In this document: in pieces, positions 1 to 32,167 of the stretch | How the letters are laid out: the number at the start of each line of letters is the position of its first letter | How positions within the stretch are numbered: position 1 is the first letter of the stretch | Assembly (NCBI GenBank): GCA_021806045.1 | Contig: JAJZDI010000011.1 | Location: 1-32,167, forward strand | DNA: 32,167 nucleotides | Direction: 5' to 3' | Source of the DNA: Actinomycetes bacterium | GTDB lineage: Bacteria > Actinomycetota > Acidimicrobiia > Acidimicrobiales > RAAP-2 | Made by a program: the position numbers and the translations under genes | Notes under the pieces: model-generated | Told to the model about the DNA's origin: nothing | Seen by the model: only the letters and a program-made list of their open reading frames with translations | Databases searched by the model: none

Positions 1-199
1 GGTCACCCGGGAGGCGGTCCCCATCCCCCGAACCACCCTCTCCGGGGTCCTCTCCGGTGCTGCATGCATCGTCCGATGCCGGTCCGTCGATCATGGGAAG
101 CATCGAAACAGATCGGTGTGACAGGGGCCGGTCCGAGGAGCAGGCGGGGAGGGACGGTGACGGACAGGTGCAGGAGACCTGAGGAAGGGCAGTGTGCCG
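1..199. other. Left edge, no supported gene
   Basis: This stretch lies downstream of the minus-strand pxp operon. A minus-strand open frame starts with a GTG overlapping the pxpBC stop codon and runs off the window, but its translation is Arg/Pro-rich and looks like no protein family. A short inverted repeat, GCATCG-TC-CGATGC, lies at 66-79 without a T-tract, so I do not call it a terminator. I see nothing else here. Confidence 0.4.
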
Positions 200-2206
200 T
201 CACTCTGCGATCGGGTACCGACCGACGACCCGCGATGAGAGGAGTGAGCGATGGCGGCGCGTCAGGTCGGCGGCTTCGTCGAGGGAGACCCAGACGAAGC
301 GCACGTTCACACCGGGGGTCAGTTGGCCCACGATCGCCCGATCCACGGAAGCGACGATGCCGACCACCGGGTAGCCACCCACGGTGGCGTGGTCGGGCAG
401 CAGGATGATGGGCCGCCCATCGGGGGGGACCTGCACGGCACCGAGCACCATGGGTAGCGACGGGATCCTGGTTGGCAACGAGAGGGACGGCAACGAGAGG
501 GACAGTGACGGCGGTGGAGCCCCGTCATGAGCGGGTGCCAGCCTGACCCCCATCCGGTTGGCCTCGGGTTGGACGCACCATCGCTGTCTTGCCAGTTCTG
601 ACCCGGTGGCATCGTCAACACCGTGAGGTCCCGGGATGATGCGGACCGTGCGGAGTGGGGCACCGCTCGCACCGCTCCCGTTGGCGCCGCTCCCGTTGGT
701 CGCACGGTCCTGCAAAGCCGCCGCTACCGGCAGGAGATGGCTTCGGGGATGCGTCGGATCGCCCAGGATCAGGCGCATCCCTGTGCTGAGGGGGGGCGGC
801 CCGAGGGTGGTTGTCACGTCGGAGGCCAGGGATCCGTTGAAGGTCGATGCCAGCACGTCCGTGCCACTGGCGGCGGGGGCCAGGACATCCCTGCCGGCAG
901 CCAGCGCCCGGATGCCACCCCCGACGGCGAGATAGGCGCGTGCGGCTCCCTGTGGCGGGCCGAGCTCGAGGAACTGCCCTGCCGATACGGGTATGACCGT
1001 TCCGCTCGCCACCGGTAGGCCGTCGAGCCGGGCGCTGAGCGTCGCCCCAGGTGCGGACACGACGGCTGCATGGGCCGGCGCGTCGAAGCGGAGGCCGGGC
1101 CCCTCGCCCGCCCATTCGATGCCGGGTGCGTGTGGCTCGTTCCCGACCAGCAGGTTGGCCAGCACGAAGGCATCGGGATCTGCGGGCCCGGCACGTGGGA
1201 CGCCCCAACGTGCCGCGCCGGCTCGGCCGGTGTCTTGGATGAGAGCGAGGGTGCCCGCACGCTGGACCGTGACGGAACGCCGGGCCGCCATCGGCACGTC
1301 GACGGCTGGCGTCCGACGCCGCCGGTCGGCCGTGGTCACGGGACCCCGCACCGGTTGGCTTGCCGAGTCCCCCGAGTCCCCCGAGTCCCCCGAGTCGACG
1401 AGGCGCACCCGGTCACCGGGCTGGAGCAGGCAGGGCGGATGTGCCCCGGGGTCGAACAGCCTGAGCGACGTGCGTCCGAGGAGGTGCCATCCACCCGGCG
1501 AGCTCTCGGGATAGATGCCGGCGAAGCCACCACCGATGGCGAAGGACCCCGCCGGGACCCGGGTACGGGGCGTTGCCCGGCGTTCGACCGCCGCCAGGTC
1601 GTCAGGAAGGCCGACGAGGTAGGGGAACCCGGGTGCGAAGCCGACGAAGGCGACGACCAGCTCGGCACGGGTCACCATGGCGACCACGTCGTCTGGCCGA
1701 CGACCGATGGACCGGGCCAGCTCGTCAAGGTCGGGACCGTCGAAGGCGACCGGGATGGTGACCGTCCGCGCTTCCCGCCATCCCTGCACCTCGTGGTGCT
1801 CCTCCACATCCCGCGTCGTTCCGGCTCCTCCGGGACCCGTTGCTCGCCATCGGTCGTCAGGCTCCGCCCCGGGGGGACGTCCGGGGTCGGGGGGGCCGAC
1901 GCTGTCAGCACCCAAAGAGCCGATCACATCGTGGACGAGCCATCGGACCCAGTCCCCGACAGGTGCCGCGCCGTCCGCCAACCGCACGACGACGCAGCGG
2001 AGTCCCACCACGACGTCGTCGACGCCGGTCGACGGCCCCGGGGCAGGGGCGAGGGCATGGCGTTCCACGAGGGCCCGATCGATGGCCGCTGCCAGCCGGT
2101 GGGCCTGCCAGACCGTGTCAACGTCGACGATCACGGCAAGTTCGCCGTAGGGACGCACGGTGCCGCTGGCGTCGGTGCGAGTGTGGGTGCCTCCCGTGTG
2201 GATCAT
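200..2206 (-). CDS. pxpBC: 5-oxoprolinase subunits B and C, fused (PxpB-PxpC)
   Basis: With PxpA this forms the ATP-dependent 5-oxoprolinase that opens pyroglutamate to glutamate in the cytoplasm. The 668-residue product joins two subunits that are separate genes in many bacteria. Residues about 15-270 are PxpB (KipI-like), with GFAPGFPYLVGL at 189-200 and RATPRTRVPAG at 210-220. Residues about 310-668 are PxpC (KipA-like), with QDTGRAG near 324 and GVPRAGPADPDAF near 335. A DSG-repeat linker at 271-281 sits near the junction. I chose the ATG at 2206 because it overlaps the pxpA stop in an ATGA, which implies translational coupling; an upstream in-frame start would lie 66 bases inside pxpA. 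Three tandem repeats lie in linker or loop positions (residues 271-281, about 504-515 and 567-577), so those loops look like recent expansions. The family call is firm; activity is inferred. Confidence 0.93.
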   Translation of the reverse strand: MIHTGGTHTRTDASGTVRPYGELAVIVDVDTVWQAHRLAAAIDRALVERHALAPAPGPSTGVDDVVVGLRCVVVRLADGAAPVGDWVRWLVHDVIGSLGADSVGPPDPGRPPGAEPDDRWRATGPGGAGTTRDVEEHHEVQGWREARTVTIPVAFDGPDLDELARSIGRRPDDVVAMVTRAELVVAFVGFAPGFPYLVGLPDDLAAVERRATPRTRVPAGSFAIGGGFAGIYPESSPGGWHLLGRTSLRLFDPGAHPPCLLQPGDRVRLVDSGDSGDSGDSASQPVRGPVTTADRRRRTPAVDVPMAARRSVTVQRAGTLALIQDTGRAGAARWGVPRAGPADPDAFVLANLLVGNEPHAPGIEWAGEGPGLRFDAPAHAAVVSAPGATLSARLDGLPVASGTVIPVSAGQFLELGPPQGAARAYLAVGGGIRALAAGRDVLAPAASGTDVLASTFNGSLASDVTTTLGPPPLSTGMRLILGDPTHPRSHLLPVAAALQDRATNGSGANGSGASGAPLRTVRIIPGPHGVDDATGSELARQRWCVQPEANRMGVRLAPAHDGAPPPSLSLSLPSLSLPTRIPSLPMVLGAVQVPPDGRPIILLPDHATVGGYPVVGIVASVDRAIVGQLTPGVNVRFVWVSLDEAADLTRRHRSLLSSRVVGRYPIAE
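474..503 (-). repeat. 15-bp tandem repeat, two exact copies, in pxpC
   Basis: The unit GGCAACGAGAGGGAC occurs at 474-488 and again at 489-503. On the minus strand it encodes the Ser-Leu-Pro-rich repeat near residues 567-580 of PxpBC, inserted in the PxpC domain. The unit length is a multiple of three, so the frame is kept. Confidence 0.85.
670..699 (-). repeat. 15-bp tandem repeat in pxpC (Asn-Gly-Ser-Gly loop)
   Basis: The core CCGCTCCCGTTGG appears at 672-684 and 687-699 with a 15-bp period. On the minus strand it encodes a repeated NGSGA unit, a flexible loop within the PxpC domain. Confidence 0.8.
1363..1396 (-). repeat. 9-bp tandem repeat in the PxpB-PxpC linker
   Basis: About 3.8 copies of CCGAGTCCC run from 1363 to 1396. 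They encode DSG repeats on the minus strand, next to the junction between the PxpB and PxpC halves. The repeat looks like slippage expansion of a tolerant interdomain linker. Confidence 0.88.
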
Positions 2207-3033
2207 GTTCGATGCCGCGGCACCGCGAACGGTCGGACGGTCACGCCGGCGACGCCGAGAGCCCGCCACACGGCCCGGGCGGCTGCCACGGCGGCCGGAC
2301 CGTCGCCATGCAGGCAGAGCGACTGGGCGTCCACGGAGACGGGCCCGCGGCCATCAGCACGCTCGACGTACCGGTGGACGGCCAGTGACACGGCTCGTCT
2401 GGCGATCTCGTCCGCGTCGGTGAGCACGCTCCCGGGCACCGACCGGTCGACCAGCGTGCCGTCGGGCAGGTAGGCACGGTCGGGGAAGGCCTCCGCTATG
2501 CAGGTGACGCCTCGCTCGGCGGCATGTGCGGCGACCACCGAGTGTGGAGGTGCCACGACGATGGCGGCGGCCCCGTTCCGCTGCGGGAGTGAGGCCACGA
2601 CCTCGGCAACGACCCTGGCCGTCGCCTCGTCGGTGGTGGCCCGGTGGTAGAGCGCTCCATGGGGCTTGACGTAGCCGACCTGGGCTCCGAGGGCGTCGGC
2701 GACGCGGGCCAGCGAGTCGACCTGCGCCTCGAGATGCGACCTCAGCACGTCGGGCGGGACGTCGACGGGGCGCCGCCCGAACCCGGTCGGGTCCAGGTAG
2801 GAGATGTGGGCACCGATGGCCACTCCGAGAGCGTGGGCGACCTCGGCGGTGGCCCGCATGACCCGCTCGTTGCCGGCGTGGTAGCCGCAAGCGATGTTCG
2901 CGCTGGAGATGTGCCGGATGATGTCCTCGGTGCGCGGGTCTGGCTCTGCCGTCTCGCCGAGGTCGGCGTTGACGTCGATCGCCACATCTTCCCCGCTCGC
3001 CCTCGTCGGCTGCGGATCGGGCCGATCGCTCAC
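2203..3033 (-). CDS. pxpA: 5-oxoprolinase subunit A (PxpA, LamB/YcsF family)
   Basis: This is the LamB/YcsF subunit of 5-oxoprolinase. The family signature IDVNADLGE lies near the N-terminus, followed by SSANIACGYHAGN, GAHISYLDPTGFGRR and a YVKPHGALYH motif, and SLCLHGDGP near the C-terminus. It is 276 residues from the GTG at 3033, slightly longer than the usual 250-256. The GTG at 3033 lies 6 bases after GATACT and fits the leaderless pattern seen elsewhere in the window. The alternative is the GTG at 2985, which starts the protein right at the conserved core and has GGGGA just upstream. The stop codon overlaps the pxpBC start in an ATGA. The gene is divergent from mihF across about 120 bp. 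Identity is firm; the start is uncertain. Confidence 0.92.
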   Translation of the reverse strand: MSDRPDPQPTRASGEDVAIDVNADLGETAEPDPRTEDIIRHISSANIACGYHAGNERVMRATAEVAHALGVAIGAHISYLDPTGFGRRPVDVPPDVLRSHLEAQVDSLARVADALGAQVGYVKPHGALYHRATTDEATARVVAEVVASLPQRNGAAAIVVAPPHSVVAAHAAERGVTCIAEAFPDRAYLPDGTLVDRSVPGSVLTDADEIARRAVSLAVHRYVERADGRGPVSVDAQSLCLHGDGPAAVAAARAVWRALGVAGVTVRPFAVPRHRT

Positions 3034-3039
3034 CACTCC

Positions 3040-3045
3040 AGTATC
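3040..3045 (-). promoter_or_regulatory. Candidate -10 element for pxpA
   Basis: GATACT on the minus strand is followed by 6 bases and then the GTG at 3033, a layout that would give a leaderless mRNA. No clear -35 box is seen. The call rests on similarity to the other start regions in this window. Confidence 0.35.
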
Positions 3046-3143
3046 GACCACGGCGGCAGCGGGACCGGGCAGCGGGACCGGTGCCGGGGAGTCGCCGACG
3101 GGACCCGACGGCCGGCGTCCATGCCTGCGCTGGCACGAGGCGC

Positions 3144-3149
3144 TATGGT
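3144..3149 (+). promoter_or_regulatory. Candidate -10 of a leaderless mihF transcript
   Basis: TATGGT matches TANNNT and ends 6 bases before the mihF ATG at 3156. Transcription would be expected to start at or next to the A of the ATG. There is no Shine-Dalgarno sequence before this gene and no recognisable -35 box. Confidence 0.5.
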
Positions 3150-3155
3150 GCGGCC

Positions 3156-3473
3156 ATGCCGCAACCGCCAGCACTTACGCCAGAACAGCGACAGGCCGCC
3201 CTGGCCAAGGCCGCTCAGGTTCGCCGCGAGCGCGCCGAGGTCAAGGAGAAGCTCAAGATGGGCACGCTGAGCCTGAGCGAGCTGCTCTCCTCGGCGGACT
3301 CGAACGAGACCGTCGGGAAGATGAAGGTCCTCTCGGTGCTCGAGTCGCTCCCCGGCCTCGGGAAGGTCAAGGCCCGGCGCCTCATGGAGACCGTCGGGAT
3401 CAGCGAGACCCGGCGCCTGCAGGGTCTGGGTGCCAACCAGCGAGAGTCGCTCCTGCGCGAGACCGCTCGCTGA
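3156..3473 (+). CDS. mihF: Integration host factor, actinobacterial type (mIHF)
   Basis: The 105-residue product is a small basic nucleoid-associated DNA-binding protein of the mycobacterial mIHF type, unrelated to enterobacterial IHF. The N-terminal LTPEQRQAALAKAAQ helix is followed by a charged segment. Then come GKMKVLSVLESLPGLGKVKA and RRLQGLGANQRESLL, the helix-two-turn-helix region that contacts DNA in this family. Length and order match the mycobacterial protein. It precedes gmk by 14 bp, the arrangement known from Mycobacterium. The ATG at 3156 starts exactly at the conserved N-terminus; an upstream in-frame start would add a non-conserved Arg-rich segment. Confidence 0.95.
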   Translation: MPQPPALTPEQRQAALAKAAQVRRERAEVKEKLKMGTLSLSELLSSADSNETVGKMKVLSVLESLPGLGKVKARRLMETVGISETRRLQGLGANQRESLLRETAR

Positions 3474-3487
3474 GCTCCGGCGCCGCC

Positions 3488-4063
3488 GTGGCGACGCCTG
3501 AGCCGCAACCATTGCTGTTCGTCCTCTTCGGTCCGGGCGGTGCCGGCAAGGGAACCGTCGCGGCCCGCCTGGTGGCGGAGGACCCGTCCCTGTGGCTGAG
3601 CAGGTCGTGGACGACCCGCGCCCGGCGACCGGGGGAGGCCACCGACGCGTACCGGTTCGTCGACCGGGCCCAGTTCGAGCAGCGCGTCAGCGAGGGCGGG
3701 TTCTTCGAGTGGGCCGAGTTCCTCGGGAACCTCTACGGGACCCCGGTGCCCCACCCCCCTGCGGGGTGCGACGTCCTCCTGGAGATCGACCTGCAGGGGG
3801 CCCGCCAGGTCCGCGCCGCCCGACCTGATGCGACGCTCGTCCTGCTCGAGGCGCCGTCCCCGGAGGTCCAGGCGGCCCGCCTGCGTGGCCGGGGTGACGA
3901 TGAGGACCACGTCCGGCGCCGGGTCGAGGCAGGGGTCGCCGAGGTGGACGAGGGGCGGACCATCGCGGACGAGATCGTGGTGAACGACGACCTCGATCGC
4001 TGTGTCGAGACCGTCGCCGGTATAGTTGATCGCTACCGCAGCGCCCGCTCTGCCGGCGCGTGA
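3488..4063 (+). CDS. gmk: Guanylate kinase
   Basis: Guanylate kinase phosphorylates GMP to GDP with ATP in purine nucleotide synthesis. The 191-residue product is normal for the family. The P-loop is GPGGAGKGT (residues 15-23), the GMP-binding region SRSWTTRARRPGE follows (38-50), and EWAEFLGNLYGTPV (74-87) contains the conserved NLYGT. The GTG at 3488 is the only sensible start after the mihF stop, although it has no good ribosome binding site, so co-translation with mihF is likely. The 3' end carries a candidate promoter for rpoZ. Confidence 0.95.
   Translation: MATPEPQPLLFVLFGPGGAGKGTVAARLVAEDPSLWLSRSWTTRARRPGEATDAYRFVDRAQFEQRVSEGGFFEWAEFLGNLYGTPVPHPPAGCDVLLEIDLQGARQVRAARPDATLVLLEAPSPEVQAARLRGRGDDEDHVRRRVEAGVAEVDEGRTIADEIVVNDDLDRCVETVAGIVDRYRSARSAGA
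4021..4026 (+). promoter_or_regulatory. Candidate -10 element for rpoZ, inside the gmk 3' end
   Basis: TATAGT is a near-consensus -10 hexamer in an otherwise GC-rich coding end. A start near 4033 would give a leader of about 47 bases before the rpoZ ATG at 4080, with its own ribosome binding site. I see no good -35 box. Confidence 0.4.
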
Positions 4064-4079
4064 CCCGAAGAGGAACGTC

Positions 4080-4418
4080 ATGGCCCAGTCACCCACCACG
4101 CTGATGGACCCGCCGATCGAGGAGCTCCTCGACAAGGTCGACTCGAAGTTCACCCTGGTGGCCCTGGCTTCGCGGCGAGCCCGCCAGATCAACAGCTACT
4201 ACAACTCGCTGGGCGAGGGCATGGGAGCCATCGTCCCGCCGCAGGTGTCATCGGTGTCGGGCAAGCCGCTTTCCATCGCCTTCGAAGAGGTGGCCGAGAG
4301 CAAGGCCACCTATACCCGTCCCGACCCCGACGCCGTCGTGGAGGGGGACGAGGCCGCAGCGGCGGGCGAGGGCCTGGCGGAAGTGGCGGCCGTGGCCGAG
4401 GAGCCGGCCGACGCCTGA
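4080..4418 (+). CDS. rpoZ: DNA-directed RNA polymerase subunit omega
   Basis: Omega is the small RNA polymerase subunit that helps assemble beta-prime. The 112-residue product begins with the conserved core: PPIEELLDKVDSKFTLVALA, then SRRARQINSYYN near 33-44 and KPLSIAFEEVAESKATY near 61-77. An acidic, Ala/Glu/Val-rich tail of about 30 residues follows, as in other actinobacterial omegas. The ATG at 4080 has AAGAGGA a few bases upstream. The order gmk-rpoZ-coaBC is conserved. Confidence 0.95.
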   Translation: MAQSPTTLMDPPIEELLDKVDSKFTLVALASRRARQINSYYNSLGEGMGAIVPPQVSSVSGKPLSIAFEEVAESKATYTRPDPDAVVEGDEAAAAGEGLAEVAAVAEEPADA

Positions 4419-4499
4419 CCGGCGGGCGCGCCTGGCCCACCGGGGTCCGGCGGCACGGTGGCCGATCGGGGCGCGAGGCGAACCGGGACAGGAACGGGG

Positions 4500-5801
4500 A
4501 TGAGCGAGACGGCCAGACCGGTCGTGGTGCTGGGCGTGAGCGGTGGTATCGCCGCCTACAAGGCGGTCGACGTGTGCCGCCGGCTGGTCGACGCGGGCGC
4601 CCACGTGGCGCCGGTGATGACCGAGGCGGCCGGGCGTTTCGTCGGGCGGACGACGTTCGACGCCCTCGCCTCCGAGCCCGTCCAGGTCTCGCTGTGGGGC
4701 GAGCGGTCCCCGATACCCCACACTCGCCTCGGGCAGCATGCCGATGTGGTGGTGGTGGTGCCGGCGACGGCCGACGTCATCGCCCGCTATGCGCACGGCA
4801 TGGCCGACGACCTGTTGACGGCCACGCTCATCGCCACCCGTGCCCCGGTGGTCGTGTGTCCGGCCATGCACACCGAGATGTGGGAGCACCCGGCCGTGCA
4901 GGCCAACCTGGCGACGCTCGAGTCCCGGGGCGCCGTCATCGTCCCCCCGGAGACGGGCCGACTGGCCGGGGGCGACGAGGGCGCCGGGCGCCTGGCGGAG
5001 CCGGCTGTCATCGTCGACGCCGTGCTGGCCGTCCTGGCCCGGACCGGCCGTTCCCCAGCTCCGACCGCTGCTCCGGCTCCGGCCTCAGCTACGGCGTCGC
5101 CGTCGGCCTCAGCCTCGGCTCCGGCGTCGGCCTCGGGTGAAGGTGGGGGTGACCTCGCCGGGTTGCGGGTCCTCGTGACCGCCGGCGGCACGAGGGAGCC
5201 GATCGACCCCGTGCGGGTCATCACGAACCGCTCGTCGGGCAAGCAGGGCCACGCGCTCGCCGAGGCCGCATACCGTCGGGGAGCAGCGGTGGTGCTGGTG
5301 ACCACCACCGACCGTCCCGTTCCCGGAGGGATCGACGTCGAGCGGGTGGAGACGGCCGCCCAGATGGAGGAGGCCGTGCTCAGGCGGGCACAGGGCGCCG
5401 ACGTGGTGATCATGGCGGCTGCGGTCGCCGACTTCCGGCCGAAGGCGGCAGCGGACGCCAAGCTGAAGAAGTCTGCCGGCGTCCCCGAGATCATCCTGGA
5501 GCCGACGCCGGACATCCTGGCCACCCTGGGGGCACGCCGTCGCCCGGGACAGGTGCTCGTCGGGTTTGCCGCCGAGACGGGGGACGTGAGGGAGCAGGCG
5601 GCAGCGAAGCTGGCGTCGAAGGGCGTCGACCTCATGGTGGCGAACGACGTCAGCGCCCCCGGCGCCGGGTTCGATCACGACACGAACGAGGTCACACTGC
5701 TCGACCGGCTCGGCGGCGCCCATCAGGTGCCGCTCACCACGAAGGATGCCGTTGCCGATGCCGTCTTGGCTAGGGTGGCGACGCTCGTGGCACGGCGCTG
5801 A
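4500..5801 (+). CDS. coaBC: Phosphopantothenoylcysteine decarboxylase / phosphopantothenate-cysteine ligase
   Basis: This bifunctional enzyme makes 4'-phosphopantetheine from phosphopantothenate and cysteine in two steps of CoA synthesis. The N-terminal flavoprotein CoaC domain (about 6-180) has [10 protein letters not shown], the active-site His of [20 protein letters not shown] (His74) and PAMHTEMW at 121-128, the actinobacterial form of the motif. An Ala/Ser/Pro linker spans about 185-217. CoaB (about 221-433) has [34 protein letters not shown] and the Lys-rich KLKK. The 433-residue length is slightly above the usual because of the linker. The ATG at 4500 has AGGA 6 bases upstream, so I prefer it to an earlier in-frame start 42 bases upstream. 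Confidence 0.96.
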
Positions 5802-5850
5802 ACGACCAACGACGAGACGAACACCCACCAGCGAGAGGACGGAAGCACCG

Positions 5851-7047
5851 GTGAGCACCCGTCACACCTTCACATCCGAATCGGTCACGGAAGGCCATCC
5901 CGACAAGATGGCCGACCAGATCTCCGACGCCATCCTGGACGCCCTTCTGAGTGAGGATCCTGACAGCCGCGTCGCCTGCGAGACGTTGCTGACCACCGGC
6001 CTCGTGCTGGTGGCGGGAGAGGTGACGACGTCCACCTATGTCGACCTGCCGCGACTCGTCCGAAAGACGGTCCTCGACATCGGGTACGACGATGACGCCT
6101 ACGGCATCAACGGCAAGACCTGTGGGGTGATCGTCTCGCTCGACGAACAGTCCCCCAACATCGGCCAGGGGGTGGACAACGCATTCGAGGTGCGGGCCGG
6201 GACGGGGGGCGAGGACCAGCTCAACGCCCAGGGTGCGGGCGACCAGGGGATGATGTTCGGGTACGCCTGCGATGAGACGCCGGACCTGATGCCCCTGCCC
6301 ATCTGGCTCGCCCACCGGATGGCGCAGCGCCTGGCCCAGGTCCGCCGGGTCGGCGTGCTGCCGTACCTGAGGCCGGACGGGAAGACCCAGGTCAGCGTGA
6401 CCTACGACCAGGGCCGGCCGGTGGCCATCGAGACCGTTCTCATCTCCACCCAGCACGACCCGGGGATCGACATCGAGACCCTCCTGCTGCCCGACCTCCG
6501 GGACAACGTGATCCATCCCCTGCTGCCCACCGATCTGGACACGTCGAACCTGCGGGTCCTGGCCAACCCGACCGGCGTCTTCGAGCTGGGCGGGCCCCAT
6601 GCCGACACCGGGCTGACCGGCCGCAAGATCATCGTCGACACCTACGGCGGCATGGCCAGGCACGGCGGCGGCGCCTTCTCGGGCAAGGATCCCTCCAAGG
6701 TCGACCGGTCGGCCGCCTATGCGGCGCGTTGGGTCGCCAAGCACGTGGTGGCGTCGGGCGCGGCCTCCCGCTGCGAGGTCCAGGTGGCGTACGCCATCGG
6801 TGTCGCCCGCCCGGTTTCGGTCCTGGTGGAGACGTTCGGGACCGAGACGGTGGCGCCCGATCGCATCGCGTCGGCGATCGACGAGGTCTTCGACCTCCGC
6901 CCGGCGGCCATCGTCCGGGATCTCGACCTGAAGCGGCCGATCTACCGGAAGACCGCCGCCTACGGGCACTTCGGGCGAACGGACAAGGAGTTCACCTGGG
7001 AGGCGACGCCTCGCCTCGACGACCTCCGCCAAGCACTCGGTCTCTGA
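5851..7047 (+). CDS. metK: S-adenosylmethionine synthetase
   Basis: This enzyme makes SAM from methionine and ATP. The 398-residue product contains the family motifs intact: GHPDK at 15-19, the loop around [24 protein letters not shown] and the P-loop-like [19 protein letters not shown]. The GTG at 5851 gives the typical [19 protein letters not shown] start, with GGAAG about 6 bases upstream. No SAM riboswitch is visible in the 49-bp gap after coaBC. A TAGGGT at 5771-5776 within the end of coaBC could act as a -10 element, but it lacks a convincing -35 box. Confidence 0.97.
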
Positions 7048-7064
7048 CCGACCGCCGGCTCCTG

Positions 7065-9098
7065 GTGGCCCCGCCGCCGTCGGAGGAAGGGGGTCCCGCA
7101 CCAGCCGGCGCCGGCCGCCTGGTGCGGGTGGTGCCCGACGTTCCGGCCATCCGGCGCCGCTTCGACTACGTGGTGACGGGGGAGCGGGCGCCGTCGATCC
7201 GGGTGGGCGACCGTGTGCGGATCGCCCTGCACGGTCGGCGGGTGGGGGGGTGGGTGGTCGAGGTCGACCCCGAACCCGTCCCCGGGGTGGCGCCCAGGCC
7301 GGTGATCGGCCTGCGGGGCCTCGGTCCGCCTGCCGACCTCGTCTCCGTGGCGGAGTGGGCGGCGTGGCAGTGGGCTGGCCCGGTGGCCACGTTCCTGCGT
7401 GCCGGCTCGCCACCGAGGATCGTCGAGTCCGGAGACGTGCGCCCGCCGTCTCGGGTGTTCGGGCCCGGGACGCTCCCGTCGCCCGGGGGCGAGTCGCCCG
7501 CGCTGGTCGACGCAGCCCTCGGGGTGGAGGCGGCCTCGAGCTCGACGGGGGTCTCGGAAGGGGCAGAGGGCTCGAAGGGAGTGGCGGCCGGGACCGCCGT
7601 GCGCCGAGCCCCGGGTGGCGGGCCGGTGGTGGTCCGTATCGCACCCCTCCTCGATGAGGCGTTGCTGGTGTTCGAGATCGTCCACCGGCTGGGCGCCGGT
7701 GGTGTGCTCGTGCTCGCCCCCACGGTCCGTCAGGTGCATGCGCTGGCTGATCGGCTCAGGCGGGCCACGGTGCCGGTGGCCGTCCTCCCCGACGAGTGGG
7801 CATCGGCAGCGGCAGGTGGCCGGGTGGTGGTCGGTGCCCGGGCGGCCGCATGGGCACCGGTGGACCCGCTGCGGGCGGTGGTGGTCCTGTCGGCCCACGA
7901 TCAGGCATACCGGGAGGAGCGGACCCCCACCTGGTGGGCGGTTGACGTGGCGGTGGAACGTGCCCGTCGGGTGGGCGCGCCGTGCATCATGGTGACACCG
8001 TGCCCCACGGTGGCCGTGGCCGAGGGTCGTCCGGTGGTGACGACGTCCCGGCCCGCCGAGCGGCGCGGGTGGCCTCCACTGGAGGTCGTGGACCGGCGTG
8101 GTGAGGATCCGCGCAGCGGGCTGTTCTCGGAGGCGATGGTGCGCGCCGTGCGTGCGGTGCTGGACGAGGGCGGACGGGTGGCCGCGGTCCTGGACCGGAC
8201 GGGCCGGGTCCGGCTCCTCTCGTGCGTGGCGTGCGGGACCATTGCAGCGTGCAGCCAGTGCGGCGGGCGATGCGAGCAGCCCGAGGCCGGGGGTGACCTC
8301 CGGTGCTCGAGGTGCGGCAGCGAGCGGCCTGCCGTGTGCGCTTCGTGCGACTCGCGGCGGTTCCGCCACATCCGCATCGGTGTGTCGAAGGCAGCCGAGG
8401 AACTGGCGGCGGTGATCGGGCACCCCGTCGCCGAGATCACGGCAGCGAGCAGCGGGAGCAGCGGGAGCACCCATGCAGGGTCGGGACCGGCCCCGGGGTC
8501 GGACGGACCGGATCGGCTGGTGATCGGCACCCAGGCGGTGCTCCACCGGGTCGGCCCGGTCGACCTGGTGGTGTTCCTCGACTTCGACCAGCACCTGCTG
8601 GCTCGTCGCTACACGGCGGCCGAGGATGCGCTGGCACTGATCGTCCTCGCGGCGCGCTCCCTCACGGGAGGGCAGCGCCGGGGGCGGCTCATCGTCCAGA
8701 CCCGGCAGCCGGACCACCCGGTGCTACGTGCCGCAGCGCAGGCGCGGCCCGAGCTGGTGCTGGAGGAGGAGCGCGACGTGCGCCGCCTTCTCGGACTGCC
8801 GCCGTTCGGGGCCCTGGCCCGCCTCAGCGGACCGGGCGCGTCGGCATTCGCCGCCAGCCTGCGGGCCCCGGATGGGCCCAGCGCACCCGGTGCACTCGGC
8901 GGGCCCGGTGCACTCGACGGGCCCGGCGCGCCCGGCGGCCCAGACGGGATCGAGGTGTCGGACGCCGGGCCCGACGTCGGGCCCGACGGCACGTTCCTGG
9001 TGCGAGCGGCCGACATGGGGACGCTGGCCGATGCGCTCGGATCGGTAGCGTGGCCGGGCGAGCGATTGCGCCTGGAGGTGGACCCGGTCGGCGCATGA
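7065..9098 (+). CDS. priA: PriA-like replication restart protein, helicase motifs degenerate
   Basis: This is the actinobacterial PriA, a primosome/replication-restart DNA-binding protein. The N-terminus has the 3'-DNA-binding domain (VRVVPDVPAIRRRFDYVV). The region where Walker A should lie (about residue 190) reads RIAPLLDEALLVFE, with no GxGKT. The DEEH box is replaced by VVVLSAHDQAYREE. The zinc cluster is complete, with eight cysteines in four CxxC pairs (about 387-429). ATP-driven unwinding is therefore unlikely, as already noted for other actinobacterial PriA proteins. Two linker repeats occur: Ser/Gly (8448-8465) and Gly/Pro (8889-8924). I placed the start at the GTG at 7065, 17 bases after metK. 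GTGs at 7122, 7128 and 7131 are alternatives and none has a clear ribosome binding site. Confidence 0.88.
   Translation: MAPPPSEEGGPAPAGAGRLVRVVPDVPAIRRRFDYVVTGERAPSIRVGDRVRIALHGRRVGGWVVEVDPEPVPGVAPRPVIGLRGLGPPADLVSVAEWAAWQWAGPVATFLRAGSPPRIVESGDVRPPSRVFGPGTLPSPGGESPALVDAALGVEAASSSTGVSEGAEGSKGVAAGTAVRRAPGGGPVVVRIAPLLDEALLVFEIVHRLGAGGVLVLAPTVRQVHALADRLRRATVPVAVLPDEWASAAAGGRVVVGARAAAWAPVDPLRAVVVLSAHDQAYREERTPTWWAVDVAVERARRVGAPCIMVTPCPTVAVAEGRPVVTTSRPAERRGWPPLEVVDRRGEDPRSGLFSEAMVRAVRAVLDEGGRVAAVLDRTGRVRLLSCVACGTIAACSQCGGRCEQPEAGGDLRCSRCGSERPAVCASCDSRRFRHIRIGVSKAAEELAAVIGHPVAEITAASSGSSGSTHAGSGPAPGSDGPDRLVIGTQAVLHRVGPVDLVVFLDFDQHLLARRYTAAEDALALIVLAARSLTGGQRRGRLIVQTRQPDHPVLRAAAQARPELVLEEERDVRRLLGLPPFGALARLSGPGASAFAASLRAPDGPSAPGALGGPGALDGPGAPGGPDGIEVSDAGPDVGPDGTFLVRAADMGTLADALGSVAWPGERLRLEVDPVGA
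8448..8465 (+). repeat. 9-bp tandem repeat in priA
   Basis: AGCAGCGGG occurs at 8448-8456 and 8457-8465 and encodes Ser-Ser-Gly units in a loop following the zinc domain. The frame is kept. Confidence 0.8.
8889..8924 (+). repeat. 18-bp tandem repeat in priA
   Basis: Two 18-bp units, GGTGCACTCGGCGGGCCC and GGTGCACTCGACGGGCCC, differ at one base and encode Gly-Ala-Leu-Gly/Asp-Gly-Pro. Degenerate copies flank them. They lie in a Gly/Pro-rich insertion in the C-terminal part of PriA. Confidence 0.8.
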
Positions 9099-9168
9099 GC
9101 CCGTCGGATCCCGGGGCGGGGGCCAGCGGCGACGGAAGCCCGGCGACGAGTGCGAGGGAGGCAGGCCG

Positions 9169-9174
9169 TACACT
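9169..9174 (+). promoter_or_regulatory. Candidate -10 of a leaderless def transcript
   Basis: TACACT is followed by 6 bases and the def ATG at 9181. There is no Shine-Dalgarno sequence in those 6 bases. The 82-bp gap after priA makes an independent promoter plausible. Confidence 0.5.
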
Positions 9175-9180
9175 GGGTCC

Positions 9181-9726
9181 ATGTCGGCCTACACCGTGCG
9201 CACCTACGGCGACCCCGTCCTGGGGCAGCGCGCCCGCGAGATCGAGGACATCGACGCCAAGCTGGTACGCCTCGTCGATGACATGATCGAGACGATGTAC
9301 GACGCGGTGGGTGCCGGTCTGGCTGCCCCCCAGGTGGGGGTGCAGCGCCGCCTCTTCGTCTACGACGTGGGTGACGGCCCCGAGGCGGTGCTCAACCCCG
9401 AGATCGTCGAGACGTCGGGCGAGTGGTACCACGACGAGGGATGCCTGTCGATCCCCGGGCTCCGGCTCGGGATCACCCGGCCGGACCGGGTCCTGCTCCG
9501 CGGGACCGACCTCGAGGGGAAGCAGATCGAGATCGAAGCCGATGAGTTCCTCGGGCGGGTCTTCCAGCACGAGGTCGATCATCTGGACGGGGTCCTGATG
9601 ATCGAGCGCCTCGAGGACGACCAGCGCAAGATCGCGCAGCGGGTCCTGCGCGACCGGGCACTCGGGCTCGACACGTCGGCCCTCGAGGCGAAGCTGGTGA
9701 GCGCGGGGAGCGACCGCGAGGTCTGA
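9181..9726 (+). CDS. def: Peptide deformylase
   Basis: Peptide deformylase removes the N-formyl group from new proteins. The 181-residue product has all three family motifs: GAGLAAPQVG at 44-53, EGCLSIPG at 87-93 with metal-ligand Cys88, and HEVDH at 130-134 with the two metal-binding His and the catalytic Glu. It sits directly before fmt, the enzyme that adds the formyl group, a common pairing. The ATG at 9181 appears to be a leaderless start. Confidence 0.97.
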   Translation: MSAYTVRTYGDPVLGQRAREIEDIDAKLVRLVDDMIETMYDAVGAGLAAPQVGVQRRLFVYDVGDGPEAVLNPEIVETSGEWYHDEGCLSIPGLRLGITRPDRVLLRGTDLEGKQIEIEADEFLGRVFQHEVDHLDGVLMIERLEDDQRKIAQRVLRDRALGLDTSALEAKLVSAGSDREV

Positions 9727-9756
9727 GGTTCGAGGTCTGAACCCTGAGGTTCGAGG
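9718..9756 (+). repeat. Short overlapping direct repeats at the end of def
   Basis: GAGGTCTGA occurs at 9718-9726 (covering the def stop codon) and 9732-9740. CTGAGGTTCGAGG occurs at 9723-9735 and 9744-9756. The arrangement looks like a small slippage duplication of the def 3' end in the def-fmt gap. No function is evident. Confidence 0.7.
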
Positions 9757-9767
9757 CGTTGCCCAGC

Positions 9768-9773
9768 TAGCCT
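9768..9773 (+). promoter_or_regulatory. Candidate -10 of a leaderless fmt transcript
   Basis: TAGCCT is followed by 8 bases and the fmt ATG at 9782. No ribosome binding site is visible. The distance is at the long end of the range seen here. Confidence 0.4.
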
Positions 9774-9781
9774 TGCGCCCC

Positions 9782-10774
9782 ATGGCACGCCTGGTCTTCC
9801 TCGGAACGCCGGACGACGCCGTCTCCCCTCTCGACGCCCTGGTGGACGCCGGCCACGAGATCGTCCTCGTCGTGACGAGGGCCGACGCCCGGCGGGGGCG
9901 CCGGGGCCTGCCGTCGCCAAGCCCGGTCAAGGCCCGCGCCCTCGAACGGGGCCTGCCGGTGACCGACCGCCTGGATGACGTGTTCGGTGTCGACGCCGAT
10001 CTGGGGGTGGTCGTCGCCTACGGCCGGATCATCCCGGAGGCCGTCCTCCGGCGCCTGCCCATGGTCAACCTGCACTTCTCGCTGCTGCCCCGCTGGCGCG
10101 GGGCAGCACCGGTCGAGCGGGCCATCCTCGCCGGCGACCGGACGACCGGGGTGTGCGTGATGGCGGTCGAGCCCGGCCTGGACACGGGCGCCGTCTACGC
10201 CGTCGCCGAGGTGCCGATCGGCGAGCGGGACACGTCGGCCCAGCTCCGAGCCGAGCTGTCGAAGGTCGGGAGCGATCTCCTGGTGTCGTGCCTGGAAGGG
10301 GGTGTGGCCGGGTTGCCGGAACCGTCGCCCCAGGTGGGTGAGGCGACGTACGCGCACAAGCTCGATCAGGGGGACTTCGCCATCGACTGGTCCGGTGGCC
10401 CCGAGGTCATTGACCGCTTGGTACGCCTGGGACGTGCCTGGACGACGTTCCGCGGCAGGCGCCTCCACGTGCTCGAAGGTCACCCGGCTGATGGCGCGTC
10501 GGTGGTGGAGGAGGCCGCCGCTGGCGGACTCGACCCGGGGTCGGTCCTCGACGGCCCGGAAGTCGTCACGGGGGGTGGCGGGAGGTTCGTCCTCGACCGG
10601 GTGCAGGTCGAAGGACGCCAGGCCGTCGACGCCGGGGCGTGGTGGCGCGGCGCCCGTGCCCAACCCGGCGAACTGCTCGGCACTTCTGACCTGGGTGCGG
10701 CGCCTGAACCGGGGTCTCAAGGTAGGGGCGCCGCACCTGGTGCGGAGACCGGGCAGTCAGAGGCGGCCCGGTAG
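9782..10774 (+). CDS. fmt: Methionyl-tRNA formyltransferase
   Basis: This enzyme formylates initiator Met-tRNA using 10-formyltetrahydrofolate. In the 330-residue product the formyl-transfer domain has VVAYGRIIPEAVL, then NLHFSLLPRWRGAAP (96-110) holding the catalytic Asn96 and His98, and EPGLDTGAVY (130-139) with the catalytic Asp134. The C-terminal OB-like tRNA-binding domain follows from about residue 200. A Gly/Ala-rich tail ends the protein. The stop TAG at 10772 forms part of the TAGGCT promoter hexamer of rpe. In Mycobacterium an rRNA methylase gene (fmu/rsmB type) lies between fmt and rpe; it is absent here. Confidence 0.96.
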   Translation: MARLVFLGTPDDAVSPLDALVDAGHEIVLVVTRADARRGRRGLPSPSPVKARALERGLPVTDRLDDVFGVDADLGVVVAYGRIIPEAVLRRLPMVNLHFSLLPRWRGAAPVERAILAGDRTTGVCVMAVEPGLDTGAVYAVAEVPIGERDTSAQLRAELSKVGSDLLVSCLEGGVAGLPEPSPQVGEATYAHKLDQGDFAIDWSGGPEVIDRLVRLGRAWTTFRGRRLHVLEGHPADGASVVEEAAAGGLDPGSVLDGPEVVTGGGGRFVLDRVQVEGRQAVDAGAWWRGARAQPGELLGTSDLGAAPEPGSQGRGAAPGAETGQSEAAR

Positions 10775-10777
10775 GCT
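10772..10777 (+). promoter_or_regulatory. Candidate -10 of a leaderless rpe transcript
   Basis: TAGGCT is followed by 7 bases and the rpe ATG at 10785. The hexamer overlaps the fmt stop codon, so one sequence ends one gene and starts the next transcript. Confidence 0.5.
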
Positions 10778-10784
10778 CCGTCAG

Positions 10785-11507
10785 ATGACGCCGAGGGCAC
10801 CGACGGCACCGGGCGAGGGCGAGCCGCATGCGATCCTCGTCGCGCCATCCCTGCTCTCCGCAGATTTCGGGCGCCTCGATGCGGCGATCGACGCCGTGGC
10901 TCCCGGGGCCGACTGGCTGCACCTCGACGTGATGGACGGCCATTTCGTCCCCAACCTCACCATCGGGCCACCGGTCATCGCCTCACTGCGAGGGCACACG
11001 GACCTGTTCTTCGACACCCACCTGATGATGACCGATCCCGGTCAGTACCTCGAAGCCTTCCGGGACGCAGGGGCGGATGGTTGCACGGTGCACGTGGAGG
11101 TCGGCATGACCCGGACGCTCATCCGCCAGATGCGGGAGCTGGGGCTGCGGGCGGGACTGGCGGTCAATCCCGACACGCCGTTCGAGGCACTCGAGCCGTA
11201 CCTGGCTGACGTGGACCTGGTCCTGTGCATGACGGTGTTTCCCGGGTTCGGGGGGCAGGCGTTCATGCCGGAGGTCCTGGACAAGGTGGCCGCCGTCCGT
11301 GCGGCCGTCGATGCCGACCGCCTCGACGTCCGTGTCGAGGTGGACGGAGGGATCGGTCCCTCCACCGTGGCCGATGCGGCTCGAGCCGGTGCGGACGTGT
11401 TCGTGGCCGGGTCGGCCGTCTTCGGGAGCGATGACCCTGCCGGTGCGGCGAACGAGCTGCGCCGACTGGCGTCGGGGGCGTTCCGACCGGCTAGCGCGGC
11501 GGGCTGA
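10785..11507 (+). CDS. rpe: Ribulose-phosphate 3-epimerase
   Basis: Rpe interconverts ribulose-5-phosphate and xylulose-5-phosphate in the pentose phosphate pathway; ribulose-5-phosphate is also a precursor for riboflavin synthesis just downstream. The 240-residue TIM-barrel protein has APSLLSADF (20-28), LHLDVMDGHFVPNLTIGP (45-62) with metal ligands His46 and Asp48, DTHLMM (77-82) with His79, VHVE, the phosphate loop MTVFPGFGGQ and VDGGI near the C-terminal part. A 14-residue N-terminal extension precedes the core. The ATG at 10785 fits a leaderless start. Confidence 0.96.
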   Translation: MTPRAPTAPGEGEPHAILVAPSLLSADFGRLDAAIDAVAPGADWLHLDVMDGHFVPNLTIGPPVIASLRGHTDLFFDTHLMMTDPGQYLEAFRDAGADGCTVHVEVGMTRTLIRQMRELGLRAGLAVNPDTPFEALEPYLADVDLVLCMTVFPGFGGQAFMPEVLDKVAAVRAAVDADRLDVRVEVDGGIGPSTVADAARAGADVFVAGSAVFGSDDPAGAANELRRLASGAFRPASAAG

Positions 11508-11522
11508 CGGGGGACGGCGACG

Positions 11523-12614
11523 GTGGTCGAACACGTGGGCGACGCAGGCGTCGACGCAGGCTGGATGCGGCGGGCGTTGGCCGCCGCCCGGGGCGTGCGG
11601 GCCCGGACAGCGCCCAACCCGTGGGTCGGTGCCGTGGTCGTACCGGCGGGGATCTCCTATGTGGGCGGCGAGGTGGCCATGGCTGCCGGGGAAACGTCGA
11701 AGGGAGCGACTGTCGGCGCCACCGAGCCGCCGGGAGGCCGCCATGCCGAGATCGTCGCCCTCGACGCGGCCGGACCCTCTGCCCGGGGGGGCACCCTCTT
11801 CGTGACGCTCGAGCCCTGCTCGCACCACGGGCGGACGCCGCCGTGCGTGGACGCCATCATCGACGCCGGGATCCGACGGGTCGTCATCGGCCAGATCGAT
11901 CCCGACCCCCACGTGGCGGGTAGCGGGATCGAACGGCTGCGCTCGGCCGGGATCGACGTGCAGGTCGTGGGCGAACCGGTGGCGTCGGAGGTGCGGTCCC
12001 AACTCGAGGCGTACTCCCACCAGCGCTCCACCGGGCGCCCGTTCGTCGTGCTGAAGCTGGCCGCCACCCTCGACGGGCGGACGGCGGCGCCCGACGGCTC
12101 CAGCCGGTGGATCACCGGACCCGAGGCCCGAGCCGATGCCCACCGGCTGCGGGCGTGGTCGGACGCCGTGGTAGTGGGGGCGGGGACGGTGCGGGCCGAC
12201 GACCCCGAGCTCACCGTCCGTCTGCCCCCCGGCGATCCCGACCACCGGGGAGAGGCCGATCAGCCTCGCCGGGTCGTGCTGGGAACGGCGCCACCCGGAT
12301 CGAGGGTCCTTCCCGCCCTGCAACTGGAGGGCGATCCGGACGCCGTCATCGCTGCGCTGGGTGAGCAGGGAGCGTTGCAGGTCCTGGTCGAAGGGGGCGC
12401 GACGGTGGCCCGGGCGTTCTTCACCGCCGGCGTGGTCGACCTGGTGGTGTTGTACCTGGCCCCCGCCCTCTTCGGGGGGGACGACGGCCGTCCGGTGTTC
12501 GCCGGCCCCGGTGCGCCCACCATGGGGGACCTCTGGCGGGGGGACATCCGGGGGGTGACTAGCCTGGGGGGCGACCTGCGCGTTGATCTCGTCGCGCCAA
12601 CCGGGCCACAGTGA
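11523..12614 (+). CDS. ribD: Riboflavin biosynthesis deaminase/reductase RibD
   Basis: RibD performs the deamination and side-chain reduction after GTP cyclohydrolase II in riboflavin synthesis. The 363-residue product has an N-terminal zinc deaminase ([11 protein letters not shown] at 30-40; [10 protein letters not shown] with ligand His74 and proton-shuttle Glu76; [13 protein letters not shown] with Cys99 and Cys108). The C-terminal reductase has [36 protein letters not shown] and [13 protein letters not shown]. It begins with a GTG 15 bp after rpe, behind a GGGGGA stretch. The stop TGA overlaps a GTG that could start ribBA. No FMN riboswitch is seen upstream. Confidence 0.96.
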
Positions 12615-12682
12615 CCCGGCCGGAGGTCGGGTACCCCTGCCCACCAACGGACGACCAGGGGGCAGAGGGAGCATCGGGGCAC

Positions 12683-13903
12683 ATGCCGTTCTCGAAGGTC
12701 GAGGATGCGATCGAGGCGGTCGGCCGTGGCGAGATCGTCGTCGTGGTCGACGACGAGGATCGCGAGAACGAGGGCGACCTCATCATGGCGGCTGACGCCG
12801 TCACGCCGGAGAAGATCGCCTTCTTCGTCGAGCACACGTCGGGCCTCATCTGCGCCCCCCTCACCCCGGAGCGCCTCGAGCACCTCGACCTCCCGTTGAT
12901 GGTGAGCGCCAACACCGAGGCGCAGCGCACCGCCTTCACCGTGAGCGTGGACTTCCGCCATGGCACCACGACCGGGATCTCGGCCGCCGACCGGGCCGCC
13001 ACCATCAAGGCCCTGGTGGACCCCCACACCCGCCCGACCGACCTCAACCGGCCCGGGCACATCTTCCCCCTCCGCTACCGGCCGGGGGGCGTGCTGAAAC
13101 GCGCCGGCCACACCGAGGCCTCGGTGGACCTGGCCCGGGCGGCCGGTCGGGCGCCGGCCGGGGTGCTGTGCGAAATCGTCACCGCCGACCGGACGGGGAT
13201 GGCGCGCCTGGACGAGCTCGAGCAGTTCGCCGAGCGGCACGGCCTGCACCTGATCTCGATCGCCGACCTCATCCGCTACCGGCGCCGCACGGAGAAGCTG
13301 GTCCAGCGCATCTCCAGGGCCCGGATCCCCACCGAGTTCGGCGAGTTCACCGCGTACGCCTACGAGTCGGTGCTCGACGGCGAGCAGCACGTCGCCCTCG
13401 TGCTGGGGGACGTCGACGGGCAGGAGAACGTCCTGGTGCGGGTGCACAGCGAGTGCCTGACCGGCGATGTCTTCGGTTCGCTGCGGTGCGACTGCGGGCC
13501 CCAGCTCCGTGGCGCCATGGCCCGGATCGCCGAGGAAGGATCGGGGGTCGTCGTCTACCTGCGGGGCCACGAGGGCAGGGGGATCGGCCTGGGGCACAAG
13601 CTGCGCGCCTACAGCCTCCAGGAGGAGGGGCTCGACACGGTCGACGCCAACCTGGAGCTCGGTCTCCCGGCGGACAACCGGGAGTACGGGATCGGTGCTC
13701 AGATCCTGGTCGACCTTGGGGTCACCACCATGCGCCTGATGACCAACAACCCGACCAAGTACGGCGGCCTCGAGGGATTCGGCCTCGACATCGTCGAGCG
13801 AGTGCCGATCCAGTCGGTGCCGAACCCCGAGAACATCCAGTACCTGCTGACCAAGCGGGAGCGCATGGGCCACCTCCTGGAGGGGCTCGATGACGTCCTC
13901 TGA
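12683..13903 (+). CDS. ribBA: DHBP synthase / GTP cyclohydrolase II
   Basis: This bifunctional enzyme supplies both precursors of riboflavin: 3,4-dihydroxy-2-butanone-4-phosphate (RibB) and the pyrimidine intermediate from GTP (RibA). In the 406-residue product, RibB (1 to about 205) has [13 protein letters not shown] and [13 protein letters not shown]. RibA (about 208-406) has the zinc cysteines Cys258, Cys269 and Cys271 in [15 protein letters not shown], and GHEGRGIGL. The ATG at 12683 starts at the conserved domain edge, with AGAGGGAG about 11 bases upstream. The alternative GTG at 12611 overlaps the ribD stop in a GTGA and would add 24 non-conserved residues. The end overlaps ribH by 14 bp. 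Confidence 0.95.
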
Positions 13904-14426
13904 CGAGACCGAGCTGCCTGCCGGCTCGGTCGAGGCCGTGGCGGCACGCGTGGGAACCTCGATCGTCGGAGGCGGCAGCGGGGCGACCATGGCCGTCGGG
14001 ATCGCCTGTGCCGAGTTCAACGGCGGGATCACCCATCGTCTGCTGGTGGGTGCCCTCGATCGGCTGGAGGCCTCGGGCGTCGACCTCACCGACGTCACCG
14101 TCGCCTGGGTGCCGGGTGCCTTCGAGCTGCCGTTGGTGTGCAGGGCGATGGCCCGCTCGGGTGCGTTCGACGCCGTCATAGCGTTCGGAGCGGTGATCCG
14201 GGGGGAGACGGGTCACTACGAATTCGTGGCGGGTGAGTGTGCCGCCGGGCTCCAGCGCGTCCAGCTCGACACCGGAGTGCCCACCATCTTCGGTGTGCTC
14301 ACCACCGAGGACGTGGACCAGGCGCTGGCGCGCTCGGGCCCCGACGAGTCGAACAAGGGAAGCGAGGCAGCCATTACTGCCATCGAGACCGTGCAGGTCG
14401 TCCGCGCGCTCGGCGGAGGTCGGTGA
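13890..14426 (+). CDS. ribH: 6,7-dimethyl-8-ribityllumazine synthase
   Basis: RibH condenses the RibA/RibD and RibB products to lumazine, the penultimate riboflavin step. The 178-residue product has AEFN (41-44), VPGAFELP (74-81), [13 protein letters not shown] (100-112) with catalytic His109, and FGVLTTE. The N-terminal stretch before AEFN is some 25 residues longer than usual; an internal ATG at 13989 would remove most of it. The gene overlaps ribBA by 14 bp, so translational coupling is likely. Riboflavin synthase (ribE), the enzyme for the last step, is not in this cluster. Confidence 0.95.
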
Positions 14427-14428
14427 CC

Positions 14429-15325
14429 GTGCTGCGAGTGGTGCTACCCAAGGGCTCGCTGGAGAAGGCGACGCTGGAGCTGTTCGCCTCGGCCGACCTG
14501 GCCGTGAGCCGGTCGTCGTCGGTCGACTACCGGGCCACCATCGACGACCCGCGTGTCGCCGACGTGCGCATCCTCCGCCCCCAGGAGATCCCGCTCTACG
14601 TCGCCGACGGGCTGTTCGACATCGGGATCACCGGGAGGGACTGGGTGGAGGAGCAGGGGAGCGACGTCACCTCGCTCGGCACCCTCCAGTACTCCAAGGC
14701 CACCTCGAACCCCATCAGGGTGGTGCTGGCTGTGCCGGAGGATTCGCCGGCGCATTCGGTGGCCGACCTGGCGGCTGGCGGCACGGGCGCCGGTGGCGCA
14801 TTACGGGTGTCGACCGAGTACCCGGGTCTCACCCGCCGCTACCTCGAGGCTCACGGGGTGCGGGCGGAGGTCAGCCTGTCGTACGGGGCGACGGAGGCCA
14901 AAGTGCCCGAGATCGCCGACTGCGTGGTGGAGATCACCGAAACTGGCCGGGCGCTGCGGGCGGCCGGGCTCCGCATCGTCGAGACCCTCCTCGTCTCCCA
15001 CACCGAGCTGATTGCCAACCCGGCGGCCGCGGCCGATCCGACCAAGCGGCACGCGATGGAGCAACTGCTCACCTTGCTGCAGGGGGCGCTCGAGGCGCGT
15101 ACGAAGGTCCTGGTGAAGCTGAACGTGGCTGCCGACCAGTTGGCGGCGGTCATCGACGTGCTCCCGTCGCTACGGTCGCCCACCATCTCCGAGCTCCACG
15201 GCGGGGGTGGGTTCGCGGTCGAGACGGTGGTGCCCAAGTCCGAGATCAACGTCCTCATCCCCGAGCTGAAGGACCGGGGGGCGAGCGACATCATCGAGCT
15301 GGCCCTGTCGAAGATCGTGCACTGA
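14429..15325 (+). CDS. hisG: ATP phosphoribosyltransferase, long form (HisG)
   Basis: HisG joins ATP and PRPP, the first and regulated step of histidine synthesis. The 298-residue product is the long form: a catalytic domain (LRVVLPKGSLEKATLELF at the start; GLFDIGITGRDWVEE near 66; the PRPP loop around SYGATEAKVPEIADCVVEI), then a C-terminal ACT-like regulatory domain from about 225. That domain binds histidine as feedback inhibitor in this family, and HisZ is not needed. I chose the GTG at 14429 because a perfect GGAGGT lies 8 bases before it. The GTG at 14423, overlapping the ribH stop as GTGA, is only 2 bases from that site. No hisE or hisI follows. Confidence 0.95.
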   Translation: MLRVVLPKGSLEKATLELFASADLAVSRSSSVDYRATIDDPRVADVRILRPQEIPLYVADGLFDIGITGRDWVEEQGSDVTSLGTLQYSKATSNPIRVVLAVPEDSPAHSVADLAAGGTGAGGALRVSTEYPGLTRRYLEAHGVRAEVSLSYGATEAKVPEIADCVVEITETGRALRAAGLRIVETLLVSHTELIANPAAAADPTKRHAMEQLLTLLQGALEARTKVLVKLNVAADQLAAVIDVLPSLRSPTISELHGGGGFAVETVVPKSEINVLIPELKDRGASDIIELALSKIVH

Positions 15326-15380
15326 TGTCGTCCGTGCCGTTCGGATGCGTGCCGGCCGGCACCCGAGCAGGGGATCTCGG

Positions 15381-16022
15381 GTGACGGGAACGCCACGTCT
15401 GGTGGCGCCACCCGGCCACGCCTGGCCCCTGGTCGGATCGGTGGTCCGGTTCGACGATGCCCGCGGCATCGGGGAAGTGGAGGCGGGTGACGGGCGGCGG
15501 TTCGACTTCCACTGCACGGCCATCACCGACGGGAGCCGGCACATCGACATGGGCACGGTGGTGGCGTTCACCGTGGACTACGGGCACGTGGGTCGCCTGG
15601 AGGCGCGGTCGGTGCGACCGCTTCCCGGCGTGGGCCATCCCGGCAGCTCGCCCGAAGCGGGTACGCCGCCGGCCCCTGCCCCGCCGGCCCCTGCCCCGCC
15701 GGCCGCACCCGCGGCCCCTTGGGCCGGGGGTACGCCGCCGGTCCCTGGCCAAGCTCACCCCGGTCCTGCGTCCGGCGAGGAGACCCCGCCGTCGGGCACG
15801 TCGGTGTCGCGCACGCCGATCGCGCCCGGGGTGGCGACCTCGCCGCCCGTGCCGCCACCGCCGCCACCACCGCCCGTGCCGCCCGTGCCGCCCGTGCCGC
15901 CCGTGCCGCCGGCTGCGGTGCCATCCGTCCCCCCGGCACCACCGGCACCCTCTGTCGGGACCGACGCCTCGCCGGCGTCTTCGGATCCGACGTCAGGCTC
16001 GGCCCGCTCGTCGGGCTCGTAG
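15381..16022 (+). CDS. Cold-shock-domain-like protein with a long Pro-rich tail
   Basis: Residues about 17-82 look like a divergent cold-shock (OB-fold nucleic-acid-binding) domain: GSVVRFDDARGIGEVEAGDG, then FDFHCTAITDGSR, then GTVVAFTVDYGHVGRLEAR. The strand-like pattern and FxFHCTAI match actinobacterial cold-shock-like proteins, but the typical KGFGFI RNP motif is altered. The remaining 130 residues are a Pro/Ala/Gly/Val tail with VPP repeats. The GTG at 15381 has AGGGGA 6 bases upstream. The tail overlaps the minus-strand MFS gene by 268 bp. Either the tail is real or the frame simply stays open through repeat DNA; the domain itself is well supported. Confidence 0.75.
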   Translation: MTGTPRLVAPPGHAWPLVGSVVRFDDARGIGEVEAGDGRRFDFHCTAITDGSRHIDMGTVVAFTVDYGHVGRLEARSVRPLPGVGHPGSSPEAGTPPAPAPPAPAPPAAPAAPWAGGTPPVPGQAHPGPASGEETPPSGTSVSRTPIAPGVATSPPVPPPPPPPPVPPVPPVPPVPPAAVPSVPPAPPAPSVGTDASPASSDPTSGSARSSGS

Positions 16023-17452
16023 GGATTGCCGAGGAACGATCGCGCCAGGTCGATCACGACGGCGCTGTCCGCGTCCTCGACGGTGACCTCGCCGAGGAGT
16101 GGAGCGGTGAGGAGCCCGGTGACGATGCCGGTCTCGGCCATGGCCTCGGCCTGGACGATCGCCCACTCCCACAGGCGCTTGACCGGGTCGGGACCGCCCT
16201 GGCGCCGTGGGGGGAAGCGGAGCCACAGGTTGACCACGGCATGGGCCACGCCGGTTGCCGCGGGGAACAGCCAGATCAGCCGGTAGTTCCCCGTGGCGTC
16301 GACGACCCCGGCGGCGACGTAGGCCAGGGCGACGCCGCAGAGGTTGAAGGGGCCGAGCAGCATGCCGAGGCGTTCGCCCAGCCCACCCCCTTGCGGCAGG
16401 AGCCGGAGGAGCATCGGGGCCAGGGCGATGATGTAGGCGCCGACGAACGGGGCGCCGAGGAAGGCGAACAACACCGCCTGCCAGAGATGCGTGTCGAAGT
16501 ACTGCACCCCGGCCAGGACGGCGCCGACCAGCGGCGCGCCGATGGCCAGTTGCCGGCGGCTCAGCAGCCTGCTGAGAGGGATGCCGAGGACCATGCCGAC
16601 GATGAAGACCGGCACCCCGGTGAAGAGGCCGGCGACCGTCTGGGCACCGGCACCGGCGTGGAGGTCCCGCTGGAAGAACAGGATCGCCACGTAGGCAGTC
16701 GACCCCACACCGGACCAGAAGAGGAGGGAGCCGGTGATGAGGACCCGGGCGTTGGGTACGGCGAGGATGTCGTGGAGGGCATCGCGGGTCCGCCGGGCAC
16801 GCTCCCCCCGGTCGACCGCCGCCGCCTGGAGCGCCGCAGGCGCCTCGCGGACGAGGAGCAGCACGAGGACGCCGGCGGCCACCATGATCACGGCCGCCTC
16901 GCGGAAGGGCAGGTTCCACGTCGACGGGTCAGCCTGGTGCCAGCTGGTGATCACCGTGGCCTTGATGACGAAGCTGGCCAGGGTACCGAGCGCCGTGGTC
17001 AGGAGGAGCGCTTTGAGCCATCGGCTGCGACCGAAGACCTCGGGCACGACGGCCACGTTGGTGAGTGCGAAGATCGCAGCCGCCTGGCGCACTACGAAGA
17101 TGGCAACGACGAGCTGCCAGTACCCGGACACGACGGTGAATGACCAGGTGGCCGCACCCATGACGATGAGGCTCGCCGCCATGTACGGCGTGCGGCGGCC
17201 GATACGGCTGCGTGTGCGGTCGCTGATCCTGCCGGCGATCGGGTAGGTGAGAAAACTGAAGATCCGGTGGGCGGTCAGGGCGAAGGTGACGGCGAGGGCG
17301 CCAGATGCCCTGGCCTGGACGAACAGGGTGATCAGGACGCCTGACACGGCCAGGTTCGCCCTCGGGCCGACCAGCCCGATGGAGAGGCCGGCGAAGCTCC
17401 GTGCCCGGGAGCGGTCGATCGCGTCGGGCTCCGCTCCGGGGATCCCGGTCAC
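15755..17452 (-). CDS. MFS transporter, GPH-symporter-like, with a Gly/Thr tail
   Basis: This is a 12-helix permease of 565 residues. Helices lie roughly at 22-44, 53-74, 89-108, 112-134, 150-168, 183-201, 237-258, 272-295, 303-320, 327-351, 363-383 and 389-411. The loop between helices 2 and 3 reads GRISDRTRSRIGRRTPY (74-90), the MFS motif-A position in a form typical of sugar (GPH) symporters. The substrate is unknown. A cytoplasmic segment (about 412-490) and a low-complexity Gly-Gly-Thr tail follow. The start GTG overlaps the stop of the upstream DUF1844-like gene as GTGA. The tail is antisense to the Pro-rich tail of the cold-shock-like gene. Confidence 0.85.
   Translation of the reverse strand: MTGIPGAEPDAIDRSRARSFAGLSIGLVGPRANLAVSGVLITLFVQARASGALAVTFALTAHRIFSFLTYPIAGRISDRTRSRIGRRTPYMAASLIVMGAATWSFTVVSGYWQLVVAIFVVRQAAAIFALTNVAVVPEVFGRSRWLKALLLTTALGTLASFVIKATVITSWHQADPSTWNLPFREAAVIMVAAGVLVLLLVREAPAALQAAAVDRGERARRTRDALHDILAVPNARVLITGSLLFWSGVGSTAYVAILFFQRDLHAGAGAQTVAGLFTGVPVFIVGMVLGIPLSRLLSRRQLAIGAPLVGAVLAGVQYFDTHLWQAVLFAFLGAPFVGAYIIALAPMLLRLLPQGGGLGERLGMLLGPFNLCGVALAYVAAGVVDATGNYRLIWLFPAATGVAHAVVNLWLRFPPRRQGGPDPVKRLWEWAIVQAEAMAETGIVTGLLTAPLLGEVTVEDADSAVVIDLARSFLGNPYEPDERAEPDVGSEDAGEASVPTEGAGGAGGTDGTAAGGTGGTGGTGGTGGGGGGGGTGGEVATPGAIGVRDTDVPDGGVSSPDAGPG
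15872..15907. repeat. 9-bp tandem repeat coding on both strands
   Basis: Four exact GCCCGTGCC units sit in a wider Pro-codon-rich tract (about 15840-15960). On the plus strand they give Val-Pro-Pro repeats of the cold-shock-like protein; on the minus strand they give Gly-Gly-Thr repeats of the MFS tail. A second period-15 Pro/Ala repeat lies near 15666-15705, outside the MFS gene. Confidence 0.88.
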
Positions 17453-18012
17453 GTCGTCGGGGAGCCCTCGGTGCCCGAGCCGTTCGGGGAGCCGTTCGGA
17501 GTGGAGCCTGGACCGCCGGCCGGCTCGGACCCGGGCGGGTTCGTCGCCTCGGTGCGGGCCTCGGTGCGGGCCTGTTCGATCTGGACGAAGGCCAGACGGA
17601 TCTGGCTGAGCCCGTCGCGCAGGGACGGCTCCGCCTCGCCCAGGCGGTCACGGAGGCCGTCCACCACCGCCCCGAAGGCGTCGATGGCCAGTCGGGCCTG
17701 GTCGACGAGAGGAGGATCCTGGGAGAGGTAGACGGCAGCCAGCTCGAAGAGGCCGTAGCAGTGGTTGGCCACCACCACCTCGGCCGGTGTTCCGGCCAGC
17801 TCACGGCGCATCTCGTCCACCTGTTGGTTGAGGGCGTCGCGGTCGACCATGGCGTCGTCCTGGCGGCCCCGGGGACCGCCCGTGGGGGCGCTGCCCGGGC
17901 CTGATGCCGGGCCGGACGCGGGCCCAGGTGGCGGGCTGTTACCCGGTACCGAGGATCCGCTGGTGTCCCGCGGGACGCGGTGTTCGCCTTCAGGTGTCCA
18001 CAATGAGCTCAC
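17449..18012 (-). CDS. DUF1844-like conserved actinobacterial protein
   Basis: The function is unknown. The 187-residue product has a Pro/Gly/Ser-rich N-terminal third. A conserved helical core follows: MVDRDALNQQVDEMRREL, TPAEVVVANHCYGLFELAAV, then VDQARLAIDAFGAVVDGL and LRDGLSQIRLAFVQ. A Gly/Pro/Asn tail ends the protein. The order ELA-PAEVV, QARLAID, LRDGL-LAF matches DUF1844 proteins that I recall beside infC in Streptomyces. The GTG at 18012 follows TAGGCT by 7 bases, a leaderless layout. The internal ATG at 17850 is an alternative without a good ribosome binding site. The stop overlaps the MFS start (GTGA), so the two are co-translated. It is divergent from infC. Confidence 0.7.
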   Translation of the reverse strand: MSSLWTPEGEHRVPRDTSGSSVPGNSPPPGPASGPASGPGSAPTGGPRGRQDDAMVDRDALNQQVDEMRRELAGTPAEVVVANHCYGLFELAAVYLSQDPPLVDQARLAIDAFGAVVDGLRDRLGEAEPSLRDGLSQIRLAFVQIEQARTEARTEATNPPGSEPAGGPGSTPNGSPNGSGTEGSPTT

Positions 18013-18018
18013 GCCTGG

Positions 18019-18025
18019 TAGCCTA
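18019..18025. promoter_or_regulatory. Overlapping divergent -10 elements (DUF1844-like gene / infC)
   Basis: The minus strand reads TAGGCT (18025-18020), then 7 bases, then the GTG of the DUF1844-like gene. The plus strand reads TAGCCT at 18019-18024 and could be the -10 of the infC operon, giving a leader of about 175 bases. The two hexamers share five base pairs, so both polymerases could not bind at once. No -35 boxes are recognised. Confidence 0.45.
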
Positions 18026-18206
18026 AGCGACCGACAACTAGAGGAAGTGGTGCCCGCCCGGCCTGGTCCGGGGTGTGGACGCCCACCTGGCCACCGTGAG
18101 GTGCGCCGGGTCGAGCAGGTCGCAGGTGCCGGTCGTGGACCGGCGGGTGGCGCCACTCCTTCGGATGGTCATGGTGACATGGCCTCGAGACAGGGAGTGC
18201 AGTCGG

Positions 18207-18866
18207 ATCGCAGCTACCGCCACCACCAATGAACCGCGCATCAACGACCGCATCCGGGCCCGCGAGGTCCGGCTGGTGGACCCGGACGGTGCCCAGCTGG
18301 GCATCAAGCCGTTGCCCGAGGCGCTGAGCATCGCACGGCAGCTGGACTTGGACCTCGTCGAGGTGGCCCCGCTGGCCAACCCGCCGGTGTGCCGGATCAT
18401 GGACTACGGCAAGTTCAAGTTCGACGCCGCCCAGCGGGCAAAGGAGTCGAAGCGCAAGGCTGTCCATGTCGGCATCAAGGAGATGAAGTACCGGCCGAAG
18501 ATCGGGCCTGGGGACTACGAGACCAAGACGCGGCAGGTGGCCAAGTTCCTGGACGAGGGCCACAAGGTCAAGATCACGATCATGTTCCGTGGGCGCGAGG
18601 TGCACCATCCCGAGCTCGGCAAGAAGATCCTGGACCGGATCGCCGAGGAGATGGATGGTGTCGGTAAGTCCGAGTCGGTTCCCCGGCTCGACGGGCGGAA
18701 CATGGTGATGGTGCTCGCACCCGACAAGCGGGCCAAGCAGTCCGCGGCGTCCCGCGAGCATCACCCCGGCCCGGAAGGGGACGGAGCGGCTCCGGAGGCG
18801 GCAGGTGGTGCACCGGTGGAGGCGAGCGGCCCCGAGCCGACGACGGAGACGATGGGAGACGAGTGA
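18207..18866 (+). CDS. infC: Translation initiation factor IF-3, probable ATC start
   Basis: IF-3 binds the 30S subunit and checks start-codon and initiator-tRNA pairing. The core is complete: NEPRINDRIRAREVRLV, DLDLVEVAPLANPPVCRIMD, YGKFKFDAAQRAKESKRK, then a C-terminal domain with VKITIMFRGREVHHPELG and DGRNMVMVLAP. An acidic Ala/Gly/Pro tail follows. The conserved protein begins at ATC (18207), preceded by AGGGAG 9 bases upstream; no ATG or GTG is in frame nearby. The in-frame ATGs at 18165 and 18171 would add 12-14 non-conserved residues and lack a ribosome binding site. Rare infC start codons (AUU in E. coli) allow autoregulation by IF-3, so ATC here is plausible. rpmI follows after one base. 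Confidence 0.92.
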   Translation: MAATATTNEPRINDRIRAREVRLVDPDGAQLGIKPLPEALSIARQLDLDLVEVAPLANPPVCRIMDYGKFKFDAAQRAKESKRKAVHVGIKEMKYRPKIGPGDYETKTRQVAKFLDEGHKVKITIMFRGREVHHPELGKKILDRIAEEMDGVGKSESVPRLDGRNMVMVLAPDKRAKQSAASREHHPGPEGDGAAPEAAGGAPVEASGPEPTTETMGDE

Positions 18867-18867
18867 C

Positions 18868-19062
18868 ATGCCGAAGATGAAGACCGATCGGGGTGCAGCC
18901 AAGCGGATCAAGGTGACCGGGTCGGGTCGCCTGCGTCGGCGCAAGGCGTTCCGGTCGCATCTCCTGGAGAAGAAGAGCAGCGTCCGTACCCGCCGGCTGG
19001 GCCGAGAGTCGGACATCGCTCCTGGCGACGCCCGCCAGGTCCGGAGGATGCTCGGGCGCTGA
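18868..19062 (+). CDS. rpmI: 50S ribosomal protein L35
   Basis: The 64-residue basic protein has the L35 signature MPKMKTDRGAAKRIKVTGSG followed by LRRRKAFRSHLLEKKS and ends in VRRMLGR. The ATG at 18868 follows the infC stop by one base, with GGGAG 9 bases upstream in the infC end, so the two are translationally linked. The infC-rpmI-rplT order is universal. Confidence 0.97.
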   Translation: MPKMKTDRGAAKRIKVTGSGRLRRRKAFRSHLLEKKSSVRTRRLGRESDIAPGDARQVRRMLGR

Positions 19063-19098
19063 CGCCCACCGGGGCCAGAAGGCACCGGCCCGCCGGCA

Positions 19099-19146
19099 CC
19101 GGTCACCGAGGTGGCCGGTAGGACAATCGGCACGGCTCTCCGTGCC
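19099..19146 (+). promoter_or_regulatory. Two hairpins in the rpmI-rplT leader
   Basis: Positions 19099-19118 form an 8-bp stem with one G-U pair and the loop CGAG. Positions 19129-19146 form a perfect 7-bp stem, GGCACGG / CCGTGCC, around the loop CTCT. Neither is followed by a T-tract. The 138-bp gap is long for this operon. A role in rplT control, processing or mRNA stability is inference only. Confidence 0.4.
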
Positions 19147-19200
19147 CGCCGGCCTCGACGACAACGACGACACAGACGCAGTAGGAACAAAGGAGATCCA

Positions 19201-19566
19201 ATGGCCCGGGTGAAGCGCGCCGTCCATGCGAAGAAGCACCATCGCGCCGTCCTCGAGCAGGCGCAGGGGTACTACGGGAACAAGAGCCGCTCGTATCGCG
19301 CCGCGAACGAGCAGGTCATGCACTCGTTGCAGTACGCGTACCGGGACCGCCGGGCCCGCAAGGGAGACTTCCGGCAGCTGTGGATCCAGCGGATCAATGC
19401 CGCGGCCCGGCAGAACGGCACCACCTACAGCCGGTTCATCGCCGGCCTGCACCGTGCCGGTGTCGAGGTGGACCGGAAGGTCCTGGCTGACCTGGCCGTG
19501 CACGAGCCCGAGGCGTTCGCCTCGCTCGTCTCGCTCTCGGCCACCTCGGCGGAGGCCGCTTCCTGA
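19201..19566 (+). CDS. rplT: 50S ribosomal protein L20
   Basis: The 121-residue protein shows the L20 pattern: [80 protein letters not shown]20 is needed for early 50S assembly. The ATG at 19201 has a very strong AAGGAGAT site 5 bases upstream, one of the best ribosome binding sites in the window. Confidence 0.97.
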
Positions 19567-19577
19567 GCGGAGCAGCG

Positions 19578-20405
19578 TTGGCCTTCACCCACCGCCGCGT
19601 GCGGCGGGTGCGGCAGCTCGTCGCCAAGCGTGCGATGCGCAGGAGCGAGGGCGTCCTCGTCGCCGAGGGGGCCGACGTCATCGGCGCGGCGGTGGCTGCC
19701 GGTGCTCCGGTCGAGTCGCTGTACTGGGCCCCCGAGGCGGCCGGCATGCCGGCGGTGTCCGCGCTGGTGGACGCCGTCATCGACGCTGGAGGACGCGCCT
19801 ATCCGCTCGCACCCGGTGTGATGGAGCGGGTGGCCGACACGGTCACGCCGCAGCCGGTCATCGCCGTCATCGGGCACGAGATGGCGGGCCTGGACGCCCT
19901 CGACGGCGCCACCCTGGTCCTGGTGCTCGATGAGGTCAGGGACCCGGGCAATGCGGGGACGTTGATCCGGGCGGCCGATGCGGCGGGGGCCACCGCCGTC
20001 GTGTGCACGGCCGGAACGGTCGATCCGACCAACCCGAAGGCCGTGCGGGCGTCCGCAGGCTCCATCTTCCACCTGCCCGTGGTGGAAGGCGTGCCGTCGG
20101 ACGACGTGGTCGAGGTGCTGGCTGAGCATGGCCTGCCGACGGCGGTCACGGTGGCACGGGGGGGCGAGGACTACGCGGCGGTCGACTGGCGCGGCCCCAC
20201 GGCCGTCGTCGTGGGGAACGAGGCTCACGGGATCACGGCCGGCATCGAACGGCAGGCGGACCGCCGGGTCAGCATCCCCATGCCCGGTGCCGCCGAATCC
20301 CTCAACGTCGCCCTGGCGGCGGGGATCGTGCTCTTCGAGATCGCGCGCCAGCGTCGGGTGGTCACCGGCCCGGAGGAGTCCTCCGACCTGGCCCCGAGGC
20401 CGTAG
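19578..20405 (+). CDS. SpoU-type RNA 2'-O-methyltransferase (TrmH family, TsnR-like)
   Basis: This is probably an rRNA ribose methyltransferase that uses SAM. The 275-residue product has an N-terminal substrate-binding domain (VRQLVAKRAMRRSEGVLVAEG). A trefoil-knot domain follows with motif 1 DEVRDPGNAGTLIRAADA (118-135, Asn125), motif 2 VVVGNEAHG (210-218) and motif 3 IPMPGAAESLNVALA (233-247). The exact target base cannot be told from sequence. The start is a TTG at 19578, 11 bp after rplT, with GCGGAG close upstream; the next ATG (19635) would cut into the substrate domain. Mycobacterium has tsnR in the same place. The stop TAG is part of the TAGGAT hexamer of the next transcript. Confidence 0.9.
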   Translation: MAFTHRRVRRVRQLVAKRAMRRSEGVLVAEGADVIGAAVAAGAPVESLYWAPEAAGMPAVSALVDAVIDAGGRAYPLAPGVMERVADTVTPQPVIAVIGHEMAGLDALDGATLVLVLDEVRDPGNAGTLIRAADAAGATAVVCTAGTVDPTNPKAVRASAGSIFHLPVVEGVPSDDVVEVLAEHGLPTAVTVARGGEDYAAVDWRGPTAVVVGNEAHGITAGIERQADRRVSIPMPGAAESLNVALAAGIVLFEIARQRRVVTGPEESSDLAPRP

Positions 20406-20408
20406 GAT
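20403..20408 (+). promoter_or_regulatory. Candidate -10 for a leaderless leader ORF before pheST
   Basis: TAGGAT, overlapping the methyltransferase stop codon, is followed by 7 bases and the ATG at 20416. This is the same geometry as at rpe. A transcript starting here would begin at or next to the leader ORF start codon. Confidence 0.5.
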
Positions 20409-20415
20409 GCCCGCC

Positions 20416-20472
20416 ATGGGAGATCGGTTCGAGCGACCGCGCGCGGCGGCGCGAGGTGGGAGGGCACGGTGA
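20416..20472 (+). CDS. Short leader ORF coupled to pheS
   Basis: The ORF encodes 18 residues, MGDRFERPRAAARGGRAR, and its TGA overlaps the pheS GTG as GTGA (20469-20472). It begins 7 bases after a TAGGAT hexamer, so it could be the first, leaderless reading frame of the pheST mRNA, with ribosomes re-initiating at pheS. It has only one Phe and is Arg-rich, unlike the Phe-rich pheM leader of E. coli, so classical Phe attenuation is not supported. It could be a chance ORF. Confidence 0.4.
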   Translation: MGDRFERPRAAARGGRAR

Positions 20473-21530
20473 CCACGCCGGACCTCGCCGCCATCCGCCA
20501 GGAGGCCGTCGACGCCCTCGGATCGGCACCGACGGGGGCGGAGCTCCGGGCGGCGGCCTCGGCCGCGCTCGGGAAGCGTTCGCCGCTGGCCGAGGCCCAT
20601 CGCCAGCTCGGGTCCCTGGACCCCGACGCCCGCAAGGAGGCGGGGCGGCGGTTGGCCGAGGTGCGCGCCGAGCTCGAGGCGCTGGCCGAACGCCGGGGTC
20701 AGGAGCTCGCCGCCGCCGAGCGGGCCGCCGAGCTCGATGCTGACCGCCTGGACCTCACGGAGGTGATCCCCGATGCGGTGCCCGACCGAATGGGTCGGGG
20801 GCACCACCACCCGGTGAGCGTCACCCGCCGCGCCCTCGAGGACACGTTCGTCGCCATGGGGTTCGTGGTGGCGGAGGGGCCGGAGATCGAGACCGACTGG
20901 TACAACTTCGGCGCGCTGAACATGCCGCCGGCCCATCCGGCCCGAGGGATGTGGGACACCTTCTACCTTGACCTGGGGGAGCCCGAGTCGACCGTCCTGC
21001 GGACGCACACGTCGCCGGTGCAGATCCACCTCATGGAGCAGGCGCTGGCCACCGGCAGCCTGCCGATCCACGCGGTGATGCCGGGGCGCTGCTACCGCCG
21101 TGACACGCCGGATGCCCGCCACCTGGCCGTGTTCCACCAGATCGAGGGCCTTGTGGTCGACCGGTCGGTGACGTTCGCGGACCTGGCCGGCACCATCGAG
21201 ACCTTCACCACCGCGTACTTCGGGTCGGACATCCACGCCCGCCTGCGACCTGCGTACTTCCCCTTCACGGAGCCCTCGGCAGAGTTCGAGATCACCTGCA
21301 CGCTGTGCCGGGGGGCGGGGTGCAGGACGTGCTCGCAGACCGGGTGGATCGAGCTCGGCGGGTGCGGCATGGTCGACCCCGCCGTGTTCGACGCGGTGGG
21401 GATCGACAGCGAGGAATGGCAGGGGTTCGCCTTCGGCTTCGGGATCGACCGGTGCGTCCAGATGCGCCACCAGATCGCCGACATGCGGCTGCTGACCGAG
21501 AACGACATCCGCTTCGCGCGGCAGTTCTGA
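20469..21530 (+). CDS. pheS: Phenylalanyl-tRNA synthetase alpha subunit
   Basis: This is the catalytic subunit of the alpha2-beta2 enzyme that charges tRNA-Phe. The 353-residue product has an N-terminal coiled coil (about 1-95). The class II core follows: HHHPVSVTRRALEDTFVAMG (112-131), RTHTSPVQIHLM (178-189), GRCYRRDTPDARHLAVFHQI (206-225) as motif 2, FTEPSAEFEI (266-275), and GFGIDRCVQMRHQI near the end as motif 3. A four-Cys cluster (Cys277, 280, 285, 288) precedes GWIELGG, as in many bacterial PheS. The GTG start overlaps the leader ORF stop; GTGGGAGGG lies about 10 bases upstream. Confidence 0.97.
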   Translation: MTTPDLAAIRQEAVDALGSAPTGAELRAAASAALGKRSPLAEAHRQLGSLDPDARKEAGRRLAEVRAELEALAERRGQELAAAERAAELDADRLDLTEVIPDAVPDRMGRGHHHPVSVTRRALEDTFVAMGFVVAEGPEIETDWYNFGALNMPPAHPARGMWDTFYLDLGEPESTVLRTHTSPVQIHLMEQALATGSLPIHAVMPGRCYRRDTPDARHLAVFHQIEGLVVDRSVTFADLAGTIETFTTAYFGSDIHARLRPAYFPFTEPSAEFEITCTLCRGAGCRTCSQTGWIELGGCGMVDPAVFDAVGIDSEEWQGFAFGFGIDRCVQMRHQIADMRLLTENDIRFARQF

Positions 21531-21539
21531 GGAGGGGCG

Positions 21540-24029
21540 ATGCGTGTCCCGCTGTCGTGGCTCTGCGATTTCGCCCCCTTCGGCGGGGCGCCGGCCGACC
21601 TGGCCCGCACGCTCGACGAGCTCGGCCTGGTGGTCGAGGCGCTGGAGGCGGTGGGCGAGGGCCTGGAGGACGTGGTGATCGCCCGGGTCGAGGCGATCGC
21701 GCCGATCGACGGTGCTGACAAGATCCGCAAGGTGACCGTCGACCGGGGCGGCGAGGCCGTCGAAGTCGTCTGCGGCGCCTGGAACTTCGAGGTCGGCGAC
21801 CTGGTTCCCCTCGCCCCCGTGGGAACGGTGCTCCCCGGTGGATTCGAGATCGGCCGGCGGAAGATGCGCGGGGTGTGGTCCGAGGGCATGCTGTGCTCGG
21901 GGTCGGAGCTGGGCCTATCCGACGACGCTGCCGGCCTCCTCGTGCTGACCGACGTCGAGGGTGCAGGCACGGGAGCGCCCGTCTCCGAGGCGCTCGGGAT
22001 CGAGCGGGACGTGATCTTCGATCTTGCCGTCGAGGCGAACCGGCCGGACGCCTGGTGCATCGCCGGGGTGGCCCGTGACCTCGCCGCCCGACTGGGCCTC
22101 CCCTTCGCCATCCCGGAGCCGGCAGCACCGGTCCGCGTGGGCGAGCCGGTCGGTGGTGCCGTCACCGTCGAGGTGGAGAGCCCGGACCTGTGCCCCGTGT
22201 TCACGGTGCGGCTGATCACCGGCGTGGAGGTCGCACCGTCGTCCAAGCTGGTGGCCCGGCGCCTCACCCTGGCCGGCATGCGCCCCATCAACAACGTCGT
22301 CGACGCATCGAACTACGTCATGCTCGAGCTCGGCCAGCCGACCCACCCCTACGACCGGTCGAAGGTGGCGGGGAGTGGGTTCGTCGTGCGGGAGGCGGTA
22401 CCGGGCGAGTCGCTCACCACCCTCGACGGTGCCGTGCGGGAGCTGGGCCGGCCCGGTCCCGGCCTCGGCGACGCCGGTCGCGACTGCCTGATCTGCGATG
22501 CCAGCGGGTCCCCGCTCGGTATCGGCGGGGTCATGGGCGGGGCTTCGTCGGAGATCGACGAGGGCACGACGGAGATCCTGTTCGAGGCCGCCTACTTCGA
22601 TCCCATGGCGGTGGCCCGCACCTCGAAGCGCCTGAACCTCCGGAGCGAAGCCTCCGCCCGGTTCGAGCGGGGGTGCGACCCCCAGGGGATCGACCGTGCC
22701 GTAGCCCGGTTCGTCGAGGTCCTTGCCGAGACGGCCGGGCCGGACCTGGCGGTGGCGGACGGGACGGTCGAGGTGCGGGGACAGGTGCCCGAGCCGGTCA
22801 GGCTGACGGTGCGCACGGACCGGGTCAACCGGGTGCTCGGGACCGAGCTGGACGCCGGCGAGGTCGCGGACCTGCTCGCCCCGCTCGGGATCACCGCCAC
22901 ACCCGACGCGTCGGGGGTACCCGGCGATCTTGCCGTCGTCATCCCGACGTTCCGGCCGGACATCCGACCGGCTCCCCATGGCGAGGCCGACGTCATCGAA
23001 GAGGTCGGCCGGACCTACGGGTATGGCCGCCTGCCCCGCACGCAACCTGCGTGGGCGTCGCCCGGTGGGCTGAACGACCACCAACGCGACAGGCGGACGG
23101 TGGCGGACGTCATGGTCGGGCTGGGTGCGACGGAGGCGTGGACCCCGAGCATCGTCGACGCCGACGGGCACACCGACGCCGGGTTCGGACCGGGGGGGAT
23201 CACGGTGGCGAACCCGCTGGCATCCGATGAGCGGGTGCTCCGGCGCTCCATGCTGCCCGGTCTGCTGCGCGCCGTGGCCCGCAACACCGACCGCCGCGAG
23301 GGGGAGGTGCGGCTCTTCGAGATCGGCACCGTCTTCCCGCAGCCGCCCGGAGGATCGGGACCGGTCGACGAGCGCGAGATGGTCGCCGCCGTCTTCGCTC
23401 TCGAGGCGGACGACGCCCGGACGGCCACCTCCGCATGGCGGGTGTTGGAGACGGCACTCCGCCTGGAGGGGATGAAGCTGCGTCCGCCGGCCGACGCCGA
23501 GGGGGAGCGCCCCCGCGGTGTCGTCGGCCTCCACCCGACCCGGCTGGCGTCGCTGGTGACCGCCGGTGGCACGGTGGTGGGCACCGTCGGCGAGATCGAT
23601 CCGGCCGTCCTCGAGCGTTTCGGGCTTGTTGGCGAGGGAACAGCGAGCGCCGAGCGACGGCGCATCGGCTGGTTGGAGGCCGATCTCGGACTCCTCCTCG
23701 ACCCGGCCGTGGTGGCCAGGAGGTCCGACCAGGCCCGGCCGGTGAGCCGCTTCCCGTCGTCGGACATCGACCTGGCCTTCGTCACCGACGATGCCGTGCC
23801 GGCCGACGCGGTGGCCGACGTGCTCGTCACCGCAGCCGGGGCGCTGCTGGAGTCGGTCGAGCTCTTCGACGTCTACCGGGGACCGTCGCTCCCGCCGGCG
23901 AGCCGCAGCCTGGCGTTCCGGCTCCGTCTATGCGCGCACGATCACACCCTGACCGACGGGGAGATAGGAGACGTGCGTGCCGCCTGCATCACGGCGGTGA
24001 GCGAGCAACTGGGGGCGTCGCTGCGCTGA
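21540..24029 (+). CDS. pheT: Phenylalanyl-tRNA synthetase beta subunit
   Basis: The beta subunit carries tRNA-binding and editing domains. The 829-residue product has the order expected: an N-terminal domain (MRVPLSWLCDF), an EMAP-like tRNA-binding domain (about 40-150) with ADKIRKVTVD and MRGVWSEGMLCS, the B3/B4 editing region (RRLTLAGMRPINNVVDASNY near 240, then MGGASSEIDEGTTEILFEAAYF), B5, the catalytic-like core (GEADVIEEVGRTYGYGRLP), and a C-terminal anticodon-binding FDX-ACB domain (SRFPSSDIDLAFV onwards). The ATG has GAGGAGG overlapping the pheS stop, a strong site. Confidence 0.97.
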   Translation: MRVPLSWLCDFAPFGGAPADLARTLDELGLVVEALEAVGEGLEDVVIARVEAIAPIDGADKIRKVTVDRGGEAVEVVCGAWNFEVGDLVPLAPVGTVLPGGFEIGRRKMRGVWSEGMLCSGSELGLSDDAAGLLVLTDVEGAGTGAPVSEALGIERDVIFDLAVEANRPDAWCIAGVARDLAARLGLPFAIPEPAAPVRVGEPVGGAVTVEVESPDLCPVFTVRLITGVEVAPSSKLVARRLTLAGMRPINNVVDASNYVMLELGQPTHPYDRSKVAGSGFVVREAVPGESLTTLDGAVRELGRPGPGLGDAGRDCLICDASGSPLGIGGVMGGASSEIDEGTTEILFEAAYFDPMAVARTSKRLNLRSEASARFERGCDPQGIDRAVARFVEVLAETAGPDLAVADGTVEVRGQVPEPVRLTVRTDRVNRVLGTELDAGEVADLLAPLGITATPDASGVPGDLAVVIPTFRPDIRPAPHGEADVIEEVGRTYGYGRLPRTQPAWASPGGLNDHQRDRRTVADVMVGLGATEAWTPSIVDADGHTDAGFGPGGITVANPLASDERVLRRSMLPGLLRAVARNTDRREGEVRLFEIGTVFPQPPGGSGPVDEREMVAAVFALEADDARTATSAWRVLETALRLEGMKLRPPADAEGERPRGVVGLHPTRLASLVTAGGTVVGTVGEIDPAVLERFGLVGEGTASAERRRIGWLEADLGLLLDPAVVARRSDQARPVSRFPSSDIDLAFVTDDAVPADAVADVLVTAAGALLESVELFDVYRGPSLPPASRSLAFRLRLCAHDHTLTDGEIGDVRAACITAVSEQLGASLR

Positions 24030-24039
24030 GGCGGAGGTA

Positions 24040-24065
24040 GGGCGCGGCCTGGCGGCACACCGCCC
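24040..24065. terminator. Possible hairpin between convergent pheT and a minus-strand gene
   Basis: GGGCG at 24040-24044 pairs with CGCCC at 24061-24065 around a 16-base loop, and outer GGAGG/CCTCC segments could extend the structure. It sits in the 50-bp gap between two convergent stops. There is no T-tract, so an intrinsic terminator is not demonstrated. Confidence 0.25.
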
Positions 24066-24079
24066 GGCGGCACGGCCTC

Positions 24080-24514
24080 CTACAGGCCGACGTCGTCGAG
24101 CTCGTCCAGGATGGCTCGGGTGCGAGGACCGACCATCGGTCGGATCCCGTCCTGCTCGTGGGGCTCGAGCGCATCGAGGAAGCCCAGTCCCACCAGCTCG
24201 ACGGCCGCACCGGGGTCGGATGCGATCTGCTCGAGGGCCCGGCATACACGAGCGATGCGATCGTCGTCCTGCCGGGTGGCCAGCCAGCCCGCCGTCACGC
24301 TCGCCAGTTCCGCGCAGACCTCGACCGGGCCGGGATCGTCCCCGGTGGCGTCGGCAAGGGCGGCGTAGCCGGGGAGGAACTCCGGTACGAGCACCAGGAT
24401 GACCTGCACCGCCGCCTCGCGCGGTCCGCTCGCAGGCGGGGTTGGGCCGGATGGTGAAGCTGCGTCAGGGTGGGCGTCGGGGGGCACGACTGTTCCTCGG
24501 GGACGGGCCGGCAT
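24080..24514 (-). CDS. Uncharacterised small acidic protein
   Basis: I do not recognise this gene with confidence. The 144-residue product has a Pro/Ala-rich N-terminus (1-33). A predicted helical domain follows: VQVILVLVPEFLPGYAAL (36-53), a long acidic helix region (60-105) and VELVGLGFLDALEPHEQDGI with VGPRTRAILDEL (105-140). The pattern VPEF, GFL-L-EPHE, GPRTRAILDEL vaguely recalls DUF7674-type immunity-like proteins, but this is weak. Codon use fits the genome. No signal peptide or membrane helix is seen. It converges on pheT and is divergent from the kinase gene. The ATG at 24514 lacks a clear ribosome binding site. Confidence 0.6.
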   Translation of the reverse strand: MPARPRGTVVPPDAHPDAASPSGPTPPASGPREAAVQVILVLVPEFLPGYAALADATGDDPGPVEVCAELASVTAGWLATRQDDDRIARVCRALEQIASDPGAAVELVGLGFLDALEPHEQDGIRPMVGPRTRAILDELDDVGL

Positions 24515-24580
24515 GTTGAGCCAGACGGCAGTGGTGGGCGGTGCCTGAGCGCGCCGGAGGCGGAATCTCGGCTGCCGCGA

Positions 24581-24617
24581 TCTGCGGGCACCGCAGGAGT
24601 GCCGTCTGCGGGCACCG
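24581..24617. repeat. 13-bp direct repeat in the divergent region, candidate operator
   Basis: TCTGCGGGCACCG occurs exactly at 24581-24593 and 24605-24617, start-to-start 24 bp, close to two helical turns plus a few bases. It lies in the 300-bp gap (24515-24814) between the small minus-strand gene and the histidine kinase. A 9-bp TGCCGTCTG overlapping the second copy recurs inverted at 24522-24530. A dimeric regulator site is possible. Confidence 0.5.
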
Positions 24618-24737
24618 TAGCGGGGTCGGTGCCGGCGCGCAACGCTCCGCGGACGTCGGTCACCGCCCCACGGTGCGGATCGGTGGGCGGGCCCGACCGA
24701 TCGAGTGTCAGCCCGAGCCTGGGGCGCCGTGTGGCGG

Positions 24738-24743
24738 TACGAT
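24738..24743 (+). promoter_or_regulatory. Candidate -10 for the two-component operon
   Basis: TACGAT fits TANNNT. The start of transcription would be near 24750, just before three 14-bp repeats and about 65 bases before the chosen kinase start. No clear -35 box is seen. Confidence 0.4.
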
Positions 24744-24756
24744 CGCCCCAGCACGG

Positions 24757-24798
24757 GGTGGGGAACATGTGGTTGGGAACACGTGGTGGGGACACAGG
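24757..24798 (+). repeat. Three 14-bp imperfect tandem repeats before the kinase gene
   Basis: The units GGTGGGGAACATGT, GGTTGGGAACACGT and GGTGGGGACACAGG run head to tail. The 14-bp period is not a multiple of three and the repeats cover an in-frame ATG (24767). They therefore look like a regulatory array rather than a protein repeat, which supports the downstream GTG as the real start. Confidence 0.6.
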
Positions 24799-24814
24799 AG
24801 CGGAAGGGCGGCAG

Positions 24815-26023
24815 GTGGATGGGGAGGCAGGGGTGGTGGCCCCGGTAGTCGCGCCACCAGGCGAAGGGAGATGGGACCGGCATCCCGGTGACGACGCACT
24901 GGCCGGTTCCGAACGCGCCGTGGCGTTGTCGATGCTGACCGTGCGGTTCGTGCACCTGGTCCAGGGCCTGATCTGCGTGGCGACGGGGTGGCACCGGTAC
25001 CGCCGGCCGTGGCTGGCTGCCGGCCTGCTCGGCGCGGCGACGGTCGAGTCAGCCGTTGTGGGAGGCGTTGCCTTTCGCGCCGGTAGGCATGGTGAAGCGG
25101 GTGTGTGGGTGGACAACGCCTTCGGCGTGGTCGGACTGGTGGCGATGGCGGCGGCGTCGGCCGGCCAGGACCGGACCACCTCGCTCAACTGGATGCTCCC
25201 CTACACGGTCACTTCGGCCGCAGCCACCGCCGCGCTGGACCGACCACGGTGGCGGTCCGCTGCTGCCGTCGGACTGCTCGGGGGCACCTACGCACTCTCG
25301 GTGGCACCGGCTGTCCGGCGGCGTCAGGCGGTTGCCTCGACAGCCGTGGCCAATGCGGCCAGCTACGCGGGGTTCGCCGCCGTGATGGACATCTTCGGTC
25401 GCTACCTCCGCCGGTCGGCGGCCGAGTTCGTGGAGGCCAGGGAGCTCGCCGTCGCCCGGGGAAGAGCGCTGGCCGCCGAGCAGGAGCGGACCCGCCAGTA
25501 CCGGATGCTCCACGACTCGGCGCTCCAGACACTCGAGGTCATCGGGTCGGGCGCCGTCCTCGACGATGCCGCGGTCCGGCGGCAGGCCCGTCGCGACGCC
25601 ACCCGCCTGCGCGCGTTGCTGCGCGGCGCCACTCCGGGCGCGGATGGACTGCGCTCGTCATTGGAGGAACTGGCCGACATGTGGGCCGACCGGGGGATAC
25701 GGGTGAACGTGGTGGCGGCCGAGGTGCGGGACGACCCGGGACCGGGCGTGCTGGACGCACTGACCGGTGCGGTGGGCGAAGCGCTGACCAATGTGGCCAA
25801 GCATGCCGGCGTCGACAGGGTGGTCATCCGGGCCCGGCGTGTGGCCGGAGGCATCGAAGTCTCGGTGCGGGACCACGGTCGGGGCTTCGACCCTGCGACT
25901 CGGGTGGCCCGCTACGGGGTGACGCAGTCCATCGACGGCCGGGTCGCCGCCGTCGGCGGCCGGGTGGAGCACTGGTCCGCGCCGGGCAGGGGAACGCGGG
26001 TGACGGTGTGGGTCCCGGCATGA
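24815..26023 (+). CDS. Sensor histidine kinase, NarL-partner type (HisKA_3-like/HATPase)
   Basis: This is a membrane sensor kinase. The 402-residue product has about six membrane segments in the first 195 residues (around 44-58, 66-88, 102-117, 125-141, 149-167, 174-194) and little extracellular sequence, so the signal may be sensed in or at the membrane. A coiled-coil linker leads to the dimerisation helix RQYRMLHDSALQTLEVIGSG, with phospho-acceptor His233. The ATPase domain has the N-box EALTNVAKHAG (322-332), G1 DHGRGFD (353-359) and a final G2 region APGRGTRVTVWVP. The GTG at 24815 has GGAAGGG 6 bases upstream; the ATG at 24767 is the alternative (418 residues). The stop overlaps the regulator start as ATGA. 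Confidence 0.88.
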   Translation: MDGEAGVVAPVVAPPGEGRWDRHPGDDALAGSERAVALSMLTVRFVHLVQGLICVATGWHRYRRPWLAAGLLGAATVESAVVGGVAFRAGRHGEAGVWVDNAFGVVGLVAMAAASAGQDRTTSLNWMLPYTVTSAAATAALDRPRWRSAAAVGLLGGTYALSVAPAVRRRQAVASTAVANAASYAGFAAVMDIFGRYLRRSAAEFVEARELAVARGRALAAEQERTRQYRMLHDSALQTLEVIGSGAVLDDAAVRRQARRDATRLRALLRGATPGADGLRSSLEELADMWADRGIRVNVVAAEVRDDPGPGVLDALTGAVGEALTNVAKHAGVDRVVIRARRVAGGIEVSVRDHGRGFDPATRVARYGVTQSIDGRVAAVGGRVEHWSAPGRGTRVTVWVPA

Positions 26024-26667
26024 GACGGGTCGGCCTGGTGGACGACCACCCCCTCTACCTCGAGGGGCTCCGCCGCCGGCTGCTCGACGACGGCCGGGTG
26101 GAACTGGTGGCAGCGGTGCCGTCCGTCGAGGAGCTGGAACCGTTCTGCGGCGGGCTCGAGGTCGTCCTGCTCGACCTCCACCTACCCGGTATGAGCGGCT
26201 CGAGCGCGGTGGCATGCCTGGTGCGGGCCGGCGTGCGCGTCCTGGTCCTCACCGCGTCCTCCGATCCTGACGACGTGCTCGATGCCATGACGGCGGGCGC
26301 TTCGGGCTACCTGACCAAGCAGGCGGGCGGCGAGGAGATCGTGGACGCGGTCATCCGGGTGGGCGACGGCGGGACGTACGTCTCTCCCGCGCTGGCCGGC
26401 TACCTGCTGCATGACCAACCCGACGATGCCGGGGGTGAGCGCGCCGGTCATGGAGGGACCACCGGTCACGTGCCGGTCCTCAGCTCCCGGGAGCGGCAGA
26501 TCCTGGACCTGCTCGCCCAGGGGGAGCGGGACGAGGACATCGCCGAGGCACTGTGCATCAGCGTGCACACGGTGCGGTCGCACCTCGACCGGATCCGGGC
26601 CAAGACAGGGCGCCGTCGCCGGGCGGAGCTCACGCGCATGGTCCTCGAGGAGCCGACGGTGGGCTGA
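26020..26667 (+). CDS. Response regulator, NarL/FixJ family
   Basis: This 215-residue DNA-binding regulator is partnered with the kinase upstream through an ATGA overlap. The receiver domain (1 to about 120) has acidic Asp8-Asp9, phospho-acceptor Asp52 in LLDLHLPGMSG, Thr78 and Lys100 in GYLTK. A Gly/His-rich linker (about 133-152) precedes the LuxR-type helix-turn-helix: LSSRERQILDLLAQGERDED, then IAEALCISVHTVRSHLDRIR (174-193). The target is unknown. The only gene immediately downstream is the giant secreted protein, 140 bp away, which is a natural candidate. Confidence 0.93.
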   Translation: MRRVGLVDDHPLYLEGLRRRLLDDGRVELVAAVPSVEELEPFCGGLEVVLLDLHLPGMSGSSAVACLVRAGVRVLVLTASSDPDDVLDAMTAGASGYLTKQAGGEEIVDAVIRVGDGGTYVSPALAGYLLHDQPDDAGGERAGHGGTTGHVPVLSSRERQILDLLAQGERDEDIAEALCISVHTVRSHLDRIRAKTGRRRRAELTRMVLEEPTVG

Positions 26668-26694
26668 CGGTCGGCGGGGGAGGACGAACGGCGC

Positions 26695-26706
26695 AATTGG
26701 GCAATT
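26695..26706. promoter_or_regulatory. AT-rich palindrome between the regulator and giant genes
   Basis: AATTGGGCAATT is an inverted repeat (AATTG / CAATT) followed by TT, in the most AT-rich spot of the surrounding kilobases, 27 bp after the regulator stop. It could be an operator for the regulator or another factor acting on the giant gene. As RNA the loop would be too small for a hairpin. Confidence 0.4.
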
Positions 26707-26756
26707 TTCACCATGCCGGAGGGGCGGGTGGCACCGGCAGACTGGGTCGTGCTGCA

Positions 26757-26775
26757 CCGCCGTGCCGGACGGCGG
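26757..26775 (+). promoter_or_regulatory. GC hairpin upstream of the giant secreted protein
   Basis: CCGCCGT and ACGGCGG form a perfect 7-bp stem around the loop GCCGG, 32 bases before the ATG. No T-tract follows. It may be a leader-RNA structure or an incomplete terminator of the two-component operon. Confidence 0.35.
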
Positions 26776-26807
26776 CGCGCCCATGGGTACCAGTGGAGGA
26801 GAAACGC

Positions 26808-29800
26808 ATGACTCGGTGGTTGCGTTCCCTGGGAGCGGCAGTGGCGATGGTGGGAGCGGTGTTCGGGTCGATCGGTGTGATCGCCGCCTCGCCGGTACCG
26901 GCCGGCGCCACCGCCCTCGCCGGGTGGAGCCAGCAACTGAGCGAGCCAGCCCAGCCGCGGGCCGTGTCGTGCCCGTCGGCCACCAAGTGTGTGACGGTGG
27001 CCGGTGGGCAGATCGCGGTGAGCGCCGACGGCGGCAGCACGTGGTCGGCGGCCACCGTGCCGAGCGGGCTCGGGAACAACGTCGACCTCCAGAGTGTCAG
27101 CTGCCCGACCGCTTCGGACTGCTTCGCGGTCGGCACCGGGTTCGCGGGTGGCAGCTCGATGACCCTCGACACGGGGATCCTGGCGTCTACCGACGGGGGT
27201 TCGACGTGGAGCACCCAGGCGGTGCCGGCCGGGCTGGGTGGCCAGCTCGCTGCCGTCTCGTGCGTGTCGGCGACGGAGTGCGTGGCCGTCGGGAACGCGG
27301 TGGCCGAGACGACTGACGGCGGCACCACGTGGACGGCCGGATCGATGCCGGCGAGCTTGTATGAGATGACGGCCGTCTCCTGCCCGTCGAGCGGGACGTG
27401 CGTGGCCGTCGCACAGACGAGCGGTGGCACATCGACGTTCACGACGACGGACGACGGTGCGTCGTGGAGCTCGGGTACGGCGCTGCCCTCGACCATCAGC
27501 TACATGGGGGCGATCTCCTGTTCCTCCACCGCCTTCTGCGTGGCGGTCGGGTCGCAGTCCTCACCGTATGGCCCGGCCATCGAGGTCTCCACCAATACCG
27601 GAACGTCGTGGTCGGCCGGGACGCCGCCGTCCAGTTACCTGGGTGAGCTCTTCTCCGTCTCGTGCTCGTCGACGTCCACGTGCGTGGCCGTGGGCAACGG
27701 CATCGCCACCTCCACCGACGGCGGCGCGACCTGGACCCAGCAGACCGTACCGGGGGGAGCGCAGAGCCCGTCAGCGGTGTCGTGTGCCACGGCGTCGGCG
27801 TGCGCGGCCGTGGGATCAACCCCCCTCGTCACTTCGGATGGCGGCACCACGTGGACAGCCGGCTCCTTCGGGTCTGCGTTCACGCTGATCTCCTCGTTCA
27901 CCGGCGTGTCGTGCGGCTCATCGTCGATGTGCATGGCGGTGGGTTCCAGCGCCTCCGGCGCAGGGGTCGGCTACGTGACGACCACCTCGGGCTCGTCGTG
28001 GGCGCCGATCTCCTTCGGCGCAGCGCTGACCGATGTCTTCGATGTGTCGTGCTCCTCGGCGTCGGCGTGCGTGGCCGTCGGCTCGACCGCTTCGTCCGGG
28101 GTCGCGGAGGTGACGTCCGACGGTGGTTCGTCGTGGACCCAGGTGGCGCTGCCCGGTTCGAGCGTGCCCGGAGGCGGGCACATCTCGTGCGCCAACGCCT
28201 CCGACTGTGCGATCGTCGAGAATCCTCCGGCCGTAGAGGTGACGACCGACGGCGGTACCACCTGGACCGCGGGGACCCTCCCGTCGATCCTCAGCACGCC
28301 CAACGGGATGTCGTGCGCGCCGGGTGCATCTGAGACCACCTGTGTCATCGTCGGCAGCGACAGCTCGCTCAACCCGGTGATCCTCGGCTCGAGTGACGGG
28401 GGGTCGACGTGGACGGCGGAGACGGTACCGAGCGGCCTCACCACCGTGGAGGGCGCGAGTTGCCCCACCGCGTCGTTCTGCATGATCGCCGGGTACAGCG
28501 CCACCTATGTCGGTGTCGCAGCAGCCACGACGTCCGCATCGACGCCGGCCTCCACGACGTGGTCGTCCGTGACGCTTCCGTCGAGTCCCCCGCAGTTGCT
28601 GGGCGTCGCGTGCGCCACGTCGACCTCGTGTGCGCTCATCGGCGGAGGCTCCAACAGCGTGCTCACGACAACGGACGGAGGCACCACGTGGCAGTCTCCG
28701 TCCATTGATGGCGGCTATGGCATCTACGGTGCTGCCTCGTGCTCCGGAACGACGTGCGAGACGGTCAGCGACGGCAACGGCGGGTTGATCGCCGGGTCCG
28801 CCGATGCCTTCGCTGCGCCGGTGTTCGTGACCGTCACGGCCAGCCCGACCTCGGCTCCCGTCGGGTCGCCGGTGACGTACTCGGCCAGCGTCTACCCGCA
28901 ATCGGGGGTGGGAACGCCCACCGGTTCGGTGACCTTCACCGTGGGCGGCACCACGTTGTGCACGGCCACGCTCTCGTCGGGCAACGGATCATGCTCGGCC
29001 TCGAACGCGCCGGCCGGCTCGGACACGGTGACGGGCACGTACTCGGGTGATTTGACGTTCGGCGGGGGCACGGGACAGGTGGGGATCACCATTACCGGCA
29101 CCGGGACGACGACGACCACGCTCTCGGTGAACCCCACCTCGGTCGACGGGGGGCAGTCGGTCACCTACACGGCGACGGTCACGCCCACAAGCGGTGCCAC
29201 CACGCCCACCGGTTCGGTGACCATCGAGCTCGCCAACGGCGGTCCCGTGATGTGCGAGCAGCCGCTGGCCGCGGGCTTGGGCAACTCCGCAGTGGCCACC
29301 TGCACGTCCGCGGTCGCACCCATCGGGAACGACACGGTCTCCGCCGTCTATTCAGGTGACGCCACCTACGCGTCGTCGACAGGGCAGACGACCCTCGACG
29401 TCATCGGCGTCAACACGACCACTTCGATCACCGTGAGCCCGACCACCGTTGCCGGAGGGGCGACCGTGACCTACTCGGCCACGGTGGCACCTGCCACCGG
29501 AACGGCCGCGCCCACAGGTTCGGTCGCATTCGTTACGGACGCCGCCACCCTGTGCGTGGCCACCCTCTCGCCAGGGTCGGTAGCGACCGCCACCGGATCG
29601 TGCACGAGCTCGCAGGCGCCTGTGGGAACCGACGCGGTCAGTGGCTTCTACTCCGGCGACTCGACGTTCAGTTCGTCGCACGGGACCGCCGACCTGACCG
29701 TCAACGGCATCAACACCTCCATGACCCTGTCAGCATCTCCCAGCACGGTGACGGGGGGGTCGACGGTCACCTATACCGTTACCGTCACGCCGGCCAGCGG

Positions 29801-32167
29801 GACGACCGTCCCGAGCGGTTCGGTCTCGGTCTCCTCGGGGACCGGTCTGCTGTGCTCGGTCACGTTGGCCCCCGGTATCGGGGCGAGCGCCACCGGATCG
29901 TGCGGCAGTGCACAGGCGCCGGTCGGCACCGATTCCGTCTACGCATACTTCCCGGCCACGACGACGTTCGGATCGTCCTCGGCATCGACGACCGTCACGG
30001 TGACGGGAACGACCACGACGACGTCCATCACCGCCAACCCGACATCGGTTGTCGGCGGGAGCGGCGTGACCTTCAGCGCCACGGTGGCACCTGCCAGTGG
30101 AACGACCGCACCGACCGGGTCGGTGTCGTTCACCACGTCTGACGGGACCTTCCTCTGTTCGGCGATCCTGTCGCCCGCGTCAGGCGGAGGCGGAACGGCC
30201 GTCGGGTCGTGCGCGGCGAACACCGCGCCCGTCGGAGCTGACACCGTGGTCGGCTACTACAGCGGCGACACCAGCTTCGCTGCGTCCCAGGGTTCGACAG
30301 CGCTGACGGTGACGGGAACGCCGACGACGACCGTCGTCGCGGTGAATCCGACGACGGTCTCGGGGGGCGCTCAAGTGAGCTACAGCGCCACGGTGTCCGC
30401 CGCGAGCGGGAGTGCCGCGCCCTCGGGGAGCGTCCAGTTCGGGGCAGGACCGAACTTCTTGTGCTCTGCCACCCTGGCGCCGGCCTCCGGTGCGACGTCA
30501 AGTGGTTCGTGCACCTCGACGGCGGCACCGGTGGGTGCCGATACGGTGTCCGGCTCGTATGGGGGATCGGGCCCGTTCGAAGGGTCGCAGGGGTCGACCA
30601 CGCTGACCGTCACCGGTACGTCCACGTCGACCACCGTGTCGGCCAACCCGTCGCCTGCGACGGGCGGCTCGACGGTCACCTACACGGCCACGGTGACGCC
30701 GTCAGGTGGTAGTGGTAGCAGCGCGCCGACCGGGTCGGTGACGATCTCCGCTGGGAGGACGTCGTTGTGCACCGTGACCCTGGCTCCCGGGTCGGGGGTG
30801 TCCGCCACCGGAACCTGCACCTCGGCGGCGGCACCAGTAGGAACGGACGACATCACCGGGAGCTACAGCGGCACAGCGTCGTTCGGCCCGTCCGAGGGTT
30901 CGACCACATTGACGGTCAACGGCACGGCCACCACGACCGCCATCACCGTGAGCCCGTCGACCGCTGATGCCGGCAGTGCCGTCACCTACTCGGCCACGGT
31001 GACCCCTGCCGGCGGGAGCAGCGTCCCGACCGGCTTCGTGACCTTCTCGGTCGGTTCGACTCCGATCTGTTCGGCCAACCTTTCGCCCACCTCGGGGTCG
31101 GTAGCCGGGGGTAGCTGCAGCGGAACGGGTGCGCCGGCGGGTAGCGACACGGTGACAGGGACCTACTCCGGTGACACGAATTTCGCCACCTCCGACGCGA
31201 CGACCCAGCTCACCGTGATCGGCACGGCGACGATCACGGCGGTCACCGTGAGCCCGACGTCGGTTGGTAGCGGAGCGAGTGTCACCTACGCAGCGACGGT
31301 GAGCCCGACGGGTAGCTCCGCCGTGCCGACCGGGACGGTCACGTTCACCATCGGATCGGCCACCATCTGCACGGCGACGCTGGCGGCTGGCACGGGTACG
31401 TCGGCGACGGGCTCGTGTTCGGCGACGACCGCGCCGGGGGGAACGGACACCGTCGATGGCTCCTACTCGGGCGACACGACCTTCGATCCGTCATCGGGGA
31501 ACGCATCGCTGACCGTCAGTTCCACCTCGACCACCACCACCACACCTTCGGTCAACCCCACCTCTGCCACCTTCGGCACCCAGGTCACCTACGCGGCCAC
31601 CGTGTCGGGCTCGGGCGGCACGCCGACGGGCACCGTCACCTTCTCCATCGGCTCGACCTCCATCTGCTCGGCCACCCTGTCGGGCGGCACCGGCAGCTGC
31701 AAGGCCACCAACGCCCCGGTGGGCACCGACACGGTGACCGCCACCTACTCGGGTGACACGAACTTCGGGGGCTCCACGGGGACGGCCACCCTCACCGTCA
31801 CCCAGGCCACCCCGACGGTCGGGATGTCGACCACCCCCACCTCTGCCACCTTCGGCACCCAGGTCACCTACACGGCCACCGTGTCGGGCCCGGGCGGCAC
31901 CCCGGGTGGCACCGTCGCCTTCACCGTCGGCTCGACCCCCATCTGCACGGCCACCCTCTCCGCCGGCACCGGTTCGTGCAACGCCGCCAACGCCCCGGTG
32001 GGCACCGACACGGTGACCGCCACCTACTCGGGTGACACGAACTTCGTCGGCGGGGGGACGGCCACCGCCAGCCTGACTGTCACCCAGGCCACCCCGACGA
32101 TCGGGATGTCGACCACCCCCACCTCTGCCACCTTCGGCACCCAGGTCACCTACGCGGCCACCGTGTC
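26808..32167 (+). CDS. Giant secreted beta-propeller / Ig-repeat protein (3' end cut by the window)
   Basis: The frame stays open to the last base, giving at least 1786 residues. A signal peptide is clear: MTRWLRSLGAAVAMVGAVFG, then a hydrophobic core and PVPAGA near 30-35. Residues about 37-670 hold BNR/Ycf48-like propeller blades with Asp boxes such as STDGGSTW and TTDGGTTW. Each blade starts with a Cys pair (VSCPSATKC, VSCPTASDC and so on); I count 14 pairs, which suggests two seven-bladed propellers. From about 672 follow Big_3-type Ig modules of 93-103 residues, 11 complete plus part of a 12th, each with NPTS or SPTS, G-VTYSATV, PTGSV, a Cys pair and TYSGDTNF motifs. No LPXTG or membrane anchor is reached. 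The ATG has GGAGGAG 6 bases upstream. It is probably an adhesin or matrix protein; this is inferred from architecture. Confidence 0.88.
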   Translation, partial: MTRWLRSLGAAVAMVGAVFGSIGVIAASPVPAGATALAGWSQQLSEPAQPRAVSCPSATKCVTVAGGQIAVSADGGSTWSAATVPSGLGNNVDLQSVSCPTASDCFAVGTGFAGGSSMTLDTGILASTDGGSTWSTQAVPAGLGGQLAAVSCVSATECVAVGNAVAETTDGGTTWTAGSMPASLYEMTAVSCPSSGTCVAVAQTSGGTSTFTTTDDGASWSSGTALPSTISYMGAISCSSTAFCVAVGSQSSPYGPAIEVSTNTGTSWSAGTPPSSYLGELFSVSCSSTSTCVAVGNGIATSTDGGATWTQQTVPGGAQSPSAVSCATASACAAVGSTPLVTSDGGTTWTAGSFGSAFTLISSFTGVSCGSSSMCMAVGSSASGAGVGYVTTTSGSSWAPISFGAALTDVFDVSCSSASACVAVGSTASSGVAEVTSDGGSSWTQVALPGSSVPGGGHISCANASDCAIVENPPAVEVTTDGGTTWTAGTLPSILSTPNGMSCAPGASETTCVIVGSDSSLNPVILGSSDGGSTWTAETVPSGLTTVEGASCPTASFCMIAGYSATYVGVAAATTSASTPASTTWSSVTLPSSPPQLLGVACATSTSCALIGGGSNSVLTTTDGGTTWQSPSIDGGYGIYGAASCSGTTCETVSDGNGGLIAGSADAFAAPVFVTVTASPTSAPVGSPVTYSASVYPQSGVGTPTGSVTFTVGGTTLCTATLSSGNGSCSASNAPAGSDTVTGTYSGDLTFGGGTGQVGITITGTGTTTTTLSVNPTSVDGGQSVTYTATVTPTSGATTPTGSVTIELANGGPVMCEQPLAAGLGNSAVATCTSAVAPIGNDTVSAVYSGDATYASSTGQTTLDVIGVNTTTSITVSPTTVAGGATVTYSATVAPATGTAAPTGSVAFVTDAATLCVATLSPGSVATATGSCTSSQAPVGTDAVSGFYSGDSTFSSSHGTADLTVNGINTSMTLSASPSTVTGGSTVTYTVTVTPASGTTVPSGSVSVSSGTGLLCSVTLAPGIGASATGSCGSAQAPVGTDSVYAYFPATTTFGSSSASTTVTVTGTTTTTSITANPTSVVGGSGVTFSATVAPASGTTAPTGSVSFTTSDGTFLCSAILSPASGGGGTAVGSCAANTAPVGADTVVGYYSGDTSFAASQGSTALTVTGTPTTTVVAVNPTTVSGGAQVSYSATVSAASGSAAPSGSVQFGAGPNFLCSATLAPASGATSSGSCTSTAAPVGADTVSGSYGGSGPFEGSQGSTTLTVTGTSTSTTVSANPSPATGGSTVTYTATVTPSGGSGSSAPTGSVTISAGRTSLCTVTLAPGSGVSATGTCTSAAAPVGTDDITGSYSGTASFGPSEGSTTLTVNGTATTTAITVSPSTADAGSAVTYSATVTPAGGSSVPTGFVTFSVGSTPICSANLSPTSGSVAGGSCSGTGAPAGSDTVTGTYSGDTNFATSDATTQLTVIGTATITAVTVSPTSVGSGASVTYAATVSPTGSSAVPTGTVTFTIGSATICTATLAAGTGTSATGSCSATTAPGGTDTVDGSYSGDTTFDPSSGNASLTVSSTSTTTTTPSVNPTSATFGTQVTYAATVSGSGGTPTGTVTFSIGSTSICSATLSGGTGSCKATNAPVGTDTVTATYSGDTNFGGSTGTATLTVTQATPTVGMSTTPTSATFGTQVTYTATVSGPGGTPGGTVAFTVGSTPICTATLSAGTGSCNAANAPVGTDTVTATYSGDTNFVGGGTATASLTVTQATPTIGMSTTPTSATFGTQVTYAATV
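31554..32167 (+). repeat. Near-identical DNA repeats of the last Ig modules
   Basis: The last modules repeat at the DNA level: CCTCTGCCACCTTCGGCACC occurs at 31561, 31840 and 32122, spacings of 279 and 282 bp (93 and 94 codons). Long runs between them are also identical or nearly so, for example around GTGGGCACCGACACGGTGAC. The earlier modules (28820-31500) are much more diverged. This points to recent tandem expansion that continues past the window edge. Confidence 0.85.

What the first reader, a model, noticed from the sequence alone, without database searches (positions are those of the whole stretch)
26808..28815. Fourteen Cys-paired BNR blades, likely a double seven-bladed propeller with N-terminal closure
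Fourteen C-x(4-8)-C motifs are spaced about 40-50 residues apart, each followed by a hydrophobic strand; 13 are followed by an Asp box or its remnant (xxDGGxTW). The 14th blade lacks its Trp strand, while the mature N-terminus has an orphan GWSQQL segment before the first Cys pair. That could complete the last blade (velcro closure). A disulfide in each blade would suit an extracellular, stress-resistant propeller. Blades this regular with paired Cys are poorly described.
Basis: partly seen in the sequence, partly recalled or inferred. Interest (0 to 1): 0.62.

Follow-up and report, generated by a model that had tools for sequence, protein, structure and literature searches.

The report
Secreted double propeller with cysteine-stapled blades
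A very large secreted bacterial protein begins with what looks like two seven-bladed propeller rings in which every blade carries a matched pair of cysteines, probably a disulfide staple; the fold is known, but this stapled version forms a large, mostly unnamed family in one group of actinobacteria.

Summary
The gene at 26808 encodes a signal-peptide-like start, an orphan Trp strand and 14 blades, each with a Cys pair (12 C-x5-C, one x8, one x4); all 28 cysteines are paired. In all 14 blades the pair brackets the strand 1-2 loop; S-S distances could not be measured. Across 69 such proteins the pair is kept almost without exception. Blade number is mostly 7 or 14, once 28, yet blades seven apart are no more alike than others, so 14 did not arise by simple doubling of a ring. 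The propeller has one Lys and one Arg in 638 residues. Ig-like repeats and, past an assembly gap, an unannotated repeat follow. Best reading: a disulfide-stapled tandem Asp-box propeller heading a giant secreted surface protein, probably a binding or adhesion head (inferred). It is a new variant of a known fold: GH74-like tandem rings, Ycf48-like blades; a disulfide in five of six blades is known from malaria CyRPA.

The parts
26808..32167 (+). gene for the giant secreted propeller / Ig-repeat protein (runs past the window end into a 10-N gap)
26795..26799 (+). ribosome-binding-site-like GGAGG
   Evidence: read
26808..26912 (+). signal-peptide-like start (residues 1-35, cleavage site approximate)
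   Evidence: sequence reading: MTRWLRS, hydrophobic core, AGATA; no predictor was run
26922..26939 (+). orphan N-terminal strand GWSQQL (residues 39-44), modelled as part of ring 2
   Evidence: Trp upstream in 16 of 21 proteins with 14 or 28 blades
26946..27869 (+). ring 1 (blades 1-7, residues 47-354)
   Evidence: 7bie aligns to model 15-322, Z 29.2
27870..28814 (+). ring 2 (blades 8-14, residues 355-669), closed by the N-terminal strand
   Evidence: 47 of 50 rows span 2-7 to 633-641 with 275-293 aligned residues
26961..27092 (+). blade 1, C55/C61
27093..27251 (+). blade 2, C99/C105
27252..27371 (+). blade 3, C152/C158
27372..27509 (+). blade 4, C192/C198
27510..27653 (+). blade 5, C238/C244
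27654..27773 (+). blade 6, C286/C292
27774..27902 (+). blade 7, C326/C332
27903..28040 (+). blade 8, C369/C375
28041..28178 (+). blade 9, C415/C421
28179..28304 (+). blade 10, C461/C467
28305..28451 (+). blade 11, C503/C512 (x8 loop)
28452..28601 (+). blade 12, C552/C558
28602..28730 (+). blade 13, C602/C608
28731..28814 (+). blade 14, C645/C650 (x4 loop, no Trp strand of its own)
28824..32165 (+). Big_3_5 Ig-like repeats (11 matched stretches; 11 Cys pairs)
   Evidence: PF16640 E 3.5e-120; Cys positions

Best explanation
This is the N-terminal head of a giant secreted surface protein: two seven-bladed Asp-box beta-propellers in tandem (14 blades), with the N-terminal strand completing the last blade of the second ring. 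Each blade is stapled by a disulfide between the end of strand 1 and the start of strand 2. A long Ig-like stalk and, after an assembly gap, a GYWLVA-DGG repeat domain follow. It most likely works as a rigid, robust binding or adhesion head displayed outside the cell. Shown from sequence: 14 blades, Cys pairs, family conservation. Predicted: 2 x 7 fold and N-terminal closure. Inferred: disulfides, export, surface display. Inferred with little evidence: binding or adhesion, and tolerance of harsh conditions.
For: Blade count and Cys pairs. Two-ring model and N-terminal closure; the 20 best Foldseek matches are GH74-type tandem seven-bladed enzymes. Cys pairs bracket the strand 1-2 hairpin in 14 of 14 blades. 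In 69 proteins, the window's among them, both Cys are present in 687 of 694 blades, 5 more have longer loops, 2 have neither; 1368 of 1378 Cys in the spans of 64 arrays are in pairs. The genome has a VKOR, an oxidative-folding enzyme, E 1.2e-29. Blade number: 7, 14 or 28 in 38 of 50 complete ORFs by a strict count, 44 of 50 after inspection; in a second set 17 of 32 strict, 24 of 30 arrays after inspection. Surface context: Ig repeats, TIG, PASTA and fn3 domains in some relatives, lipobox-like starts or LAATG-plus-hydrophobic tails in some, read by eye. Precedent: CyRPA, a six-bladed propeller whose five disulfides each lie within one blade (PMC5349852, passages).
Against: One AlphaFold run of the 14-blade protein on 17 sequences; its five models range from pLDDT 67 to 83, pTM 0.71, and the N-terminal strand is weak. 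No coordinates, so no S-S distance. No solved structure with this Cys pattern turned up by sequence among the rows shown. In the seven-blade control model residues 1-20, which hold the Trp strand, are below pLDDT 50, so closure is not confirmed there. 5 of 21 proteins with 14 or 28 blades lack the upstream Trp. Exceptions to the rule of seven exist (4, 6, 8, 10, 11, 12 and 16 blades). No direct evidence on ligand or localisation.
Confidence: 0.72

Rival explanations
1. A secreted glycoside hydrolase of the GH74 type, with the active site in the cleft between the two rings.
For: The 20 best Foldseek matches of the model are GH74-type enzymes; same 7+7 Asp-box architecture; with the A1 profile GH74 chains are the best PDB sequences after the first Ycf48 chain (6p2o E 2e-6).
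Against: No match above a curated enzyme cut-off in Pfam or NCBIfam (only Big_3_5, PSII_BNR and BNR_2 pass), though a GH74 model may not be in these libraries. Identity to GH74 in the Foldseek alignments is 11-16%. Catalytic residues were not mapped because no coordinates are given.
Confidence: 0.1
2. The Cys pairs are free thiols that bind a soft metal around each ring rather than forming disulfides.
For: Seven pairs per ring would lie at equivalent positions at one face of each ring (inference from the fold).
Against: Secreted protein and VKOR in the genome. Pairs are kept even when the loop grows to about 45 residues in three relatives, as a staple would need. One His in 638 residues, so His ligands are not available. 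In CyRPA within-blade disulfides are described (PMC5349852, passages).
Confidence: 0.07
3. One single 14-bladed ring closed by the N-terminal strand.
For: Sequence alone allows it: one uninterrupted run of 14 blades with one N-terminal strand and one incomplete last blade.
Against: AlphaFold gives two rings, each matching solved seven-bladed rings at Z about 27-29; seven-blade relatives exist as complete proteins; the 14-blade WD40 protein Npun_R6612 folds as two seven-bladed rings (PMC9218822, passages read).
Confidence: 0.03

Closest known systems
GH74 xyloglucanases (tandem 7+7 Asp-box propellers)
   Same: Two seven-bladed rings from one continuous run of Asp-box blades; best Foldseek matches of the model
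   Different: PMC2716378 has no occurrence of 'disulfide' or 'cystein' in its main text, so no Cys pair per blade is described there; 11-16% identity; no enzyme-family match above cut-off
Ycf48 / PSII_BNR (PF14870), single seven-bladed Asp-box ring
   Same: Best propeller-family match by sequence: PF14870 54.7 bits against a cut-off of 27; top Foldseek match of the seven-blade relative
   Different: Two rings, Cys pairs, Ig stalk; far below the Ycf48 equivalog cut-off, 60.8 of 326 bits
PfCyRPA of Plasmodium falciparum (six-bladed sialidase-fold propeller)
   Same: Asp-box propeller with a disulfide within each of five blades, and a blade without one formed by the two chain ends (PMC5349852, passages)
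   Different: One six-bladed ring, a single Asp box, five rather than all blades stapled; where in the blade its disulfides lie was not compared; not a member found by any search here
Sortilin / Vps10 domain (10-bladed Asp-box propeller)
   Same: Extracellular Asp-box propeller (PMC2716378, passages); Pfam Sortilin-Vps10 matches stretches of two relatives above cut-off
   Different: Predicted blade number per ring is seven, not ten
Dispase autolysis-inducing protein of Streptomyces mobaraensis (5fzp, 6fhp)
   Same: Foldseek match of the seven-blade relative at 19-20% identity, the highest in the 50 rows shown
   Different: Not among the rows shown of the profile searches; its cysteines were not examined here, its paper is not held under the identifier tried
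Npun_R6612 / WRAP (14 near-identical WD40 blades, two seven-bladed rings)
   Same: 14 blades in one run fold as two rings (PMC9218822, passages and part 1 of section 14)
   Different: WD40 lineage; that paper's main text does not mention cysteine or disulfide

Membership tests
Asp-box beta-propeller superfamily | Asp box (S/T-x-D-x-G-x-[ST]-W) between strands 3 and 4 of several blades | tested here: met
   8 strict boxes in 14 blades, 10 good or near by reading; the strand 3-4 position is from PMC2716378 (passages) and fits the strand order in the model
[quoted passage not shown]
   predicted: 47 of 50 rows pair residues from 2-7 on with the second ring; moderate confidence of that strand
Ycf48 / PSII_BNR | Pfam PF14870 gathering score | tested here: met
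   54.7 bits, cut-off 27
Ycf48 / PSII_BNR | NCBIfam Ycf48 equivalog score | tested here: not met
   60.8 bits, cut-off 326
GH74 | tandem seven-bladed Asp-box rings | tested here: met
   predicted
GH74 | pair of catalytic Asp in the inter-ring cleft (recalled) | not testable with these tools
   no model coordinates are given
GH33 sialidase | arginine triad in the active site (recalled) | tested here: not met
   one Arg in the 638-residue propeller
Sortilin / Vps10 | ten-bladed ring | tested here: not met
   predicted rings of seven
Sortilin / Vps10 | 10CC module after the ring | not tested
   the Pfam list shows Ig repeats there, but the module was not sought as such
Cys-paired propeller group proposed here | Cys pair bracketing the strand 1-2 loop in nearly every blade | tested here: met
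   14 of 14 blades
Cys-paired propeller group proposed here | the pairs form disulfides | not testable with these tools
   no coordinates and no solved member found

The most novel reading that the evidence does not exclude
A distinct lineage of disulfide-stapled propellers, partly invisible to Pfam, has radiated in one actinobacterial order. Each array was amplified from single blades rather than by copying whole rings, yet selection keeps blade number at 7, 14 or 28. The staple, with almost no Lys or Arg, makes propellers suited to a harsh exterior.
Probability: 0.4. Interest if true: 0.55.

Novelty: new variant of a known kind. Interest (0 to 1): 0.4.

Why it matters
If the disulfides are real, this is a natural way of stapling a propeller once per blade, useful for stable binding scaffolds. 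The family also makes an open question testable: why blade counts stay mostly at multiples of seven when blades seem to be amplified singly. Many arrays with 7, 14 or 28 blades, with and without Asp boxes, are now listed from one order. Some members (L040, L165) match no Pfam family at E 0.01, so the group is under-annotated.

Tried and rejected
Pfam BNR_6 gave no hit in the genome. Plasmid records held only two distant Ycf48-like matches. Sequence searches of the PDB showed no solved Cys-paired propeller (in some only 60 of 69 and 60 of 85 rows are shown). An i to i+7 similarity, expected if 14 came from doubling a 7-blade ring, was not seen: mean deviation at offset 7 is -0.4 percentage points over 26 arrays, the window's included; the best-scoring other blade lies in the same protein for 57 of 77 blades of seven proteins in the genome. 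Gene conversion among blades could also erase such a signal. Ten literature searches listed no paper that I could recognise as describing a bacterial propeller with a Cys pair in every blade; they cover only the held open-access library and the words used, and most listed papers were seen as a listing only. The first of them listed the CyRPA paper, whose passages I read only at the end: it is a known propeller with a disulfide in five of six blades. The one paper listed is not relevant (passages). No promoter or terminator match near the start.

Blade counts. The loci are best matches per genome, not a random sample; two pairs of the 50 ORFs are close copies sharing a 40-residue stretch. First set (50 complete ORFs, links of 28-120 residues), strict: 4 in 4, 7 in 21, 8 in 3, 9 in 1, 11 in 2, 13 in 2, 14 in 16, 28 in 1. 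Re-read as 7: L033, L153, L162 (long insert inside one Cys loop), L027, L161, L164. Left as exceptions: L135 12, L052 11, L172 11, L186 8, L055 13 (start probably misplaced), L191 4. Second set (links of 28-75): of 40 regions from genomes first met, L270 was skipped because it repeats L054; 32 complete ORFs gave 7 in 6 and 14 in 11. None of the 32 shares a 60-residue Cys-blade stretch with the earlier loci. On reading two out-of-frame ORFs (second ORF of L258, L284) were dropped; L266, L280, second array of L272, L286 were read as 14; L269 as 4 + 10 over two ORFs; L276 as a 7 and a 14. Exceptions: L252 12, L254 6, L261 16, L274 10, L288 6, L275 unclear. Fifteen incomplete ORFs were not counted. 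Further 8-blade arrays outside both sets: L207, L209, L213, L215. All corrections were made after seeing the strict counts.

Full report
What is there. The finding covers the first 669 codons of a gene that starts at 26808, 8 bases after a GGAGG. The protein has a signal-peptide-like start, then GWSQQL, then 14 units of 40-53 residues. Each unit opens with a short strand ending in Cys, a loop of mostly five residues, Cys, a second strand, a third strand, an Asp box and a Trp strand. Twelve loops are x5, one x8, one x4. All 28 cysteines of the propeller lie in these pairs. Blade 14 has no Trp strand. After the propeller come Big_3_5 Ig-like repeats to the window end (PF16640, E 3.5e-120), with 11 further Cys pairs. 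The window ends at an assembly gap of 10 N; on the other side an open frame continues with seven more Big_3_5 matches and a GYWLVA-DGG repeat up to contig position 35203. That repeat also ends two paralogs on contig 15 (by reading), occurs at least twice in 12 of 69 Cys-type proteins, and shows no Pfam match (E up to 0.001, 0.01).

Fold. An alignment of the window protein with 16 relatives (A1) gave an AlphaFold model with pLDDT 83.0 and pTM 0.71. Foldseek's first 20 matches are GH74-type tandem seven-bladed enzymes. In the second alignment (50 rows shown) 7bie matches residues 15-322 (Z 29.2, rmsd 2.3, 271 residues) and 7ron 16-321 (Z 27.9), 2ymu spans both rings, and the other 47 rows span 2-7 to 633-641 with only 275-293 residues aligned (Z 26.8-28.5). 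The simplest reading is ring 1 = blades 1-7 and ring 2 = blades 8-14 plus the N-terminal strand. Residue pairs are not printed, so this is read from ranges and lengths. A seven-blade relative (L057, A2) gave a model of pLDDT 82.7, pTM 0.84 whose best Foldseek matches are Ycf48; its first 20 residues are below pLDDT 50, so the closure by the Trp strand is not confirmed there.

Cysteines. In the model the pair sits at the end of strand 1 and the start of strand 2 in 14 of 14 blades: in 9 the first Cys is the last residue of its strand, in 2 it directly follows the strand, in 3 the strands run on one or two residues into the loop. No coordinates are given, so distances could not be measured. In 69 proteins with Cys pairs in at least half of their blades (the window's included), 694 blades scored: 687 with a pair, 2 with none, 5 flagged single. 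Of the five, two have a ten-residue loop beyond my pattern, and three have the partner far upstream because a Pro/Thr-rich insert makes the Cys loop about 45 residues long (L033, L153, L162). Blades were found with a profile trained on Cys blades, which could favour paired ones; against this, few spacings inside the arrays are long enough to hide a missed blade. Over the spans of 64 arrays 1368 of 1378 cysteines are in pairs. In 85 other proteins found by the blade profile, 327 of 384 blades have no Cys, 51 a single one and 6 a pair. The genome has a VKOR. Disulfides are therefore likely, not shown.

Who has it. All genome tallies include the window's own genome. The window protein matches 39 of 61 nearby genomes. 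A paralog's propeller matches 118 of 147 genomes of the family and 35 of 396 of the phylum; of the 29 new loci from the latter, 13 have a chain of four or more Cys pairs. A two-blade profile (A3) matches 30 of 396 in the phylum and 90 of 347 in the order. In the named genome collection (best 80 loci kept of a capped list) Cys blades dominate in six: four titled Actinomycetes bacterium, one Acidimicrobiaceae, one Chloroflexi; the other blade proteins of that collection printed, some of them actinobacterial, lack them but for a lone pair in L105 and L120. The genome itself has six more such proteins among those examined.

Blade number. Counting Cys motifs by a fixed rule in 50 complete ORFs gives 7 in 21, 14 in 16 and 28 in 1, that is 38 of 50; after reading the outliers 44 of 50. 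A second set was then taken from genomes first met, 40 regions: 17 of 32 complete ORFs by the rule, 24 of 30 arrays after inspection, including one protein with a 7 and a 14 array (L276). Exceptions are real and listed under Tried and rejected; a group with eight blades exists (L186, L207, L209, L213, L215). The corrected figures were made with knowledge of the hypothesis. Blades seven apart are no more alike than others (26 arrays), and blades usually resemble their own protein best (57 of 77), so arrays look amplified blade by blade. The window protein and its 81% relative match blade for blade (13 of 13), so this array is older than that split. PMC9218822 (passages and part 1 of section 14) reports peaks at 7 and 14 for WD40-like propellers and a 14-blade protein folding as two rings; the present pattern extends that to Cys-paired Asp-box blades.

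Composition. The propeller has 1 Lys, 1 Arg, 1 His and 34 Asp or Glu in 638 residues; the Ig part is similar. Median Lys+Arg is 2.0% in 69 Cys-type propellers and 5.2% in 85 others. The lone Arg rules out the sialidase arginine triad (recalled feature).

Function. Direct evidence is lacking. The signal-peptide-like start, Ig stalk, TIG, PASTA and fn3 partners, lipobox-like starts and LAATG-plus-hydrophobic tails in some relatives (the last two features by eye) point to surface display; a binding or adhesion head is the most economical role. A GH74-like enzyme cannot be excluded; GH74 chains are also the best PDB sequences after the first Ycf48 chain. Upstream lie a histidine kinase and a LuxR-type response regulator, by reading in the same order in the second species; a regulatory link is only a guess.

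Known or new. PMC2716378 (passages) describes Asp-box propellers of 5, 6, 7, 7+7 and 10 blades with velcro closure and does not contain the words disulfide or cysteine in its main text. PMC5349852 (passages) describes CyRPA, a six-bladed sialidase-fold propeller of the malaria parasite with one disulfide within each of five blades and a blade without one made from the two chain ends. So stapling blade by blade has a precedent in a single six-bladed ring; a bacterial family with a pair in every blade and two rings did not turn up in my ten searches. I therefore file it as a new variant of a known kind. Reading the CyRPA passages lowered my interest score slightly, from 0.42 to 0.40.

Noticed in passing
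window 24470-26667: Histidine kinase and LuxR-type response regulator directly upstream, after pheS-pheT; by reading, the same order is kept in the second species of the genus (L044).
   Followed up: partly
L037 5881-8904 (contig 32180-35203): After the 10-N gap the frame continues with Ig repeats and ends in GYWLVA-DGG repeats that also end two contig-15 paralogs; Pfam showed no match for this repeat.
   Followed up: partly
window 26808-32165: Near absence of Lys and Arg: 2 in the 638-residue propeller and 2 in 1111 residues of the Ig part.
   Followed up: partly
L033, L153, L162: Seven-blade relatives in which one Cys loop is about 45 residues long, with a Pro/Thr-rich insert, while both cysteines stay.
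   Followed up: partly
L186, L207, L209, L213, L215: A group of eight-bladed Cys-paired arrays, by eye without Asp boxes.
   Followed up: partly
L040 5088-6839, L165 1432-3741: Fourteen-blade Cys-paired arrays in proteins that match no Pfam family at E 0.01.
   Followed up: partly
L288 464-3700: Six Cys-paired blades at the C-terminal end of a protein whose middle looks like an RHS/YD-repeat protein (by eye).
   Followed up: no
L269 3648-6701: A 14-blade array split over two adjacent ORFs (4 + 10 blades), an assembly error or a broken gene.
   Followed up: no
L049 4854-11111: A 2085-residue protein with 28 regularly spaced Cys-paired blades, four times seven.
   Followed up: partly
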